DNA of 64,000 bases from Solibacillus sp. FSL H8-0538 (GTDB lineage: Bacteria > Bacillota > Bacilli > Bacillales_A > Planococcaceae): NCBI RefSeq assembly GCF_038003525.1, contig NZ_JBBOPI010000001.1, positions 487,001-551,000 of the forward strand, given 5' to 3'. Both the position numbers and the translations under genes were made by a program. Below are positions 1 through 64,000 of this stretch, piece after piece. Position 1 is the stretch's first letter. Every line of letters begins with the position of its first letter. The notes under the pieces are model-generated. The model did not search any database and was not told the origin of the DNA. It saw only the letters and a list, made by a program, of their open reading frames with translations.

Positions 1-385
1 TGCGCATGATTTTTTTTAATGCGAAAAGCCTTTTCATATAAAGGAAGAGACGGCTTTTGTAAGGATTGAAAAGCTTGGAATTCTCAAAAATACGAACAGT
101 TTTTGGCGTTGTTACGGATATGGGCTTCACACTTGCACCTTCTTCGGTTAATAATGCTTAAATTTTATCAGAACATTGTTAGAGCAATATAAAAGTATTG
201 TAAATTTATGTTAATTCATAAACCATTACATAGGGGAATATAACAATATTAAATTTAAATTATTACTAGTAGAAATGGCTTAAATGTGAACAAAAGATGA
301 AAGTAAAGAGGGATTTTTCCGATAATAATGGTATATAAGTATGTAAAGAATATTTCAATCGGAATACGGAGAGGGGTGATTTGTA

Positions 386-1216
386 ATGAAAATTGCTAGT
401 TTAATACATCATGTAGGAGCAGATTTTGAAGATCGAAAGCGAGCGTTGCAGCGAAAAGAAATGGGCGAGGCTTATAAAAAGAATGCTAAATACGTAGATG
501 CTAATAAAAATCCGATGCTAAAGGCGCTGGAAAATTTACTTTCAGGAAAGACGGAAAAGGATTTACATGCGGCTGACATTGAAGCAAAGGAGCAATCAGC
601 ACAGGAGTTAGCTGGCAATGACAAACAGCAACAGCTTGAATTGCTCGAGGTGAAGAAGGAAATTCAGCTGCTCAAGCAGACCGAGCAAAATGTTATCGCA
701 CATGAGCAGGCACATAAGGCAGCAGGTGGAGGCGTAACAGGGGCGATTTCTTATTCCCATACAACGGGTCCTGACGAACAGCGTTACATTGTGGCTGGTG
801 AGGTTTCTATTGATGTACCGTCTAGGTCTACAACGGATGAAACAATCGCAATTTTGGAAAAGGTCAAGCAGGCCGCACTTGCACCAGCACAACCATCCCC
901 ACAGGATTTACGCGTAGCCGCGAGTGCAGCAGCGCAAATCCTGCAAACCAAATCCGAGTTGTCTGGTGAATTAGTGGAACAACTTGAAGAGGTGGAGCCG
1001 TTTGTGGACGAAAGCTTACAGGTCAGCATTCCGGAGCGCTTCCAAAATGAATTCCAGCGCAACGCTCAGGAGGAAACGATATTTGGCAAGGACTTAGAAA
1101 GCTTATTATTCAAGCGTACGTTCAATAAAGCGATAGCAAAGTACGCAACGCATATTGAGATGGTGAAAAATGGCTACCGCATGTTCGACGAGCCTAAGTT
1201 TTCACAAACAGCGTAA
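386..1216 (+). CDS. Putative metalloprotease, SprA-related (CJM1_0395-type) family
   Basis: The 276-residue protein has an HExxH zinc-protease motif (HEQAH, residues 106-110). It is followed by a Gly/Ala-rich segment and a YIVAGEVSIDVP stretch, the combination typical of the SprA-related putative metalloprotease family. Before the motif, residues 60-105 are charged and probably form a coiled coil. No signal peptide or membrane segment is visible, so a cytoplasmic protein is expected. The ATG follows a good GAGGGGTGA ribosome binding site, and a terminator closes the single-gene unit. The protease assignment rests on the motif only; substrate and role are unknown. Confidence 0.75.
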   Translation: MKIASLIHHVGADFEDRKRALQRKEMGEAYKKNAKYVDANKNPMLKALENLLSGKTEKDLHAADIEAKEQSAQELAGNDKQQQLELLEVKKEIQLLKQTEQNVIAHEQAHKAAGGGVTGAISYSHTTGPDEQRYIVAGEVSIDVPSRSTTDETIAILEKVKQAALAPAQPSPQDLRVAASAAAQILQTKSELSGELVEQLEEVEPFVDESLQVSIPERFQNEFQRNAQEETIFGKDLESLLFKRTFNKAIAKYATHIEMVKNGYRMFDEPKFSQTA

Positions 1217-1225
1217 TTTACATGG

Positions 1226-1256
1226 AAAACTGTGTCTTGTAGGCACAGTTTTTTTT
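1226..1256 (+). terminator. Rho-independent terminator after the metalloprotease gene
   Basis: AACTGTG pairs with CACAGTT and is followed by eight T. Confidence 0.85.
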
Positions 1257-1349
1257 CGTAGATTTTTGTTCACGTTTCTATGTACTTATGAGTCGCCTCC
1301 TTTTTTGATATACTGATACAAGAATTTTAGATAAAAAGAGGTGTAGGTT

Positions 1350-1835
1350 ATGGCAAAAAAAGTAGCAAAAACAAATGCCGTTCGTCTAATTGAGCAACAG
1401 AAAATTGCACATCAATTATTTGAATATGAAACGGATAATGGGGAGGCAGTGGATGGCATTACTGTCGCAACGAAAATCGGTCAGCCGGTGGAGCATGTTT
1501 ATAAAACATTGATCGCAACAGCAGGTAAGGGCCATTATTATGTATTCGTTATTCCAGTTGCAGCTGAGCTTAATTTAAAGGCAGCAGCGAAAGCAGTGGG
1601 TGAGAAAAAAGTTGAGCTCATTGCTGTGAAGGAACTACTCGGCTTAACAGGCTATGTGCGTGGCGGCTGTTCACCTGTAGGGATGAAGAAGCTATTCCCA
1701 ACATTCATTGATGCCTCCGCAGAAGCATTAGACTTTATCATCGTAAGCGCTGGGAAAATCGGCATGCAAATGAAGCTTAAACCAACAGATATTGCACATA
1801 TCTCCCAAGCGGCATTTGCTGAAATTACGGTATAA
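1350..1835 (+). CDS. ybaK: Cys-tRNA(Pro)/Cys-tRNA(Cys) deacylase, YbaK/EbsC family
   Basis: A 161-residue single-domain protein of the YbaK/ProX-like editing family, which hydrolyses Cys misacylated onto tRNA(Pro) in trans. Supporting motifs are VYKTLIA near residue 50 (the catalytic Lys region), [16 protein letters not shown], and [14 protein letters not shown] around residues 105-118, the conserved glycine loop of the family. The length matches E. coli YbaK (159 residues). The ATG follows AAAAGAGGTG. It is cytoplasmic and appears monocistronic. Confidence 0.9.
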
Positions 1836-2000
1836 TTCAAAAGGCTGTTTACAATTTTGTGGTGCAAGTAAATTTGCTAATTGTGCAAGTAATCTTGGGA
1901 ATGTTTGCACGTAAACCGACCAAGCAGCCTATCTTAAACAATACACTTTAGAAACACATACTTGAAAGCAGGTCTCCATCATGAAAATAGCGTTCGCATG

Positions 2001-2141
2001 GCGCGGATGACAATGGAAATATTCGCAGTTACAGCAGGCTGGCTACTCCACGGTCCAATTGGTGTTACAACCGTCGTACTCGCATGAGGCGCTGGCTATA
2101 TTATTTTAAACATCTCCTTGATCAAATCGCAGGAGAAATAG
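2001..2141 (+). pseudogene. Decayed C-terminal fragment of a YczE-like membrane protein
   Basis: Reading GCG at 2001 gives MEIFAVTAGWLLHGPIGV, then an in-frame TGA where the intact gene has a Leu codon, then GAGYIILN and a TAG at 2139-2141. The pattern matches the C-terminal part of the intact YczE gene downstream (MEVFAALSGWLLGGPVGV near 2740-2800). Only about 46 codons remain, with no start. This is a relic of a second copy, either a tandem duplication or a lost paralogue. Confidence 0.8.
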
Positions 2142-2144
2142 TGT

Positions 2145-2171
2145 AAGCTCTCCAAAATGGGGAGCTTTTTA
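2145..2171 (+). terminator. Terminator behind the YczE relic
   Basis: AAGCTC-TCC pairs with GGGGAGCTT and runs into TTTTT. It outlived the gene it served. Confidence 0.7.
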
Positions 2172-2275
2172 ATGCCCATTTTATTGCGTAGCATCCTTTT
2201 ATATGATTTAGTTAGACTAGGAAATAAATTTACATAACTTTGTATATTTCGTAGTTAATGAAAGTGGGTTTAGGT

Positions 2276-2911
2276 ATGAGAAAATCATTTTTATGGCAAT
2301 GGGCATTTTTCCTCGTTGGATTAATGGTAATGGCACTGGGGATTACGTTAACGATTAAAGGAAAAGCAATCGGCACAAGCCCATGGGATGTTTTACATAT
2401 TGGTTTATATAAACAGGTAGGCTTAACAATTGGCTCGTGGTCTATTTTAACCGGTTTATTTATCATCGTTACAACCTCTATATTTTTAAAACAGTGGCCG
2501 CGCCTTGCTACGTGGTTAAATATGTTATTAATTGGGTCGTTCATTGATTTCTTTAACTGGCTATTACCGAATACGACTGTTATTGCATTTGAGCTGGCGT
2601 ATTTTATCGCAGGATTTTTTGTCATGAGTATGGGCTGTGCGCTTTATATTTCCGCGAACTTAGGAGCGGGGCCACGTGATACGGTTATGATGATAATTGC
2701 TGAAAAATTCGGGGGTTCCGTTAGGTTGGGGCGTACAGTTATGGAAGTGTTTGCGGCATTGTCCGGCTGGCTACTCGGCGGTCCAGTTGGTGTTGGTACA
2801 GTCATTTTAGCGCTTGGTACGGGATATGTCATTCAGTGGGCGCTCCCGAAATTCCAGGAAGCATTACAAAAAAGAATGATAGAGTCAAACGAAAGCACGC
2901 AACAGGCATAA
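2276..2911 (+). CDS. YczE/YitT-type integral membrane protein
   Basis: A hydrophobic protein of about 211 residues with five or six predicted membrane helices, of the YczE/YyaS family. Conserved features are KAIGTSPWDVLHIGL near residues 25-40 and GAGPRDTVMM near residues 130-140, an internally repeated G-x-x-x-x-D-x-x pattern. An ATG at 2258 is in frame, but 2276 (MRKSFLWQW) is preferred because it begins with a normal positive-inside N-terminus. In B. subtilis yczE lies beside the surfactin cluster and influences lipopeptide production; no such cluster is seen here, so substrate and role are unknown. Confidence 0.8.
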   Translation: MRKSFLWQWAFFLVGLMVMALGITLTIKGKAIGTSPWDVLHIGLYKQVGLTIGSWSILTGLFIIVTTSIFLKQWPRLATWLNMLLIGSFIDFFNWLLPNTTVIAFELAYFIAGFFVMSMGCALYISANLGAGPRDTVMMIIAEKFGGSVRLGRTVMEVFAALSGWLLGGPVGVGTVILALGTGYVIQWALPKFQEALQKRMIESNESTQQA

Positions 2912-2929
2912 TGTCCATTGCGTGTTTTT
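2896..2929 (+). terminator. Terminator of the yczE-like gene
   Basis: CACGCAA pairs with TTGCGTG and is followed by TTTTT. Confidence 0.75.
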
Positions 2930-2932
2930 ACT

Positions 2933-3105
2933 GTTAAGGAAATTTTAAAATTTCTCCGTGTAGATAACAGTTAAATAAGTAAATGCACCATCTAGGCGAA
3001 AGTGCCAGCCCCTCGAAGTCACAGTCTGCCCTCGGGCTAAGGCAAAGAGCGCCTTCACTTCGCATTTTCCAGCGCTTGTCGGGGCTAAGCAGTTTTTGTT
3101 ACTTG
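2933..3105. repeat. Dispersed repeat B, copy 1 (about 150-170 bp)
   Basis: Begins GTTAAGGAAATT and contains AAATAAGTAAATGCA, then a GC-rich part with GGCGAAAG, CTCGAAGTC and GCGCCTTCACTT. The same series recurs at 11363-11507 at roughly 80% identity by eye. No reading frame is conserved between the copies. It lies in the 3' spacer of the yczE-like gene, before kbl. Confidence 0.8.
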
Positions 3106-3203
3106 TGTAGTTCAACATAAGAAAACAATCGAAAAGAGAAGTTCCTCCAACTCCCGTTTCATGCTAAAATGAGAGCAACTTGCATATGAAAGGAAGAGGC
3201 AAC

Positions 3204-4394
3204 ATGTCAAAAACATTAAATGCATTTATAGACGACAACCTTCAAGCGCTGCATGATCAAGGTTTATACAATGAAATTGATCCAGTTGAAAGCGCAAACG
3301 GACCAGTAATTCAAGTGCGCGGTAAAAGTTTAATTAACTTATCTTCAAATAACTATCTTGGTTTAGCAACAAACGAGGAATTAAAAACAATTGCTAAGAA
3401 TGCGATTGATAAATATGGCGTTGGGGCAGGGGCTGTACGTACAATTAACGGCACACTTGACCTTCACGTAAAACTGGAAGAAAAGCTAGCAGAATTCAAA
3501 GGAACAGAAGCGGCAATTTCTTATCAATCAGGCTTCAACTGTAATATGGCCGCTATTTCTGCTGTTATGGATAAAAACGATGCAATTCTGTCTGATGCAC
3601 TAAACCATGCATCAATTATCGATGGCTGTCGCTTATCGAAAGCGAAAATCATTCCGTTTCATCACTCAGATATGGACGACCTACGCGCGAAAGCAAAGGA
3701 AGCAACAGAATCTGGCCTTTACAATAAAGTAATGGTTATTACGGACGGCGTATTCTCAATGGACGGCGATATCGCCAAGCTACCAGAAATCGTAGAAATC
3801 GCAAAGGAATTTGATTTAATTACGTATGTGGATGATGCGCATGGTTCAGGCGTTACAGGTAAAGGGAAGGGTACAGTGAAGCATTTCGGGTTAGAGCGTG
3901 AAATTGACTTCCAAATCGGTACTTTATCGAAAGCAATCGGCGTTGTCGGCGGTTATGTGGCTGGCAAGAAAAACTTGATTAATTGGTTAAAAGTCCGCTC
4001 TCGTCCGTTCCTATTCTCAACAGCATTGCCACCGGGTGATGTAGCAGCAATTACACGTGCAGTTGAAATGATTATGGAATCAACAGAGTTGCATGACAAG
4101 CTTTGGGAAAACGGCGACTACCTGAAAAAAGGTTTAGCTGAGCTAGGGTTTAACATTGGTGAATCGGAAACACCGATCACACCATGTATTATTGGGGACG
4201 AAAAATTGACACAGGAATTTTCAAAACGTTTATTTGAAGAAGGCGTTTACGCAAAATCAATCGTCTTCCCAACAGTTCCTAAAGGCACAGGTCGTGTCCG
4301 CAACATGCCAACAGCAGCGCACACAAAAGGAATGCTAGACGACGCACTCGTAATCTATGCAAAAGTAGGCCGCGAATTAGGCGTTATTCAATAA
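3204..4394 (+). CDS. kbl: Glycine C-acetyltransferase (2-amino-3-ketobutyrate CoA ligase)
   Basis: A PLP enzyme of the alpha-oxoamine synthase family. It cleaves 2-amino-3-ketobutyrate with CoA to glycine and acetyl-CoA, the second step of threonine breakdown. Visible motifs are NLSSNNYLG near residue 45, the [10 protein letters not shown] segment near residue 215, and [13 protein letters not shown] near residue 245 with the PLP-binding Lys. The 396-residue length is normal. The start at 3204 (MSKTLNAF) follows GAAAGGAAGAGG, whereas the upstream TTG at 3180 has no site. Its partner, an SDR-type threonine dehydrogenase, is 9 kb away at 13581 rather than adjacent. Confidence 0.93.
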
Positions 4395-4399
4395 AATGA

Positions 4400-4436
4400 A
4401 GGTGATGAAAACGTAGAGTTTTCATCACCTTTTTTT
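4400..4436 (+). terminator. Terminator of kbl
   Basis: A 13-bp stem AGGTGATGAAAAC / GTTTTCATCACCT followed by T7. Confidence 0.9.
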
Positions 4437-4437
4437 A

Positions 4438-4491
4438 TGGATAAGAAAAGACATCAACTCGCTCTATTTTGGGTGAGTTGTGTCTTTCTAA
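4438..4491. repeat. Dispersed repeat A1 (short form)
   Basis: Repeat family A, full form about 80 bp, has two hairpins. The first is GATAAGAAAGTATAAC with its complement; the second is AAGGACATCAACTCGCC...GGCGAGTTGTGTCTTT, ending CTAA. A1 has lost most of hairpin 1 but keeps hairpin 2. It starts directly after the T-run of the kbl terminator. Confidence 0.85.
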
Positions 4492-4524
4492 GGGATTTGG
4501 ACTCTAAATAGAACTACAGAATCT

Positions 4525-4710
4525 TTAAATAGAATCCGCCTCCGCAGCCGTCTCAGCCATGGGTTTTTCTACTAATACATGCCTGCCGTTTTGCTTGGCA
4601 GTAATGGCTATGTCACAGTGTAAATCGGGAGGTGTGTAAATAATGACGGCGTCCACTTGTTCGTCAGCCCAAATTGCCTCTAATGAACGTGATGCATACT
4701 CCCTAAATCG
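4525..4710 (-). pseudogene. Remnant of a Gfo/Idh/MocA-family oxidoreductase
   Basis: On the minus strand the stretch reads LEAIWADEQVDAVIIYTPP, then HCDIAITAKQNGRHVLVEKP and MAETAAEADSI before a TAA. This is the classic N-terminal Rossmann part of Gfo/Idh/MocA sugar dehydrogenases, with the EKP motif. The nucleotide-binding glycine loop before it and the whole C-terminal domain after it are missing, so only about 60 of about 340 residues remain. It cannot be functional. Confidence 0.85.
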
Positions 4711-4782
4711 TTTCCTTTCTTACAATCAAGAGATAGTGAAAAGGAAAAAATACACTTTTTACACAGTCTAATTAATAGGCAT

Positions 4783-5916
4783 TTAGTTTTTCACAATCGT
4801 TAAGTTGCACACATTCGCTACACGGCTTACACCTGCAAGCCCCATGGATACTTTAAATTCATCGTATAGATTTTGCATGACTTGGCGTACGCCTGCTTCA
4901 CCTGCGTAGGCTAGTCCATACACGAATGGCCGACCAATTGCGACAGCTGTTGCGCCTAAAGCTAATGCTTTTAGTACATCGATACCGCGGTACACGCCGC
5001 CGTCCAAAATAACCGGAATGCGTCGGTCAACAGCTTTCACAACTGCAGGAAGCGCATCCAAGCTACCAACCACGCCGTCTAATTGGCGCCCCCCATGATT
5101 GGAAACAAAAATTCCATCTACGCCTGCTTCAATTGCTAACTTTGCATCTTCAGGATGTAAAATTCCTTTTAATAATACAGGTAATTTCGTACGTTCCTTC
5201 AATTCACGCACATTGTCCCAGCTTAAAGTGGGATGATAAATATTTGCCAGCAAACCTTCAATAAATGCCTCGGATGAATCATCACGTAGCGTTGACATGA
5301 ACACAGGATCGGTTTCATAGTTACCACGCGAGAAGCCTTTTTTCAAGGGTGAAAATTGGTTGCGAACATCGTGCTCTCTCCAGCCAAGCATTACGGTATC
5401 AATTGTTAATACAATGGCTTCAAAACCAGCTTGTTCTGCGCGCTCTACCATACTAAATGAAATATCTTCATTTGTTGACCAGTATAATTGGAACCATTTC
5501 GTATGATGTGGTGCAGTTTCTGCAATTTGTTCCATCGAATAACTTGAAACGGTGCTTTGTACATACGGAATTTGTAAATCCATTGCTGCACGCACAACCG
5601 CTAGCTCACCGTCTTCGTGCGCAATTTTATTCATGCCGACGGGAGCAAATAGTAGGGGAGTTGGATGTGTTTTTCCGAATAATTCAATGGATGTATCCAG
5701 TATTGATACATCATTTAAAAAACGCGGTACAATGGAATATTTGTGAAAAGCATCACGATTATTACGTAGTGACTGCTCGCCGCCCGCACCTGAACGTACA
5801 TAGCTATAAGGGCCAATATCAATTTTGTCTTTAACCGCTTGCTCTAATTCTTCAAAACCAATCGGAAAAGCTTGTGCCGTTCCGATATTTTTTAATAATA
5901 AATCACCTTTACTCAT
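4783..5916 (-). CDS. FMN-dependent alpha-hydroxy-acid oxidase (lactate oxidase family)
   Basis: A 377-residue protein of the glycolate oxidase/lactate oxidase family, which oxidises L-2-hydroxy acids to 2-keto acids with O2. Near residue 260 it has SNHGGRQLDG, the catalytic His and substrate Arg signature. It also has the FMN phosphate motif LDGGVYRGIDVLKALALGA and YSYVRSGAGGEQS near the N-terminus. The start at 5916 follows GGAGATGAG. It begins 13 bp after the metI stop, so it is probably the last gene of the SAM-riboswitch met operon. That placement suggests a sulfur-containing hydroxy acid, such as 2-hydroxy-4-methylthiobutyrate, rather than lactate. This is inference; sequence alone does not fix the substrate. 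Confidence 0.85.
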   Translation of the reverse strand: MSKGDLLLKNIGTAQAFPIGFEELEQAVKDKIDIGPYSYVRSGAGGEQSLRNNRDAFHKYSIVPRFLNDVSILDTSIELFGKTHPTPLLFAPVGMNKIAHEDGELAVVRAAMDLQIPYVQSTVSSYSMEQIAETAPHHTKWFQLYWSTNEDISFSMVERAEQAGFEAIVLTIDTVMLGWREHDVRNQFSPLKKGFSRGNYETDPVFMSTLRDDSSEAFIEGLLANIYHPTLSWDNVRELKERTKLPVLLKGILHPEDAKLAIEAGVDGIFVSNHGGRQLDGVVGSLDALPAVVKAVDRRIPVILDGGVYRGIDVLKALALGATAVAIGRPFVYGLAYAGEAGVRQVMQNLYDEFKVSMGLAGVSRVANVCNLTIVKN

Positions 5917-5929
5917 GAACTCATCTCCA

Positions 5930-6601
5930 TTAATCACGTTTTAGGTTGCTTGCCACGCGGTTCCCAACAGACTGAATGATTTGTACTAAAATAATTAAAA
6001 TAAATACGGCGGCATACATCACGTCGACTTGATAACGAATATGACCGAAGCGGTAGGCCAAGTCACCAAGGCCACCTGCACCCACAAGCCCAGCCATCGC
6101 TGTTGCACCGACTAAGCCAACTGTTGCGATCGTTAAGCCTAGAACGATGGATGAACGTGCTTCGCGAAGTAGAACATTCATCACGATATGACGGCGTTTA
6201 ATGCCCATTGCTGTATATGCTTCAACGACACCAGGTGACACCTCAAGCAGTGCCGATTCCAATAATCGTGCGATATACGGCGCTGTGTATACAACAAGTG
6301 GAACGATTACCCCTTTAACCCCAATCGTCGTCCCAACAATGAACTTTGTAAATGGAAGGATAAAGAATAGTAGAATAATGAACGGAATCGAACGGATAAT
6401 ATTAATAACTAAGTTTAAAATTTGGTAGAGCCATTTATTTTCGAATAATTGCCCAGGTCGTGTTAGAACGATTAAAATCCCGAGTGGAATTCCAATTAAT
6501 ACAGCTAGCACAAGGGAAATAGACGCCATTTGAAGCGTTTCGCCAAGTGATTTCAAAATAACATGTCCCCATTGATCAAAAAATGCTTGTAAACTACTCA
6601 T
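5930..6601 (-). CDS. metI: Methionine ABC transporter permease MetI
   Basis: A 223-residue permease with five predicted helices of the MetI family. The EAA-loop region YTAMGIKRRHIVMNVLLREA sits near residues 130-150 and a GATAMAGLVGAGGLGDLA segment follows. It forms the membrane channel of the MetNIQ importer for methionine and related compounds. Its start overlaps the metN stop by 8 bp, indicating translational coupling. Confidence 0.93.
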   Translation of the reverse strand: MSSLQAFFDQWGHVILKSLGETLQMASISLVLAVLIGIPLGILIVLTRPGQLFENKWLYQILNLVINIIRSIPFIILLFFILPFTKFIVGTTIGVKGVIVPLVVYTAPYIARLLESALLEVSPGVVEAYTAMGIKRRHIVMNVLLREARSSIVLGLTIATVGLVGATAMAGLVGAGGLGDLAYRFGHIRYQVDVMYAAVFILIILVQIIQSVGNRVASNLKRD

Positions 6602-7619
6602 TGTCGTCGCCTCCTAATCGTTCAATTTGGACGCCATTTTGTTCAAGATAGGATGTGATTTGTTGGATTTCTTGCGGCTTTCCCCCTACATGAACAACGA
6701 TATTGCCGACAATGCCGTTTTTCAATTCAATAATGTTTGCAGCTAAAATATTCGGCGCTACATTAAAGCGGTTACTAATATCGGCAATCAGTGGTTTTCC
6801 TGTGCTTTCACCAACAAATGTTAAACGTACTACCGCACCTGTTAAGTTCAGCTGGTTGATTAATGATTTAGATAATGAACGTTGTGAAATAGTGTTCAAG
6901 AATTTGCGCGTTGTTGGATGCGTGGGCTTTTTAAATAGCTCGATTGCTGAGTTATGCTCCACAAGCTTCCCTTTTTCGAGTACATACACGTAATCGCAAA
7001 TTTTTTGGATTACGTTCATTTCATGGGTAATCAGTAAAATAGTAATCCCAAGTTCACGATTGATTTTTAACAGAAGCTCTAAAATGGAGTCTGTCGTTTC
7101 TGGATCAAGTGCGCTCGTTGCTTCATCGCTTAGTAAAACTTCGGGTTCCTGTGCAAGGGCGCGGGCGATAGCGACACGTTGTTTTTGTCCACCAGATAAT
7201 TGGTTAGGGAAGTTCGTTAATTTATCCGTTAACCCAACAATCTCAGCATACTTTGCGACTTTAGCTGCTACCTCTTTTTTACTATAGCCGAGTAAGTTTA
7301 GAGGAATTGCAATATTGTCATAAACTGTTGCTGTTTTAAGTAGGTTAAAACCTTGGAAGATCATCCCGATTTTTTGACGTGTTTTCCGAAGGTCCTCTGT
7401 TGATGCAGACATTAAATCCACACCGTTAATTCGAACATTGCCACTAGTTGGGCGCTCAAGTAAGTTGACACAACGAATCAGTGTACTTTTTCCGGCACCA
7501 CTATAGCCGATGACGCCGTGAATTTCGCCTTTTTTGACATGTAAATCTACATCATCAACGGCATTGAATACACCTTGCTTAGATGGGTACTGCTTCACGA
7601 TGTTTTGGAGTTGTATCAT
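6594..7619 (-). CDS. metN: Methionine ABC transporter ATP-binding protein MetN
   Basis: A 341-residue ATPase of the methionine importer. It has Walker A GYSGAGKST near residue 40, the signature LSGGQKQRVAIARALA near 140, and Walker B VLLSDEATSALDP. The C-terminal 90 residues form the NIL domain that binds methionine and inhibits transport when internal levels are high. The true start is MIQLQNIVKQY at 7619. The longer open frame to 7715 reads through repeat A2 and should not be annotated as protein. Confidence 0.95.
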   Translation of the reverse strand: MIQLQNIVKQYPSKQGVFNAVDDVDLHVKKGEIHGVIGYSGAGKSTLIRCVNLLERPTSGNVRINGVDLMSASTEDLRKTRQKIGMIFQGFNLLKTATVYDNIAIPLNLLGYSKKEVAAKVAKYAEIVGLTDKLTNFPNQLSGGQKQRVAIARALAQEPEVLLSDEATSALDPETTDSILELLLKINRELGITILLITHEMNVIQKICDYVYVLEKGKLVEHNSAIELFKKPTHPTTRKFLNTISQRSLSKSLINQLNLTGAVVRLTFVGESTGKPLIADISNRFNVAPNILAANIIELKNGIVGNIVVHVGGKPQEIQQITSYLEQNGVQIERLGGDDNE

Positions 7620-7684
7620 AAAAATCCTCGCCTTTCTAGAGAAAAAGCTACCGGCAAAGTTGCCGATAACTTTTCGTATTTTTG

Positions 7685-7766
7685 GTGGATAAGAAAGTAT
7701 AACTTTTCCATTCACATTAGTAAGGACATCAACTCGCCGTATTTTGGGCGAGTTGTGTCTTTCTAA
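7685..7766. repeat. Dispersed repeat A2 inside the met operon
   Basis: A full-length family A copy, sharing AAGAAAGTATAACTTT and ATTTTGGGCGAGTTGTGTCT with the others. It fills most of the 154-bp gap between metQ and metN. Read on the transcript (minus) strand it gives two hairpins just after the metQ stop, which could lower metNIlox expression relative to metQ or protect the metQ message. Confidence 0.85.
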
Positions 7767-7773
7767 TTACGAA

Positions 7774-8592
7774 TTAAAATCCTGGAATAACTGCGCCTTC
7801 ATATGTTTCTATAATATAATTACGTACTTCGTCAGTTTGGTAAGCTTCGATGAATTTCTTTAAATCTTCGCTATCTTCTTCACCTGGACGTACAACTAAT
7901 TTGTTTACGTACGGAGAGTCAGATGATTCAAGAATGATCGAATCGTTTTTCGGATTTAAACCTGCTTCAAGTGCGAAGTTTGTGTTGATTGCTGCAAAAT
8001 CTACTTCAGCTAATTGAGTTGGTAATTGAGCGGCTTCTAGTTCGATAAATTCATAATTATGTGGGTTATCTACTACATCAAAGATGGATGCGTTAATGCT
8101 CACACCTTCTTTTAATGTGATATAACCAGCATCTGCTAATACAACTAATGCACGTCCACCGTTTGTCGCATCATTAGGTAAAGCAAATGTTGCACCGTCA
8201 GGAACTTCTTCCATTGACGCGTATTTAGACGAGTATATGCCCATTGGATTTAAAATTGTATTTCCTACTGATACAAGTTCTTCGCCGCGGTCCGTGTTGA
8301 ATGTATCTAAGAATGGCTGCGTTTGGAAGTTGTTAATATCAAGATCGCCTTCTACTAGCGCTGTGTTCGGTAATACATAATCAGAGAATACACGGATGTC
8401 TACTTCTAAGCCGTTTTCCGCTGCGATGTCTGCTGCAATTTCTGTAATTTCTTCGTGTAAGCCAGCAGTTACGCCGATTACTAATTTACCGTCATTTAAT
8501 GTGTCTTCTGCAGTTTCTTCTCCGCCACAAGCTGCAAGAGCAAGTGCTAAGGCTGATGTTGCAAATAAAAAGCCGATTTTTTTAAATTTCAT
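7774..8592 (-). CDS. metQ: Methionine ABC transporter substrate-binding lipoprotein MetQ
   Basis: A 272-residue NlpA-family lipoprotein. The signal peptide ends in the lipobox LALAACG, with Cys at about residue 21. The mature part has the family features LVIGVTAG near the N-terminus and the PNDATNGGRALVVLADAGYI block. It is anchored outside the membrane and delivers methionine, D-methionine or methionine sulfoxide to MetNI. It is the first gene after the SAM riboswitch. Confidence 0.94.
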   Translation of the reverse strand: MKFKKIGFLFATSALALALAACGGEETAEDTLNDGKLVIGVTAGLHEEITEIAADIAAENGLEVDIRVFSDYVLPNTALVEGDLDINNFQTQPFLDTFNTDRGEELVSVGNTILNPMGIYSSKYASMEEVPDGATFALPNDATNGGRALVVLADAGYITLKEGVSINASIFDVVDNPHNYEFIELEAAQLPTQLAEVDFAAINTNFALEAGLNPKNDSIILESSDSPYVNKLVVRPGEEDSEDLKKFIEAYQTDEVRNYIIETYEGAVIPGF

Positions 8593-8628
8593 GGTTGAAA
8601 TCCCCCTAGATGTTTTGTTTTAGTTAAT

Positions 8629-8660
8629 AAAAAAATGCCTCTCTTGAAAAAGAGAGGCAT
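8629..8660 (-). terminator. Attenuator terminator of the SAM riboswitch
   Basis: On the minus strand ATGCCTCTCTT pairs with AGAGAGGCAT and is followed by T7. It lies between the aptamer and metQ, the normal position for an S-box attenuator. Confidence 0.9.
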
Positions 8661-8679
8661 CGAAAAGTCAATTTAGATT

Positions 8680-8793
8680 ACCACTCTTATCTTTCAAAAC
8701 ATTTCTGTTTTGTAGGAATTAGCACCGGCCAACAAGTGTTGGTGGTTGCCGAGCTTCATAGGGCCTATCCCTCAGCTACTCTTAATAAGAGAA
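8680..8793 (-). promoter_or_regulatory. SAM-I riboswitch (S-box leader) controlling metQ-metN-metI-oxidase
   Basis: The minus strand shows the S-box landmarks in order: P1 strand CTCTTATTAAGAG, then GCTGAGGGATAGGCCC, ATGAAGCTCGGCAACC, a variable P3 arm, GGTGCTAATTCC, and the closing P1 strand GATAAGAGTGG. These match the SAM-I aptamer core, including the kink-turn and the AUGAA-CCGGCAACC type segment. High SAM should allow the downstream terminator to form and switch the operon off. Confidence 0.95.
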
Positions 8794-8948
8794 AAACATT
8801 ATATTTAAAAACTAATTAATGTAAATATACAGACTATTTAGAACAAAATCAATATAAAATTATATTTTTCTGAAAAAACTTTATTTTAAGATAGTTTGTT
8901 GTTAAATAGAAAAAAGCACATCTTATGGGAGGGATGTGCTTTTCATAA

Positions 8949-10130
8949 CTATTTGACGATGACTTGCTTGAATAAATTTAATTTTTCTACGCGGCGTACA
9001 GCTTCACGCATACGATCCTCATTTACAAGTAGACCAACGCGCACATAGCCTTCACCGTATTCACCAAAGCCATTACCAGCAGCAACGGCTACGTCTGCCT
9101 TTTCTAATAGTAAATTTGCAAATTCCTGGCTTGTGTAGCCTTCTGCAACAGGCAACCATGCAAAGAACGAGCCTTTTGGTGCCGTAATGTTCCAGCCGAT
9201 GCGGTGCGCTTCTTCAACGAGTATATTGCGGCGGCTTTCGTATGTTGTCCGTAAAGCTTCAACACAGTCCTGTTCCGCATTTAATGCCACTGCTGCAGCA
9301 TGTTGCACAGCGGGGAACTGGTTACAAAATAGATGATCTTGAATGATATTGATTGCTTCAATTATTTTGGCATTGCCGACAGCAAAACCAATGCGCCAGC
9401 CTGCCATATTATATGATTTTGATAATGTATACAGCTCGATGCCGACATCTTTTGCACCGGCCGCTTGTAAGAAGCTCGGAGGACGAACGCCGTCAAAGCC
9501 GATTGCACCGTACGCAAAGTCATGCGCAACGGCAATATTATTTTCCTTCGCAAACGCTACTGTGTCTTCAAAAAAAGCTAAATCTGCTGTGCCCCCAGTT
9601 GGATTGTTCGGATAGTTTATGTACATCAATTTTGCTCGCTCGCGTACTTCTGGAGAAAGTACCTTGTAATCTGGTAAAAATGCATTCGCCTCTTCAAGCG
9701 GCATCGTATCAAATTTCACGTCTGCAAGTGCAACTCCTGATAAATAATCCGGATAACCTGGGTCTGGCAACAGCATATAATCGCCAGGATTTAAAATTGC
9801 CATTGGTAGCTCTACTAAACCAATTTTTGTTCCGCCTAAAATCGCTATTTCTGTGTTCGGATCAATATCCACGCTGTATTCACGTTTGTAAAAATCAGCG
9901 GCTGCCTGTTTAATTTCTGGGATACCGCGGAACGGAGAATATTTATGCGTTTGCGGATCCATCACTGCATGCTGCAGGGCTTCAACAATATGACCTGGTG
10001 TTGGTTGATCAGGATTGCCTTGCCCTAGATTAATAATATCGCGTCCTTCCGCAAGCGCTGCATTTACTTTTCCAACGAGTGCAGCAAAAAATTGCGGAGG
10101 GAGTTGCTGTAGTTTTTTCGAAAATTCCAT
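8949..10130 (-). CDS. mtnE: PLP aminotransferase, probable methionine-salvage transaminase MtnE
   Basis: A 393-residue class I/II aminotransferase with the PLP-lysine segment LYTLSKSYNMAGWRIGFAVG near residue 235, the NYPNNPTGG motif and a C-terminal YVRVGLL. It resembles B. subtilis MtnE (YkrV), which transaminates 2-keto-4-methylthiobutyrate to methionine with glutamine as donor. The divergent neighbour is an MtnU-like amidase, the same pairing as in B. subtilis, which supports the call. The start at 10130 follows AAAGGTGA at good spacing; the ATG at 10136 is too close to the site. No other mtn genes are in the window. Confidence 0.75.
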   Translation of the reverse strand: MEFSKKLQQLPPQFFAALVGKVNAALAEGRDIINLGQGNPDQPTPGHIVEALQHAVMDPQTHKYSPFRGIPEIKQAAADFYKREYSVDIDPNTEIAILGGTKIGLVELPMAILNPGDYMLLPDPGYPDYLSGVALADVKFDTMPLEEANAFLPDYKVLSPEVRERAKLMYINYPNNPTGGTADLAFFEDTVAFAKENNIAVAHDFAYGAIGFDGVRPPSFLQAAGAKDVGIELYTLSKSYNMAGWRIGFAVGNAKIIEAINIIQDHLFCNQFPAVQHAAAVALNAEQDCVEALRTTYESRRNILVEEAHRIGWNITAPKGSFFAWLPVAEGYTSQEFANLLLEKADVAVAAGNGFGEYGEGYVRVGLLVNEDRMREAVRRVEKLNLFKQVIVK

Positions 10131-10322
10131 GTACATTCACCTTTTTCAGAATATAATAAAAATAGTACTGTTATGGTAGTCTTTTTTTAGCGAATAGTAA
10201 AGTGTATTTTTAGGTTATCCGCATAAGAAAGTATAACTTTTGGAGATGTCTAGGCATTCGCGCTTTTGCTAAGAGGTCGTTTTAATTCCTTGGGTGTAAA
10301 CGGGTGCGAATGCGCTTTTTTA

Positions 10323-10403
10323 GTAGATAAGAAAGTATAACTTTCTTATCTACATAAGTAAGGACATCATCTCGCCCTCTATTGGGCGAGATGTGTCTTT
10401 CTA
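10323..10403. repeat. Dispersed repeat A3
   Basis: A full copy: GATAAGAAAGTATAAC then TTTCTTATCTAC (an almost perfect hairpin 1), then AAGGACATCATCTCGCCC paired with GGGCGAGATGTGTCTTT. It starts directly behind a GCGCTTTTTTAG run. A second, lone copy of hairpin 1 (CATAAGAAAGTATAACTTTT) lies at about 10219-10239. Confidence 0.85.
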
Positions 10404-10431
10404 AATAAAAATGTCTAGAGGTGGGGTTCTA

Positions 10432-11235
10432 ATGAAAATCGGATGTATCCAATTAAATGTAGGTTTTGGAAAAGTAGAAGAAAATTATGCGCGCGCAGAG
10501 AAATTTATTCGCGAGGCGGCGGCAGGTGGAGCAGAAATCATCGTACTACCTGAAATGTGGAATACCGGCTATGCACTTGAAAAATTAGGGGAGCTTGCAG
10601 ATGTGAACGGTGAGCGCACGCAAAAATTTTTAAGTGAACTGGCACGCGAATTACACGTACATATTGTTGGCGGTTCTGTTTCAGTGAAGCGCGGCGATAA
10701 ATTTTACAATACGATGTACACGTTTAATCGCACAGGCGAGCTAGTCGGCGAATATAGCAAGGCGCATTTGTTCCGCTTAATGGACGAGCATTTGTATTTG
10801 GAGGCGGGGGATGCAATGAACCGCTTCCAGCTTGACGATATTGAAGCAGCGGGTGTGATTTGCTACGACATTCGTTTCCCGGAATGGCTACGCTCGCATG
10901 CACTGGATGGCGCGAAGGTATTATTTATTCCCGCACAGTGGCCAACACCCCGTATTGATCACTGGAAAACGCTATTACAAGCGCGTGCCATTGAAAATCA
11001 GTGCTTCGTTATTGCGGTAAATCGCATTGCGAGTAAGGTAGAAAACTTTAACGGGCAGTCGATGATTATTGAGCCGTGGGGCGAGGTCTTATGGACAGGC
11101 GCTGATGATGAGGAGTTAGCCATTATCGACGTTGATTTTTCAATTGTTGATGAAGTGCGCAGCCGCATCCCAGTATATGATGACCGTCGCCCGGGATTAT
11201 ATGAAGAAGTAGTAAAACAATCAGTTCGTAAATAA
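10432..11235 (+). CDS. mtnU: Carbon-nitrogen hydrolase, probable omega-amidase MtnU
   Basis: A 267-residue nitrilase-superfamily amidase. The catalytic triad is visible: Glu in EIIVLPEMWN near residue 43, Lys in EYSKAHLF near 112, and Cys in AAGVICYDIRFPEW near 145. With MtnE it is expected to hydrolyse the 2-ketoglutaramate left after glutamine-dependent transamination, pulling methionine salvage forward. The start at 10432 follows AGAGGTGGGG; the earlier ATG at 10411 lies at the edge of repeat A3 and has no site. Confidence 0.78.
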   Translation: MKIGCIQLNVGFGKVEENYARAEKFIREAAAGGAEIIVLPEMWNTGYALEKLGELADVNGERTQKFLSELARELHVHIVGGSVSVKRGDKFYNTMYTFNRTGELVGEYSKAHLFRLMDEHLYLEAGDAMNRFQLDDIEAAGVICYDIRFPEWLRSHALDGAKVLFIPAQWPTPRIDHWKTLLQARAIENQCFVIAVNRIASKVENFNGQSMIIEPWGEVLWTGADDEELAIIDVDFSIVDEVRSRIPVYDDRRPGLYEEVVKQSVRK

Positions 11236-11242
11236 TTTAGAG

Positions 11243-11277
11243 AGACAAAGTCGGAGCAATTCGATTTTGTCTTTTTT
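11243..11277 (+). terminator. Terminator of mtnU
   Basis: AGACAAA pairs with TTTGTCT, ending in a T-run, after a loop of about 18 nt. Confidence 0.7.
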
Positions 11278-11278
11278 A

Positions 11279-11360
11279 GTGGATAAGAAAGTATAACTTT
11301 CCCATCCACATAAGTAAGGACATCAACTCACCCTATTTTGGGCGAGTTGTGTCTTTCTAA
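11279..11360. repeat. Dispersed repeat A4
   Basis: A full copy beginning GTGGATAAGAAAG directly after the mtnU terminator T-run and ending GTGTCTTTCTAA. Repeat B copy 2 starts 2 bp later. Confidence 0.85.
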
Positions 11361-11362
11361 TC

Positions 11363-11507
11363 GTTAAGGAAATTATCAAATTTCGCCTTGTGGATACCAT
11401 TTAAATAAGTAAATGCAACGCCCAGGCGAAAGCGCTAGCCTCTCGAAGTCGCGGTCTGTCCTCGGGCGAAAAGCGCCTTCACTTTGGATTCTCTAGCGCT
11501 TTTGTTA
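11363..11507. repeat. Dispersed repeat B, copy 2
   Basis: Matches 2933-3105: GTTAAGGAAATT, AAATAAGTAAATGCA, GGCGAAAGCGCTAGCC, CTCGAAGTCGCGGTCTG, AAGCGCCTTCACTT, GCGCTTTTGTTACTT. It lies head-to-tail behind A4 in the spacer before the polymerase gene. Confidence 0.8.
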
Positions 11508-11578
11508 CTTCTCGCCCCAAAGTGCGGCTATTCGCTAAAAATTCCCACTTGCCGTCTTAAGCGTCTCATTTTAAAATA

Positions 11579-11592
11579 GGAACAAATGTTCT
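11579..11592. promoter_or_regulatory. LexA (SOS) box
   Basis: GGAACAAATGTTCT has the GAAC-N4-GTTC core of the Bacillus LexA operator and is fully palindromic in its core. It lies 37 bp before the ATG of the Y-family polymerase, a gene class known to be damage-inducible. Confidence 0.8.
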
Positions 11593-11628
11593 GTTGTTGG
11601 GTATCATATAGTAGAAAGAGGTGAGACT

Positions 11629-12882
11629 ATGTATGAAAATGCTCCGAATCGTTCCGTTATTTGTATTGATATGCGCTGCTTTTACGCCAGCTGCATAGGG
11701 CTTCTTGAAAATTTAGATGTGATGAAGGTGCCGATTGCTGTTGTGGGGAACTTTAGCCAAAAGGGAAGTGTTGTGCTCGCTGCGTCTCCACCGATGAAGG
11801 AGCGCTTTCACATTAAAACAGGCTCCCGCTATTATGAAATTCCGAAGCATCCAGACATTCGTTTATTTGAGCCGAAAATGGAGTTTTTCGTTAAAATTTC
11901 GATGGAGATTACGCGGCTCTTAAATGATTTTGTACCGAAAGAGGCGATTCATGTGTATAGCGTGGATGAAAGCTTTGTCGATTTAACCGGTACTGAAAAA
12001 TTATGGGGACCACCTGAGGAAACGGCGAAGTATATGCAACAGCGCATTTACGATCAGTTTCAAATTCCGAGTGCAATCGGGATGGGACCGAATATGCTCA
12101 TGGCAAAGCTTGCTCTTGATATTGAAGCGAAAAAAACAGACTTTGCGAAGTGGACGTATGCAGACGTACCAACAAAGCTCTGGCCTATATCACCACTAAG
12201 TGACATGTGGGGCATCGGCAGGAGAACGGAGCGCACACTAAATAATATGGGGATTTTCTCGGTAAAGGATCTCGCGCATACAGACTTAAAAACGCTCGAG
12301 AAACGCTTTGGCATTATGGGCAACCAACTGTATTACCATGCGTGGGGCATTGATTATTCAAAAATGGGCGCGCCCATTATGCAGGGGCAAATTAGCTACG
12401 GCAAAGGACAAATGCTAATGCGTGATTACCGCAGCCGAAAAGAAATTTTAACGGTTATTTTAGAGATGTGTGAGGATGTAGCAAGACGTGCGCGCGAGGC
12501 ACAGCAAATCGGCCGCACAATTTCTCTTGGACTTGGCTACAGCAAAGATGCATTTGGCGGGGGCTTCCACCATTCACGGACGATTTACGAGCCGACGAAC
12601 GATACGATGAAAATTTACAAAGTGTGTGAGCGACTACTCGATGAATTTTATGCTGAACGACCAGCACGTCAGCTATCGATTGCACTGACAAACTTAGAAA
12701 GTGAACATTCAATGCAGCTGAGCCTTTTTGATGATCAAAAATGGAGGAAGCGAAAACTTGGTGCGGCGATGGATAAAATTCGTACGAAATATGGCTCGAC
12801 GTCAATTTTGCGTGCAGTGTCATATACAGAGGCGGGAACAGCGCTCTCTCGCTCCGCATTACTAGGAGGACATAAAAAATAG
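11629..12882 (+). CDS. Y-family DNA polymerase, UvrX/YqjW type
   Basis: A 417-residue translesion polymerase. Catalytic motifs are CIDMRCFYAS at the N-terminus (first Asp) and YSVDESFVDLTG near residue 105 (Asp-Glu pair). A helix-hairpin-helix thumb region around MWGIGRRTERTLNNMGI and a little-finger domain follow. This matches the UvrX/YqjW subfamily rather than DinB. It forms an operon with the YolD-like gene 15 bp downstream, and a LexA box lies upstream, so SOS induction is likely. Confidence 0.9.
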   Translation: MYENAPNRSVICIDMRCFYASCIGLLENLDVMKVPIAVVGNFSQKGSVVLAASPPMKERFHIKTGSRYYEIPKHPDIRLFEPKMEFFVKISMEITRLLNDFVPKEAIHVYSVDESFVDLTGTEKLWGPPEETAKYMQQRIYDQFQIPSAIGMGPNMLMAKLALDIEAKKTDFAKWTYADVPTKLWPISPLSDMWGIGRRTERTLNNMGIFSVKDLAHTDLKTLEKRFGIMGNQLYYHAWGIDYSKMGAPIMQGQISYGKGQMLMRDYRSRKEILTVILEMCEDVARRAREAQQIGRTISLGLGYSKDAFGGGFHHSRTIYEPTNDTMKIYKVCERLLDEFYAERPARQLSIALTNLESEHSMQLSLFDDQKWRKRKLGAAMDKIRTKYGSTSILRAVSYTEAGTALSRSALLGGHKK

Positions 12883-12897
12883 TGGCAGGTGGAGAAG

Positions 12898-13218
12898 ATG
12901 AACCGAGATCGAGGAACAATCAAATGGAATGCAATGATGCTGCCAGAGCATGTGAAGCTACTTCGTGAATGGCAGAGTGAGGATAAGCTCGTTGAAAAAC
13001 CAGAACTCGATGAATGGGCGCTGCAGGAACTGAGCGAGCAATTAACACATGCATATGAAAATGCGCTCCAAGTTGAAATGAAAATATGGGAGACGACAGC
13101 GATTTATAAGGTGCGCGGCAAAATTGATAAAATCCAGTCAGAAAAGCAACAACTACGACTAGAGGACGGGCGCACATTCAGTTTTCATCGAATTTGCGGT
13201 GCCGCATTGGCTGACTAA
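12898..13218 (+). CDS. YolD-like family protein
   Basis: A protein of about 106 residues with the YolD signatures DRGTIKWNAMMLPEH at its N-terminus and LREWQSED. YolD proteins usually sit just behind Y-family polymerase genes in Bacillales, often plasmid- or phage-borne, and are proposed accessory or regulatory partners. ATG 12898 has AGGTGG 5 bp upstream; a GTG at 12889 is an alternative. Confidence 0.85.
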   Translation: MNRDRGTIKWNAMMLPEHVKLLREWQSEDKLVEKPELDEWALQELSEQLTHAYENALQVEMKIWETTAIYKVRGKIDKIQSEKQQLRLEDGRTFSFHRICGAALAD

Positions 13219-13340
13219 ATAAGTGTTTATGTTATAGATTAAATACGAACAGCACTTACTGAAAATGGTTACTAGCTTTGTGCAGAACGATTACAATGTA
13301 TATGCATATAATAATTGTAAAGATGTGCGGAGTCGAAAAA

Positions 13341-13391
13341 ATGAAAGAACGGCGATTAAAATTATATTACAGTAGCAAACAAAAGAGCTAA
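13341..13391 (+). CDS. Possible 16-residue peptide ORF before a terminator
   Basis: ATG at 13341 follows CGGAG at 8-bp spacing and encodes MKERRLKLYYSSKQKS. Its stop lies inside the 5' arm of the terminator at 13384. The peptide is strongly basic and resembles nothing I recognise. It may be chance, or a leader-type peptide in the 360-bp gap between the YolD and tdh genes, which otherwise shows only AT-rich sequence. Confidence 0.2.
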   Translation: MKERRLKLYYSSKQKS

Positions 13392-13418
13392 CTCAGTTAC
13401 AATGAGTTAGCTTTTTTT
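13384..13418 (+). terminator. Strong terminator between yolD and tdh
   Basis: AGCTAACTCA pairs perfectly with TGAGTTAGCT and is followed by T7. Confidence 0.9.
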
Positions 13419-13580
13419 CTCGAAAATGGTAATGGATTAATAATTTTTTTTAGTGGTTGTCTTTTTAAAAAGAACAACGTATAATAATTTTCATCGAAAA
13501 GCTTGTATAGAGCGTAAAAAACGAGTTCATTTGTATTTTTACAGTGTACAAATGTTTTACATCAGAGGAGGGTACTCAAC

Positions 13581-14534
13581 ATGAAAAAAATAATCGTAAC
13601 GGGTGCGTTAGGTCAAATTGGTTCAGAATTAGTAGGAAAGCTTCGTGAAACATACGGAACGGATAATGTTTTAGCAACAGATATTCGTAAAATTGGAAAC
13701 AGTGCAGGACCATTTGAAGTATTAGACGTAACAGATGGCCAGCATATGCATGACTTGGCGAAAGATTTTGGCGCAGATACAATGATTCATATGGCAGCTT
13801 TACTTTCAGCGACAGCGGAAAAAAATCCGGTGTTTGCTTGGAATTTAAATATGGGCGGGCTAATGAATGCGCTTGAAGTTTCGCGCGAGCTTGATATGCA
13901 ATTTTTTACACCGAGCTCAATCGGTGCATTTGGGCCTTCAACGCCAAAAGACAATACACCACAAGATACGCTACAACGTCCGTCAACAATGTACGGCGTC
14001 AATAAAGTAGCGGGTGAATTATTATGTGATTATTACCATACGCGTTTCGGTTTAGATACACGCGGTGTGCGTTTTCCAGGATTAATCTCATACGTAACGC
14101 CTCCAGGTGGCGGTACGACAGATTACGCGGTGGATATTTATTACAAAGCAATTGAAGAAGGCCGCTACACTTCATATATTGCAGAAGGCACGTATATGGA
14201 CATGATGTATATGCCAGATGCACTGCAAGCGATTGTCGATTTAATGGAAGCAGATGGTTCTAAATTACAGCACCGCAATGCATTCAATATTTCAGCGATG
14301 AGCTTCGAGCCGTCACAGATCGCAGCCGAAATTCAAAAGCACATCCCAGGCTTCCGAATGAGCTATGATGTAGATTTAGTGCGCCAAGCAATTGCTGATA
14401 GCTGGCCAAATGCAATCGACTCATCAGCCGCTGTTGCAGAATGGGGCTTTAAAGCACAATATGATTTAGCAAGCATGACAACTGATATGCTTGAAAAACT
14501 AAAAAAGCAACTTAAGAAAAAAGCGATTTCTTAA
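13581..14534 (+). CDS. tdh: SDR-type L-threonine 3-dehydrogenase
   Basis: A 317-residue extended short-chain dehydrogenase with the NAD loop [10 protein letters not shown] at the N-terminus, the catalytic YGVNK (Tyr-x3-Lys) near residue 138, and the [13 protein letters not shown] region typical of the UDP-galactose-epimerase-like threonine dehydrogenases. It oxidises threonine to 2-amino-3-ketobutyrate, the substrate of Kbl encoded at 3204. It is unrelated to the zinc MDR-type Tdh of E. coli. The ATG follows GAGGAGGG and the gene has its own terminator. Confidence 0.88.
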
Positions 14535-14547
14535 AATAATGAAATAG

Positions 14548-14598
14548 AATCCCGAGTAGGTCCACTTTTTAAAGTGTTCACTATTCGGGGTTCTTTTT
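14548..14598 (+). terminator. Terminator of tdh
   Basis: AATCCCGAGTAG pairs with CTATTCGGGGTT, with an inner CACTTTTTAAAGTG stem, then TTTTT. Confidence 0.85.
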
Positions 14599-14676
14599 GT
14601 TAGCAGGAATATGTGAATTGAAAATGGAAGTATTAGAATGTGGTAGGAGCTTACATATTACAACGGAGGTATGAAA

Positions 14677-15630
14677 ATGAAACCAAAAGTGTTGATAACA
14701 CATGAGTTGCCAGGGGATTCCATACAAAAATTAAAAGAAATTGCAGATGTAGAGATTTTAGAGGATTCTAACGTCAACAAAGCCGTGCTAATGGAGAAGA
14801 TTGTCGACAAAGAAGCCATTATCTCCTTTTTAGGTGATGAAATTGATCAAGATATTATTAAACAGGGAAATAAATTAAGAATTATTGCTAACTATGCTGT
14901 TGGCTTTAATAATATCGATGTTGAATCAGCAAAAAAATGTGGAATTATTGTAACGAATACACCTGACGTATTAACGGATTCTACAGCGGATTTGACGTGG
15001 GGTCTTATCATGGCAATTGCGAGAAGAATTCCTGAAGGGGACGCTTTTGTAAAGAATAACTTATTTAAAGGGTGGGAGCCGCAATTATTAATCGGACAAG
15101 CCGTTTCAGGCAAAACGTTAGGCATTATTGGGATGGGGAGAATTGGCCAAGCTGTAGCAAGACGTGCAAATGGATTTCAAATGAAGGTGCTATATACAAA
15201 AAGAACCCGATTAACAGAAGCGGAAGAACGCTCATTAAATGCAGAATACTGTAGTTTAGAAGAATTACTACAACAATCCGATTTTGTTTCCTTGCATACA
15301 CCTTTATCAGACGCTACAAAACATTTAATAAGAAAAGAACAATTAGACTTCATGAAGCCAACAGCCTATTTAATCAATACGTCACGCGGAGCTTTAATCC
15401 ATGAAAAAGACTTAGTAGAGAAATTAAAGGCCAAGGAAATTGCTGGAGCTGCTTTAGATGTATTTGAGGATGAACCTAAGTTAGCACCGGGATTAACTGA
15501 GTTAAAAAATGTTGTCTTAACGCCCCATATTGGAAGTTCTACGATTGAAACGCGAATACAAATGGCGGACTTAGCGATTGCAAATGTCATAGCTGTACTT
15601 CAAGGGGAGAAACCGCTAACGATGGTTTAA
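14677..15630 (+). CDS. D-2-hydroxyacid dehydrogenase (glyoxylate/hydroxypyruvate reductase)
   Basis: A 317-residue enzyme of the D-isomer-specific 2-hydroxyacid dehydrogenase family. It has the NAD(P) loop GMGRIGQAVARRA near residue 150, catalytic Arg in NTSRGALIHE near 230, Glu in DVFEDEP near 260, and His in TPHIGSSTIETR near 282. A glycerate kinase gene follows 29 bp later, so D-glycerate formation from hydroxypyruvate or glyoxylate-derived carbon is likely. ATG 14677 lies 6 bp after GGAGGT; the ATG at 14671 touches it. AGA arginine codons are more frequent than in flanking genes, a hint of separate origin. Confidence 0.87.
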   Translation: MKPKVLITHELPGDSIQKLKEIADVEILEDSNVNKAVLMEKIVDKEAIISFLGDEIDQDIIKQGNKLRIIANYAVGFNNIDVESAKKCGIIVTNTPDVLTDSTADLTWGLIMAIARRIPEGDAFVKNNLFKGWEPQLLIGQAVSGKTLGIIGMGRIGQAVARRANGFQMKVLYTKRTRLTEAEERSLNAEYCSLEELLQQSDFVSLHTPLSDATKHLIRKEQLDFMKPTAYLINTSRGALIHEKDLVEKLKAKEIAGAALDVFEDEPKLAPGLTELKNVVLTPHIGSSTIETRIQMADLAIANVIAVLQGEKPLTMV

Positions 15631-15659
15631 CTGTCCACCGTATTTCAAAGGAGGATAAA

Positions 15660-16808
15660 ATGAAAATTGTTATTGCTCCAGATAGTTTCAAAGGCTCTTT
15701 AAGTGCACTAGAAGTATGCGAATGTGTGAAGAAGGGTATTGATAAAGTCCTTTCTAATGTTGAAGTTATAAAAGTACCATTATCAGACGGTGGTGAGGGA
15801 ATAACCCAAACGCTTATAGAAGCAATAGGAGGAATATATGAACATCATATCGTGGCAGATCCATTAAAACGAACTGTGAAAGCGTATTATGGTGTACTAG
15901 GAGACAAAGAAACTGCAGTTATCGAAGTTGCTCAAGCTTCTGGTCTCGTGCATCTGAAACCCAGTGAAAAAAATCCATTAGTTGCTACAAGCTTAGGTAC
16001 TGGCCAATTATTAATGCATGCTGTAAAGAAAGGTTATCGTAAATTTATCATTGGTTTAGGTGGCAGTGGTACGAATGATGGAGGTATTGGGATTCTTATA
16101 GCTCTAGGCGTTCGTTTTTTTGATAACAGCGGTCAGCTAATTGAAATGAATCAAGTAGCTGACATTTTAAAAGTAAGAAAACTACACTTAGAAGAAGTGC
16201 CAAAAGAGTTCAATGACTGTGAATTTTTGGTGGCTAGTGATGTATCAAATATTCTTTGTGGACCAAATGGCGCTACTACAATTTTTGGACCGCAAAAAGG
16301 TGTAAATCAGAGCAATCATCATATTTTAGAGAGGGCTTTGAAACATTTTGGAACAATATTAGAGGAACAATTTCAGGATACTGTATTAAACTTTCCTGGT
16401 AGTGGAGCTGCAGGTGGTATCGGGGCGATATTTAAAGCAATATTTAAAGCTAGATTCTCATCAGGTATTGAGCTAGTAGATAAATATACCGAATTAGAAA
16501 GTAAGATTGCAACTGCGGATCTAATATTTACAGGAGAAGGTAAATTGGATACTCAAACGTTATCTGGAAAAGTTATTTATGGAGTAGGCAAATTAGCAAG
16601 TAAATATGAGAAGCCCGTAATTGCTTTATGTGGAGTGAATGAATTAGATGATAAGGGACTTGATACATTAAATTTGATCGCTGCATTCTCGATTGTCAAA
16701 GGCCCATGTACAGTTGACTATGCAATAGAAAACGCAGCTGAATTAGTAACCAATCTAACTGCTAACATCGTAAGAACTATACTGATTTTTAATAAAGGGA
16801 ATAAGTAA
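15660..16808 (+). CDS. Glycerate kinase (GarK/GlxK family)
   Basis: A 382-residue type-II glycerate kinase that phosphorylates D-glycerate with ATP, passing it into lower glycolysis. Family motifs are the N-terminal PDSFKGSLSALEVC, PLSDGGEGITQTLIEA, GLGGSGTNDGGIG near residue 130, and FTGEGKLDTQTLSGKV near 295. It follows GGAGG and shares a transcript with the reductase upstream. Like that gene it looks AT-richer than the surroundings. Confidence 0.92.
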   Translation: MKIVIAPDSFKGSLSALEVCECVKKGIDKVLSNVEVIKVPLSDGGEGITQTLIEAIGGIYEHHIVADPLKRTVKAYYGVLGDKETAVIEVAQASGLVHLKPSEKNPLVATSLGTGQLLMHAVKKGYRKFIIGLGGSGTNDGGIGILIALGVRFFDNSGQLIEMNQVADILKVRKLHLEEVPKEFNDCEFLVASDVSNILCGPNGATTIFGPQKGVNQSNHHILERALKHFGTILEEQFQDTVLNFPGSGAAGGIGAIFKAIFKARFSSGIELVDKYTELESKIATADLIFTGEGKLDTQTLSGKVIYGVGKLASKYEKPVIALCGVNELDDKGLDTLNLIAAFSIVKGPCTVDYAIENAAELVTNLTANIVRTILIFNKGNK

Positions 16809-16857
16809 AAAAGCCATCTCCTAGTAGCATTATGCTTACAAAGGGAGATGGCTTTTT
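16807..16857 (+). terminator. Terminator of the glycerate operon
   Basis: AAAAAGCCATCTCC pairs with GGAGATGGCTTTTT. Confidence 0.9.
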
Positions 16858-16858
16858 G

Positions 16859-16900
16859 GTAGATAAATAAGGACAGCATCTCGCCCGATTTTAGGGGGAT
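16859..16900. repeat. Dispersed repeat A5 (truncated)
   Basis: GTAGATAAATAAGGACAGCA then TCTCGCCCGATTTTAGGGG. Most of hairpin 1 is deleted and the 3' arm of hairpin 2 is broken. It directly follows the terminator T-run. Confidence 0.75.
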
Positions 16901-17038
16901 TTGTAAATGAACAAATAGAGAATAAACTATTAAAACGAGAAAAAATAATTAAATTTGACGGAATATACACTCAATTCAGTATAATGTACTAAACTAGTAT
17001 TGTTGGGGGAAATATCAAATATAAGGGGGACAAATATT

Positions 17039-18655
17039 ATGATGCAAACACCGTTATTATTAAATGATTTGCTAAAGCGTGCAGAAATGTATTATGCGCA
17101 CAAAGAAATAATTTCACGTACAAGCGACACAATGACACACCGCTTAACATACGGCGAGTGGGGGAAACGTACGCGGAAATTAGCCCATGCACTAACAAAA
17201 CTCGGTATGAATCAAGGGGATAAAGTAGCTTCGTTCGCCTGGAATCAACATCGCCACCTAGAAGCCTATTTTGCTGTACCGTGCGCGGGTGCTGTGCTGC
17301 ATATGGTCAATATTCGTCTATCAGCAGAGCATATTAGCTATATTATTAATCATGCTGAGGACGAAATCATTTTAATCGATCAAGATTTAGTACCATTAAT
17401 TGAAGAGATTCAACTTGAACTAAAAACAGTGAAGCATTTTGTCATTATGGCGGACGGGGATTTGCCAGAAACGACATTGCCAAACGCGTTGTCTTACGAA
17501 AAATTATTAGAGGAAGCGGATGAAAACTTCGAATTCCCAACAAATATTGATGAAAACGCACCAGCGAGCATGTGCTATACAAGTGCAACAACGGGCAATC
17601 CAAAAGGGGTTGTATACACGCACCGTTCACTAGTGCTACATAGTACGATGCTATCAATGGTTGATACGATGGGGATTGGTGAGCGCGACGTTATTATGCC
17701 AATCGTGCCAATGTTCCACGTAAATGCATGGGGAATGCCGTTTGCAGGCGTGAATGTCGGTGCCACACAAGTATTAATTGGGCCACAATTTACTCCGGGC
17801 TTAATTTTAGATGTCATTGAGCAGTACGGTGTCACAAAAACAGCAGGCGTACCAACGATTTGGCTAGGTGTTGTTCAAGAAATGGAGAAGCGCGCACGTG
17901 ATTTGTCTAAGCTGCAAACGATTTTCTGCGGCGGCTCGGCTTCACCAAAAGGACTAATCCGCACATTTGAAGAGAAATTCGGTGTCAATTATGTCGTTGT
18001 ATACGGTATGACAGAAACGTCGCCCATCGTCTCACTTTCAAACTACTTAGCGAAAATGGATGATTGGTCTGTTAGGGATCAAATCGATGCACGCGCCATG
18101 CAAGGTTTAACCGTGCCAGGTATTGAATCAAGCATTGTGAATGAAGAAGGCGAAGTGCCATGGGATGGTGAAACGATGGGGGAGCTGCGTTTACGTGGAC
18201 CATGGATTGCGAGCGAATATTATCAAGATGAGCGCACTGCTGAAGCTTTTAAAGATGGCTGGTTGTACACCGGTGATATCGCTGTTCGTTCAAAGGAAGG
18301 TTTCATTAAAATTACAGACCGCACGAAGGATTTAATTAAATCTGGTGGGGAATGGATTTCATCTGTAGAGTTAGAAAATGCGTTAATGTCACATGATGCT
18401 ATATTTGAAGCGGCAGTAATTGCAATTCCCCATCCAAAATGGCAGGAGCGTCCGTTAGCATGTGTTGTGCTAAAAGAGGGTGTGGAAGTTTCGAAGGAAG
18501 AACTCATGGCGTTTTTAGCAGATCAATTTGCAAAATGGTGGATGCCAGATGATATTGTGTTCTTAGAAGAAATTCCGAAAACATCAGTAGGGAAGTTTTT
18601 AAAGGCCAAGCTTCGTGAAAACGTGAAGGAAATTTACCCACAGCTGTCATTTTAA
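17039..18655 (+). CDS. Fatty-acid--CoA ligase (AMP-forming)
   Basis: A 538-residue member of the ANL superfamily that activates a fatty acid with ATP and CoA. Core motifs are YTSATTGNPKGVVYTH near residue 180, VYGMTETSP near 320, YTGDI near 413, DRTKDLIKSGGEWIS near 430, and the C-terminal PKTSVGKFLKAKLR with the catalytic Lys. Medium- or long-chain substrates are likely but not determined. The start at 17039 (MMQTPLLL) follows AAGGGGG; the TTG at 17000 has no good site. No partner beta-oxidation genes are adjacent. Confidence 0.88.
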   Translation: MMQTPLLLNDLLKRAEMYYAHKEIISRTSDTMTHRLTYGEWGKRTRKLAHALTKLGMNQGDKVASFAWNQHRHLEAYFAVPCAGAVLHMVNIRLSAEHISYIINHAEDEIILIDQDLVPLIEEIQLELKTVKHFVIMADGDLPETTLPNALSYEKLLEEADENFEFPTNIDENAPASMCYTSATTGNPKGVVYTHRSLVLHSTMLSMVDTMGIGERDVIMPIVPMFHVNAWGMPFAGVNVGATQVLIGPQFTPGLILDVIEQYGVTKTAGVPTIWLGVVQEMEKRARDLSKLQTIFCGGSASPKGLIRTFEEKFGVNYVVVYGMTETSPIVSLSNYLAKMDDWSVRDQIDARAMQGLTVPGIESSIVNEEGEVPWDGETMGELRLRGPWIASEYYQDERTAEAFKDGWLYTGDIAVRSKEGFIKITDRTKDLIKSGGEWISSVELENALMSHDAIFEAAVIAIPHPKWQERPLACVVLKEGVEVSKEELMAFLADQFAKWWMPDDIVFLEEIPKTSVGKFLKAKLRENVKEIYPQLSF

Positions 18656-18689
18656 TTAAATTTGATGATGGCATGGTGGATGTGCGTGA

Positions 18690-18952
18690 ACTGAAGTGAC
18701 TGTCACCCGCACTAAATGGACGTCTGATACATCAAAAATTGCTTTTAATAATAGGGACTTAAACATGCGAATTTAGGGAAGATGAATCGCGTTCTGTCCG
18801 TTGTCTAAACAATATTTTGTTTTTAACTCTTCTAAAATGAGTGGAAATCAACAAGTTTATTGATTGGGGGGGAGCATGTTATCTTTTGGCACAACAATAT
18901 CGTAAATCGCCATTAATGGGCATAAGTTGAGTGTTTCTTGGTTTGAAATCAT
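18690..18952 (-). pseudogene. Remnant of an IS1182-family transposase
   Basis: From the ATG at 18952 the minus strand reads MISNQETLNLCPLMAIYDIV, VPKDNMLPPINKLVDF, then (after a stop and frame change) LEELKTKYCLDNGQNAIHLP and RMFKSLLLKAIFDVSDVHL. This is the N-terminal domain of IS1182-type transposases, which normally read VPKDNMLRQIN-LVDF and YCLDNGRNAI. Stops and a shift, and absence of the DDE catalytic domain, make it dead. Confidence 0.82.
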
Positions 18953-19045
18953 CGGGAGCACAACCTGTAATTCATTCGTTTTATTTTACAAGAAAATCAC
19001 TCTTTTTGGATAAGAGAATGATACATTCATTCTTAGCGTTTACAA

Positions 19046-19175
19046 GTTGATTGGAGTGGAGGCGACGGCTTCTAGGGGATTAGCGAGCAGCTTGAGACCC
19101 TGGACTGAGCGTAGCGAGGGAAGCGGCTCAAGGCTCGCCCCCAGAAAAGCGTTCGCCGCAACGGAAATCAACGAC
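19046..19175. repeat. Dispersed GC-rich Bacillaceae-type repeat
   Basis: Starts GATTGGAGTGGAGGCGACGG and contains TTAGCGAGCAGCTTGAGACC, TGGACTGAGCGTAGCGAGG, GCGGCTCAAGGCTCGCCCCC and GCGTTCGCCGC, ending CGGAAATCAACG. The sequence is much richer in G and C than its surroundings and its halves pair with each other. It resembles an interspersed element I know from Lysinibacillus/Bacillus genomes. A short piece of a similar element (GGAAAGCGTCCGCCTGGAGT) lies at about 58512-58531. Confidence 0.7.
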
Positions 19176-19182
19176 ATCGAAG

Positions 19183-19224
19183 AAAAAAGCCAGTTCTTGA
19201 ACGATGTCTCGTTCAAGAACTGGT
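19183..19224 (-). terminator. Terminator of the trp operon
   Basis: On the minus strand CCAGTTCTTGAACG is inverted around ACAT and followed by GCTTTTTT. It lies about 60 bp beyond the last gene of the trp operon. Confidence 0.85.
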
Positions 19225-19285
19225 TAAACTAATTTATAGACTTTTTCGGTACCCTCCAAAAAATCAGCGCGTTTCTTCATTTTTC

Positions 19286-19492
19286 TTATGCTGGTTTCGA
19301 GCGCTTATAGTTTTTACTACTAACTATTCCTAAATTAAATAGTACAAACACCATAATTAAGCGGTAGACGAGGAGACCGTATTGCTTAATCGTCGTTGTT
19401 TCAGTAAATAGCTGAGGCATATTTTGAACGATCAAATAAATAAAATATCCAGTAAGGCCGAAAAATAGTAAGCTTACGAAAAAATCTTTCAT
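19286..19492 (-). CDS. Small two-helix membrane protein at the end of the trp operon
   Basis: A 68-residue protein with hydrophobic segments at residues 4-24 and about 41-60 and a basic tail (NYKRSKP). The ATG follows GGAGGTGAG. It begins 30 bp after the second trpB and precedes the operon terminator, so it is probably co-transcribed. I recognise no family; a link to tryptophan metabolism is only positional. Confidence 0.65.
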   Translation of the reverse strand: MKDFFVSLLFFGLTGYFIYLIVQNMPQLFTETTTIKQYGLLVYRLIMVFVLFNLGIVSSKNYKRSKPA

Positions 19493-19522
19493 TTATTCTC
19501 ACCTCCATCTCTCACGTTTACC

Positions 19523-20680
19523 TTATTTTAACATATTAAATACTTGCTCAACATCTTTATCACCGCGGCCTGAAATATTAACGATAAGGCTATCTTCGGA
19601 TGATAGTGTTGGGGCTAATTTCAGTGCATGGGCAACCGCATGTGAGCTTTCAAGTGCCGGAATTATGCCTTCAACTTTTGATAGCGTTTGGAAGGCTTCT
19701 AGCACTTCTTCATTCGAAATCGTTACATATTCAGCGCGGCCTATTGAATGTAGGTAGCTATGTTCTGGTCCGACACCTGGATAATCTAGGCCTGCAGCGA
19801 TTGAATACGTTGGTAGTGGATTGCCTTCTTCATCTTGAAGCACCATGCAGCGGAATCCATATAAATTACCAGGTGAGCCTTCTGTAATTGAAGCTGCTTT
19901 ATCTGGTTCCACACCGATTAGACGTACTTCAGTGTCATCAATATAGTTAGCAAATGCACCAATTGCGTTACTACCGCCACCACAGCAAGCAATCACTGCA
20001 GTAGGAAGTTTGCCTTCTTTTGCTAAATGCTGCTCCTTCGATTCCTTACTAATCACTGATTGGAAGTGTTTCACCATCGTTGGGAATGGATGAGGTCCTA
20101 CTGCTGAGCCTAGTAAATAGAATGTATTCTCATAGTTTTCGACTAAATCAGCAAAAGCCTCATCTACAGCTTCTTTTAAGCGACCTTGACCTTTGTCCAC
20201 CGTGACTACTTTCGCACCAAGTAGCTCCATACGGAATACGTTTAATGCTTGGCGTTTTGTGTCCTCAGAGCCCATATAAATTGTGCAGTCCATACCAAAC
20301 ATTGCACAAACGGTAGCTGTTGCTACACCATGCTGACCTGCGCCAGTTTCAGCAATAACGCGTTTTGCGCCCATACGTTTCGCGAGTAAAATTTGGCCAA
20401 GTACGTTATTAATTTTATGAGAGCCGGTATGGTTTAAATCTTCACGTTTTAAGTAAATTTTCGCCCCGCCACATTGTTTTGTTAAATTTTCGGCAAAGTA
20501 AAGTGGTGATTTACGGCCAACGTATTCCGTGAAGTAGTAGTCAAGCTCAGCTAAAAATTCAGGATCATTTTTATATTGCTCAAATTGCTCGTCTAAAATA
20601 TTGAGTACATTTTGTAGGGCTGGGGGTACAAAGCTCCCGCCAAATTCGCCGAAATAACCTTTTTCAGTTGTCGTTGTCAT
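19523..20680 (-). CDS. trpB: Second tryptophan synthase beta chain (TrpB paralogue)
   Basis: A 385-residue TrpB. The PLP lysine is intact in [13 protein letters not shown] near residue 87, and [22 protein letters not shown] (phosphate loop) and [11 protein letters not shown] are conserved. It differs from the trpB upstream of trpA throughout its length, so the two are old paralogues rather than a recent duplicate. Both have the short TrpB1-type length, not the longer TrpB2 type. It starts 13 bp after trpA. It may pair with TrpA under other conditions or work as a stand-alone indole-serine synthase; the sequence does not decide. Confidence 0.88.
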
Positions 20681-20693
20681 AATAATTCTCCCC

Positions 20694-21476
20694 TTAGTTT
20701 GAAGTAGAAAGCTGCGTTGCTTTAATTAGTGCTTCAATCGTTGCCCAATCATCGTTTACAAGCGCATCGACGATTTTACTGCCGACAATAACGCCGTCTG
20801 CAAATGCACCAAATTGCTTCACATGTTCAGGCGTTGAAATACCGAAGCCGGCTAATACAGGAATGGAGCTCGCTGCTTTTAGTTGATTAAAATGGTCAGC
20901 AAGATTTTCAGCAAAGCTTGAACGAGCACCCGTAATGCCGTTTACTGTTACCGCGTAAATAAAGCCTTCACTAGCACTGGCAAGCTGGGTTATTCGTTCA
21001 GCTGGACTTGTTAAAGAAATCAGCTGGACAAGAGCAATCCCTGAATTTTTTAATGTAGGGTGGATTATGTTCATTTCCTCCATTGGCATATCTGGAATAA
21101 TGACACCGCGAATTCCTGCACGACTTGCATCTGCTGCAAAGCTTTCAGCACCGTAAGCTAAAATCGGATTTAAATACGTCATCGCAACAAGCGGCACAGT
21201 AATTTCATCCGCAAAGGTAATTAGTGTTTCAATGACTTTTCGTAAAGTTGTGCCGTGCGCTAAAGCGCGTTTACCAGCTTTTTCAATTGTTGGTCCGTCT
21301 GCAACGGGATCTGAAAACGGAATCCCTACTTCGATTGCGGTTACGCCAAGCTCTTGCAGACGTAAAATCGTTGGCTGTAATTTTTCAAGTCCGCCGTCAC
21401 CTGCCATAATATAAGGAACGAACGCTTTGTCCCCGCGTGCATTTACTTTTAAAATTGCCTCTGTTACAGCTGTCAT
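20694..21476 (-). CDS. trpA: Tryptophan synthase alpha chain
   Basis: A 260-residue TIM barrel that cleaves indole-3-glycerol phosphate to indole and glyceraldehyde-3-phosphate. Catalytic residues are visible: Glu in [16 protein letters not shown] and Asp in the same block. [13 protein letters not shown] forms the usual N-terminal strand. It overlaps the trpB stop by 4 bp (ATGA). Confidence 0.96.
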
Positions 21477-22660
21477 GAAAGGTCACCTCCGAATGCATCC
21501 ACTAACGTGTGCACATCTTTATCGCCACGCCCTGATAAACAAACAACAACAACTTCTTCAGCAGGACGTGTTTTTGCAAATTGTGAAGCATAATAAATCG
21601 CATGTGCACTTTCTAATGCCGGTAAAATGCCTTCTGTTTCGCACAATAGCTTTACACCTTCAAGTGCTTGTGCATCGGTAACGGATGGATACTGCGCACG
21701 ACCGCTTGCATGCAAATGACAATGCTCTGGTCCAACGCCTGGATAATCAAGCCCAGCAGAAATTGAGTGTGCTTCTTGTACAAAGCCGTTGTCATCTTGT
21801 AATAAATACATAAATGCCCCGTGCAGTACACCCATTTTTCCTACGTGAATTGCCGCTGCATGCTTATCTGTATCGACACCAGCGCCGGATGCTTCAATCC
21901 CATAGAGCGCCACGTCTTTATCTTCGATGAACGGGTAGAACATGCCGATTGCGTTACTGCCCCCACCGATACAAGCAATGACTGAATCTGGTAAACGACC
22001 TTCTTGTTGTAAAATTTGTGCACGTGTTTCATCCCCAATAACACGTTGGAAATCACGGACAATTGTTGGGAACGGGTGGGGCCCCAATGCTGAGCCTAAA
22101 ATATAATGTGTATCTTCAACATGTGTAACCCAGTGGCGAAGCGCCTCGTTTACAGCATCTTTTAGGGTAGCTGAGCCCTTGTCAACGCCGACCACTTTTG
22201 TTCCAAGTAACTCCATACGGAATACGTTTAGCTGTTGACGTTTTACATCCTCTGCCCCCATATAAACGATGCATTCCATATCTAGTAGGGCACAGGCAGT
22301 AGCGGTTGCCACACCGTGCTGACCAGCGCCGGTTTCTGCAACAATTTTCTTCTTGCCCATACGTTTTGCAAGCAGGGCCTGTCCAAGTGCATTATTAATC
22401 TTATGTGCACCCGTATGATTCAAATCTTCACGCTTTAAATATATTTTTGCTCCGCCAACGCGCTTCGTTAAACGTTCTGCATAATAAAGCGGTGTTTCGC
22501 GACCTACGTATTGTTTTAAATAATAGTCTAACTCTTGTTGGAAGGCAGGATCCTGCTTTGCTTCCTCGTACGCTTGCTCTAATTCAATTAACGGTGTCAT
22601 TAATGTCTCGGGAACAAATTGTCCGCCAAATTTACCGAATCTTCCTTTAGTCGTTGTCAT
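21473..22660 (-). CDS. trpB: Tryptophan synthase beta chain
   Basis: A 395-residue PLP enzyme joining indole and serine. The PLP lysine is in [13 protein letters not shown] near residue 87; [24 protein letters not shown] and [11 protein letters not shown] are conserved. It is placed between trpF and trpA with 4-bp overlaps on both sides, the canonical position, so it is the regular partner of TrpA. Confidence 0.96.
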
Positions 22661-23274
22661 GAAATCCTCGCTCCTTTAGCTGCCTGTAGAAATGCTTGAA
22701 TAAGTTCGTGATTCTTTTGTCCATCTAGCTCAACCCCGCTTGAAACGTCTACGCCAAATGGCTGCACAAGATTAATTGCCTCAGCAATATTTTCAGCACG
22801 TAAGCCACCTGCTAAAATAACTTTTTCCTTTGGGATGTGTGCTTCTTGAAGTAGTGACCAGTCGAATGTATGGCCACTGCCACCGCGGAAGTCTGTGCCT
22901 GGAGCATCAAATAAATAGTAGTCCACGTTATAACGTACGGCTTGTTCAATATCTTCTTTTGTACGAATGGAGAAAGCTTTAATTGAAGGTAGTCCAATTT
23001 CCGTAATAAATTCAGGCGTTTCGTCCCCGTGATACTGTACATAATCGAGCGGCACCGTTTTCGCGAAATGCTCAATTGCTTCGCGTTCTGCATTGACGAA
23101 CACACCGACCTTTTTGACATGTGGGGGAATTGCTTTCGTGAGCTCGGCTGCCTGTTCAACTGTAATTTCACGCTTGCTCGGCGCAAACATAAATCCGATA
23201 AAATTAACACCTGCTTCAACAGCGGTTTCAATATGTGCGCGTTCTTTTAAGCCGCAAATTTTTACAAATGTCAT
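22657..23274 (-). CDS. trpF: Phosphoribosylanthranilate isomerase
   Basis: A 205-residue TIM barrel carrying the N-terminal VKICGLK with the catalytic Cys, GFMFAPSKR, and the C-terminal [10 protein letters not shown] phosphate site. It isomerises PRA to CdRP. It overlaps trpC and trpB by 4 bp each. Confidence 0.95.
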
Positions 23275-24065
23275 ACCGTTTCACCAAACTTTTTTGATAT
23301 GTCGATTTGTAACGATTGTAGGTCTGCCACAACATCACCACTGCGCATAAGTGATTCGCCAACAAGCACCCCTTTTGCGCCAGCATTCGCCACGCGAGCC
23401 GCATCTTCTGCGTTCCAAATACCACTTTCACTAATAAACGCTACACCATCTGCTGCAAAATGCTTGGCAATTTCTTCAGTTTGGATTAAATCCACTACGA
23501 ATGTTTTTAAGTTGCGGTTATTCACGCCGATAATTTTCGCTTTTAATTTTAGTGCGCGCTCCAGTTCTTCGACATCATGCACTTCGACTAAAATTTCAAG
23601 ACCGAGGTCCGTTGCGTACGCAAAAAGGGAAGCGAGCTCCTCATCTGAAAGCGCTGCGACGATTAATAAAATAACCGAAGCCCCAGCCGCCTTCGCGTAA
23701 TCAATTTGTACGGGGTCGATCATGAAATCCTTGCATAGCACAGGAATACTGACGGCGTTCACTACATTATATAAATCCGCAAACGATCCTTTGAAAAAAG
23801 CTTGTTCTGTTAACACTGAAATACAAGCCGCACCCGCTGCTTCGTATTGAAGTGCCTGTTCTACTGGTTCAATATGCGTTGCAATATTTCCTTTAGAAGG
23901 AGAGGCACGTTTCATTTCGGCAATAACTTGTAATTTGTCGGCACGGATTAATGTTTCATATAGAGAAGGGCGCTGTTTTTCGACAACAGTAAAGCTAGGT
24001 GTCTGAGCATGTAATCCCGGGAGCTCCGTTTTTTTCTGTTCAATAATCTTGTCTAAAATTGTCAT
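23271..24065 (-). CDS. trpC: Indole-3-glycerol phosphate synthase
   Basis: A 264-residue enzyme that closes the indole ring from CdRP. Motifs are VIAEMKRASPSKG near residue 50 (catalytic Lys), VLCKDFMIDPVQI, IIGVNNRNLKTF, and ISESGI. It overlaps trpD by ATGA. Confidence 0.96.
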   Translation of the reverse strand: MTILDKIIEQKKTELPGLHAQTPSFTVVEKQRPSLYETLIRADKLQVIAEMKRASPSKGNIATHIEPVEQALQYEAAGAACISVLTEQAFFKGSFADLYNVVNAVSIPVLCKDFMIDPVQIDYAKAAGASVILLIVAALSDEELASLFAYATDLGLEILVEVHDVEELERALKLKAKIIGVNNRNLKTFVVDLIQTEEIAKHFAADGVAFISESGIWNAEDAARVANAGAKGVLVGESLMRSGDVVADLQSLQIDISKKFGETV

Positions 24066-25099
24066 TGTTTCGCACCATCTTTCATTGCATTTTGACTATA
24101 GGCAATAACATTGTTTAATTTTTCGAGCGCACGCCCAGAGAAAATACTGTCACGCGCCATTTCAATACCTTCCATCATCGTGTCAGCTAATCCATAAGCG
24201 AAAAAGCCAATTCCTGCATTTAATATAACCGTATCAAAATAAACACTTTGTTTACCTGCAAGTAAATCGCGCATGATTACCGCGTTATCAGCAGGACTGC
24301 CACCGCGAATCGCAGATAGTGGCTGTGGTGTTAACCCAACATCCTCTGCGCGTAATTTAAACGGAATGATATCGCCGTGATCTAGCAGTACGAATGTGTT
24401 TTCACCATCTAAAGAAGCCTCATCCATACCGCAAGAGCCAGATACGACAACTGCACGTTCACGCCCAAGCATATGAAGTACTTGTGCATAATCTGTTGTA
24501 AACGCTGGGCGATTAATGCCAACAAATTGTGTTTTTAATGGAACCGGATTTGTTAACGGGCCAGCTAAATTGAAAATTGTTGGCTTACCAATCGCCTGGC
24601 GTACCTCACCGATGCGCTTTAATTTCGGATGCATATTTGGTGCATGTAAAAAGGCAATTCCGTGTTTTTGTAGCAAATCAACTGTTTGTTCCATTGTTGG
24701 GACAAGCTCAATACCAAGCGCTTCTAATACGTCAGAGCTACCAGAAGAGCTTGAAACTTTTCGGTTGCCATGCTTTGCAACAAGCAGTCCGCCACCCGCA
24801 AGAACAAAGGCGGAAGTCGTACTAATATTGAAGCTATGCAAGCCGTCACCACCAGTTCCGCAATTATCGATATAAATGCCTTCAGGAACGTCTACTTGAA
24901 CCGCATGAGAGCGCATAACAGAAGCAAGACCTGCCACTTCATGAGCCGTTTCACCTTTTTCACTCATCGCAATTAAAAAAGAAGTAATCTCCTCTTTTGG
25001 TGTTTCTTCATTAAATACAAGCTGAGCCGCTTCGACCATTTCCTCAAATACTAAATTTCCTTTTTGTACGACGCGCTCAATAAATGGTTGCAATATCAT
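24062..25099 (-). CDS. trpD: Anthranilate phosphoribosyltransferase
   Basis: A 345-residue transferase with the PRPP-binding GTGGDGLHSFNISTT motif near residue 80 and KHGNRKVSSSSGSSDVLEALG after it. It converts anthranilate and PRPP to PRA. The start at 25099 (MILQPFIERV) follows AAGGGTGA and lies 5 bp after trpE; the longer frame to 25126 would overlap trpE and has no site. Confidence 0.95.
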   Translation of the reverse strand: MILQPFIERVVQKGNLVFEEMVEAAQLVFNEETPKEEITSFLIAMSEKGETAHEVAGLASVMRSHAVQVDVPEGIYIDNCGTGGDGLHSFNISTTSAFVLAGGGLLVAKHGNRKVSSSSGSSDVLEALGIELVPTMEQTVDLLQKHGIAFLHAPNMHPKLKRIGEVRQAIGKPTIFNLAGPLTNPVPLKTQFVGINRPAFTTDYAQVLHMLGRERAVVVSGSCGMDEASLDGENTFVLLDHGDIIPFKLRAEDVGLTPQPLSAIRGGSPADNAVIMRDLLAGKQSVYFDTVILNAGIGFFAYGLADTMMEGIEMARDSIFSGRALEKLNNVIAYSQNAMKDGAKQ

Positions 25100-25104
25100 A
25101 TGAG

Positions 25105-26478
25105 TCACCCTTGTGCTAGCGCGCATAAAGACTGTGCTTTCATCGCAATTTGCTCCGCTGCATCCTTTGTAGTTGTTTTTGCCGAAATCGAAGTGCCTAC
25201 TTGTAAATACGCTTTGTTATTTTTAATAAGCATCGTGCGGGCAGTTAGTGCAAAATCAATTTGTCCGTTAAACCCGATATAGCCAAGTGCGCCGCCGTAA
25301 AAACTTCGGTGAACTGGTTCAACTTCATCAATGAGCTGCATTGCTTGAAGCTTTGGACTACCTGTTACACTTCCAGCTGGAATACAATGTGCCAATGCGT
25401 CGATTGCGTGTAGGGTAGGGGACAACTTGCCTTCCACTGCAGATGTAAGTTGCATCAAATTTTCGGTACGAATGGTTGCTGTATAATTTGTCACCTTAAC
25501 AGAACCTGCTACACAAATTTTTTCTAAATCTTCCTTGGCTATGTCAACGAGTGCGTTATGCTCGGCAATTTCCTGTGCATTTGAACGTAATTCTTGTTCA
25601 ATGGCTAGATCCGCTGTTGTCGTGAAGCCACGTGGACGAATGCCAGCAATAGGCTTCGTTGTAACCACACCATTATGAACACGCACTAAGCTTTCTGGCG
25701 AGGAGCCGACAATTGTGTGATCGTCAAACTCGATGTAATACATATACGACGCTTGATTGTGAATGCGTAGCTTGCGGTAAAGTGCAAAAGCGTCGCCGTC
25801 AAATTCAGTTTCTAAGCGGCGAGATAATACGACTTGAGTGCTATCATTTTTAGCAATTGCTCGTTGCAGTGTTTCGATTTGCTGCTCAAATTCAAGCTCT
25901 GTTGTTTGATAGCGGAACGGGCTTAGCGAATAGTCCGTTGACTTAGCTGGTGTTGCATAAAGCAACTGCTCAATAATGGCATCAATATTCGGTTCCTTTT
26001 GCTCGGCTTCAATATTTGTATGGAACACGACTAATTCATCTGTTAAATGATCAAAAATAATGAGCGTATCATAAATATGGAAGTTGACAGTCGGAATGCC
26101 GATTTCTGTATCGCTCTGTTGGCTATCTAAACTAGTAGCACCGTAGCTAATATAGCCAATTGCGCCTCCCGTAAATGGGTATTCCGTATGATTGGAAATG
26201 CGTGGCATCACTTGCTTCAACGAATGGATTAAATCACCTTCATAGCTATATGTTTTATTCGTAAGGTGAGATAGTTCCGTCAATGTCGTACCAGAACCGC
26301 TATATGTTTTGCGCGGGTTTGCACCGATAAATGAGTAGCGGCCAGCGCCTTCGCTTTTTGTTGAGCTTTCAAGTAAAAATTTCCGCTGCCCTTGCAAGCG
26401 GCTAAAAATTAATATCGGTGTTAACAGATCGCCATTTACTTTTTTCATTGTCGTGCGGAATTTTTGTTTGATTGACAT
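25105..26478 (-). CDS. trpE: Anthranilate synthase component I
   Basis: A 457-residue chorismate-using enzyme. The tryptophan feedback site LLESS is near residue 36. C-terminal catalytic motifs include PIAGIRPRG, DIAKEDLEKIC, AGSVTGSPKLQAMQLIDEVE and FYGGALGYIGF. It is the first gene of the operon, after AAGGAGTGA. No trpG lies in the operon; as in B. subtilis, an amphibolic PabA elsewhere probably supplies glutamine amidotransfer. Confidence 0.95.
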   Translation of the reverse strand: MSIKQKFRTTMKKVNGDLLTPILIFSRLQGQRKFLLESSTKSEGAGRYSFIGANPRKTYSGSGTTLTELSHLTNKTYSYEGDLIHSLKQVMPRISNHTEYPFTGGAIGYISYGATSLDSQQSDTEIGIPTVNFHIYDTLIIFDHLTDELVVFHTNIEAEQKEPNIDAIIEQLLYATPAKSTDYSLSPFRYQTTELEFEQQIETLQRAIAKNDSTQVVLSRRLETEFDGDAFALYRKLRIHNQASYMYYIEFDDHTIVGSSPESLVRVHNGVVTTKPIAGIRPRGFTTTADLAIEQELRSNAQEIAEHNALVDIAKEDLEKICVAGSVKVTNYTATIRTENLMQLTSAVEGKLSPTLHAIDALAHCIPAGSVTGSPKLQAMQLIDEVEPVHRSFYGGALGYIGFNGQIDFALTARTMLIKNNKAYLQVGTSISAKTTTKDAAEQIAMKAQSLCALAQG

Positions 26479-26623
26479 AAAATCACTCCTTCATTTTTTG
26501 TCGCTGTTAAATTATATTGTTGTTATTTGGTAGAATCCGCTAGCTTTTTCGCGGGTGAACCAATAAGACCGGAAGTGTAAACGCAGGATGCCACGCTTTT
26601 TGCGGCCAATGCGAGTGTAAAAA

Positions 26624-26668
26624 CGCAAAAAAGCCCTCTACAAAAAGAGACTACTCTTTTTGTAGAGG
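26624..26668 (-). terminator. Attenuator terminator of the trp T-box
   Basis: Minus strand CCTCTACAAAAAGAG pairs with CTCTTTTTGTAGAGG, followed by GCTTTTTT. It overlaps the antiterminator region of the T-box. Confidence 0.92.
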
Positions 26669-26860
26669 ACGATATATGACCGCGTTGCCACCTCAATTGA
26701 AGCCTAAGCTTCCACTTCATGTCCTTGTAACGGCAGGAAACCGTCCACTAACTAGCGCTAGCGGCTTTCATAAGGCCCATTCACAAAGATTACACAGACG
26801 CGTTTGCACCAACCACGCGCTCTCTAAGCAGGTTATCATTTGCTACTCTTCTTATTCATC
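26624..26860 (-). promoter_or_regulatory. Tryptophan-specific T-box riboswitch upstream of trpE
   Basis: On the minus strand, Stem I contains AGAGAGCGCGTGGTTGGTG. The specifier loop reads GTGAATGGGCC, giving UGG (Trp) at 26777-26779. The conserved T-box GAGGTGGCAACGCGGT at about 26680-26694 closes it before the terminator. Uncharged tRNA(Trp) should stabilise the antiterminator and turn on the whole operon, including the second trpB. Only one T-box is seen, not the tandem arrangement known from some Bacillus species. Confidence 0.95.
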
Positions 26861-26951
26861 AATTTACTCAGCTATACTATTCTCAGCTCTGTCTAGACGG
26901 TGGTCACGCTCCCGTGACCTGCTACCGTATCCGAACAATATTAATATTCAA

Positions 26952-26981
26952 ATTGTACGACTAGTTAAGCGAATAAGTCAA
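26952..26981 (-). promoter_or_regulatory. Sigma-A promoter of the trp operon
   Basis: Minus strand TTGACT, 18 bp, TACAAT. The transcript would start near 26945. It first forms a GGTCAC/GTGACC hairpin and then the T-box. Confidence 0.7.
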
Positions 26982-27014
26982 TATATTCTGAAAATATTTT
27001 CTGTTTTAAGACGA

Positions 27015-27045
27015 AAAAAACCGATCCGCTACAGCAGACCAGTTG
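27015..27045 (-). terminator. Terminator of queT
   Basis: Minus strand CTGGTCTGC pairs (with G-U pairs) to GCGGATCGG, then T7. Confidence 0.7.
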
Positions 27046-27052
27046 AAAAATT

Positions 27053-27535
27053 TTAGATTAAATTTTTGAAGTTGAGACGTTTGTTTAACGTGTACATAAT
27101 CGGTACACCGACAGCAAGTACAATAAATTCACCAGCAGCAACGGTTACCCATGTCCAAAAGAACGGTAACTCTAGTGCTAAGTTTAGCTCGAACGCAATA
27201 ATAAACATCGTACATGTAAACAATAATGTATTAATGAGTAATCTTGCTAAGATATTTTTTACAAACTTACATACGACAATAAAAATCGCCAGTGTAATGA
27301 TTGAATGTCCAACACCGAAAACAAGATCATACATGCCAAGCGGTGAGGACAGATTTGAAATGAATACGCCTATAATAATCCCAATTGCAAAGCGCGGATT
27401 GAACGCCACTAAGTGGTTAAACATTTCAGAAACACGAAATTGTACTTCCGTGAAACCAAATGGGGCAACAAGCATTGTAACAGCAATATAAAGTGCCGCA
27501 ATAATACCACTCGTTGCTAAAAATTTTACCTTCAT
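27053..27535 (-). CDS. queT: QueT-family transporter for a queuosine precursor
   Basis: A 160-residue membrane protein with about five helices, of the QueT family, an ECF-type substrate-binding component. The N-terminal APFGFTEVQFRVSEMFN segment is characteristic. It takes up a queuosine precursor (preQ0 or preQ1), supported independently by the preQ1-type riboswitch over its ribosome binding site. No energising ECF ATPases are nearby, so it probably uses a shared module. Confidence 0.9.
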   Translation of the reverse strand: MKVKFLATSGIIAALYIAVTMLVAPFGFTEVQFRVSEMFNHLVAFNPRFAIGIIIGVFISNLSSPLGMYDLVFGVGHSIITLAIFIVVCKFVKNILARLLINTLLFTCTMFIIAFELNLALELPFFWTWVTVAAGEFIVLAVGVPIMYTLNKRLNFKNLI

Positions 27536-27544
27536 TCTTCTATT

Positions 27545-27585
27545 CCTCCTAGTTTTTTTTACGTGGGATGGTTACGAACCACGGT
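27545..27585 (-). promoter_or_regulatory. PreQ1-I riboswitch overlapping the queT ribosome binding site
   Basis: Minus strand reads CGTGGTTCGTAACCATCCC, ACG, then TAAAAAAAACTAGGAGG. This is the compact H-type pseudoknot aptamer: hairpin, CCATCCC loop, A-rich strand and CTAGG. The last bases form the AGGAGG ribosome site 10 bp before the ATG, so ligand binding should block translation of queT. Confidence 0.92.
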
Positions 27586-27663
27586 GTGTTAAACACAAAT
27601 ACCTATATTAATATAGTACAATCTATTCGTCAAATAATGCGGTTAATTGTTGTTGTTAGAAAA

Positions 27664-27693
27664 TTGACACAAAGTTAGTTTAGTAAGTATAGT
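27664..27693 (+). promoter_or_regulatory. Possible promoter of the trpXYZ-type operon
   Basis: TTGACA, 18 bp, TATAGT, about 200 bp before trpX. The leader between is AT-rich and shows no T-box, although a Trp-linked transporter might be expected to have one. Confidence 0.5.
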
Positions 27694-27894
27694 TTAATTA
27701 ATTGAGGAATTTAGCGATTTAAAGCGCCAAATTAATAGTTGTGTCGAAAAATATGTGCTACTATATAATTAGAACATTCATAATATTGTTGACTATCTGA
27801 AAACGTAGATGTAAGATAGCGATAAAATCACGCTTTATTTGGATGTAACCTAGTGAAGCAAAGTGAGATAGAGAATAATAGGGGGATTTCATTT

Positions 27895-28905
27895 ATGAAA
27901 CGTAGTATGACAAAATTTTCATTTTTATTGTTCGGTCTTCTGTTTTTACTAGCTGCTTGTGGCAGTGATACAGAATCTACGAACGACACAGCAAGTACTG
28001 GTTCATCTTCAGAGCCGGCAACAGAAGAAGCAAAAACATTTAAAATCGGTACAACACAAATCGTGGAACACCCTTCTTTAGATGCAGCAACTGAAGGTTT
28101 TAAAGCGGCAATTGCTGACGCTGGTATTAAAGCAGAGTACATTGATAAAACAGCTAATGGTGATAACAGTGCAAACATGACAATCGCACAGCAATTAGTA
28201 AGCGAAAACGTAGACTTAATTTTCGCCAACTCAACACCATCTGCACAAGCAGCAAAAGGTGCAACATCTGATATTCCAGTGATCTTCACATCAGTAACAG
28301 ATGCTGTTGGTGCTGAATTAATCGCTTCAATGGAAGCACCTGGCGCTAACGTAACAGGTACAATCGATTTACATCCAGATACAATTACTAATACAATTGC
28401 ATATTTAAAAGATTTAGGTGCAAAAAATATCGGAATGGTTTACAACGCTGGTGAGCAAAACTCAGTAGCTCAAATCGCACAAGTAAAAGAAGCGGCAACA
28501 GCACAAGGCTTAACAATTGTTGAAGCAGCTGTATCTACTTCAGCTGAAGTAAAGCAAGCTTCTGAATCTTTACTTGGTAAAGTGGACGCTTTCTATATCA
28601 TTACAGACAATACAGTTGTATCAGCACTTGAATCAGTAATTGACGTAGCAAATGCAAATAAACTTCCATTAATCGTTGGGGAATTAGACTCTGTAGCACG
28701 TGGCGGCTTAGCGGCATACGGCTTCGAGTATTATGATATCGGTTATGAAGCAGGACAAATGGCAGCAAAAATTTTACTTGAAGGTGTTGCACCTGCTGAC
28801 ATTCCATCAGCATACCCAGCAAACCTTAAACTAGTAATTAACAAAGCAACAGCTGAACTACTTGGTCTTGAAATTAAACCAGAGTGGAACGCTGAAGTAC
28901 AATAA
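27895..28905 (+). CDS. trpX: ABC transporter substrate-binding lipoprotein, TrpX type
   Basis: A 336-residue lipoprotein with lipobox LLAACGS near residue 20 and a Ser/Thr/Glu-rich linker. The periplasmic-binding fold of the ABC_sub_bind (DUF534) type shows FKIGTTQIVEHPSLD and GELDSVARGGLAAYGFEYYD. Such proteins with their permease and ATPase form the TrpXYZ importers linked to tryptophan in Firmicutes. Its place beside the trp operon supports this, but the substrate is inferred. The start at 27895 follows AGGGGG; the longer frame to 27853 has no site. Confidence 0.82.
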   Translation: MKRSMTKFSFLLFGLLFLLAACGSDTESTNDTASTGSSSEPATEEAKTFKIGTTQIVEHPSLDAATEGFKAAIADAGIKAEYIDKTANGDNSANMTIAQQLVSENVDLIFANSTPSAQAAKGATSDIPVIFTSVTDAVGAELIASMEAPGANVTGTIDLHPDTITNTIAYLKDLGAKNIGMVYNAGEQNSVAQIAQVKEAATAQGLTIVEAAVSTSAEVKQASESLLGKVDAFYIITDNTVVSALESVIDVANANKLPLIVGELDSVARGGLAAYGFEYYDIGYEAGQMAAKILLEGVAPADIPSAYPANLKLVINKATAELLGLEIKPEWNAEVQ

Positions 28906-28914
28906 ATAACAAAG

Positions 28915-28988
28915 GGGATTTGTGCCCTTCATACCCGAGTAGTGAGAGCGTCGTATCCATGCGACATCGAGGGTGTGGTACAAATGCC
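28915..28988 (+). other. Intercistronic stem-loop between trpX and trpY
   Basis: GGATTTGTGCC...CATACCC pairs with GGGTGTGG...ACAAATGCC around an inner TCG/CGA arm. There is no T-run, so it is probably not a terminator. It lies just after the binding-protein gene, where such stems often stabilise the upstream message and give more binding protein than permease. Confidence 0.65.
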
Positions 28989-29025
28989 TAGACAATAAGA
29001 ATTAAATGTTAGGAGATGATTCAAC

Positions 29026-30069
29026 GTGTTTACAGCTTTGTTTGGTTCGGTTGAGCAAGGAATCATCTATGCAATTATGGCACTCGGAGTGTATTTAACA
29101 TTCCGAGTGTTAGATTTTCCGGATTTAACGGTTGATGGCAGTTTCGTAACGGGTGCCGGCACAGCAGCGATGATGATTGTGCTTGGCTACCACCCGATAC
29201 TTGCTACATTAACAGCAATTGTTGCGGGATTTATTGCAGGATGTATGACAGGGATTTTACACACAAAGGGCAAAATTAATCCGCTTTTATCAGGGATTTT
29301 AATGATGATTGCATTGTATTCAATCAATCTACGGATTATGGGACTATCTTCTGATACCGGCGTAACGCGTCCTAATATTCCTCTTTTGAATACAGATACA
29401 GTGTTTTCATTGTTCCAAGGGTTCTGGAGTAACCTTGGAATTGATGCGGCAATTTCAGATGCATTACGTGGAATGGGGCTAGAGTCAGTGCCTTCAACAT
29501 GGGGTACACTTGTCGTCGTGTTAATGTTAACAATCTGCATTAAATTCATCGCAGACTGGTTCTTAAAAACGGAAGTCGGCCTAGCCATTCGTGCAACAGG
29601 AGACAATAAACGGATGATTCGTAGTTTTTCTGCGAATACAGATACGTTAATTATTTTTGGTCTTGGTATATCAAATGCACTTGTAGCATTATCAGGTGCA
29701 TTAATTGCACAATACACAAAATTTGCCGACATTGGTTTAGGAATCGGGATGATCGTGATTGGTCTTGCTTCTGTTATTATCGGGGAAGCAATTTTCGGAA
29801 CAAAATCGATTGTTCGCACAACATTTGCTGTTGTAGCTGGAGCGGTTATTTATCGGTTAATTTATGCAATTGCGCTACGTGTCGGCTGGCTAGATACAGG
29901 GGACATGAAGTTAATTACTGCGATTATCGTAATTTTAGCGCTTGTTATTCCACAAGTGTTGGATAAACGCAAAGAGAAAAAACGTAAGGCGAAACGTTTA
30001 GAAGATCGGTTGTCTGCTCAAAAAGCGGGCGCTGTTGCAATCGAGCAAGGAGGGAATCACCTTGCTTAA
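29026..30069 (+). CDS. trpY: ABC transporter permease, TrpY type
   Basis: A 347-residue permease of the branched-chain/BPD_transp_2 type with eight or more helices. GVYLTFRVLDFPDLTVDGSF at the N-terminus and TEVGLAIRATGDNKRMIRS (the ATPase-contact loop) near residue 185 are typical. It starts with GTG after AGGAGATGA. It shares an operon with trpX and overlaps the ATPase gene by 8 bp. Confidence 0.85.
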   Translation: MFTALFGSVEQGIIYAIMALGVYLTFRVLDFPDLTVDGSFVTGAGTAAMMIVLGYHPILATLTAIVAGFIAGCMTGILHTKGKINPLLSGILMMIALYSINLRIMGLSSDTGVTRPNIPLLNTDTVFSLFQGFWSNLGIDAAISDALRGMGLESVPSTWGTLVVVLMLTICIKFIADWFLKTEVGLAIRATGDNKRMIRSFSANTDTLIIFGLGISNALVALSGALIAQYTKFADIGLGIGMIVIGLASVIIGEAIFGTKSIVRTTFAVVAGAVIYRLIYAIALRVGWLDTGDMKLITAIIVILALVIPQVLDKRKEKKRKAKRLEDRLSAQKAGAVAIEQGGNHLA

Positions 30070-30856
30070 ACTGGATGGCATTAATAAAATTTTCAACGAA
30101 GGCACACCGGATGAGAAGATAGCTTTAGATAATATTAATTTGCATCTCGCTCCTGGCGATTTTGTGACAATTATCGGAAGTAATGGTGCAGGGAAATCGA
30201 CGATGATGAATATGATTTCCGGTGCACTATCACCTGATTTTGGTACGGTAACAATTGATGGGACGGATGTAACAAGACTACCGGAGCATAAGCGTTCGCA
30301 GTTTATCGGACGTGTCTTTCAAGATCCAATGGCAGGTACAGCACCTTCTATGACAATCGAGGAAAACTTAGCTATTGCTTATTCACGAAACGGCAAGCGT
30401 GGAATGCGAAGCGGGGTAGATCGTAAGCGTCGTGAGTTTTTTAAGGAGTCTTTAGCGAAGCTTCATTTAAACCTTGAAAATCGTTTAAGTGCGAAGGTGG
30501 GACTTCTTTCAGGTGGTGAGCGCCAGGCGTTATCTTTGTTGATGGCCACGTTTACGAAGCCGTCTATTTTACTACTGGATGAGCATACCGCTGCACTTGA
30601 CCCTTCACGTGCAGAGCTAATTACCCGCTTAACGAAACAGCTTGTTGAAGCGGACCAACTAACGACACTAATGGTTACACATAATATGCAACAAGCACTT
30701 GACCTTGGTAATCGTTTAATTATGATGGATAAAGGACAAATCATTTTAGAAATCGGCGCAGAACAGAAACCAGGCCTCACAATCCCGGATTTAATGGCTG
30801 AATTCGAACGCATCCGCGGCGAAAAAATGAACTCTGACAGAGCACTGTTGGGGTAA
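30062..30856 (+). CDS. trpZ: ABC transporter ATP-binding protein, TrpZ type
   Basis: A 264-residue ATPase: Walker A GSNGAGKST near residue 38, signature LLSGGERQALSLLMA near 145, Walker B ILLLDEHTAALDP, and a switch His in VTHNMQQ. TTG 30062 lies at good distance after AAGGAGG, within the end of the permease gene. It powers the trpX/trpY importer. Confidence 0.86.
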   Translation: MLKLDGINKIFNEGTPDEKIALDNINLHLAPGDFVTIIGSNGAGKSTMMNMISGALSPDFGTVTIDGTDVTRLPEHKRSQFIGRVFQDPMAGTAPSMTIEENLAIAYSRNGKRGMRSGVDRKRREFFKESLAKLHLNLENRLSAKVGLLSGGERQALSLLMATFTKPSILLLDEHTAALDPSRAELITRLTKQLVEADQLTTLMVTHNMQQALDLGNRLIMMDKGQIILEIGAEQKPGLTIPDLMAEFERIRGEKMNSDRALLG

Positions 30857-30865
30857 CACATACAT

Positions 30866-30914
30866 GAACTGTAGGCAAACTCGATGAACGTCGGGCGAGC
30901 CTACAGTTTTTTTG
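30866..30914 (+). terminator. Terminator of the trpXYZ-type operon
   Basis: AACTGTAGGC pairs with GCCTACAGTT, then T7. Confidence 0.88.
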
Positions 30915-31073
30915 TATGAAAGCGATGTTACAGAGTATTTTGAAGATCTTTTTGTAAAATGGATATGATGAAAAGGGGTTTTTGCTAGCTGAAAATCAGT
31001 CAAGTTTTACTTTTCGTAATTTGCAAAAAAACAATCAAACAACGTACAATCTCGGAAAGAGGTGAGTACTTTA

Positions 31074-32000
31074 GTGATTGCACTTAAAAGGGGAGTATCA
31101 GAGAAGGATTTGACGTTACAAGCAGCTATTCGCAGAGGTGTAGCAGATTACCAAGCAGAATTGCGGCGTATGCAAACAGGATTAGCCGGCGAACTATATA
31201 TCGATCAGCGTTGGGAAGACATGAATTTAAAAGGGGAATATTATTTAATTCATGACTACTATGTTCAAATCAATGAAAATATCTCGCATCAAATCGATAC
31301 TTTATTTCTTTGTAAGAACTTCTTATTATTGCTAGAAATCAAAAATATAGCAGGGCGGATAGATTTCGAGGAGGAGAAGCATCAATTCATTCGAACGAGA
31401 GATGATGGAATTGTACAGGGATTTCGTAATCCGATTGATCAAGTAAGACGACATAGAAGGTGGTTGCAAGATTTTATAGGCGGTAGTTTACCAGTGGAAT
31501 ATGCCGTTGTATTTTCTCATTCGAAAACAATTATTGGGCGTGTTCCTAAAAATGAAGCTATTTTTCATGGCAGTGGATTAGAGTCGCATTTATACAAGCT
31601 CTTTAGTAAGTATGAAGCGCATGTATCAAGTCAGGAATTGCAACAACTTAGTCAAAAACTATTGAAAATCAAAACGGAGCCGCAAAGGAAGTTAGTGGTT
31701 GATTCGTCACGTATACGGAGAGGCGTTCTTTGCAAAAAATGTGATTATCAAGTAGTAATGTTGTTCAACTACGGAAAATTTGAATGTCCTACATGTCGGA
31801 CGCGAAGCAACGAAGGGTTACTTGAAGCACTGGAGGATTATCGATTATTAGTAAGTGAGTGGATTTCGAATAGAGAGTTTCGGATGTTTTTTGGAATTGA
31901 TTCAATAGATGCGACAAAACGATTGTTAAAGTCTCTGAATTTAGAGTACGAGGGTTCTTATAAGGATCGGAAATATAGGATTAGGGCTCTTAATTTGTGA
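31074..32000 (+). CDS. NERD-domain protein with C-terminal zinc ribbon
   Basis: A 308-residue protein with a nuclease-related NERD domain at about residues 35-150: GLAGELYIDQRW, LIHDYYVQI, QIDTLFLCKNFLLLLEIKNI with the Asp and Glu-x-Lys of the restriction-like core, then NPIDQVRRHRRWL. Near residues 220-245 two CxxC pairs (CKKC, CPTC) form a zinc ribbon. NERD proteins are presumed DNA- or RNA-processing enzymes; the role is unknown. GTG 31074 has AGAGGTGA 8 bp before it; a GTG at 31062 overlaps that site. Its stop abuts the tandem array. Confidence 0.82.
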   Translation: MIALKRGVSEKDLTLQAAIRRGVADYQAELRRMQTGLAGELYIDQRWEDMNLKGEYYLIHDYYVQINENISHQIDTLFLCKNFLLLLEIKNIAGRIDFEEEKHQFIRTRDDGIVQGFRNPIDQVRRHRRWLQDFIGGSLPVEYAVVFSHSKTIIGRVPKNEAIFHGSGLESHLYKLFSKYEAHVSSQELQQLSQKLLKIKTEPQRKLVVDSSRIRRGVLCKKCDYQVVMLFNYGKFECPTCRTRSNEGLLEALEDYRLLVSEWISNREFRMFFGIDSIDATKRLLKSLNLEYEGSYKDRKYRIRALNL

Positions 32001-32606
32001 AGTTGCCAGTATTTGTCCCGAAGTCGCCAGTATTTTCAGTTTGTCGCCAGTATTTGTTCCGAAGTCGCCAGTGTTACCAGTTTGTCGCCAGTATTTGTTC
32101 CAAAGTAGCGAGTGTTTCCAGATTGTTGCCAGTATTTGTCCCGAAGTCGTGAGTATTTCCAGTTTGTCGCCAGTATTTGTCCCGAAGTCGCCAGTATTTC
32201 CAGGTTGTCGCCAGTATTTGTCCCGAAGTCGCCAGTGTTTCCAGTTTGTCGCCAGTATTTGTTCCAAAGTAGCGAGTGTTTCCAGGTTGTTGCCAGTATT
32301 TGTCCCGAAGTCGTGAGTATTTCCAGTTTGTCGCCAGTATTTGTCCCGAAGTCGCCAGTATTTCCAGTTTGTCGCCAGTATTTGTTCCGAAGTCGCCAGT
32401 ATTTCCAGCTTGTCGCCAGTATTTGTTCCGAAGTCGCCAGTATTTCCAGTTTGTCGCGAGTATTTCACCCGAAGTCGCCATTGTTACCAGGTTGTCGCGA
32501 GTATTTCACCCGAGGTCGCCAGTGTTTCCAGGTTGTCGCCAGTATTTGTTCAGAAGTCGCCAGTATTTCCAGGTTGTCGCCAGTATTTCACCCGAAGTCG
32601 CCAGTA
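32000..32606. repeat. 41-bp tandem repeat array (minisatellite)
   Basis: About 30 half-units alternate between 20-bp (GTCGCCAGTATTTCCAGTTT) and 21-bp (GTCGCCAGTATTTGTCCCGA plus A) forms, giving about 14.5 copies of a 41-bp compound unit. Variants GTAGCGAGTG, GTTGCCAGT and GTCGTGAGT occur twice in the same order exactly 164 bp apart (32105 and 32269), which is four units, so blocks were duplicated as well. The array lies between the convergent NERD and ilvA genes. Stop codons are rare in the repeat, giving long chance ORFs on both strands. Confidence 0.95.
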
Positions 32607-32611
32607 AACCC

Positions 32612-32641
32612 CAAAAAAAACGCTCGGCACTAAGCCGAGCG
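32612..32641 (-). terminator. Terminator of ilvA
   Basis: Minus strand CGCTCGGC, loop TTAGT, GCCGAGCG, then T8. Confidence 0.92.
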
Positions 32642-32652
32642 GACCCCAAAAA

Positions 32653-33915
32653 TTAAACCAGCAACGCAAACAATGTGCTGTCGTTGTTCACTTCTTTGTA
32701 TTCAAATCCGTTTGCATGCATACGCTCAAGTAGGCCGGCATAATCGTCGCGGTGACCAAGCTCGATGCCAACAAGGGCTGGACCGCTTTCTTTGTTGTTT
32801 TTCTTTGTATATTCAAACGTTGTAATATCATCATTCGGTCCTAAAACACCTGTTAGGAACTGGCGAAGTGCGCCTGAACGCTGCGGGAAGCTAACGATGA
32901 AATAGTATAGTAAGCCTTCATAAATTAACGATTTCTCTTTAATTTCCTGCATGCGGCCGATGTCATTGTTACCACCAGAAATAATGACGACAACAGACTT
33001 ACCGCGAATTTCTTCTGCATAAAAATCAAGTGCTGCAACAGATAGGGCGCCTGCAGGTTCTGCGATAATAGCATGCTTATTGTATAAGTCTAAAATTGTT
33101 GTACACACTTTGCCTTCTGGAACAGCTACGATATCGTCTAAATACTGTTTGCAAAGGGCATACGTATCATTGCCGACGCATTTTACTGCAGCGCCGTCGA
33201 CGAATTTATCGATCCAGTTAAGTGCAAGTGGACCCCCATTTCCAAAAGCGGCCTTCATGCTACTTGCGCCAGCCGGTTCAACACCAATAACTTTACTTGA
33301 TGGTGAAAGGTTTTTTACATAAGCAGAAACGCCAGACATTAAGCCTCCGCCACCGATACTGCCAAACACATAATCAATCGGTTCTTCGATATCATTCATA
33401 ATTTCAACGGCTACCGTACCTTGACCAGCCATGACGTCAAGATCATCGAATGGGTGGATAAAAATTCGCCCAGCTTCCGCGGAATATGCAAGTGCGCTTT
33501 CAGCAGAATCATCAAAAGTATCGCCAGCTAATGTAATTTCAACGAATTCACGGCCGAACATGCGAACTTGATCAATCTTTTGTTTTGGTGTCGTTTTTGG
33601 CATAAAGATGTTTGCTTGAATTTCAAGTTTCGCACAGGCATAGGCAACACCTTGTGCATGGTTACCTGCACTTGCGCAAACAATACCTGCCAAACGTGCA
33701 GCTTCTTCAATTTTCTTTATTTTATAGTAAGCGCCACGTAGTTTGAATGAACGAACATGCTGTAGGTCTTCGCGCTTGAAGTAAATATTAGCGCCGTACT
33801 TTTCTGATAAATAATCATTGTGCTGTAAAGGCGTGTGAACAACAACATCTTTTAAAAAATGATGTGCGATTAAAACATTTTCGACAGCAACTGTCTTTGT
33901 TTGTACAACTTCCAT
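32653..33915 (-). CDS. ilvA: Threonine ammonia-lyase (threonine deaminase), biosynthetic
   Basis: A 420-residue PLP enzyme that converts threonine to 2-oxobutanoate for isoleucine synthesis. The PLP lysine is in RSFKLRGAYYK near residue 57, and GSIGGGGLMSG is the phosphate loop. The last 90 residues form one ACT-like regulatory domain (FPQRSGALRQFL, VGIELGHRDDYAGLLERM), as in B. subtilis IlvA. The ATG follows GGAGGTCAC. It stands alone, away from the other ilv genes. Confidence 0.95.
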   Translation of the reverse strand: MEVVQTKTVAVENVLIAHHFLKDVVVHTPLQHNDYLSEKYGANIYFKREDLQHVRSFKLRGAYYKIKKIEEAARLAGIVCASAGNHAQGVAYACAKLEIQANIFMPKTTPKQKIDQVRMFGREFVEITLAGDTFDDSAESALAYSAEAGRIFIHPFDDLDVMAGQGTVAVEIMNDIEEPIDYVFGSIGGGGLMSGVSAYVKNLSPSSKVIGVEPAGASSMKAAFGNGGPLALNWIDKFVDGAAVKCVGNDTYALCKQYLDDIVAVPEGKVCTTILDLYNKHAIIAEPAGALSVAALDFYAEEIRGKSVVVIISGGNNDIGRMQEIKEKSLIYEGLLYYFIVSFPQRSGALRQFLTGVLGPNDDITTFEYTKKNNKESGPALVGIELGHRDDYAGLLERMHANGFEYKEVNNDSTLFALLV

Positions 33916-34024
33916 CTTTATGTGACCTCCGTTTTGGCTAAAACATTGACTAATTTTATCACAAATACATGATAGAATGTTGGAAAAATTCCGTTAATTT
34001 TAAAAAATACTCAAATGTTCATAA

Positions 34025-34038
34025 TGAAAGCGTTTTAC
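34025..34038. promoter_or_regulatory. Weak cre-like site upstream of ilvA
   Basis: TGAAAGCGTTTTAC agrees with the CcpA consensus TGNAARCGNWWWCA except at the last two bases. It lies 110 bp before the ilvA start. Confidence 0.35.
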
Positions 34039-34060
34039 TCCAAATTGTCGAAATTTAATC

Positions 34061-34092
34061 AAAAAAAAACCCGAGCAAACGAGCTCGAGTCT
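34061..34092 (-). terminator. Terminator of the yjiH gene
   Basis: Minus strand ACTCGAGC...GCTCGGGT followed by T8. Confidence 0.85.
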
Positions 34093-34099
34093 TTTGAAA

Positions 34100-35455
34100 T
34101 TAAAATATCAGATGCGCAATTAACGCGATAATTGGTAGTGAAATGATTGTACGGATTAAGAAGATAATAAATAAATCCCATAATTTAATCGGTAATTTAG
34201 TCCCTAAAATTAATCCGCCTACTTCTGACATGTAAATTAGTTGCGTTACAGAGACGGTTGCAATAACGAAGCGTGTCATTTCTGACTCAATGCCTGCACC
34301 TAAAATTGAAGGTAGCAACATATCCGCGAAACCGACGATCATCGTTTGTGCGGCTTCACCGGCTTCGGGAATTTGAAGAAGCGCTAAAATTGGTTCAAAC
34401 GGCATCCCTAAAATACGGAAGAAGCTTGTGAATTCAGCAAGTGCTAAAGCGATTGTACCGAATGCCATAATAATTGGTGCTACAGCGAACCACATTTCAA
34501 GTACATTTTTTAAGCCAGAACCAACTATTTTGCCTAGGTTTTTATTTTCCTCTGCTTTTTCTAGCGCATTTTTTAAACCATACGTAAACACGTTAAAGCC
34601 TTCTGGAACTTCTTCGCGGTTACCTTGAGGCGCAGTGCCATCAATAAATGTGTCTGATTTTCGTTTTAATGGGTAAATACGAGGCATGATAATCGCCAGT
34701 AAAATCCCTGAAAAAATAACAGTGCCGTAAAACTCTGCGAAATAATCTTGAATGCCGATTGTTTCAACAACAACTAAACAGAATGTAATCGATACAACTG
34801 AGAATGTAGTCGCAATCGTTGCGGCCTCACGTGCGGTATAGTTTCCATCCTCATATTGCTTGCTTGTTAGCAACACACCGATTGTACCGTCGCCAACCCA
34901 TGATGCTAGACAGTCAATTGAAGCACGACCAGGAATTTTGAATAGTGGGCGCATGATTTTTACCATCATCGAGCCAAAGAAATCAAGTAAACCAAAATCT
35001 GTTAGTAGCGGCAGTAGAAGTCCGGCAAAGAAGAATAGCACGAACATGTACGTAACTAGACCGCTAGCAGGATCTAGTAAAACGCCTGCTGTTACATCAC
35101 TATTAATTTGTGATGGACCAAAATCAAATAAATACATTGTTGCAAAGATTACTGAAAAGACGCGCATGCTTGTCCAGAACCAGTTGACTCGGAATAATGA
35201 ATCAAATAGATTGATCTTAGCATTTTTTTGTTTTGGGAATGCCTTAATAATAAGAGACCCAAGCGCTGCAATAACAAATACAGTATATGTGAACCAGTGA
35301 ATGTATGGTTCTACTTTTCCTGCAAGTGTGTTGGCTAAAATGGCGATTGGTACCTTCGTGCCGTCAGCTGTACTAACCGGTGTAATGAATAAGAACACCC
35401 CTAAGGAAGACAGAACGATGAAGAGTGACCATATATATAGTGAATACTTTTTCAT
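34100..35455 (-). CDS. yjiH: YjiH-family transporter with nucleoside-recognition GATE domain
   Basis: A 451-residue membrane protein with about ten helices. The central LASWVGDGTIGVLLTSKQYE and EAATIATTFSVVSITF blocks near residues 175-215 and MIVGFADMLLPSILGAGI near 365 are the paired GATE-domain segments of the YjiH family. Substrates in this family are poorly known. Two ArgR-like boxes upstream suggest regulation by arginine and hence an amino-acid or amine substrate, which is inference. Confidence 0.82.
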   Translation of the reverse strand: MKKYSLYIWSLFIVLSSLGVFLFITPVSTADGTKVPIAILANTLAGKVEPYIHWFTYTVFVIAALGSLIIKAFPKQKNAKINLFDSLFRVNWFWTSMRVFSVIFATMYLFDFGPSQINSDVTAGVLLDPASGLVTYMFVLFFFAGLLLPLLTDFGLLDFFGSMMVKIMRPLFKIPGRASIDCLASWVGDGTIGVLLTSKQYEDGNYTAREAATIATTFSVVSITFCLVVVETIGIQDYFAEFYGTVIFSGILLAIIMPRIYPLKRKSDTFIDGTAPQGNREEVPEGFNVFTYGLKNALEKAEENKNLGKIVGSGLKNVLEMWFAVAPIIMAFGTIALALAEFTSFFRILGMPFEPILALLQIPEAGEAAQTMIVGFADMLLPSILGAGIESEMTRFVIATVSVTQLIYMSEVGGLILGTKLPIKLWDLFIIFLIRTIISLPIIALIAHLIF

Positions 35456-35478
35456 ATTATAACCCCATAAAATTTTAT

Positions 35479-35496
35479 TTTTGAATATTTATACAC
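35479..35496. promoter_or_regulatory. ArgR/AhrC-like ARG box upstream of yjiH
   Basis: TTTTGAATATTTATACAC fits the ARG box pattern TNTGNATWWWWATNCANA at all but the last position. It lies 24 bp before the yjiH start. GAATAT half-sites repeat at 35532 and 35574. Confidence 0.55.
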
Positions 35497-35658
35497 TATA
35501 TACCTTGTAAAATGCAGTTGTCTATATTTTTGAATATAGACGGAGTATTCAGAAAAAAACTCCGAATACATTTTGAATATACAATTTGGTGGGAATAATA
35601 GTAGATGTATTAACCACAACAATAGTAGAGTATCAACTACATTAAAAAGAGTAGTTAG

Positions 35659-35676
35659 AGTGAATATTTATACAAA
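35659..35676. promoter_or_regulatory. Second ARG-box-like site
   Basis: AGTGAATATTTATACAAA has the same TGAATATTTATACA core as the first site 180 bp away, a spacing that would allow looping by an ArgR hexamer. It lies in the yjiH-bshB2 spacer. Confidence 0.5.
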
Positions 35677-35685
35677 AAATAGAAT

Positions 35686-35724
35686 GCAAAAGCGAGTAGT
35701 GCATAAGAGCAACTACTCGCTTTG
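35686..35724 (-). terminator. Terminator of yojF-bshB2
   Basis: Minus strand AAAGCGAGTAGT pairs with ACTACTCGCTTTT. Confidence 0.85.
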
Positions 35725-35738
35725 AAATATTAGTTAAA

Positions 35739-36449
35739 TTACAAATGTGCACTGTCCATTGATTGATCTACCTCGTCTTCATGACGAATAACATAAAATT
35801 TCTCCACGTTCAGCCAGCTTTCACTCATAGGCTCACCGTCTTCTATACGTTTCGTCGTTTCGTCCATCATCCAAGCAGTTTGTGAGGCATGTGCGCGCAA
35901 TGTATCAAGCTTATCCATTTTCACCGAGCTGACGTCAGTTACAATATGCGCCTCACCGTTTTTCTCGATAGTGTCGTTGGCAAAGGCACAGCCGAGAATA
36001 CGTGGACGCTGTTCTTTTGGCATACGGCGAACTGCTTCCACAACCGCACGTGCAGTAGCTTCGTGATCGGGATGTACGGCGAAACCAGGTAGGAATGTGA
36101 AAATTAATGAAGGGTTTAACTCGTCGATTAAATCTGCTACCAGTTTCACCATTTTTTCGTCATCTTCAAACTCAATTGTTTTGTCACGTAGACCCATCAT
36201 ACGCAAGTCTTCAATACCCATTGCCTCACATGCAAGCTTCAGTTCACGGCGACGAATTTCTGGTAGTGATTCACGTGTTGCGAATGGTGGATTGCCAAGG
36301 TTACGTCCCATCTCACCAAGTGTTAAGCAGGCATATGTAACGGGAACACCCATATTACGGTATAAACGAATCGAGCCTGCTATAGAAAAGGCTTCATCAT
36401 CCGGGTGAGGATAGACAGCTAAAATATGACGTTCATTTTGTAAGGTCAT
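35739..36449 (-). CDS. bshB2: Bacillithiol biosynthesis deacetylase BshB2
   Basis: A 236-residue LmbE/PIG-L-type zinc deacetylase. The metal site AVYPHPDDEAFSIAG is at the N-terminus (His-Pro-Asp-Asp), and PGFAVHPDHEATARAV near residue 110 supplies the later His. It removes acetate from GlcNAc-malate to give GlcN-malate in bacillithiol synthesis. The start at 36449 follows AAGGAGGAA; the longer frame to 36524 overlaps the yojF gene. Confidence 0.9.
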   Translation of the reverse strand: MTLQNERHILAVYPHPDDEAFSIAGSIRLYRNMGVPVTYACLTLGEMGRNLGNPPFATRESLPEIRRRELKLACEAMGIEDLRMMGLRDKTIEFEDDEKMVKLVADLIDELNPSLIFTFLPGFAVHPDHEATARAVVEAVRRMPKEQRPRILGCAFANDTIEKNGEAHIVTDVSSVKMDKLDTLRAHASQTAWMMDETTKRIEDGEPMSESWLNVEKFYVIRHEDEVDQSMDSAHL

Positions 36450-36462
36450 GTGCAATTCCTCC

Positions 36463-36813
36463 TTAATAGGCAAATGGCGTTTCGCTAACTTCGAGCGCGA
36501 TGGCCAGTTTCCCAGAATAATCAAGACCAGCCATTAGTAGGCGACCTTGTTCGTCTAATTCATAATGTGTAATTCCTTGTGCGTAGACCCAGCCATGCTC
36601 CATTTTTAAGCCGACGCGGTGCGGCGTATCTTCAATTACTTTACCAAGCTCATAACGAATTTTAACGTTTCGAATGAAAGCCCCGGCATTAAATACATTT
36701 GCATCAAAATGTGTTGCGTAAGACCCGTTCGTCGTTTCTAAATGTATATATACATCTTTGTTCGCAAAAGAATTAAGTAATTCCTGGAGCGCTACAATAT
36801 TTACTTCCTTCAT
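36463..36813 (-). CDS. yojF: YojF family protein (DUF1806)
   Basis: A 116-residue protein of the DUF1806 family with NAGAFIRNVKIRYELG and GWVYAQGITHYELDEQGRLL. It lies 13 bp before bshB2, the same yojF-yojG(bshB2) order as in B. subtilis. Its function is unknown; the constant pairing suggests a role linked to bacillithiol. Confidence 0.88.
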   Translation of the reverse strand: MKEVNIVALQELLNSFANKDVYIHLETTNGSYATHFDANVFNAGAFIRNVKIRYELGKVIEDTPHRVGLKMEHGWVYAQGITHYELDEQGRLLMAGLDYSGKLAIALEVSETPFAY

Positions 36814-36877
36814 CTTAACTCTCCTTTCGAATCGTTCTACGTATAAGTATAGTAAAGTTTAAGTATGAATGAAAAGG

Positions 36878-36917
36878 AAAAGTCACATAAGATGAAATTC
36901 ATCCAATGTGACTTTTG
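36878..36917 (-). terminator. Terminator of pdxK
   Basis: Minus strand AAAAGTCACAT pairs with ATGTGACTTTT and ends in TTTT. Confidence 0.75.
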
Positions 36918-36920
36918 GTT

Positions 36921-37751
36921 TTATAGCGTTGTAACAGTTACTTCTGGAGCACCGAAACGAGGTTTTGCGCCGTGCATAACAGGTCCCACATGTTCATTTA
37001 ATGCCCAGCCATGTTTAATAGCAGCTGAAACGAATTCTTTTGCTTCGATAATTGATTCTTCTACAGAAAATCCATTTGCAAGATTTGCGCATACAGAGGC
37101 AGCAAATGTGCAGCCGGCCCCGTGGTTGTAAGTTGACGCTACTTTTTCTGTTTCTAATAGTTTGAATTCATTTCCATCGTAGAATAAGTCTACAGCTTTT
37201 TCATGTGCTAATGCTTTGCCGCCTTTAATCACAACGTTTTTTGCACCTAGCTCGTGAATTTTTGCAGCAGCTACTTGCATTTCTTCGATTGTTTTCGGTG
37301 TACCAGTGCCAGCAAGTTGACCCGCTTCAAAAAGGTTTGGTGTCACAACTGTCGCGTAAGGAAGTAAGTAATTAATCATTGCTGTTGTGTTGCCAGGATT
37401 TAATACTTCGTCGTCACCTTTACATACCATAACTGGATCAATTACGACTAAATTTGTGCCTGATTTTTGAATCGCATCAGAAGCGATTTGGATGATTTCT
37501 GCAGAAGCGAGCATCCCAGTTTTGATTGCGTCTACACCCGTTGATAATGCAGTATCAATCTGCATTTTTAATAATTCAGTTGGGAGTGGAGTAACATTGT
37601 GGCTCCATGTTTTAGGGTCCATAGTTACGACTACTGTAAGTGCTACCATTCCGTATGTACCATGCTCTTGGAATGCTTTTAAATCCGCTTGCATGCCTGC
37701 TCCTGCAGAAGTATCAGAGCCGGCAATTGTTAATGTTTTTTTTAATGACAT
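36921..37751 (-). CDS. pdxK: Pyridoxal/pyridoxine kinase PdxK (ThiD-like fold)
   Basis: A 276-residue ribokinase-fold enzyme with LTIAGSDTSAGAGMQADLK at the N-terminus and VVIDPVMVCKGDDEVL near residue 105. The ATP/anion-hole motif STYNHGAGCTFAASV near 210 has the catalytic Cys-containing GAGCTF. It looks closer to B. subtilis PdxK (YwdB) than to ThiD, and it neighbours ung as in that genome. It phosphorylates B6 vitamers; HMP kinase activity cannot be excluded. Confidence 0.82.
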   Translation of the reverse strand: MSLKKTLTIAGSDTSAGAGMQADLKAFQEHGTYGMVALTVVVTMDPKTWSHNVTPLPTELLKMQIDTALSTGVDAIKTGMLASAEIIQIASDAIQKSGTNLVVIDPVMVCKGDDEVLNPGNTTAMINYLLPYATVVTPNLFEAGQLAGTGTPKTIEEMQVAAAKIHELGAKNVVIKGGKALAHEKAVDLFYDGNEFKLLETEKVASTYNHGAGCTFAASVCANLANGFSVEESIIEAKEFVSAAIKHGWALNEHVGPVMHGAKPRFGAPEVTVTTL

Positions 37752-37926
37752 ATATACGCATCTCCTTGAGTTGACTAAAGTTTAGTTATAGTAAATTATA
37801 AAGCAGAACTGACTGCATAAAAATGGTCAGAATTATAATTTTCTATACGGTCAGTGCGAAATTGCTATGAATTTAGCTTGTGTTTCTAAAATAAATTATA
37901 TACCGTGTTAGAAAGAGGTGAATGTC

Positions 37927-38610
37927 GTGAAAAATCAATTAACAAATGACTGGAAAGTGGTGCTAACTAAAGAATTTGATAAGCCGTATTTTAGCCAGCT
38001 CGAGCAATTTTTGCAGCAGGAATATGCAATGGCTACTGTGTATCCCGCAAAAGAAGCTGTATTGCGTGCGCTACAGGTAACGGCATTTCAAGATGTCAAA
38101 GTAGTGCTGCTCGGACAAGATCCATATCACGGGGCAGGCCAAGCACAAGGATTAAGCTTTTCGGTACAACCGGGTATACCGCATCCACCAAGCCTTCGCA
38201 ATATGTTAAAGGAACTCCAGGATGACATCGGTTGTAGCATTCCGCAAGAGGGTAGCTTAATGAAATGGGCACAACAGGGAGTTCTTCTATTAAATACTGT
38301 ATTAACTGTACGTGAGGGAAAGGCGAATTCGCATAAAGGGCAGGGGTGGGAGTTGTTTACTGATGCTGTAATTGAAACACTAGCCGAGCGAGAAGAGCCG
38401 ATAGTATTTTTATTATGGGGTAAACATGCGCAAGCAAAACGAGCATTGATTGAACGCATTAGTGTGCATCACATTATTTTAGAAGCCCCACATCCAAGTC
38501 CATTTAGTGCACGTCTTGGTTTTTTTGGAAGCAAACCATATTCACATACAAATGAGGTATTAATTCGCCTTGGTAAACAGCCGATTGATTGGAGTTTAGG
38601 TAATCAATAA
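37927..38610 (+). CDS. ung: Uracil-DNA glycosylase
   Basis: A 227-residue family-1 UDG that removes uracil from DNA in base excision repair. It has the water-activating motif [18 protein letters not shown] near residue 60 and the DNA-intercalating [14 protein letters not shown] near 185. The GTG at 37927 follows AGAGGTGA by 5 bp; the GTG at 37918 overlaps that site. Confidence 0.95.
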
Positions 38611-38665
38611 GCTAAACATTTCAATTAAATCATGGTAAAGTGTACTAGAAAGAGAGGGAGTAAAG

Positions 38666-38845
38666 ATGAGAGTAGATTGCTTTAAATGCAAATATTTTCG
38701 TGTCACGTGGGATCAGAATAATCCACGCGGCTGTTCTGCTTACGGCTTTAAAACAAAGCAGCTTCCTTCTATATTAGTCAAACAATCTTCTGGCATGGAC
38801 TGCCTGAAGTTTTCACCAAAGCCACAGCAGGAGGGCAAGCGATGA
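38666..38845 (+). CDS. Small cysteine-rich protein downstream of ung
   Basis: A 59-residue protein beginning MRVDCFKCKYFRVTWDQ, with four cysteines (CFKC near residues 5-8, then CSAYG and CLKFSP). This is a likely single zinc or metal site. The ATG follows AGAGAGGGAG and the stop overlaps the next gene (ATGA), so it is translated within the ung-ywdI-ywdK operon. It resembles the short uracil-DNA-glycosylase-associated proteins annotated near ung in Bacillales. No biochemical role is known to me. Confidence 0.75.
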   Translation: MRVDCFKCKYFRVTWDQNNPRGCSAYGFKTKQLPSILVKQSSGMDCLKFSPKPQQEGKR

Positions 38846-39120
38846 TTTCATATACAACGTTAGTGAAGCAAATTGAAAGGCATGTTACAGCAGCACAGCA
38901 AGCAAGTACGGAGCAGCAACTACGTGAGCAATTAACAGCTGTACGTGCGCTGTGTGATGTTGTTCTAACAGGTGATCAGACAGTGCAGCCAATGGAACGA
39001 GTAATGGTGCGCGACATTACGGAAGAGCCGGTATTTGTAGCTGCACAGCCGGTACAAACAGTGCCTTCACAAAAACTTCAAGAAAGCGATGCAAACGGCG
39101 ATTCAATATTTGATTTTTAA
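38842..39120 (+). CDS. ywdI: YwdI family protein (DUF5327)
   Basis: A 92-residue protein with a helical N-terminus (YTTLVKQIERHVTAA) and a low-complexity middle. The C-terminal end is acidic, DANGDSIFDF, as in YwdI/DUF5327 proteins. It sits between ung and ywdK as in B. subtilis. Function unknown. Confidence 0.75.
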   Translation: MISYTTLVKQIERHVTAAQQASTEQQLREQLTAVRALCDVVLTGDQTVQPMERVMVRDITEEPVFVAAQPVQTVPSQKLQESDANGDSIFDF

Positions 39121-39176
39121 ATGCCATTATTGGGTGTACGCATGGTGAAATTGATATAGAAAGAGGTAACAGGGAA

Positions 39177-39557
39177 ATGAAGGGTTCAATTATTTCAGGT
39201 GCGATTCATGGCTTTTTAGCAGTAGCATTGGGTGCATTCGGTGCACATGCACTAAAAGAAATACTAGATGATTACGGTGTGGGAATTTGGAATACGGCTG
39301 TACAATATCAAATGTTTCATGCCACTGCACTTATATTCGTTGGAATTTTAATGAGTTCGTCACTTTTTCGTGCGGTAAAACAATTAAAATGGGCAATGGT
39401 TTGCTTTAATGTAGGTATTGTTTTCTTCTCTGGAAGTTTACTTGTACTAGCTGTAACAGGCATAAAAATTTTAGGCGCGGTTACTCCTATTGGTGGCGTG
39501 TTCTTTTTAGCTGGTTGGGTTCTTGTAATCATCAGTGCAGCGAAATACGCAAAATAA
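39177..39557 (+). CDS. ywdK: DUF423 membrane protein (YwdK)
   Basis: A 126-residue protein with four helices; the N-terminal ALGAFGAHALKE motif defines the DUF423/TMEM256 family. It matches YwdK in sequence type and position. It begins after AAAGAGGTAA. Function unknown. Confidence 0.88.
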   Translation: MKGSIISGAIHGFLAVALGAFGAHALKEILDDYGVGIWNTAVQYQMFHATALIFVGILMSSSLFRAVKQLKWAMVCFNVGIVFFSGSLLVLAVTGIKILGAVTPIGGVFFLAGWVLVIISAAKYAK

Positions 39558-39559
39558 TA

Positions 39560-39609
39560 AAAGATGTTCAATTTGTATGAAATATGACAAATTGAGCATC
39601 TTTTTTTTT
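39560..39609 (+). terminator. Terminator of the ung-ywdK operon
   Basis: AAAGATGTTCAATTTGT pairs with ACAAATTGAGCATCTTT, then T9. Confidence 0.9.
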
Positions 39610-39679
39610 GAGTAGACTTAATAGTTAGAAAATACTGTATAGTATAAGCAACGTATATTTTAGAAAGTAGGGATTGTTA

Positions 39680-40867
39680 ATGAACGAATTATATATAAAG
39701 CTCCAGTCGAAATTTGAGGAAATGGTAGTCATTCGTCGTTATTTACATGAACGTCCAGAGTTATCACATCAAGAAGTACATACACCGGCTTATATTGCTA
39801 ATTATCACCGGAAATTAGGGCTAGAAGTGCGCGAGGGTGTTGGTGAACGCGGAGTTGTAGCAACATTACGTGGTGGCAAGCCTGGTAAAACGGTTGCGTT
39901 GCGTGCGGATTTTGACGCATTAGCCATTCAGGAATTAAATGATTTACCCTATAAATCAAAAAATGATGGTGTTATGCATGCTTGTGGTCATGATGGACAT
40001 ACGGCAACGCTACTTGTTTTAGCAAACGTATTAGCGGAAATGCGTGAAGAGATCGAAGGAAATGTAGTGTTCATTCATCAACATGCGGAAGAGCTTGCTC
40101 CAGGTGGTGCGAAGGCAATGATTGAAGACTGCTGTTTAGAAGGTGTGGACGTAATTTTCGGTACGCATTTATGGGCACCTACACCTCTAGGCGATATTTT
40201 AGTGCGTGAAGGCGCAATTATGGCGGCTGCCGATCGTTTCGAAATTACGATTCAAGGAAAAGGTGGTCACGGTGCGGAGCCGCATCATTCAATTGATGCA
40301 ATTGTCATTGGTTCACAATTTGTAACACAGCTACAAACACTTGTTTCTCGCCGTGTAGATCCACTTCAATCGGCTGTCGTTTCAGTAGGTCACTTTGAAG
40401 CAACCAACCCATTCAATGTCATTGCAGATACAGTTCGATTAAAAGGAACGGTCCGCACATTTGATGAAAATGTCCGTACATTACTAGAGAAGGAAATTGA
40501 GCAATTATTACAGGCGGTATGTACAGGAATGCATGCAACATATGAATATAGCTATATTTTAGGCTATCCACCAGTTGTCAATCACGTCAATGAAACACAT
40601 TTCGTTGCAGATGTTGCAGCACAAGTTCCAGGTGTTGAACGTGTGATCGAATGCCCACCGTTTATGATTGGGGAGGATTTTGCCTACTATATGGAGCATG
40701 TTCCAGGGACGTTTTTCATCACAGGTGCAAAACATCCAGAGTGGGAGCAGGCTTATCCGCATCATCATGCCCGTTTTGATTTTGATGAGCGTGCGATGCT
40801 CATTGCTGCACAAGTGTTAGGAGAAGCGACGTTAAACTACTTGAAGGCGGAAGAATCGAATCGTTGA
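39680..40867 (+). CDS. M20-family metallopeptidase (N-acyl-amino-acid amidohydrolase type)
   Basis: A 395-residue M20D amidohydrolase with LHERPELSHQE near residue 27, the metal motif HACGHDGHTATLL near 100, FIHQHAEELAPGGAKAMIE near 132, GTHLWAPTP, and a dimerisation domain with GGHGAEPHHSIDA. It probably removes acyl groups from amino acids or small peptides in the cytoplasm; the natural substrate is open. ATG 39680 is preferred over TTG 39674. Confidence 0.88.
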   Translation: MNELYIKLQSKFEEMVVIRRYLHERPELSHQEVHTPAYIANYHRKLGLEVREGVGERGVVATLRGGKPGKTVALRADFDALAIQELNDLPYKSKNDGVMHACGHDGHTATLLVLANVLAEMREEIEGNVVFIHQHAEELAPGGAKAMIEDCCLEGVDVIFGTHLWAPTPLGDILVREGAIMAAADRFEITIQGKGGHGAEPHHSIDAIVIGSQFVTQLQTLVSRRVDPLQSAVVSVGHFEATNPFNVIADTVRLKGTVRTFDENVRTLLEKEIEQLLQAVCTGMHATYEYSYILGYPPVVNHVNETHFVADVAAQVPGVERVIECPPFMIGEDFAYYMEHVPGTFFITGAKHPEWEQAYPHHHARFDFDERAMLIAAQVLGEATLNYLKAEESNR

Positions 40868-41017
40868 TAATAAAAGTCGAACGTTAAAAACAATAATAAA
40901 AGATGAAAAATGCTGCTTTAGTAGTTTATAATATTTAAGTACCCTACAATGTAATATGTTGTTAATTATGGAAAATATTTTAATAGTATGTATACAAACA
41001 AGAGAGAAGGAAATCAA

Positions 41018-42703
41018 GTGAGTGTAGGTAAAAAACTGAATGCCTCGTTTTACTCAATTATTATTCTTTTATGTATTACAATCGGGATAAACTTTTTAAG
41101 CTTAAATAATATTGAGAAGAAAACCGAAGAAGCATTTGATCAACGTGTAGAACAAATTCGTATAACAGATCAAATTAAATTTAGTTTAGCGATGCAAGGT
41201 TCATATGTACGTGCATTAATGCTAGAAAACACGAAACAGAACGAAGAAAAACTAATGTATTATCAGACCTATTTAGATGAACAAATAGCACTTCTGGCTT
41301 CGGTGGCTCTTAGTGATACGATGAAGGGTTATATTAGTGAAATTGAAGGGTTTAATAGTAAATTTAATGAAGATGCGGCAAAAGCATTAAAAGCTTATAA
41401 GGAAGGCAATATTCAATTAGCAACGGAAATTGTAAACAATGAACTAGAAATTTCCAACGACGGTATTTTAAACAGCGCATCAGAGATTATTACCTATCAG
41501 GAGAAGCAACTAGATGGTATTAGTGAAGAAACAGTAGAGGCCATTGCTAGCTCAAAAACAACGTCTATTGTTGTATTAGTTATTAGTTTATTATTTGGCG
41601 TAATTTTAGTCATTTTTGTACGCAAAACAATTACAGTTCCACTAAGAATGGTTGTAAATGAGGCGAATATTATTGCATCAGGTGACTTGTCAAAAGAAGA
41701 TATTTCGATTCGTACACGTGACGAAATTGGCGATCTTGGTAAAGCCTTTAATACAATGAAAAATAATTTAGCAAATTTAATTAAAAACGTGCAGAATAAT
41801 ACTGAGCAGTTAAGCGCAGCGGCCGAGGAGTTATCTGCAAGTACCCAAGAAATTTCTGCGACGACAGAAGACGTCACGAAGCGTGTAAGTGATACGGCAG
41901 AAGCAGCTCAAGCGTCATCACAATCTGCTGTAGAAAGTGCACGTGCAATGGAAGAAACGGCAACAGGTGTGCAACGGATTGCAGAAGCAACGCAAACATT
42001 ACATTCAAGCTCTATTGATGCGAGTGAAACGGCAAGTCACGGTGGCGAAATTATTAATCACGCGAAGAAGCAAATGCAAGTCATTAATGATTCAACAAAT
42101 TCTGTAAATACACTAGTAAATAAACTAGCGATGCAAACTGAAGAGATCGGTAACATCACGAAGGTTATTACTGATATTACAGATCAAACGAATTTACTTG
42201 CTCTAAATGCTGCCATTGAAGCAGCTCGTGCAGGTGAGCATGGGAAAGGATTCGCCGTTGTAGCTGACGAAGTTCGTAAGCTAGCCGAAGAATCGAAAAA
42301 CTCAGCGAGCTCAATTGTCGCGTTAACACTCGAAATTAAATCGGATACAGAAAATGTAGAAAAGGCTGTTTCTGACTCATTAGTTTCTGTAAAAGAGGGT
42401 GTTGCCATTATTAGCGATGCAGGCGAGTCATTTACTGCCATCGTACAAGCTGTTGAACAGATGACGACGCAAATCCAAGAAATTTCGGCAACATCAGAAG
42501 AAATTTCAGCAAGTGCTGAGGAAGTAACTGCCTCAGTAAATGAAATCGCAAACGGTGCTAGTAATGCAGCAGCAAGCATTGATATGATTGCAGCCGCAAT
42601 GGAAGAACAAGCAGCGACAATGGAACAAGTAAATGGTGTTGCAGTAGGCCTAAGTGAAAGTGCGCAAGCGCTACAAACCGAAATTCAACAATTCCGCGTT
42701 TAA
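41018..42703 (+). CDS. Methyl-accepting chemotaxis protein
   Basis: A 561-residue chemoreceptor with TM1 near residues 10-30 and an extracytoplasmic helical sensor of about 150 residues, probably 4HB type. TM2 is near 185-206, followed by HAMP ([16 protein letters not shown]...ELGKAF-like) and a long signalling coiled coil. Its tip reads [19 protein letters not shown] and [17 protein letters not shown]. It relays ligand binding to CheA/CheW; the ligand is unknown. GTG 41018 follows AGAGAAGGA. No che genes are near. Confidence 0.93.
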
Positions 42704-42710
42704 ACGACAT

Positions 42711-42747
42711 AAAAGGTCGACTTTGCCAATGGGCGAAGTCGACCTTT
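42711..42747. terminator. Bidirectional terminator between the chemoreceptor gene and gerQ
   Basis: AAAAGGTCGACTT pairs with AAGTCGACCTTT, with T on one side and A on the other, so it serves both convergent genes. Confidence 0.85.
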
Positions 42748-42752
42748 CTCAT

Positions 42753-43088
42753 TTATGGCGTTTGTGTAAAGTAAGCCATCTCTTCATCAAATTCCGCATA
42801 ATCAAAATAAATCATTGGGAATAGGAAACGGTGATCGGTTTTTAGGTCACGTATAATGGCATGATCACGACCAGCAGCTTCTACAACTCCACGCACAGCT
42901 TTCGTCTTTGAACCTTCTATCGCATTATCAAAAGAAAAATAAAACGTTGCTGGTTTTCCGCGATTTAGTCGTAAAATATTTTCAATGTAAGATTCCTCGC
43001 GAGGACCAGCAAAACCTCGTGTATTGGCGGGAATCGTTATACCAGTAGGATTCATTTGCTGCATAGGGGGTGTCCAGTAATAAGTCAA
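42753..43088 (-). CDS. gerQ: Spore coat protein GerQ
   Basis: A 111-residue protein with the conserved GerQ core EESYIENILRLNRGKPATFY, EAAGRDHAIIRD, and FPMIYFDYAEFDEE. GerQ sits in the spore coat, is cross-linked by transglutaminase and is needed to localise CwlJ for Ca-DPA-triggered germination. The gene lies directly behind cwlJ, the usual arrangement. The N-terminus is shorter than in B. subtilis. It appears intact although its partner cwlJ is broken. Confidence 0.9.
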   Translation of the reverse strand: MTYYWTPPMQQMNPTGITIPANTRGFAGPREESYIENILRLNRGKPATFYFSFDNAIEGSKTKAVRGVVEAAGRDHAIIRDLKTDHRFLFPMIYFDYAEFDEEMAYFTQTP

Positions 43089-43112
43089 TTTAGCATCCTT
43101 TCTTGTTCATTA

Positions 43113-43541
43113 TTAAACTTCTGGGCAATCAGATTCTGTCGGGGCAAAGAAACAATGGGCTATAAAGCGCCCAGTATTCCATTGACCGTACCATTGTGCG
43201 GGGCAGTCACCATCTGGCCTAAAAAACCAAAGTGAATGTGATGCTGGATGAAAGCGTTCGCCTTTAATGACGCGCTCCGCTAATCGAATGTCTTGCGGAC
43301 GAGCGCGCTGATAAAAATAGCTTTTCGTCGTTTTCTCAAATCCACCAGGACGCTGAAAAACCATTTGTTCTAAATTGCGAATATCGCCAAAATCTAAACA
43401 GTTCGCTAAGACGCGGTTGACACCGACATTGCCGACCATTTACATTCCGAGTTCGCCGTCACCTTCTGCTTCTGCACGCATGAGTCGTGCAAGTAATGAT
43501 GTATAACTGTCAGTAGTTTGAATGGCTGGCGATGGAGTAAC
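43113..43541 (-). pseudogene. cwlJ: cwlJ, spore cortex-lytic enzyme, interrupted by an in-frame TAA
   Basis: The upstream half reads SLLARLMRAEAEGDGELGM, then TAA at 43440-43442, then MVGNVGVNRVLANCLDFGD and on to the normal end FFAPTESDCPEV. Intact CwlJ has a Leu codon where this TAA stands (one base, TTA to TAA). There is also no ATG, GTG or TTG in frame upstream; behind the AAAGGAGG site the frame opens with GTTACTCCATCG, and only ATT at 43521-43523 could start. The part after the stop lacks the catalytic Glu of the RAEAEG segment. Cortex hydrolysis by CwlJ is probably lost, unless this is a sequencing error. Confidence 0.85.
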
Positions 43542-43553
43542 CTCCTTTTTTTA

Positions 43554-43635
43554 GTGGATAAGAAAGTATAACTTTCCAATTCATTTAAGGAAGGACATCA
43601 ACTTGCCCTGTTTTCGGGGAGCTGAGTCTTTCTAA
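43554..43635. repeat. Dispersed repeat A6
   Basis: A full-length copy with drift in hairpin 2 (AACTTGCCCTG / CGGGGAGCTGAG). It ends, after TTTTTTTAG, about 10 bp upstream of the cwlJ ribosome site, so it occupies the cwlJ promoter region. Confidence 0.8.
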
Positions 43636-43690
43636 CAGTGTATGCACGTACAACAAAAAAATGATGCCCAATTTAATGTATAATGCCGAT

Positions 43691-43705
43691 TGAATATTTA
43701 TATAC
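43691..43705. promoter_or_regulatory. Imperfect ARG-box-like site
   Basis: TGAATATTTATATAC shares the core of the two sites near yjiH with one change (TA for CA). Weak on its own. Confidence 0.3.
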
Positions 43706-43884
43706 TAGTAGTCATAGCGATATAAAGATGCCGTGAGGGATTTTTAAAATTACATGTAGTCTCAGAACTTAAATAAAATTACACGGGGATGTAATGTAGT
43801 ATTAGATTTGTGGGTATTATCTTAAGACGATATAGAAGAGAAATGTTGCCTCGTGTATAGGATAACCCGAGGAGTGAAGAAATC

Positions 43885-44055
43885 ATGCAAGTTGGTGTCT
43901 GGATTGGTATTTTACTCAGTGCAATTTTGTCTTTTATTGTGGGGGATATTTACGGTCAGCCATTACATTGGTACCTATTTATTATCCTTGTAATTATTGG
44001 TGTTTTCATTAACACAATTATTTTAATTTTAAAAGCACACGACGATAATACGTAA
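43885..44055 (+). CDS. Small two-helix membrane protein
   Basis: 56 residues, MQVGVWIGILLSAILSFIVG then a GQPLHW turn and a second helix ending ILILKAHDDNT. The ATG follows GAGGAGTGAAG. The family is not recognised. An imperfect ARG-box-like TGAATATTTATATAC lies about 190 bp upstream. Confidence 0.65.
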   Translation: MQVGVWIGILLSAILSFIVGDIYGQPLHWYLFIILVIIGVFINTIILILKAHDDNT

Positions 44056-44123
44056 AGATTTGAGCCAAATAGTATGAGTACATCTCTTTTATTTTCGTGA
44101 TTTTTTTTCCATAGAGAAAGTAT

Positions 44124-44153
44124 AAACGCCTGAGGGAATTCCCTCAGGCGTTT
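44124..44153 (-). terminator. Terminator of hemQ
   Basis: A perfect palindrome AAACGCCTGAGGGAA/TTCCCTCAGGCGTTT. Confidence 0.85.
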
Positions 44154-44165
44154 GTGTTTTTCTAA

Positions 44166-44915
44166 TTAGACAGATAATAATTTTACTAATTTATCGTTAT
44201 CAAGTAAGTTACCTACTAGGAACTCACCGAATTCACCGTAACGAGCTGAAACTTCATCAAAGCGCATTTCGTAGACGATTTTTTTGAATTGTAGCATGTC
44301 ATCAGCGAATAATGTTACGCCCCATTCGTGATCGTCAAGACCAACTGAACCTGTAATAATTTGTTTGATTTTACCCGCATAGCTACGACCAATCATGCTA
44401 TGAGAGCGCATTAAGTTTTTACGTACATCCATATCAAGCATATACCAGTTGTCATTGCCTTCACGACGTTTGTCCATCGGGTAGAAACATACGTATTTTG
44501 AACGTGGAAGCTCTGGATATAGACGTGCACGTACATGTGGATTTTGGTATGGATCTTCATTTGACTCGCCCGATAAGTAGTTTGAAAGCTCTACTACTGA
44601 AACATAAGAGTAAGTAGGGATTGTGAAATCAGCGATCGCTAATTTATTGAACTCTGTTTCTAACTCGTTTAATTCTTCAGGTGTTTCACGTAAAGTCATA
44701 ATCATGAAATCTGCTTTTTGACCAATAATCGAGTAGAAAGCATGAGAACCCGTTTTTGTAACATCGGCTAAACTTAATTTTTCTAGGTATTGAATAAATT
44801 CTTCAGTAGCTGCTTTGCGCTCCTCTGCAGAAACTAATTTCCATGAAGCCCAGTCAATTGAACGGAAATCATGTAGTGCGTACCAACCATCTAGAGTAAT
44901 TGCTGCTTCGTTCAT
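44166..44915 (-). CDS. hemQ: Coproheme decarboxylase HemQ
   Basis: A 249-residue chlorite-dismutase-fold enzyme that makes heme b from coproheme, the last step of the Gram-positive coproporphyrin pathway. The YPMDKRR motif near residue 145 supplies catalytic Tyr and Lys, and His in MRSHSMIGR near 172 is the heme ligand. The [19 protein letters not shown]-terminus and start at 44915 follow AAGGAGTG; the longer frame to 44945 has no site. It is monocistronic. Confidence 0.95.
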
Positions 44916-45077
44916 GTATAAACACTCCTTGTAATTGAAAATCATTCACAGTTAAGTGTAGCACAAATAGTCAAAAATTCATTCATGAAACATACAAATT
45001 TAGGGGATTTCACGAATTTGACATGACTTTGAATTGCGGTATGCTAAAGTTATTCGCAAAACGGGGGAGTTAGCAAC

Positions 45078-45902
45078 ATGGAATCTCTATTAACACAAAC
45101 AAAATGGCGCTTTATCGATCAGTCGATTAGCGCAAAAACAGCATCACCACTTGAATCGTTCGCCATGGACGATACACTTTGCCATCTTGTCGGACAGCAG
45201 CTAGGAAAGCCAACGATTCGCACGTGGGTACATAATGACTCCGTTGTGCTCGGTATTCAAGATCACCGCCTGCCGTATGTTGAGGCAGGAATGAATGAAC
45301 TCTGTGCAAACGGGTATAATCCTATTGTAAGAAATTCAGGAGGCTTAGCGGTTGTTTTGGACAGCGGTGTTCTAAACGTATCAGTGATAGTAAGTGAGCA
45401 GCAGCCTATTAGCATTAACAGGGCATTTGAGGTGATGGTAGAATTTATTAAAGCCATATTTCCTGAACTACAAGATAAAATAGAAGCGTTTGAAATCGTT
45501 GGCTCGTATTGCCCCGGTTCTTATGATTTAAGTATAGGTGGACAAAAATTCGCAGGTATTTCTCAGCGCCGAATGAAAAACGGTGTTGCTGTACAAATTT
45601 ATTTATGTGTTGAAGGAAGCGGAAGTGAACGAGCTGAACTGATTAAGAAATTTTATCAAATAAGTTTGCAAAATGAGCAGACGAAATTTAAATACCCAAC
45701 GATTACACCGCATGTAATGGCATCACTCCAACAACTGACAGGACAACAAATTACAGTAGAAGACGTGAATTTACGTATTCAGCAGCTTCTTTTAGAGTGG
45801 GATGACCAGCTAGAAATCATGCCATTACAGCAAGATGAAGTTGAGCTTTATTCGTACTATTTAACACGAATCTTTAAGCGTAATGAATCACTTCTACGCT
45901 AA
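45078..45902 (+). CDS. lipL: Octanoyl-[GcvH]:protein N-octanoyltransferase LipL
   Basis: A 274-residue BPL/LPL-fold amidotransferase that moves octanoyl from GcvH to E2 subunits in lipoate synthesis. The catalytic Cys is in GSYCPGSYDLS near residue 148, followed by GGQKFAGISQRR with the conserved Lys. VRNSGGLAVVLDSGVLN is the substrate loop. It follows AGGGGGAG-like sequence and has its own strong terminator. It matches YwfL in position. Confidence 0.9.
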   Translation: MESLLTQTKWRFIDQSISAKTASPLESFAMDDTLCHLVGQQLGKPTIRTWVHNDSVVLGIQDHRLPYVEAGMNELCANGYNPIVRNSGGLAVVLDSGVLNVSVIVSEQQPISINRAFEVMVEFIKAIFPELQDKIEAFEIVGSYCPGSYDLSIGGQKFAGISQRRMKNGVAVQIYLCVEGSGSERAELIKKFYQISLQNEQTKFKYPTITPHVMASLQQLTGQQITVEDVNLRIQQLLLEWDDQLEIMPLQQDEVELYSYYLTRIFKRNESLLR

Positions 45903-45908
45903 AATTGT

Positions 45909-45957
45909 AAACTCTTGATAATTTCTTTTGAAATGAGAAATTATCAAGAGTTTTTTT
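45909..45957 (+). terminator. Terminator of lipL
   Basis: AAACTCTTGATAATTTC pairs with GAAATTATCAAGAGTTT, then T7. Confidence 0.93.
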
Positions 45958-45984
45958 GATGTAAAAAATATTTCAAGGTTTATA

Positions 45985-46013
45985 TTGAAATAAGAAAATA
46001 ATTTTCATATAAT
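45985..46013 (+). promoter_or_regulatory. Sigma-A promoter of gntP
   Basis: TTGAAA, exactly 17 bp, TATAAT. The spacer contains an inverted repeat TGAAAT...ATTTTCA that could be the operator of the RpiR-type regulator encoded at 47562. Confidence 0.8.
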
Positions 46014-46014
46014 G

Positions 46015-46028
46015 TGAAAGTGCTTACA
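46015..46028. promoter_or_regulatory. cre (CcpA) site at the gntP start of transcription
   Basis: TGAAAGTGCTTACA fits the consensus TGWNANCGNTNWCA with one mismatch and lies just after the -10 box, a repressing position. Confidence 0.65.
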
Positions 46029-46043
46029 TTTCGATAAGCATTA

Positions 46044-46090
46044 GACAGACACATCTCGCTTCAAAATAGGGCAAGATGATGTCCTTATTA
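46044..46090. repeat. Dispersed repeat A7 (inverted, hairpin 2 only)
   Basis: AGACAGACACATCTCGCTTC...GGGCAAGATGATGTCCTTAT is hairpin 2 of family A in reverse orientation. It is the only copy not directly behind a terminator and lies in the gntP leader, up to 20 bp before the start codon. Confidence 0.8.
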
Positions 46091-46110
46091 TGTGGTTAAG
46101 GGGGCGCAAA

Positions 46111-47442
46111 GTGGACGCTTATTTATTAATTATTACGTTGTTATCAATCGTACTCGTTATTGTAGGGGTATCGGTTTTTAAATGGCATGCTTTTATTAGT
46201 TTACTCATGGCTAGCTTATTTTTAGCCATTTTCTCTGGCATGAACTTTACGGAAATTGTTGCGGCTTATGAAACAGGTGTTGGCGGTCAGCTCGGACACT
46301 TAATTGGAATTTTAGCTTTAGGAACAATTTTAGGTAAGCTTTTAGCGGAGTCTGGTGCAGGTCTTCAAATTGCAAACTTCTTTATTAAAGTATTTGGTGA
46401 GAAGAAACTTCCGTGGGCAATGTTTGCTTCAGGTTTTATTATCGGGATACCGGTATTCTTTGAAGTCGGGATTTTAATTCTGTTACCATTAATCATTTCA
46501 ATTCAACAATCAACGAAGAAAAATATTTTATTAATCGGGTTACCAGCCATTGCTGGTTTATCCATCGTACACGGTTTAGTTCCACCGCATCCAGGTGCTG
46601 TTGCAGCCATTGGAATTTACGGTGCAAACCTTGGTACAGTATTACTTTACTCATTAATCATCGCGATTCCAACAGGGATCATTGGTGGACCGCTATTTGC
46701 GAAATTTATCTCAAAACGTGTAAAACCACAAGGTGAGCCTGAATTGCTTCAAGCAGGCGAACGTCCAGAAGGAATTACATTACCAAGCGTATTTTTATCA
46801 TTCTTCTCAATCTTGTTACCAGTTGTGTTAATGGTACTTGGCACAATCGCAGGAACTATTACGAGTAATGAAACAGCACAAGGCGTACTTGGATTTATCG
46901 GAAGTCCGCTAATTTCATTATTAATCTCTGTATTCTTTGGAACATATGTTTTAGGTTATATGCGTGGACGTGACCGCAAAACGATTAAGAAGTTTATTGA
47001 AGAATGTTTATTACCAGTCGGTTCAATTGCACTTATTATCGGAGCGGGATCAGGCTTTAAACAAATTTTAATCGAATCAGGTGTCGGTACGATGATTGGG
47101 GAAATGGCACAGGACATGTCATTATCGCCACTTGTACTAGCGTTCATTATCGCGGGTCTTATCCGTATCGCAACGGGTTCGGCAACAGTAGCATTAACAA
47201 CAGCTGCAGGTATCGTAGCGCCAATTATTGAATCAATGAGCGGTGTAAACTTAGAATTACTTGTTATTGTAACGGGTGCGGGTTCATTAATGTTCTCTCA
47301 CGTAAATGATGCCGGCTTCTGGATGGTAAAAGAATATTTAGGTCTAACTATTGAAGAAACGTTTAAAACATGGACGGTTCTTGAAACAATTCTATCATTC
47401 GTAGCATGTGCTTGCGCGCTTGCGTTAGACGCGTTCCTATAA
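46111..47442 (+). CDS. gntP: Gluconate:H+ symporter, GntP family
   Basis: A 443-residue permease with about twelve helices. Family motifs are GQLGHLIGILALGTILGKLL near residue 55, LPAIAGLSIVHGLVPPHPG near 145, and RIATGSATVALTTAAGIVAP near 365. It takes up gluconate. The start is GTG 46111, six bases after AAGGGGG; the longer frame begins in repeat A7. It is grouped with an RpiR regulator, 6PGDH and gluconokinase genes. Confidence 0.93.
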   Translation: MDAYLLIITLLSIVLVIVGVSVFKWHAFISLLMASLFLAIFSGMNFTEIVAAYETGVGGQLGHLIGILALGTILGKLLAESGAGLQIANFFIKVFGEKKLPWAMFASGFIIGIPVFFEVGILILLPLIISIQQSTKKNILLIGLPAIAGLSIVHGLVPPHPGAVAAIGIYGANLGTVLLYSLIIAIPTGIIGGPLFAKFISKRVKPQGEPELLQAGERPEGITLPSVFLSFFSILLPVVLMVLGTIAGTITSNETAQGVLGFIGSPLISLLISVFFGTYVLGYMRGRDRKTIKKFIEECLLPVGSIALIIGAGSGFKQILIESGVGTMIGEMAQDMSLSPLVLAFIIAGLIRIATGSATVALTTAAGIVAPIIESMSGVNLELLVIVTGAGSLMFSHVNDAGFWMVKEYLGLTIEETFKTWTVLETILSFVACACALALDAFL

Positions 47443-47520
47443 AAAAGCGTATTCGTGTCCGTTTACACCGGACAAGCGCTACGAACTCTTTGCGAGCGGG
47501 AGAATGCCGAGACATAAAAA

Positions 47521-47552
47521 AAACTAATCCTACTTAATCGTAGGATTAGTTT
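47521..47552. terminator. Bidirectional terminator between gntP and the regulator gene
   Basis: AAACTAATCCTAC pairs perfectly with GTAGGATTAGTTT between convergent genes. Confidence 0.88.
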
Positions 47553-47561
47553 CTTCCGTTA

Positions 47562-48407
47562 TTAGATTCGTGTTTGAGAAATCGCTTTACGCATTTTTTC
47601 AAGTGCATGTTTCCCCTTATCTTTATGCAGCACCATAATATTCACGTACAGTGCATCAACTATGCTGAGCTGCGCAATCCGTGATGATAATGCCTCAGAG
47701 CGGTATTCGGTTTCCTCCGAAGTAGTGAAAAGTGCGATATCTGATTTTTGTGCAATAGCCGATTTAGGGAAGGCAGTAATGGAAATTGATTTTGCCCCGT
47801 TCTCTTGAACCGTTTTTAAAATGTTGATCGTATCTTTATTCGCGCCTGAATGTGAAAAAATGACAGCAACATCCTCTTCAGTTAGTTGGGATGCCGCCAT
47901 TAGCTGGAAATGGGAATCGATAAAGGCGAATGATGGAATGCCTGTACGTAAAAATTTATGGTAACCATCCATCGCGATTACCGAGGAGCCACCAGTACCG
48001 AAAAAGTGGATTTGCCGTGCATTGCTTAACAGCTTCACCGCTTCTTTCATCGCAGAAGCCTCAATAATATGTAACGTGTTTTCAAGCGTTTGAATATTCG
48101 ACTTGAAAATCTTTTGTGTAATCGCAAGCTCGTCATCTAGTTCAGAAATTTCCTCGTGAATTTGCTGGATTGGTGTGACCGTGTCTGTTGCGAGTGCAAT
48201 TTTAAAATCTTGAAAGCCGTTAAAACCGATACGTTTACAAAAACGGAACACTGTGGCATCAGCCATCGCTAAATTTTCAGCTACTTCACTAATTGTAGCG
48301 TGAATAATATTTTTTGGATTTTCGATTATATAATCTGCAATCTTCTTCTCTTTTTCACTAAGACGTGCATACAAAGATTGGATTTTGCGAATCGTATTTT
48401 GAGTCAT
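47562..48407 (-). CDS. MurR/RpiR-family transcriptional regulator of the gluconate genes
   Basis: A 281-residue regulator with an N-terminal HTH_6 domain (LSEKEKKIADYIIENP, VAENLAMADATVFRFCKRIG) and a C-terminal SIS sugar-phosphate domain (FGTGGSSVIAMDGYHKFLR, VIFSHSGANKDTINIL). It probably senses a sugar phosphate such as 6-phosphogluconate and controls gntP, gnd and gntK around it. B. subtilis uses a GntR-family repressor instead, so this is an alternative control. Confidence 0.88.
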   Translation of the reverse strand: MTQNTIRKIQSLYARLSEKEKKIADYIIENPKNIIHATISEVAENLAMADATVFRFCKRIGFNGFQDFKIALATDTVTPIQQIHEEISELDDELAITQKIFKSNIQTLENTLHIIEASAMKEAVKLLSNARQIHFFGTGGSSVIAMDGYHKFLRTGIPSFAFIDSHFQLMAASQLTEEDVAVIFSHSGANKDTINILKTVQENGAKSISITAFPKSAIAQKSDIALFTTSEETEYRSEALSSRIAQLSIVDALYVNIMVLHKDKGKHALEKMRKAISQTRI

Positions 48408-48512
48408 AGAAAGGCTCCTTCAACATCAATTAGTAACTGTAGTATAGCATACACAAAAGCGTTTCATAGCGTTCTTTAAAACACCGAAATAATAGAAAGT
48501 AGGCGGACATTT

Positions 48513-49409
48513 ATGCAAGTTGGTTTAGTTGGATTAGGAAAAATGGGCTTTAACTTAGGGTTAAATTTAATGGATCATAACTACGAGGTGCAGGCGTTTG
48601 ATATTAACGAAGCAGCTGTAAAAGAATTCGAAGCAAAAGGAGGCAAAACATATACTTCAATTGAGGAATTAGTTGCTAGTATGGCTACTCCACGCGTACT
48701 TTGGTTAATGGTTCCAGCGGGTGAAATTACGAAAGAAACAGTAGCGAAAGTCGCACCTTTACTTGAAGCAGGCGATATTTTAATTGATGGCGGGAACTCT
48801 CATTATAAAGAATCCACAGCATTTGCAGCTGAGCTTGCTAAACAAGGCATTCACTTTATGGACGTTGGTACAAGTGGTGGAACAGAAGGCGCTCGTCACG
48901 GTGCATGTATGATGATCGGTGGACCGAAAGAAGCGTTTGACCATATTGAACCATTTATTAAAGATATTTGTGTGGATAAAGGCTATGTGTATGCTGGTGC
49001 AGCAGGTAGCGGTCATTTCCTGAAAATGATTCACAATGGGATTGAATATGGCATGATGCAAGCAATTGCAGAAGGCTTTGAAGTATTAGAAAAAAGCCCG
49101 TTTGATTTCAACTACGAGCAAGTAGCGCAAGTGTGGAATAACGGTTCAGTTATCCGTTCTTGGTTAATGGAATTAACACAAAATGCGTTTTCAAAAGATG
49201 CAAAATTAGACGGCATCCGCGGTGTTATGAACTCATCTGGTGAAGGGAAATGGACTGTTGAAACAGCGCTTGAACTACAAGCACCAGTACCAGTTACTAC
49301 ACTTGCACTAATGATGCGTTACCGTTCTCAAGAAGACGATACATTCACTGGAAAAGTTGTTGCAGCACTACGCAATGAATTCGGTGGCCACGCAGTCGTA
49401 AAAAAATAA
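48513..49409 (+). CDS. 6-phosphogluconate dehydrogenase (decarboxylating), short type
   Basis: A 298-residue enzyme, the short form seen in GntZ/YqeC-type proteins, versus about 470 residues for the classical form. It has GLVGLGKMGFNLGLNLM, GTSGGTEGARHGACMMIGG near residue 120, and KMIHNGIEYGMMQAIAEG near 170 (catalytic Lys). It oxidises 6-phosphogluconate to ribulose 5-phosphate, probably with NAD. It is diverged from the rpiR gene and followed by a strong terminator. Confidence 0.93.
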   Translation: MQVGLVGLGKMGFNLGLNLMDHNYEVQAFDINEAAVKEFEAKGGKTYTSIEELVASMATPRVLWLMVPAGEITKETVAKVAPLLEAGDILIDGGNSHYKESTAFAAELAKQGIHFMDVGTSGGTEGARHGACMMIGGPKEAFDHIEPFIKDICVDKGYVYAGAAGSGHFLKMIHNGIEYGMMQAIAEGFEVLEKSPFDFNYEQVAQVWNNGSVIRSWLMELTQNAFSKDAKLDGIRGVMNSSGEGKWTVETALELQAPVPVTTLALMMRYRSQEDDTFTGKVVAALRNEFGGHAVVKK

Positions 49410-49412
49410 CTA

Positions 49413-49460
49413 AAAAAAGGCTGTTTTTCGGAATTAGATTTCCGGAAAACAGCCTTTTTA
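49413..49460 (+). terminator. Terminator of the 6PGDH gene
   Basis: AAAAAGGCTGTTTT...TTCCGGAAAACAGCCTTTTT. Confidence 0.9.
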
Positions 49461-49504
49461 ATGGGTGGGGAGTAGGAAGCTAGCTGGACGAATTCTGGTC
49501 GAGC

Positions 49505-49575
49505 CTCATCAGTATTGCGGCCAAAGTCGCCAGTATTCCAGTCAAAGTCGCCAGTATTCCAGTCAAACTAGCCAG
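49505..49575. repeat. Short tandem array related to the 41-bp repeat
   Basis: About three and a half copies of a 21-bp unit, AAGTCGCCAGTATTCCAGTC plus A. The GTCGCCAGTATT core is identical to the core of the large array at 32000-32606. This array too lies between convergent genes (6PGDH and gluconokinase). Confidence 0.9.
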
Positions 49576-49607
49576 TATCCCATAGCTCAACAACGTCACG
49601 TCACACT

Positions 49608-51146
49608 CTATTTCACCCATTTATTTTGGAATTCAACGATAGGCTCATATTCTTCATTAAATTTGCGAGATAAACGAATGTAAATTGGGGCAAGTTCATT
49701 ATAAATTTCAACATGCTCTTCAATTGGCTCGTGATGATGCGTGGAACCTACCCATTCAGAAATAATAGAGAAGTCTTCAATTTCTCCGATAGCATAAAGT
49801 CCAAGGACAACTGCACCAAGGCATGAACTTTCATAGCTTTCTGGCACCGTTACAGGCTGATTGAAAATATCCGCCATCATTTGACGCCATAAATCAGAAC
49901 GCGCAAAGCCGCCTGTTGCTTGGATTTTCTGTGGAATACCAATCATTTCCTCAAGCGCTAATAGCACAGTGTACAAATTGAAAATAACCCCTTCAAGTAC
50001 AGCACGAATCATATGCTCGCGCTTATGATGCAAGCCAAGTCCGAAGAAAGAACCACGCGCATTTGCATTCCATAGCGGCGCACGTTCTCCTGCTAAATAC
50101 GGATGGAATAATAGACCGTCCGCACCTGGTTGAACGCGTTCAGCAATTTTTGTTAATACCGTATAAGCGTCAATGCCAAGACGTTTTGCCGTTTCTACTT
50201 CTGCAGACGCAAGCTCATCGCGTACCCAGCGGAACGTCATGCCACCGTTATTCACAGGTCCGCCAATTACCCAGTGCTCATCTGTTAATACGTAACAAAA
50301 AATACGTCCTTTTGAATCTGTTGAAGGTTTATTCGTTACTGTACGAATAGCTCCGCTTGTACCGATTGTTACAGCCACAACACCCGGGTCAATGGCATTT
50401 ACACCTAAATTTGATAGTACGCCATCATTGGCACCGATAATAAAACGAGTAGTAGGAGCAATGTTTAGTTCTGCTGCAATCTCCTCATGTAAGTTTGTAA
50501 TCACTTCCGTCGTTGGCACAAGTGTAGAAAGGTGATCTTTCGAAATACCCGCAACCTCAAGTGCCTCCGCGTCCCAGTCTTTCGTAAATAAATTAAACAT
50601 CCCGGTTGCAGATGCAATCGAATGATCAACTAGGAAGCGACCAAAAAATTGATAAAAAACATATTCTTTAATACCGATAAATTTTGAAGTGGCATTAAAT
50701 AACTCTTGTTTGTCATGACGAATCCATGTGATTTTTGCTAGTGGTGACATCGGATGAATCGGCGTCCCTGTGCGTAAATAAATTTCATGGCCGTTCAACT
50801 CAGACTTTATTTTATTTGCCCACTTTGTCGCACGGCTATCCGCCCATGTAATACAATTTGACAACGGTTTGCCCCTTTCATCAACAGCAATGACACTATG
50901 CATCGCTGCGCTAAAAGAGATAAATTGCAATTCATGTTCCAGCTCGTAAGAAACTGCCTCGCGAATCGAATGTTTTACTGCTGCGTAAATCTCATCTGGA
51001 TTCTGTTCGGCAACAGATGGAATGGGACTATAAAGTGGATATTCACAGCGACCAACATGTAACACTTGCCCTTGATCGTTGTATAATACGGCTTTTGTCC
51101 CAGTTGTGCCAATATCGACACCTAAATAGGTAGAAATTTTGCTCAT
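49608..51146 (-). CDS. gntK: Gluconokinase (FGGY family)
   Basis: A 512-residue FGGY kinase with the ATP-binding GVDIGTTGTKAVLYND at the N-terminus, TWADSRATKWA near residue 78, GANDGVLSNLGVNAIDPG near 240, and the C-terminal GGFARSDLWRQMMADIFNQPV. It phosphorylates gluconate to 6-phosphogluconate, feeding the 6PGDH encoded next door. The start at 51146 lies 8 bp after AAAGGA. Confidence 0.92.
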   Translation of the reverse strand: MSKISTYLGVDIGTTGTKAVLYNDQGQVLHVGRCEYPLYSPIPSVAEQNPDEIYAAVKHSIREAVSYELEHELQFISFSAAMHSVIAVDERGKPLSNCITWADSRATKWANKIKSELNGHEIYLRTGTPIHPMSPLAKITWIRHDKQELFNATSKFIGIKEYVFYQFFGRFLVDHSIASATGMFNLFTKDWDAEALEVAGISKDHLSTLVPTTEVITNLHEEIAAELNIAPTTRFIIGANDGVLSNLGVNAIDPGVVAVTIGTSGAIRTVTNKPSTDSKGRIFCYVLTDEHWVIGGPVNNGGMTFRWVRDELASAEVETAKRLGIDAYTVLTKIAERVQPGADGLLFHPYLAGERAPLWNANARGSFFGLGLHHKREHMIRAVLEGVIFNLYTVLLALEEMIGIPQKIQATGGFARSDLWRQMMADIFNQPVTVPESYESSCLGAVVLGLYAIGEIEDFSIISEWVGSTHHHEPIEEHVEIYNELAPIYIRLSRKFNEEYEPIVEFQNKWVK

Positions 51147-51244
51147 ACTCAAAGTCCTTTCGTATATAAATATATTTTCATAAGTATATTATAGTTTTGA
51201 AATAAATTTTCTTCTCTTTTATTTTACTTAATAATAGGGAAGTA

Positions 51245-51258
51245 TGAAAGCATTTTCA
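51245..51258. promoter_or_regulatory. cre (CcpA) site upstream of gntK
   Basis: TGAAAGCATTTTCA fits TGNAARCGNWWWCA with one mismatch and is nearly palindromic. It lies about 100 bp before the gntK start and just past the rsfA-like stop. Confidence 0.6.
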
Positions 51259-51286
51259 TAACGAAAAAAAATAAAAAAACGAAGTG

Positions 51287-51934
51287 CTACATATGCACTT
51301 CGTCGGACTCACTAGAATGAGTGGATGCTATAAGGTTCCCATTCTTCTCCATTTTAAACATAGGGGCAACTCGTTCTTCATCTGTTTCAAGCGTAACGAG
51401 TCTGCGTGCACGGTTCATAATCGAAACGAATTGCTCGTAGTCTTCTTTTATCTCTTTATTTTCCCTTTGTAACTTTTCGAGCTGCTTTTCAAGTTCGTTT
51501 TTCTTGTCTGTTACGATGCTTGCAACTTGCTTCCATTTTAGTGCTTCATGTTCCGCGGTATGAGTATGTTGCAAACGCACTAAATATGCAATAACGATAT
51601 CTAATGACAATGCAGATAATGGGATTGATTTCGTTTCCTCTTCGGAATTAGAAGGGAGTAAGTATAGGTGATTCACACGGCGTTTTGGAGAGACACCTAG
51701 CACTCTCATTCTTTCTTTTCTCTCTTTTTTTGCTAAAGCAAGCTCGTTTTCATAGATGCGACGAACGACGGCATTCCAGCGAAAGCCACATGCAGCTGCT
51801 GTACGATTGAGAGTGTCTCCGGCTTCCTCAAATGCATTTAATTGCGTACTACCTTCTTTAACATGACGTAGTACGGCTTCGGCTAACAATTCATCATTTT
51901 CTTTCATCCAAGCGTCCTGTCTAATTTTTACCAA
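51287..51934 (-). CDS. RsfA-family prespore-specific transcriptional regulator
   Basis: A 215-residue protein with an N-terminal Myb/SANT-like HTH (RQDAWMKENDELLAEAVL...ACGFRWNAVVRRIYE) and a C-terminal coiled coil (about residues 140-175). This is the RsfA architecture; in B. subtilis RsfA fine-tunes sigma-F/sigma-G genes in the forespore and lies in the ywf region. The start is TTG 51932-51934 after AGGAGG. Confidence 0.85.
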   Translation of the reverse strand: MVKIRQDAWMKENDELLAEAVLRHVKEGSTQLNAFEEAGDTLNRTAAACGFRWNAVVRRIYENELALAKKERKERMRVLGVSPKRRVNHLYLLPSNSEEETKSIPLSALSLDIVIAYLVRLQHTHTAEHEALKWKQVASIVTDKKNELEKQLEKLQRENKEIKEDYEQFVSIMNRARRLVTLETDEERVAPMFKMEKNGNLIASTHSSESDEVHM

Positions 51935-52177
51935 TGTGTAAACCTCCTGACATGTTCATAGTTTTGTTGTTCAAAATCTATCATGTCCATCTATATCCAT
52001 AATTATTCATTCTTTGTGACAGAACATTAGAGAAAGATATAAATTCAATTAAGACCTTTGACGGAGATAGTCTGTTATTGCTTGAAGGAAGGACGTATTT
52101 TACGCTACAATAGCTGATAGGTTAAAACTTATGACACAATAATGTATGTAAATTAAAAGAGAAAGGGTGTTGACACA

Positions 52178-52405
52178 ATGGCAAACGAATTCCGAGTTTG
52201 CGATGAATGTCAGGCCGTTAATTTAAAAACGTTAATTCCCAAATTAAAAGAGATTGATCCAGAAGCGACGATTGAAATTGGCTGTCATTCATACTGCGGT
52301 CCAGGCCGTAAAAAAACATTTACATTCGTAAATAGCAGACCAGTAGCTGCATTAACTGAAGATGAGTTAATGGAAAAGGTATTGGCAAAACTAAAAAAGC
52401 AATAA
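52178..52405 (+). CDS. DUF1450 family protein
   Basis: A 75-residue protein with VCDECQAVN near the N-terminus and [19 protein letters not shown] in the middle, so four cysteines in a ferredoxin/thioredoxin-like small fold of the DUF1450 (YuzB-like) family. It may bind metal or an Fe-S cluster; no role is known. It has its own terminator at 52410-52444. Confidence 0.82.
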
Positions 52406-52409
52406 TGTA

Positions 52410-52444
52410 AAACTACCTTCACCTATTAGTGTTGGTAGTTTTTG
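52410..52444 (+). terminator. Terminator of the DUF1450 gene
   Basis: AAACTACC pairs with GGTAGTTT, then TTTTT. Confidence 0.75.
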
Positions 52445-52520
52445 TTTTATTAATCCGTGTAAACACCCGCATTGTCACATATAATTGAAAGAAAGAACAA
52501 TTGGGAGGTAGGCAATTGTG

Positions 52521-53816
52521 ATGAACTATGCAAATGCAAAATTACAAGAAGAAAAAGTATTTAAAGATCCTGTCCACCGCTATGTTCATGTGCGCGATCA
52601 AGCCATTTGGGATTTAGTCGGGACACGAGAATTTCAACGCTTACGCCGCATTCGCCAACTAGGCACTACATATTTAGTCTTTCACGGAGCTGAGCATAGC
52701 CGCTTTAATCATTCGCTCGGCGTTTATGAAATCGTGCGCCGAATTATCGATGATGTATTCAAAGGGCGTCCTGAATGGGATGAGGGGGAACGTTTACTCG
52801 TATTATGTGCGGCTCTTTTACATGATTTAGGTCACGGTCCATTTTCCCATGCGTTTGAAAATGTTTTTGAAACAGATCACGAGCAATTTACGCGTGAAAT
52901 TTTACTAGGTGATACCGAAGTGAATGAAGTGTTGCGCCGAGTAGCTGTTGATTTTCCGGAAAAAGTAGCTCAAGTAATTGAGAAGACATATCCGAATGAA
53001 CTCGTTGTCAGCTTAATATCTAGTCAAATTGACGCCGACCGCATGGATTACCTACAGCGCGATGCTTATTATACAGGGGTTAGCTACGGCCACTTTGATA
53101 TGGAGCGTATTATGCGCGTCATGCGTCCACGTGCGAACGGCGTTGTCATAAAGGAAAGCGGGATGCATGCAGTAGAAGATTACATTATGTCTCGCTATCA
53201 AATGTATTTGCAAATCTACTTCCACCCGGTGTCACGTAGCGCAGAGGTCGTGCTCAATAATATTTTAAAACGAGTAAAGCAGCTGCGTGCGGAAGGCTAC
53301 TGGTTTAAGTATGATCCGCAGCACTTTTTACCTTTTTTCGAAGGAATGGTTACATTAGAGGATTATTTAGCATTAGATGAAAGCATCATGCTGACATACT
53401 TCCAATTTTGGATGAAGGAGGACGACGCTATTTTAAGTGATTTAAGTCGTCGCTTCGTCAACCGCAAGTTATTTCAATATGTGAATTTTGATCCGCATGA
53501 GCGTAGGGAGGATTTTGAAGAACTACAGCGGTTATTTACGGAGGTAGGACTTGATCCGAATTACTATTTAGTACATGACTCAACGTCTGATTTGCCATAT
53601 GATTTCTACAAACCGGGTCATGAAAGCACGAAGCGGCCTATCTTCCTACTAATGTCAGATGGGCAGCTGTGCGAGCTTTCCGAGAAATCACTAATCGTGG
53701 AATCAATTGCTGGGCGCATTAAAGTAGATCATAAAATTTACTTTCCTGAAGAGTTATTAAGCGATTCGAGCATTTCACAATCGCTGATAACGAAAGTAAA
53801 AAAACTGTTACTTTAA
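52521..53816 (+). CDS. ywfO: HD-domain phosphohydrolase YwfO
   Basis: A 431-residue HD protein of the SAMHD1/dGTPase type. The metal residues lie in GAEHSRFNHSLGVYE (His) and LLHDLGHGPFSHAFE (His-Asp) near residues 55-110, with the last Asp in SSQIDADRMDYLQRDAYYTG. It is probably a dNTP or NTP triphosphohydrolase. ATG 52521 is chosen after GGGAGGTAGG; a GTG directly before it is possible. Confidence 0.88.
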   Translation: MNYANAKLQEEKVFKDPVHRYVHVRDQAIWDLVGTREFQRLRRIRQLGTTYLVFHGAEHSRFNHSLGVYEIVRRIIDDVFKGRPEWDEGERLLVLCAALLHDLGHGPFSHAFENVFETDHEQFTREILLGDTEVNEVLRRVAVDFPEKVAQVIEKTYPNELVVSLISSQIDADRMDYLQRDAYYTGVSYGHFDMERIMRVMRPRANGVVIKESGMHAVEDYIMSRYQMYLQIYFHPVSRSAEVVLNNILKRVKQLRAEGYWFKYDPQHFLPFFEGMVTLEDYLALDESIMLTYFQFWMKEDDAILSDLSRRFVNRKLFQYVNFDPHERREDFEELQRLFTEVGLDPNYYLVHDSTSDLPYDFYKPGHESTKRPIFLLMSDGQLCELSEKSLIVESIAGRIKVDHKIYFPEELLSDSSISQSLITKVKKLLL

Positions 53817-53886
53817 TAAAAAATTCACTAAAACATCTTGTTGATGAATTTCATAAATCATTAATTAGGAATAATTTACATTTTTT

Positions 53887-53924
53887 TGGCTCATCACCAA
53901 AAGTCGGGGATGAGCCATTTTTTT
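53887..53924 (+). terminator. Terminator of ywfO
   Basis: TGGCTCATC pairs with GATGAGCCA, then T7. Confidence 0.88.
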
Positions 53925-53948
53925 GCAAAAAAGACATTCTGTATATAG

Positions 53949-53978
53949 AAAAAGAGAACCCGCAGTTGGATTCTCTCT
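53949..53978 (-). terminator. Terminator of the tautomerase gene
   Basis: Minus strand AGAGAATCC pairs with GGGTTCTCT, then TTTT. Confidence 0.7.
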
Positions 53979-53986
53979 ATGTAAGA

Positions 53987-54172
53987 TTATTTATCACTAT
54001 AACGTACGCCGGCAGTTGCGTAATGAGCTTTCGCCATTTCTTCAATGATAATTGATACATTTTCTACTGGTGCATTGACCGTTTTTGACACAGCTGCAGT
54101 AACTTCTTCAACTAGGGCACGCTTTTGCTCGTCTGTGCGGCCTTCAATCATTTTAATTGTAACGATGGGCAT
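53987..54172 (-). CDS. 4-oxalocrotonate tautomerase family protein
   Basis: A 61-residue 4-OT protein. After removal of Met the catalytic Pro-1 is exposed (MPIVTIKMIEGRTDEQK). It matches the YwhB-type proteins of Bacillus in size and place, next to ywhD. It is a hexameric keto-enol tautomerase of unknown natural substrate. The ATG follows AGGAGGCGA. Confidence 0.92.
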   Translation of the reverse strand: MPIVTIKMIEGRTDEQKRALVEEVTAAVSKTVNAPVENVSIIIEEMAKAHYATAGVRYSDK

Positions 54173-54237
54173 AATATCGCCTCCTAAGTGGAATATAGTG
54201 TATATTATTAATAATAGCGTAATTGGAGGTATTTACA

Positions 54238-54750
54238 ATGGCAAACGAAGAAAAACCAAAACAAAAAATGGGATTTACTATTATAAAAAATGATCCGACA
54301 GACGGACATAAAGGCTATGGGATTGGCTCGCTATCACTTGAAAATGTGTCACCCGTCATTTTAGATGTGGAAGAGAAAACGGCGATTGTTGATGTTGGGG
54401 CGATGCATGCACGCAGCGATGTGGAGCGCGGCATTAAGTTCACAACAGACCGTGCTGATTCAGAAGGTGGGAAAAATTACTGGCTCATTTGGGTAACCAT
54501 TGATCACAAGGAAGACGGGGCGTATTTTGCAGGCGTATCTGCATGTGAGATGGTCGTAAACCGTGAAAAACGTCGCGGCTATAAAATTTTAGCGGACCAT
54601 GTGAATAAAATGGATAAGTCGATGAAGCGTCATATTTTAGTCGATCATATGGACGAAGCATCGAAAAAAGTGCTTGCTAATTTCCTACAAACGCATAATA
54701 ACGACATGTGGTTGCGCAGTGATGAGAAATTACGACAAGATTTAGTATAA
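54238..54750 (+). CDS. ywhD: YwhD family protein
   Basis: A 170-residue cytoplasmic protein of the YwhD family: KMGFTIIKNDPTDGHKGYG, IVDVGAMHARSDVERGIKFT and KNYWLIWVTIDHKEDGAYFA. The function is unknown. Its place between the tautomerase and the PBP gene is as in B. subtilis. It begins at 54238 after TTGGAGGTAT. Confidence 0.88.
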   Translation: MANEEKPKQKMGFTIIKNDPTDGHKGYGIGSLSLENVSPVILDVEEKTAIVDVGAMHARSDVERGIKFTTDRADSEGGKNYWLIWVTIDHKEDGAYFAGVSACEMVVNREKRRGYKILADHVNKMDKSMKRHILVDHMDEASKKVLANFLQTHNNDMWLRSDEKLRQDLV

Positions 54751-54852
54751 TTTAAAAGTAAAGAAATTCTTACACAGTCAACAAATTTTGTTAAATAAAC
54801 CTAAAAATACGTGAACAAACTGTGACATTTCTTCTAAGCAACTAATAGGTAG

Positions 54853-54881
54853 TTGAAAGTGCTTACGAAAAAAAGTACACT
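54853..54881 (+). promoter_or_regulatory. Promoter of the candidate small RNA, with cre-like overlap
   Basis: TTGAAA, exactly 17 bp, TACACT. TGAAAGTGCTTACG at 54854-54867 is one base from the cre-like site seen at gntP and overlaps the -35 box, so carbon control is possible. Confidence 0.55.
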
Positions 54882-54887
54882 TGAACT

Positions 54888-55038
54888 ACAGCTTGCATGT
54901 AGTAAGCTAGGACACATGGGAAACGACAGTGATGAGAGCTATGCGGCATTTGACCCTTCCCAAGCCGAATGCCCCATGATTCTCATCCTTCGCGTACCAT
55001 AATAGAAAAGCTCTTTCGTCTTACGGACTTGTGCCGGA
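54888..55038 (+). ncRNA. Candidate trans-acting small RNA (about 150 nt), unassigned
   Basis: A gap of about 415 bp between ywhD and the convergent pbpG contains, in order: a promoter; a short hairpin AGCTT/AAGCT (54891-54909); a long hairpin ATGAGA...GGCATT (54932-54950) paired with AATGCC...TCTCAT (54968-54986); and a terminator AAGCTCTTTCGTC / GACGAAAGAGCTTTTTT (about 55006-55038). The long hairpin's loop presents CCCTTCCC (54954-54961). A C-rich accessible loop is typical of Gram-positive sRNAs that block ribosome binding sites. CATGGG (54915) could pair alternatively with CCCATG (54973). A 28-codon ORF (54916-55002) overlaps but lacks a ribosome site. I do not match it to any known RNA family. 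Confidence 0.55.
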
Positions 55039-55057
55039 GACGAAAGAGCTTTTTTAA

Positions 55058-55137
55058 TAGATAAGAAAGTATAACTTTCTTATCTACATAAGTAAGGACA
55101 GCATCTCGCCCTAAATATGTTGAGATACGTCTTACTA
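55058..55137. repeat. Dispersed repeat A8
   Basis: A full copy with an almost perfect hairpin 1 (GATAAGAAAGTATAAC/TTTCTTATC) and a decayed hairpin 2 (CATCTCGCCCTAAATATGTT). It sits directly behind the T-run of the candidate sRNA terminator. Confidence 0.82.
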
Positions 55138-55166
55138 GGTTTCAGTTCGAAAGCGATGTAGACAAC

Positions 55167-57227
55167 TTAATATCCCCAATATTCCCGGATCGCTTCATAT
55201 GGAAGCATTTCTAAAATATTATCCCACATATTATCATTAAACAAATTAAACGTTGAACAATTTTCAGTCGGAACATCCTCAGTTTTAACATAAATAATGC
55301 GCTGGTTTGGGCATGCATCTGTTGCTAGCTTTCCAGTGTCAATATCGATCTTTACCGGCTGTACACCATTTGGAATCGTAAACCCTTCATTTGCTTTACC
55401 CTTGTTTACTGTTTCCATAAAATCAATCCACACTTGTTTCGAGGCTGCCATATCTGCTTGCACAGAAAGCGTTTTACCTTGGTCATAGCCATTCCAAACA
55501 CCGGCTGTCAGGCTAGGCGTAAAGCCAATCATCCACTGGTCACTGTTCGTTGTACCCGATTTTGCTGCATACGTATGTGTCATTCGAGAGCGGAGGGATA
55601 CACCTGTTGCCGGTGAGTAGTCGCTAAACACTGGATCAAAAATGCCTGTCATCATTTCTGTTAAAAGAAATGCATCTTCCTCTGACAGAACTGCAGGCTG
55701 TTCCTCCTCCTTATATTCATAAACGACATTCCCTTTCGCGTCGGAAATAGATAAAATTGTCGTCGCATGACGCTGTTCTCCACCTGAAGCAATTGAGTTG
55801 TAAGCATTTGTTAAGTCGAAAAGTGATGTTTCAATCGTTCCAAGTGCTATGGAAGGATTGTCCTCATCGGAATAGGCTAAATCAAAGCGCTTGAGCATAC
55901 CACGGAAATTTTTATAGCCAACTTGCTCTAATGTTTTGACTGCATAAATATTGTCAGAAATTGCTAGCGCTTGAGCGAGTGATATTTCGTGGTCCGCAAA
56001 CTTATTATTAACGTTTTTCGGCGAATAAGTTGCGCGTCCGCTATCATACGTAAAGGTTGTTTGTCCCGCATCTAAAAATGTGAGCGGTGTAAAGCCGTTC
56101 TCCAGTGCCGTCGCATATAAAATAGGTTTAATCGCAGAACCAGGCTGGCGTTCTGCAAGGGTGACGCGGTTGAACGAACTCTGGCTATAATCACGTCCGC
56201 CAACGAGTGCGGTCACAAAGCCTGTATTAACGTCCATACTAATAAAGCCAACTTGTAGCTCGTTATCGGGCATATTATTTTTTACTGCGTCTTCAGCTGC
56301 CTTTTGATGTGCTTGATTTAACGTTGTTTGAATTGTCCAGCCACCTTCACTAATAGCTAGATTTTTTTCTTCTAAAATGTCACTTGCTTCTGTCCAAACG
56401 ACATCTAAAAAATATGGGGCAATTGATTCTGTCGCCATCCACTCATCATTTTTTAGCGTAATGGCTTCAGCAACGGCACGTTCTTTTTCTTCTGCTGTGA
56501 TAACTTGTTGCTCATTCATTAAACGTAAAATTAGTTTCTGGCGATTAGAAGCCTTCTCAAAATTTGCAATGGGTGAGTAGATGCTCGGTCCTTTCGGTAC
56601 ACCGGCCAGCATAGCAGCTTCAGCTAAAGTAAGGTCACTTGAAGATTTACTGAAATAGTAGCGGCTCGCAGCTTCCACACCATACATGCCATGGCCGTAG
56701 TATACAGTATTTAAATAGCCCTCTAAAATCTCATCCTTTGAATAGAAAAGTTCCAAACGATACGCATATAGTGCTTCGTTTATTTTACGATTCCACGATT
56801 TTTCATGCGTTAAATATAGATTGCGTGCATATTGCTGTGATAATGTACTGGCACCCTGTACTTTACTACCCGCCTTAATATCTGCGAGGACAGCGCCAGC
56901 AATTCGTGAATAATCGAAGCCACTATGCTCATAAAAATCCTTATCCTCAACGGCGATCGTTGCCTTTACTAAATATGGAGAAATCGTATCTAGTTCCGCC
57001 CAATATCTTCGCTCAGATGTAAAGTGATCGCCAATTTGGTTATCTTGGCTATCAAGGAAGATGGACGCTTTTGGTACGGTAAGCGTAGGTGCACCAGCGA
57101 CCTGTGCATATATACGTAATGAAAGAAGGGTGACAGCCGCTGCACAAACTACACCAATGCATAGAAGCATCATTTTTCTGCTCCATTGTTGTCGTCTTTT
57201 TTTACGGATATATTGCTGTCTGTTCAT
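55167..57227 (-). CDS. pbpG: Class A penicillin-binding protein, PBP2D (PbpG) type
   Basis: A 686-residue bifunctional peptidoglycan synthase. A basic N-terminus and one TM helix (residues 18-40) are followed by the glycosyltransferase domain, with EDKDFYEHSGFDYSRIAGA near residue 92 and GASTLSQQYARNLYL near 125. The transpeptidase domain has SAIK in RQPGSAIKPILY, SDN, and KSGTT near 550. In B. subtilis pbpG acts in spore peptidoglycan synthesis and sits in the same ywh region. The ATG follows GGGGTGAA. Confidence 0.92.
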   Translation of the reverse strand: MNRQQYIRKKRRQQWSRKMMLLCIGVVCAAAVTLLSLRIYAQVAGAPTLTVPKASIFLDSQDNQIGDHFTSERRYWAELDTISPYLVKATIAVEDKDFYEHSGFDYSRIAGAVLADIKAGSKVQGASTLSQQYARNLYLTHEKSWNRKINEALYAYRLELFYSKDEILEGYLNTVYYGHGMYGVEAASRYYFSKSSSDLTLAEAAMLAGVPKGPSIYSPIANFEKASNRQKLILRLMNEQQVITAEEKERAVAEAITLKNDEWMATESIAPYFLDVVWTEASDILEEKNLAISEGGWTIQTTLNQAHQKAAEDAVKNNMPDNELQVGFISMDVNTGFVTALVGGRDYSQSSFNRVTLAERQPGSAIKPILYATALENGFTPLTFLDAGQTTFTYDSGRATYSPKNVNNKFADHEISLAQALAISDNIYAVKTLEQVGYKNFRGMLKRFDLAYSDEDNPSIALGTIETSLFDLTNAYNSIASGGEQRHATTILSISDAKGNVVYEYKEEEQPAVLSEEDAFLLTEMMTGIFDPVFSDYSPATGVSLRSRMTHTYAAKSGTTNSDQWMIGFTPSLTAGVWNGYDQGKTLSVQADMAASKQVWIDFMETVNKGKANEGFTIPNGVQPVKIDIDTGKLATDACPNQRIIYVKTEDVPTENCSTFNLFNDNMWDNILEMLPYEAIREYWGY

Positions 57228-57470
57228 TTCGTTTCACCCCGGTTTCTACAATTGTGCTTAGTATGTGTTGAATGTTTTTTTTTTAATACTAAAAATCTAA
57301 TAAAACTATTGAACTTTCATGGAAAACATCTATACTTTTTGGTACTGCCTTAAACTATACGAAAATAGTGAAATAAAGTTTCAATTTAGTAACCTTAGTG
57401 TGGGCAAGTATTCTCTTAAATATGCATCTCTTTACAATAGAAAAAAATATGAAAGTGATAGGTGAACAAA

Positions 57471-58343
57471 ATGAGATTTGATGAGAGCTATTCAGGTAAC
57501 GTCTTTATTAAAAGTCATCCAAACTACGAAGAATCGTCAGCTGTGCTATACGGTATGCCAATGGACTGGACAGTGAGCTACCGTCCAGGTTCACGCTTTG
57601 GTCCAACCCGCATTCGTGAAGTATCAATTGGGTTAGAGGAATATAGCCCGTATTTAGATCGCGAATTAGAAGAAGTACAATATTTTGATGCTGGTGATAT
57701 TCCGCTGCCATTTGGTAATCCGGAAAAATCACTTGCTGAAATCGGAACATTTGTCAAAAAAGTGTTAGCTGATGGCAAAGTTCCAATCGGCATGGGCGGG
57801 GAGCATTTAGTTTCTTTGCCCGTGATGAAGGTCGTTTATGAAAAATATAATGATCTAGCGATTATCCATTTTGATGCGCATACAGACTTGCGTACAGATT
57901 ACGAAGGCGAGCCATACTCACATGCAACGCCAATTCGTAAAATTGCTGATCATATCGGACCAAAAAATGTCTATTCGTTCGGAATTCGTTCTGGTTTAAA
58001 GGAAGAGTTTGAGTGGGCAAAAGAAAATGGAATGCATATTTCTAAATTTGAAGTGCTAGAGCCGCTAAAGGAAGTATTACCAACACTTGCAGGACGTAAT
58101 GTGTATGTAACAATTGATATTGATGTACTGGATCCAGCGCACGCACCAGGTACAGGCACAGTAGACTGCGGCGGTATTACATCTAAAGAATTACTAGCAT
58201 CTATTCATGCAATCGCAGGCAGTGATGTGAACGTTGTAGGCTTTGACTTAGTCGAAGTCGCACCAATTTACGATACATCCGAAATGACTGCGAATACAGC
58301 AGCAAAACTAATCCGAGAAATGATTCTTGGTTGGGTGAAATAA
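57471..58343 (+). CDS. speB: Agmatinase
   Basis: A 290-residue ureohydrolase that splits agmatine to putrescine and urea. Mn-binding motifs are GMGGEHLVSLP near residue 107, IIHFDAHTDLRTDYEG near 132, and VTIDIDVLDPAHAPGTGT near 210. The start MRFDESYSG at 57471 follows AGGTGA; a GTG at 57462 is upstream in frame. In B. subtilis speE (spermidine synthase) lies just before speB; here it is absent, with pbpG adjacent instead. Confidence 0.93.
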   Translation: MRFDESYSGNVFIKSHPNYEESSAVLYGMPMDWTVSYRPGSRFGPTRIREVSIGLEEYSPYLDRELEEVQYFDAGDIPLPFGNPEKSLAEIGTFVKKVLADGKVPIGMGGEHLVSLPVMKVVYEKYNDLAIIHFDAHTDLRTDYEGEPYSHATPIRKIADHIGPKNVYSFGIRSGLKEEFEWAKENGMHISKFEVLEPLKEVLPTLAGRNVYVTIDIDVLDPAHAPGTGTVDCGGITSKELLASIHAIAGSDVNVVGFDLVEVAPIYDTSEMTANTAAKLIREMILGWVK

Positions 58344-58356
58344 GCGTCATGCTATA

Positions 58357-58394
58357 AAAAAAGCGATGTTGGGCTACCCAACATCGCTTTTTTA
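58357..58394 (+). terminator. Terminator of speB
   Basis: AAAAGCGATGTTGGG pairs with CCCAACATCGCTTTTTT around CTA. Confidence 0.92.
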
Positions 58395-58446
58395 ACGACA
58401 TAATAAAGAACACACCTCGCCCTTTAAATAGATGGCCAATAAATTA

Positions 58447-58572
58447 AGGGTCTTTACCAAAACATGTACTTTACTTTAAAAGAAAGTGTACAAATTTATA
58501 AGCACATGGAACGGAAAGCGTCCGCCTGGAGTGGAATGTGCTGTCGAGTACAGATTTTAATTTAGAGCTTAA
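58447..58572. repeat. Dispersed repeat C, copy 1, interrupted
   Basis: GGGTCTTTACCAAAACATGT, CTTTACTTTAAAAGAAAGTGT then, after about 40 bp of foreign GC-rich sequence (GGAAAGCGTCCGCCTGGAGT), GAGTACAGATTTTAATTTAG. Copy 2 at 60871-60948 has these parts contiguous, so the GC-rich piece is an insertion. A weak piece of repeat A (AAAGAACACACCTCGCCCTTT) lies just before, at 58405-58425. Confidence 0.7.
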
Positions 58573-58693
58573 ATTTTCACAGCATACAATAAAGTAATAA
58601 GCACGATAGAAGTTGACTTGTACCTTGATTAAATAGCGCTAGTTATCCTATAATAAGAAGGTTATAGAATTACATGCAAGGGAGCTGACCGTA

Positions 58694-59137
58694 GTGATGA
58701 ACGAGGCAGGAACTGAAGTCAAAATTAAACTAGTTTCCTCAATCATTCCGACAGAGGGAGAGCTTGAAACATACGAAATGTGGCTACAAGGTACCTTTGT
58801 TGAAAAGACCGGTAAACCATACTTACGATATGAAGAAGTACAAGAAGATAAAACAATTCGTACAACGGTAAAATTAACAAATGATCAAGCATTGATTATG
58901 CGTAGCGGTGGTGTTAATATGCGTTTACCACTCAATACGACACAGCGTGAACAAGGGTCTTATGAAAGTCCGTATGGCTCATTACCAATTGAGACAAAAA
59001 CGCATCAACTTGCTGTAGAGCTTGAACAAGGTAGCAATGTATCAGGGCGTTTTATAACGCAATATGATCTTATTATAGGCGGCACATCCGTCGGCAATTA
59101 TACTTTAGAAATACACTATTCGGAGGTACAATCATGA
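58694..59137 (+). CDS. ywiB: DUF1934 family protein YwiB
   Basis: A 147-residue beta-barrel, lipocalin-like protein of the DUF1934 family ([41 protein letters not shown]). It lies directly before argS with a 4-bp overlap, as in B. subtilis. Function unknown. GTG 58694 is 9 bp after AAGGGAG; ATG 58697 is the alternative. Confidence 0.85.
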
Positions 59138-60801
59138 ACGCTGTAGAACAATTACAACAATCGATTAAAGTAGCACTGCTAGTGGCAATCGAAAAAGCAG
59201 GCTTAGTAGAAGCAGGCACAGAATTAACTATCCACCTAGAAACACCAAAAGACAAAGTAAACGGTGACTTCGCAACAAATATCGCGATGCAATTAACAAA
59301 ATTAGCGAAAAAGCCACCACGTGCAATTGCTGAAGCCATTTTAGAAGCAATCGAAACAGAGGGAACAGATATCGAAAAAATCGACATCGCAGGACCTGGT
59401 TTTATGAATATTACTGTACGTAAAGACTTCCTTGCAGGTGTTGTGAAAGCAGCTGTTGAGCAAGGTGAAAACTACGGTCGTTCAATCGCAGGTAATGGTG
59501 AGAAAGTACAGGTTGAGTTCGTATCAGCGAACCCAACAGGCGATCTTCACTTAGGTCATGCGCGCGGAGCTTCAGTAGGTGACTCATTATGTAACGTACT
59601 TGATTTTGCAGGTTACAACGTTTCTCGTGAATACTACATTAACGATGCGGGTAACCAAATTAATAACTTAGCTTACTCACTTGAAGCACGTTATAATCAA
59701 GCTTTAGGATTGGACGCTACGATGCCAGAAGACGGCTACCATGGACAAGATATTATTGATATTGCCGGTAAATTAGCTGAACAATTTGGTGCATCAATCT
59801 TAGAGAAATCAGACGAAGAGCGTTTTGCATTCTTCCGTGAACACGGCTTGAAATTAGAGCTTGGCAAGTTACAAAAAGACTTAAAAGATTTCCGTGTGGA
59901 TTTCGATGTATGGTATTCAGAAACTTCTTTATACAACAACGGTAAAATCGAAGTGGCATTAGATAAATTAAAAGCAAACGGCCATGTCTACGAAGAAGAA
60001 GGGGCGACTTGGTTCCGTTCGACTACTTTTGGGGATGATAAAGACCGCGTATTAATTAAAAATGACGGTTCATTCACATACCTTACACCTGATATCGCGT
60101 ACCACGAAGATAAAATCGTGCGCGGCTTTGGAAAATTAATTAATATTTGGGGCGCTGACCACCACGGCTATATCCCTCGTATGAAAGCTGCAATTGAGGC
60201 GCTTGGTTACGATCGTGATACGCTTGAAGTAGAAGTAATCCAAATGGTCCAGCTATACAAAAACGGTGAGAAATTCAAAATGTCTAAACGTACTGGTAAC
60301 GCGGTAACAATGCGTGAACTAGTAGAAATGGTTGGCCTTGATGCAGTACGTTACTTCTTTGTTAAAACGGCAGGCGACTCTCACATGGACTTCGATCTTG
60401 ATTTAGCTGTGTCTCAATCAAACGAAAATCCAGTGTACTATGCACAATACGCACATGCACGTATTTCATCAATTTTACGTGCAGCAACAGAGCAAGGCTT
60501 CAACGCTTCACTTGAAAACTTAGGCCTGTTAACTGCGGAAAAAGAAGAAGATGTCCTGAAAAAAGTAGGCGCATTCCCACAAATCGTGGCAGATGCAGCG
60601 AAGCACCGCACACCGCATCGTATCGCCAACTACATTCAAGACTTAGCAGCTGCATTCCACAGCTTCTATAACGCTGAAAAAGTAATCAATGCAGATAATA
60701 AAGAACTAACAGAAGCACGTATTGCATTAATTACAGCAGTTCGCACAACAATCGCCAATGCAATGCGTTTAATTGGCGTATCAGCACCAGAAAAAATGTA
60801 A
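59134..60801 (+). CDS. argS: Arginyl-tRNA synthetase
   Basis: A 555-residue class I synthetase. The HIGH-type motif reads LHLGHARGA in [16 protein letters not shown] near residue 130, and the KMSKR-type motif is [10 protein letters not shown] near 385. An N-terminal Add-1 domain and a C-terminal DALR anticodon domain ([14 protein letters not shown]) are present. It charges tRNA(Arg). It is translationally coupled to ywiB and followed by a terminator. Confidence 0.97.
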
Positions 60802-60818
60802 TCAAATATTGATAAAGA

Positions 60819-60848
60819 AAAGCATCTCGAAATTCGAGGTGCTTTTTG
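60819..60848 (+). terminator. Terminator of ywiB-argS
   Basis: AAGCATCTCGA pairs with TCGAGGTGCTT, then TTTTT. Confidence 0.85.
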
Positions 60849-60870
60849 TTATTTTTAGACTCTGTTAAAA

Positions 60871-60948
60871 AGGGTCTTTACCAAAGCATGTGCTTTACTA
60901 TAAAAGAAAGTGTACTACTTTATAAGTACAGATTTTGGCGTAGAGCCA
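60871..60948. repeat. Dispersed repeat C, copy 2
   Basis: AGGGTCTTTACCAAAGCATG, TGCTTTACTATAAAAGAAAG, TGTACTACTTTATAAGTACA, GATTTTGGCGTAGAGCC. It aligns with copy 1 at about 85% identity by eye outside the insertion there. Confidence 0.75.
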
Positions 60949-60999
60949 TAAAAAATGGTTAATTTTTTTTGTTGGAAAATGTGAATTGACGAATTCTAG

Positions 61000-61054
61000 A
61001 TACAACTTATTCGTAAATAAGTGCCAATGACGCTTAATTTCTAATAAGTTGTAT
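61000..61054. other. 12-bp perfect inverted repeat upstream of the acyl-CoA dehydrogenase-like gene
   Basis: ATACAACTTATT (61000-61011) and AATAAGTTGTAT (61043-61054) flank 31 bp. It lies about 230 bp before the promoter of the next operon. It could be a paired operator, a stem in an untranslated RNA, or ends of a decayed element. The rest of the 560-bp gap is AT-rich with no coding signal. Confidence 0.5.
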
Positions 61055-61279
61055 GTCAAACTCGCTAAATGGAACAACTCGCGATAAAAAAAATATACGC
61101 TCTAAAAAAGCCGCAATAATATTTTTTAGTTTGCAATAATGAAAGTTGTATTTACGTAACCACAAAAAACGGCCATAAAATTTTACATAGTCATAAAAAA
61201 ACTTTTATTGAAGAATGCTGTTAAAATAACGATGTAAGCGCAAACAAATTAAACCTATAAAAAAACTCGGAATAAACCA

Positions 61280-61308
61280 TTGACTTTGTAATTTTCAGAA
61301 AGTAATAT
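61280..61308 (+). promoter_or_regulatory. Sigma-A promoter of the acyl-CoA dehydrogenase/ABC transporter operon
   Basis: TTGACT, exactly 17 bp, TAATAT. CGGAATAAACCA overlaps the upstream edge of the -35 box and could be a repressor site, possibly CymR-like, but the match is weak. Confidence 0.7.
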
Positions 61309-61363
61309 TAAATTCAACAGTTCAACAACGAAACTGAATTTACAAAAATAGGTGGCGTTAATT

Positions 61364-62542
61364 TTGAGTAAACAATTATTTATTCAAACCGAAGAACAAC
61401 AGCGATGGCTAGATAAATTAGCGACGTTAGAAGAGCGCTTCAAGTCGAGAGCCCAAGAAATCGATGAACAATCCATTTTTCCAACAGAAAATTATAAAGA
61501 ACTACGCGAAATCGGTTATACAAAAATTACTTTACCAAAGGAATTTGGCGGAGAAGGTTTCTCTGTATACGATGCGGTACTAGTTCATGAAACATTATCA
61601 AGCTATTGTGGTAGCACAGGCTTATCGGCTGCTTGGACGATTCAAAATGTCGGAGAGCTTTTTGAAAATCGTTACTGGCCAGAAGAGAAGTTAATTGAGT
61701 TTAGTGAAGCCGTGAAAAACGGCGCAACAATTAACCGTGCAGTAAGTGAATTTGCTATGGGAAGCCCAGTACGGGGTGGCCGCCCAGCAACTTCGGCAAA
61801 ACGTGAAGGTAGTAGCTGGGTCATTAACGGTCGTAAAAACTACACAACGGGTTCCCCAGAGCTTGATTTTTTCCTTGTATCAGCTTGGGTAGAGGATGAC
61901 GATCATTTAGGATTTTTCCTTGTACCAAAAACAGCACAGGGTGTGTCAATTGATGAAACATGGGATGTTGTCTCAATGCGCGGCACAGGCAGTCATGACT
62001 TAGTGTTAGAAAATGTTCGCGTACACGAATCAAATTTAGTTGAAATTCCGAGTTATACTACCGGTTTTAAATTAAATGGCTGGTTACTACTCATACCGGC
62101 AACATACTTAGGGATTGCACAAGCAGCACGCGATTATGCCGTGGATTTTGCCAATACACACTCTCCAAATAGCTTAAATGGCCCAATTGCACAGCTTCCA
62201 AATGTGCAGTCATTAATTGGTGAAATTGAGCTAGAGCTAATTAAAGCGCGCTTCACTCTTTATGGTGTAGCTAAGCTTTATAATGATCCAGCTAATAAAG
62301 ACAAAATTATTAATGAAGTTAACGCTGCAAAACACGTCGTAACAAACGCCGCCATTAAAGTTGTCGATAAAGCGATGCGTCTAGTTGGTGCGAAAAGTTT
62401 ACAACGAAGCAACCCATTACAACGTTATTACCGCGATGTTCGTGCAGGGCTACATAACCCGCCTATGGATGACATTACGATTAAAAAGTTAGCAGAGTCA
62501 GCAATCCAACAAAACTTAAAAGAGAAAGAGGTAATCGTATGA
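61364..62542 (+). CDS. Acyl-CoA dehydrogenase-fold flavoprotein (possible sulfur-scavenging monooxygenase)
   Basis: A 392-residue protein with the acyl-CoA dehydrogenase three-domain fold: TLPKEFGGEGFSVYDAVLVHE in the N-domain, WVINGRKNYTTGSPELDFFL and MRGTGSHDLVLENVRV in the middle. The catalytic Glu usual near residue 370 is not obvious. It is co-transcribed with an amino-acid-type ABC importer (4-bp overlap), as in operons where DszC/SfnB-like members desulfurise imported organosulfur compounds. That role is inference; an ordinary acyl-CoA dehydrogenase would sit with beta-oxidation genes. TTG 61364 follows AGGTGG at 8 bp; GTG 61352 overlaps the site. Confidence 0.75.
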   Translation: MSKQLFIQTEEQQRWLDKLATLEERFKSRAQEIDEQSIFPTENYKELREIGYTKITLPKEFGGEGFSVYDAVLVHETLSSYCGSTGLSAAWTIQNVGELFENRYWPEEKLIEFSEAVKNGATINRAVSEFAMGSPVRGGRPATSAKREGSSWVINGRKNYTTGSPELDFFLVSAWVEDDDHLGFFLVPKTAQGVSIDETWDVVSMRGTGSHDLVLENVRVHESNLVEIPSYTTGFKLNGWLLLIPATYLGIAQAARDYAVDFANTHSPNSLNGPIAQLPNVQSLIGEIELELIKARFTLYGVAKLYNDPANKDKIINEVNAAKHVVTNAAIKVVDKAMRLVGAKSLQRSNPLQRYYRDVRAGLHNPPMDDITIKKLAESAIQQNLKEKEVIV

Positions 62543-63408
62543 AATTTAATAAATTTGTGAAATTAGCAGCAATTGGTTTTGCATCAATCTCCATTCTAGC
62601 AGCATGTGGAAATGACACGGATAAAAGCGCAGCATCTGCATCAGAAGAGGGCGCAAAAGTAACGAAAGTAAAAGTGGCTTATGACCAAGCAAGTAAACCA
62701 ATGACGTATATCGATGAAAACGGTAATGCTACAGGTTACGACGTAGAAGTGATGAAATTAGTGGATGAAGCTCTAGAAGATTACGAGTTTGAATATGTGG
62801 GTACGACAAGCGATGACTTATTAATCGGTGTTGAGCAAGGGAAGTATAATGTCGGTGTTAAAAATGCCTTTTGGACGGAAGAACGTACAGAAAAGTACAT
62901 TTTCCCTCAAGAATTCCTAGGCTTAAGTAGCGCAGGGTTAGTACTGAAAAAAGAAAATGCAAATATTAAAAACTTAAGTGATTTTGCATCAGCGGGCTAT
63001 ACGTTAGCGCCAATCGCGGCAAACAACGCACAGTACACAGTAATCGCCGAATACAATGAAGCAAATCCAGGTAACGAGGTTAAATTACAAGCGGGTGAAG
63101 ACTTCATAGTAGACGTTGTGCAATGGGTAAATGAAGGGCGCGTTGATGGCGGTGTTATTATTGAAGGTAGTTTCACAGGGCAAGTATTAACAGAAGGTGG
63201 CCCCTACTACAACTTAAAAGATGAAGTCGTTTATAACGAATTTGCGGTTATTAAAACATGGCCATTATTCAATAAAAAAGAACAACAATTTGCAGATGCT
63301 TATGATAAAGCAATTGCTGAAATTAAAGAAACTGATGCATTATCTAAGCTAAGTTTAGAATTTTACGGGAAAGACTTATTTGAAGTGCTAGAGTCAGTAA
63401 ACCGTTAA
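62539..63408 (+). CDS. Amino-acid ABC transporter substrate-binding lipoprotein
   Basis: A 289-residue SBP_bac_3-family lipoprotein. The signal peptide ends in the lipobox ILAACGN (Cys about residue 23). Mature motifs are VKVAYDQASKPMTYIDENG, ATGYDVEVMKLVDEAL, and GVEQGKYNVGVKNAFWTEER. It looks closer to the cystine/sulfur-amino-acid binders (YtmJ/YtmK, YxeM type) than to general amino-acid binders. It overlaps the preceding flavoprotein gene by ATGA. A terminator-like hairpin follows it. Confidence 0.87.
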   Translation: MKFNKFVKLAAIGFASISILAACGNDTDKSAASASEEGAKVTKVKVAYDQASKPMTYIDENGNATGYDVEVMKLVDEALEDYEFEYVGTTSDDLLIGVEQGKYNVGVKNAFWTEERTEKYIFPQEFLGLSSAGLVLKKENANIKNLSDFASAGYTLAPIAANNAQYTVIAEYNEANPGNEVKLQAGEDFIVDVVQWVNEGRVDGGVIIEGSFTGQVLTEGGPYYNLKDEVVYNEFAVIKTWPLFNKKEQQFADAYDKAIAEIKETDALSKLSLEFYGKDLFEVLESVNR

Positions 63409-63413
63409 CAAAG

Positions 63414-63449
63414 CGAGCTGTTTGAGTCATTGCGCTCAAGCAGCTTTTT
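63414..63449 (+). terminator. Intra-operon hairpin after the binding-protein gene
   Basis: GAGCTGTTTGAG pairs with CTCAAGCAGCTTTTT. Because the permease gene follows 30 bp later, it probably acts as a partial terminator, keeping the binding protein in excess. Confidence 0.65.
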
Positions 63450-63478
63450 AAATACAGTGGAGAGTGGTGGGGTAGCGA

Positions 63479-64000
63479 GTGGAAAAATATTTTGATTTAT
63501 CGTATATTTCGTCTGCATTGCCAACGTTAATTCCATATTTATGGGTGACATTATACATTGCAGCCTTTTCGGTCATCTTTGGTTCGTTCTTAGGCTTACT
63601 ATTAGCTGCGGCGAAGCTTAGTAAAAGTAGAGTTCTTCAGTTTTTAGCGAATGGCTATACAACGATCATGCGTTGTACGCCATCCATCGTCTTATTATTT
63701 CTTGTGTATTACGGCATTCCAGCCTTTTCTGAAAATCTATTCGGTATAGACCTGCAAAGTGTATCGACAGGCGTTTTCGTTGTCATTACGTTTAGCTTAC
63801 AGTTTGCGGCAATGATGTCTGAAGTCATTCGTTCATCCTATATGGCCATTGATAAAGGGCAGTTTGAAGCGGCAGTAAGTGTTGGATTAACTCCCTTTCA
63901 AGCGTATCGCCGAATTATTTTCCCGCAAGCCTTTGTCGTAGCCTTACCGAACTTTGGTAACGGACTTATTTCGGTGCTGCAAGAAGGAGCACTTGCATAT
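63479..64000 (+). CDS. Amino-acid ABC transporter permease (partial, runs off the window)
   Basis: 174 codons are present without a stop. GTG 63479 begins MEKYFDLSYISSALPTLIPY and several helices follow. The His/Glu/Gln-type permease pattern is clear: TTIMRCTPSIVLLFLVYYG, FAAMMSEVIRSSYMAIDKGQ and the EAA loop EAAVSVGLTPFQAYRRIIFP. It forms the channel for the lipoprotein encoded upstream. The C-terminus and any ATPase gene lie beyond the window. Confidence 0.9.
   Translation, partial: MEKYFDLSYISSALPTLIPYLWVTLYIAAFSVIFGSFLGLLLAAAKLSKSRVLQFLANGYTTIMRCTPSIVLLFLVYYGIPAFSENLFGIDLQSVSTGVFVVITFSLQFAAMMSEVIRSSYMAIDKGQFEAAVSVGLTPFQAYRRIIFPQAFVVALPNFGNGLISVLQEGALAY

Follow-up and report, generated by a model that had tools for sequence, protein, structure and literature searches.

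The closest described relative of the locus is the S-box metNIQ/metNPQ operon of Bacillales, with which it shares the aptamer family, the terminator layout and the transporter genes. The known operon stops at the transporter, whereas the window (the whole 64,000-nucleotide stretch of Solibacillus sp. FSL H8-0538 DNA analysed here) adds a gene for an FMN-dependent 2-hydroxy-acid oxidase (OX), and relatives also add crotonase-family, CoA-transferase and PCC genes. The enterobacterial ybdH-mtnE system, whose two genes have common MetJ sites in E. coli, likewise places a putative hydroxyacid/oxoacid redox enzyme together with MtnE under methionine control (PMC3228920). However, YbdH belongs to the iron-type dehydrogenases and has no relation to the FMN-dependent OX, MetJ control includes mtnE, and that pair contains no metNIQ. 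With universal methionine salvage (MtnKAWXBDE plus MtnU), the window shares only homologues of MtnE and MtnU, located next door to the operon. No match to ARD (PF03079) or to the RuBisCO-like protein (PF00016), the enolase of that pathway, was found in the window genome, which is 99.96% complete; 2-keto-4-methylthiobutyrate (KMTB) is thus not supplied from methylthioadenosine (MTA) in this way and must have another source, and MtnE is an orphan here. The OX protein shares its whole-protein fold and catalytic residues with lactate monooxygenase (Mycobacterium smegmatis), glycolate oxidase/HAO1 and lactate oxidase, but differs from them in sequence (31–42% identity) and in belonging to the methionine regulon. 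Our literature search found neither an operon of this composition, of which an earlier mention may exist, nor a described bacterial operon dedicated to the use of 2-hydroxy-4-methylthiobutyrate (HMTB).

The operon lies on the minus strand of the window. A promoter-like site (TTTACA-16-TATAAT, 11/12; 8798–8825, −), a consensus match only, is located just 5′ of a SAM-I riboswitch aptamer (S-box; 8684–8791, −), which scores 90.1 bits against Rfam RF00162 (gathering score 44.4) and 114.1 bits with our own model R1. The expression platform between the aptamer and metQ contains an intrinsic terminator (8634–8661, −), a 12-pair stem followed by a T run, which also appears in the predicted fold. The promoter-like site 5′ of the aptamer and the strong terminator before metQ point to an S-box of the transcription-terminating layout. 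The first gene, metQ (7774–8592, −), encodes a methionine-type substrate-binding lipoprotein that scores above cut-off for PF03180 and TIGR00363; metN (6594–7619, −) encodes an ATP-binding subunit with a NIL domain (PF00005, ABC_tran, and PF09383) and metI (5930–6601, −) the permease (PF00528). The best matches of MetN (TIGR02314, 363 bits) and MetI (PRK10782, 204.8 bits) lie under their equivalog or subfamily cut-offs (499.7 and 212, respectively), but the MetQ/NlpA lipoprotein, NIL-domain ATPase and cognate permease together make up a MetNIQ transporter. A copy of a dispersed hairpin repeat (7655–7770) fills the gap between metQ and metN; it is terminator-like on the plus strand only and was rejected as an operon terminator, as the coding strand has no T run. 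OX (4783–5916, −; PF01070, E 4e-124) is the last gene, intact and present in a single copy in the window genome. Its ATG at 5916 is separated by a gap of 13 bp from the end of metI at 5930, and no minus-strand terminator-like site was found between the two in the window. The S-box leader, metQ, metN, metI and the oxidase gene, on one strand, had been named in the preliminary description and were recovered with Rfam, Pfam and equivalog models. The window genome carries a second, ordinary S-box metN-metI-metQ at 2.94 Mb.

Upstream of the S-box, an mtnE-type aminotransferase gene (8949–10136, −; NF005977, 665 bits, cut-off 494) forms a separate transcription unit, closed by a hairpin and T run of its own (8910–8937, −). 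Divergent from it is an mtnU-type carbon-nitrogen hydrolase gene (10432–11235, +; PF00795), a probable omega-amidase for which no equivalog model reached its cut-off. With mtnE located 5′ of the S-box and mtnU on the opposite strand, the riboswitch covers metQNI-OX only; the earlier proposal that the whole set is repressed at high SAM may apply to the genes that the S-box leads but is not supported for mtnE and mtnU.

In the comparison set of 81 OX loci (window counted in), OX is located beside metI in 43. These loci span Lysinibacillus, Psychrobacillus, Sporosarcina, Planococcus and Savagea, and are also found in Peribacillus, Cytobacillus gottheilii, Oceanobacillus, Pseudogracilibacillus and Brevibacillus. 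A SAM riboswitch heads 41 of the 43, and one of the exceptions is a truncated contig. On the OX tree, the metI-linkage label changes seven times as compared to about 27 times after shuffling, and the S-box label five times (shuffled mean 27). With more than half of the loci linked and so few changes of the linkage label, the arrangement is not due to chance, and the metI-OX operon is not peculiar to the window strain. The doubts raised at the outset, that the linkage might be unique to one strain or that a promoter or terminator might separate OX from metI, were both checked and fall away with this conservation. In Bacillus sinesaloumensis (locus L027), OX stands alone behind a promoter-like site, a SAM riboswitch (Rfam, 89.2 bits) and a terminator, and no metQNI was found at that OX locus. 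OX itself is thus a member of the methionine regulon, and hitchhiking on metQNI was rejected as an explanation for its position. Judged from sequence, the membership of OX in the SAM-riboswitch methionine regulon is well supported. The S-box-OX arrangement, kept across many soil bacteria, suggests an undescribed synthesis of methionine from its hydroxy analogue; such a salvage had been put forward for this locus, and for the regulon membership of OX the stand-alone S-box-OX outweighs all that supported the earlier proposal.

We put at roughly 0.5 the probability that OX is a methionine-supply enzyme of this regulon, which would convert HMTB to KMTB for amination by MtnE to methionine. At low SAM, the S-box would permit transcription through metQ-metN-metI-OX. 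With O2, OX would produce KMTB from an L-2-hydroxy acid that contains sulfur; L-2-hydroxy-4-methylthiobutyrate, either taken up or formed inside the cell, is the most likely candidate. The neighbouring MtnE, itself not S-box-controlled, would aminate KMTB, with glutamine as the probable amino donor, to give methionine, and MtnU would clear the resulting 2-ketoglutaramate; the coupling of MtnE with an omega-amidase is known (PMC6302742). We infer what OX uses and makes, that MetQNI performs the uptake and that MtnE carries out the amination. The adjacency of mtnE and mtnU had been taken as pointing to this route; the genes are indeed next door, but they carry less weight than was assumed. MtnE is present in 7/7 OX-positive and 22/30 OX-negative genomes of the 37 from the family (Fisher p 0.31), and its presence was consequently rejected as evidence for a link to OX; the mtnE/mtnU pair also adjoins ordinary S-box metNIQ in relatives. 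ARD and OX are likewise independent in the family genomes (p 1.0). MetQ retains the methionine-binding motifs, including the SPYVN Asn, a position that is mutated in chain 6cvl of E. coli MetQ, so that its pocket gives no hint of hydroxy-acid specificity.

The PF01070 domain of the window OX carries the catalytic Tyr, Tyr, Asp, Lys, His and Arg of the family, equivalent to Y40, Y146, D174, K241, H265 and R268 of LOX. Gly replaces LOX Ala95 in 81/81 OX homologues. Yorita in 1996 reportedly found that A95G makes lactate oxidase a long-chain 2-hydroxy-acid oxidase. As Gly95 is present in all 81, including homologues outside the methionine regulon, and in lactate monooxygenase as well, it is no marker of HMTB use. 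The OX model superimposes on structures of the family with Z of 45–50. Among solved structures, the lactate monooxygenase of M. smegmatis gives the highest Z (49.8, 366 residues aligned), against 47.2 for an oxidase.

Lactate 2-monooxygenase catalyses an oxidative decarboxylation with the product kept under a lid, and a reaction of this kind is the main rival to the HMTB–KMTB–MtnE route. OX would then convert HMTB or a related sulfur-containing 2-hydroxy acid to the decarboxylated acid, for example 3-methylthiopropionate, which CoA-transferase and crotonase would process further in the full operons, perhaps freeing methanethiol from which methionine could be made; reduced operons would keep the first step only or use other genes. 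We regard this as unlikely. It accords with the structural match and with the fuller operon of relatives, which has additional genes for a crotonase-family protein and a type III CoA-transferase, plus a PCC/DUF296 gene in divergent orientation whose product has a fold related to acetolactate decarboxylase. Crotonase and CoA-transferase flank OX in 26 of the 43 metI-OX loci, always co-occur (both are beside OX in Brevibacillus thermoruber, L070, by tblastn in GC-rich DNA) and would be unneeded in the HMTB–KMTB–MtnE route. An S-box-controlled O-acetylhomoserine-sulfhydrylase-like gene of the window genome, assigned by eye from its sequence, could use the methanethiol. However, OX is closer in sequence to GOX-type oxidases (40–41% identity) than to lactate monooxygenase (35%), the crotonase has Ala instead of the first catalytic Glu of hydratases, and the operon has no acyl-CoA dehydrogenase. 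Moreover, the two flanking genes have been lost repeatedly, always jointly, with OX retained, which argues for a role of OX without them. The window operon is such a reduced form. Relocation of the pair was rejected, since the best matches elsewhere in the window genome have 33–35% identity and none is an orthologue; both genes are absent rather than moved.

Metabolite repair seems less probable again. Dehydrogenases would reduce KMTB to HMTB in the cell, OX with MtnE/MtnU would restore methionine, and MetQNI would simply import methionine, as its conserved binding motifs would allow. The transporter-free S-box-OX locus of B. sinesaloumensis agrees with this, but in most lineages OX follows metI closely, which suggests a link to uptake. 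YbdH/HcxA-like Fe-ADH genes in S-box methionine-transporter operons of some relatives (L021, L055, L071, G020, L051, L053, G012 and G030) encode enzymes that could make or consume HMTB; the recurrence of this unrelated second redox family also fits the step from 2-hydroxy acid to 2-oxo acid of the favoured HMTB–KMTB–MtnE route. An ordinary role of OX as lactate or glycolate oxidase, with a place in the methionine regulon through some indirect need, is about as improbable: the family is best known for these substrates, and glyoxylate-reductase-like and glycerate-kinase-like genes lie about 9 kb away in the same window, but OX scores far under the cut-offs of the L-lactate oxidase (TIGR02708, 259 against 645.5) and LldD (NF033901, 221.9 against 550) models, and direct, repeated SAM-riboswitch control would be hard to explain for a lactate enzyme.

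HMTB is widely used as a feed supplement and methionine source. 4-Methylthio-2-hydroxybutyrate is an intermediate of the methionine transamination route to DMSP. It appears in papers on that route in algae and bacteria (PMC10989797, PMC5395565). More broadly, and only tentatively, the locus may represent a SAM-repressed methionine acquisition pathway across Bacillales, in which OX, joined in the full form by a CoA-transferase, an atypical single-Glu crotonase and PCC/DUF296, would turn methylthio-hydroxy acids into methionine or recover their methylthio group. The direct SAM-riboswitch control of OX points to a functional class of its own. If the proposed role is true, no bacterial pathway dedicated to the methionine hydroxy analogue has, as far as we have found, been described before, and a PCC/DUF296 protein would gain a function; if confirmed, it would also correct the many genome annotations that list OX-type proteins as lactate or glycolate enzymes.

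The operon occupies positions 4783-8825 (-) of the window and runs from a promoter-like site through a SAM-I riboswitch (S-box, 90.1 bits) and an intrinsic terminator (8661-8634 (-)) to metQ, metN and metI, encoding a methionine-type ABC transporter, and the FMN-dependent 2-hydroxy-acid oxidase (OX). There is an 8-base overlap between metN and metI, and a 13-base gap from metI to the start of OX. The leader's fold includes the terminator hairpin and is much more stable than that of shuffled sequence (z -3.7). The preliminary description of an S-box metQNI-OX operon is confirmed and strengthened. The aminotransferase gene mtnE is located upstream of the riboswitch, with a 3' hairpin and T run of its own (8910-8937), and mtnU, a probable omega-amidase gene, is divergent; the S-box therefore governs metQNI-OX and not, as had been proposed, the whole set including mtnE and mtnU. 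A short repeat that carries a GC-rich hairpin (TAAGTAAGGACATCAACTCG...) is dispersed through the window in seven copies (4442, 7717, 10355, 11311, 16864, 43586 and 55089; 0.01 copies expected by chance), one of them in the metQ-metN gap.

A scan with one genome per species yielded 80 OX loci, 81 including the window. With metI required on the same strand as OX, immediately upstream or one gene away, the two are linked in 43 of the 81 (window counted), from Lysinibacillus, Psychrobacillus, Sporosarcina, Planococcus, Savagea, Peribacillus, Cytobacillus gottheilii, Pseudogracilibacillus, Oceanobacillus and Brevibacillus. On the OX tree, the linkage takes 7 changes versus about 27 with shuffled labels, and the S-box label 5 (shuffled mean 27). 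Of the 43 linked loci, 41 have a SAM riboswitch ahead of the operon; the exceptions are L006, on a truncated contig, and L070 (Brevibacillus), the only intact locus without one. In Bacillus sinesaloumensis (locus L027), OX is monocistronic, with the following gene on the opposite strand, and the order of elements ahead of its ATG (7941) is promoter-like site (7648), SAM riboswitch (7717-7829, Rfam 89.2 bits), terminator (7861-7886); metQNI is absent from this 17 kb locus. This arrangement makes OX a member of the methionine regulon in its own right and speaks against its being a mere passenger of the transporter. Comparative genomics supports that membership well, and this part of the earlier interpretation stands; the S-box control of mtnE and mtnU does not. 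At locus L069, a SAM riboswitch (2109-2199 (+)) precedes an MFS-type transporter gene, a few kilobases from an OX outside any met operon.

In 26 of the 43 linked loci, a crotonase-family gene separates metI from OX, and OX is followed by a type III CoA-transferase gene. The status of the two agrees in all 43, and they change together in 6/6 independent contrasts on supported branches (sign test p 0.03), OX being retained. The reduced form occurs in L. odysseyi, Sporosarcina and others as well as in the window, whose genome has no orthologue of either gene at any other site. Of the two catalytic Glu of hydratases, the crotonase has the second but not the first (alignment to 5zai; conservation), which makes a plain hydratase unlikely. 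A divergent PCC/DUF296 gene (3764-4270 (-) in locus L018) is added in 22 loci, never without the other two; its protein model (pLDDT 93.7) matches solved PPC proteins first and acetolactate decarboxylases next, and three invariant His (101, 103 and 117) resemble a metal site, which is a lead rather than a function. Immediately downstream of OX in the window, a remnant reading like a Gfo/Idh/MocA-type oxidoreductase (4540-4715 (-)) occupies the site of the relatives' CoA-transferase. Three Oceanobacillus loci (L057, 9227-9997 (+); L030; L059) have mtnE, S-box and metN-metI-OX followed by a 2-oxo-pentenoate-hydratase-like gene of the FAA hydrolase family.

PF01070 covers the whole length of OX, which falls far under the curated cut-offs of the L-lactate oxidase and LldD models. 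The window OX retains the equivalents of lactate oxidase Y40, Y146, D174, K241, H265 and R268; the last five are invariant across the OX set, and the first is His or Phe in seven met-linked rows of the alignment. The position of Ala95 is Gly in 81/81 OX sequences compared; A95G reportedly makes lactate oxidase a long-chain 2-hydroxy-acid oxidase (work of Yorita et al. in 1996). As OX outside the methionine regulon also has this Gly, it permits a larger substrate without proving one. The nearest structure to the predicted model (pLDDT 87.7) by Z is M. smegmatis lactate monooxygenase (Z 49.8, 35% identity), followed by plant glycolate oxidase (Z 47.2, 41% identity). OX might act as a monooxygenase yielding 3-methylthiopropionate, a reaction that would supply a purpose for the CoA-transferase and crotonase; other rivals are a plain lactate/glycolate enzyme and one repairing 2-hydroxy-4-methylthiobutyrate (HMTB) formed inside the cell.

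The most likely mechanism is a sequence in which low SAM would allow S-box read-through and methionine-like compounds would be taken up; OX would act on L-HMTB, or on a closely related sulfur 2-hydroxy acid, and oxidise it to 2-keto-4-methylthiobutyrate (KMTB), MtnE would aminate KMTB with glutamine, and MtnU would clear 2-ketoglutaramate. Coupling of MtnE to 2-ketoglutaramate removal is described for salvage (PMC6302742). We give the HMTB route about even odds. The window's genome has neither acireductone dioxygenase nor RuBisCO-like protein, so KMTB cannot arise from methylthioadenosine by the known route. MtnE is therefore an orphan, and the same holds for the Lysinibacillus and Oceanobacillus genomes tested. 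This fits a role downstream of OX, but relatives that lack OX have MtnE just as often, so the support is weak. In the genome of one relative, G034, a decayed OX remnant immediately after mtnE shows that OX was formerly present there. Six S-boxes occur in the window's genome: one leads the OX operon, one an ordinary metN-metI-metQ, and the others metA-like, metH-like, metY-like and metK genes (named from reading the downstream proteins).

The region is flanked by a glycine C-acetyltransferase-like gene (3180-4394) and, on the other side, by an epimerase-family gene resembling short-chain threonine dehydrogenase (13581-14534), then glyoxylate-reductase-like and glycerate-kinase-like genes (14671-16808). 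Further along are a T-box leader (26662-26868 (-)) and a PreQ1 riboswitch (27543-27588 (-)). In genome G030 (locus L177, 5876-8032 (+)), a SAM riboswitch behind mtnE precedes SsuE-like FMN reductase and NtaA/SnaA-like monooxygenase genes (named by eye), which may form a further SAM-repressed organosulfur operon.

Iron-type dehydrogenases with PRK10586 (E. coli YbdH, also named HcxA) as best model, assigned by best hit with none reaching its cut-off, were also found in S-box met-transporter operons. The dehydrogenase shares the operon with OX in loci L021, L055 and L071 and in genome G020, where no S-box was found in the stretch scanned. In L051 and L053, it is in the S-box met-transporter operon with OX about 4 kb off; in genomes G012 and G030, OX is absent from the locus and the dehydrogenase-bearing operon adjoins mtnU-mtnE. 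MetJ sites are common to ybdH and mtnE in E. coli (PMC3228920). The same setting thus holds two unrelated families, each of which interconverts 2-hydroxy and 2-oxo acids; this points to such a step as part of methionine supply.

Follow-up and report, generated by a model that had tools for sequence, protein, structure and literature searches.

What is encoded in the gap between ywhD and pbpG (positions 54751-55166 of the window, by which we mean the whole stretch of 64,000 nucleotides analysed here)? The gap is flanked by ywhD on the plus strand, whose product matches Pfam YwhD, and by a gene for a pbpG-type penicillin-binding protein on the minus strand. A first-pass annotation had proposed that it holds an undescribed small RNA with its own promoter and terminator. 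In order, the gap contains a sigma-A-type promoter, a 5′ hairpin, a predicted single-stranded AGGACA, a long rod and a strong terminator (Table 1). Because the flanking genes are convergent, the element does not lie upstream of a co-oriented gene as a cis-acting riboswitch or leader would. Elsewhere in the window, an ordinary T-box, a SAM riboswitch and a preQ1 riboswitch are found at 26662-26868, 8684-8791 and 27543-27588, respectively, all on the minus strand.

Table 1. Features of the ywhD-pbpG gap, in window positions.
Feature	Position	Strand	Details
ResD-like box TGAACAAACTGTGACATTT	54812-54830	+	11-bp repeat TGA-N8-TGA, centred at about -68
Promoter TTGAAA-17-TACACT	54853-54881	+	-35 at 54853-54858, -10 at 54876-54881
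Small RNA transcript (predicted)	54888-55055	+	From conservation, covariation and folding; 5′ end 54888 ± 1, 3′ end in the T-run
5′ hairpin AGCUUGC/GUAAGCU	54890-54908	+	98% of cells paired; compensatory changes in 3 of 6 pairs
Invariant CUAGGACA	54907-54914	+	Found in 73 or more of 77 distinct homologues; AGGACA part unpaired in the predicted fold
Long rod hairpin	54916-55000	+	Folding z -5.4; the two lower helices show compensatory changes
Apical loop UGACCCUUCCCAAGCCG	54951-54967	+	C-rich; conserved core (A/U)CCCAAGC at 54958-54965
Intrinsic terminator hairpin and U-tract	55003-55056	+	Folding z -8.7; present in nearly all relatives

The promoter described by the first-pass annotation (TTGAAA, a 17-nt spacer and TACACT) is present in all its parts. 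Taken alone it does not exceed chance, as four promoter-like sites were observed against 3.1 expected from shuffled sequences. It is convincing because of its position and its conservation, with TTGAA and GTAMACT kept in relatives.

A blastn-type search identified homologues in 18 of 61 relatives, and across Planococcaceae (Caryophanaceae) they were present in 166 of 261 genomes from 14 genera. Carriers that could be named are Lysinibacillus, Metalysinibacillus, Ureibacillus, Viridibacillus, Planococcus, Planomicrobium and Sporosarcina. A search with a promoter-plus-hairpin pattern gave matches in 167 of the 261 family genomes, one per genome, and the reversed control gave almost none; the pattern adds two genera (g4 and g13), and genera g2, g5 and g16 are without a match. 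At every locus with enough flanking sequence the RNA adjoins ywhD, and its other neighbour is usually pbpG. With covariance models R1 and R2 and strict filters, the RNA was not found outside the family in 398 genomes of the class. Exact pattern matches in Bacillus DNRA2, Terribacillus, Heyndrickxia and Paenibacillus were dismissed as chance because the promoter and ywhD are both absent there. No Rfam family scored above its gathering cut-off in the gap, and a permissive scan returned chance matches only, nearly all of them to microRNA models on the terminator.

The fold of the predicted RNA (about 168 nt, rather than the 150 nt or so first suggested) was examined in a structure-blind alignment of 52 distinct sequences. 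In this alignment 94.7% of cells are paired and 12 of 27 pairs show compensatory changes. Changes on both sides of a pair affect these 12 pairs and 82 cells, compared with 6.4 and 24.4 in shuffles (none of 500 equalled the observed values), and controls with slid partners gave at most 8 pairs and at most 24 cells. The covarying parts are the 5′ hairpin, the rod base and the middle helix of the rod, the helices of the rod being AUGG/CCAU at its base, then GAUGAGA/UCUCAUC and then AUGCGGCAUU/AAUGCCCCAU. The 171-nt segment 54888-55058 has a folding energy of -72.7 kcal/mol (z -8.3), which none of 200 shuffles matched, and the fold without the terminator has a z of -4.4. A simple terminator scanner missed the hairpin at 55003-55056, probably owing to its 8-nt loop maximum. 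An alternative fold through CATGGG/CCCATG had also been put forward; both segments are present (54915-54920 and 54973-54978), but the CATGGG side is not kept in relatives. A kissing interaction between CAAGC of the loop and GCUUG of the 5′ arm was likewise discarded, as the arms vary and the loop does not follow (L088, L014).

A short peptide was also considered. The 49-aa TTG frame at 54853-55002 shows no conservation, and among 97 homologues 69 lack any stop-free reading frame through the RNA body, so the element is no conserved coding gene. The locus combines its own promoter and terminator with a conserved fold and no conserved reading frame, features of trans-acting, base-pairing small RNAs in general. 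Conservation in relatives with compensating base changes, on which the first-pass annotation had staked its proposal, was found, at one conserved locus and with no Rfam match. We conclude that this small RNA family is real, hitherto uncatalogued and specific to Planococcaceae, its transcription being predicted from sequence.

We next consider which parts of the RNA are constant. The CCCAAG of the apical loop occurs in at least 67 of 77 distinct homologues, in the forms ACCCAAGC or UCCCAAGC. The first-pass annotation had the loop expose CCCTTCCC; this stretch does lie inside the apical loop (54954-54961), but it is found in only one of the 77 homologues, the present sequence, and the conserved loop is (A/U)CCCAAGC instead, so that CCCTTCCC does not hold up as a general anti-Shine-Dalgarno seed. 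Metalysinibacillus-type versions (L017, L018, L165, L174) retain the promoter, the 5′ hairpin and CUAGGACA and have a different rod, with the loop CUGGACC in L017, L018 and L165. In the Sporosarcina-type L099 and L226 only a tiny GGGUUCGCCC-like hairpin is left of the rod, and their ResD-like box is weak too; the Sporosarcina version with the shrunken rod still has the 5′ hairpin and AGGACA. In two members of genus g8 (L070 and L074), a hairpin-rich repeat has apparently inserted exactly in the apical loop, between conserved stem arms. Because Metalysinibacillus and one Sporosarcina have lost or altered the loop motif, the seed may not reside in the loop. The loop and rod vary in some lineages while the 5′ hairpin and AGGACA stay, making the 5′ module the most constant part.

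Among the known small RNAs that come closest is RoxS/RsaE (RF01820): it has a trans-type gene, C-rich unpaired stretches and a 3′ terminator, and a ResD/SrrA-type box lies about 66 nt upstream of the RoxS start, compared with about -68 here. The two RNAs are nevertheless unrelated in sequence and fold and lie at different loci of the same genomes. At a permissive threshold the RF01820 covariance model had no match in the gap and matched elsewhere (G000:C1:786142), so homology to RoxS was rejected. RoxS also has a Rex site, GTGAAATnnATCACA, at its start, whereas no TTGTGAA-type palindrome is found at 54876-54900, although one is present at the organism's own roxS. RoxS/RsaE was present in all 25 family genomes checked (here at G000:C1:786142-786254), in many of them just under the Rfam gathering score (77.5 against 79 bits here), and annotation would therefore miss it. 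CsfG, another Bacillales small RNA, has CU-rich loops. It is located between ylbG and ylbH under the control of sigma F/G (PMC3574147, PMC8216469). This RNA is always beside ywhD, and identity with CsfG was rejected on that ground. FsrA and SR1 are of similar size and trans-acting in Bacillus, as we propose for the present RNA; SR1 encodes a peptide too. FsrA is under Fur control and contains three C-rich regions (PMC4409812). Both differ from the present RNA in that the gap has no Rfam match.

What might control this RNA? An almost invariant box, TGAACAAAnTGTGACA (written TTGAACAAAnTGTGACA across 97 distinct promoters), is located 39-42 nt upstream of the -35 element in nearly all of these promoters. 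A weight matrix was built from the small RNA promoter boxes only and served as an independent probe elsewhere. With it, 17 of 18 family genomes showed ATGAACAATTTGTGAAAT-type sites upstream of ctaA (about 13-23 bits, sequence ATGAACAnTTTGTGAA or close, empirical p 0.0015-0.014 each; Mann-Whitney p 2e-12), and roxS upstream regions scored above background, mostly at -66/-67 (p 2e-6), p values that overstate independence as the homologues are related. The roxS box is related, not identical (TGACAA rather than TGAACAA), and in a Staphylococcus-like rsaE upstream sequence the box lies at the same 31-nt distance from a TTGAAA -35. A box of the ResD/SrrA type upstream of the promoter, a trait of RoxS/RsaE, is thus recognisable here by sequence, with the same matrix matching roxS and ctaA.

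The genome carries resBCDE together with ctaA/ctaBCDEFG. In Bacillus subtilis ctaA is activated by ResD (PMC4348106), a link also made in the title of Zhang and Hulett 2000, as it appears among the references of PMC5596917, and roxS is activated by ResD via a site near -65 (PMC4409812). Since ctaA has this box and roxS a related one, and both genes are ResD targets, the promoter evidence, through shared motif and position, points to ResDE (oxygen, nitric oxide or respiration) as the most likely control. A link to carbon status through CcpA had been suggested from a cre-like sequence overlapping the -35; this match has two mismatches here and mostly three to five in relatives, equivalent to random DNA, and is not conserved. 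A strong ResD-like box match was also noted in the ctaF-ctaG gap at G000:C1:916710. Two paralogous genes for proteins of about 40 aa (MWVITIFEQDSVRMFEY...), at G000:C1:482391 (L244) and G000:C1:1422394 (L256), each have ResD-like TTGAACGATTTGTGAA boxes and Rex-like palindromes upstream; the one paralogue scanned had no Pfam match. Matches from a loose genome scan with TTGAN6TGTGAM lay mostly in coding sequence, and this approach was abandoned.

Seed matches in 1399 start regions (from 1.64 Mb, about 42% of the genome) were no better than chance. The only striking one was UGUCCUA in resD; it occupies codons 5-8 here and is absent in 23 relatives, and resD was rejected as a target. Joint pairing energies for 391 ortholog pairs shared with a second genome did not surpass those after permutation, the best joint energy being worse than the permuted mean.

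The RNA is followed by a repeat that the first-pass annotation had assigned to its family A. This is indeed a dispersed repeat, of about 85 bp at 55055-55140, with a perfect 13-bp inverted repeat TAGATAAGAAAGT/ACTTTCTTATCTA and 59 matches in the genome (about 40 distinct copies at 80-100% identity). It is MITE- or REP-like and is no part of the small RNA.

The presence in the gap of this repeat, which has at least 40 genomic copies, might suggest that the element is a portion of it, or a set of chance hairpins without function. We give this next to no credence, since the repeat lies outside the RNA, past its terminator, and conservation at one locus across the family (166 of 261 genomes) together with covariation refutes chance hairpins. 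A different possibility is that the element chiefly serves ywhD as its 3′ untranslated region and terminator, with the rod and terminator stabilising or ending the ywhD mRNA and any distinct RNA arising as a by-product. The element is invariably found after ywhD and on its strand, the box of several genera starts about 15-20 nt past the ywhD stop with no other terminator between, and read-through from ywhD would yield a processed form. However, a conserved promoter and upstream activator box lie inside the gap, the 5′ hairpin begins directly after the predicted start site, and termination needs neither the invariant AGGACA nor the loop motif, leaving this explanation distinctly unlikely.

An RNA that binds a protein, for example as a CsrA-like decoy or as a ligand of RNA polymerase or an RNase, would account for CUAGGACA as a recognition element: it is steadier than the loop, it includes GGA, and no conserved complementary target was found. 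Typical CsrA sites, however, need GGA in a hairpin loop, and here the one invariant GGA is outside any hairpin loop. The C-rich loop is likewise retained in most genera, and neither 6S nor any other Rfam family matches, so that we regard protein binding as rather improbable, though a serious competitor. It is also unlikely, though slightly less so, that a box-sharing regulator other than ResDE acts here, or that there is no regulation at all. The link to ResDE is drawn from the motif, and CcpA had been proposed earlier; against this, known ResD targets share the box (ctaA) or have a related one (roxS), and relatives do not keep the cre-like match.

We consider it probable, by a fair measure, that the gap encodes an RNA specific to Planococcaceae, about 168 nt long and served by a promoter and terminator of its own, activated by ResD and pairing with mRNAs beside RoxS. 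In this model, limited respiration or nitric oxide would lead ResE to phosphorylate ResD, which would bind the TGAACAAAnTGTGACA box at about -68 and activate the small RNA, as with roxS. Transcription would start at the RNA's own promoter within the ywhD-pbpG gap and stop at the intrinsic terminator, and the 5′ hairpin may shield the RNA end. By analogy with RoxS, the single-stranded AGGACA, the apical loop (A/U)CCCAAGC or both would pair with mRNAs and alter their translation or stability, so that the small RNA, alongside RoxS, would help to fit metabolism to the respiratory state. More tentatively, and somewhat doubtfully, this second, family-wide and RoxS-unrelated ResDE-activated RNA might share out the low-oxygen/nitric-oxide response with RoxS and act mainly via the invariant 5′ hairpin plus AGGACA; if true, such a mode, by pairing or protein binding, would be undescribed for the C-rich small RNAs of Firmicutes.

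Returning to the model of an mRNA-pairing RNA beside RoxS, the control site is one common to oxygen-respiration genes, and the RNA therefore probably helps cells adjust to oxygen shortage. It is conserved in most of a family of soil bacteria, including Lysinibacillus, Sporosarcina and Planococcus, where small RNAs have hardly been explored. The gene, its promoter box and candidate seeds are now concrete, and the alignment could found an Rfam family. RoxS/RsaE has so far been the model ResDE/SrrAB-controlled small RNA of Firmicutes; a second, unrelated ResDE small RNA, if true, would mean that the regulon recruits lineage-specific RNAs.
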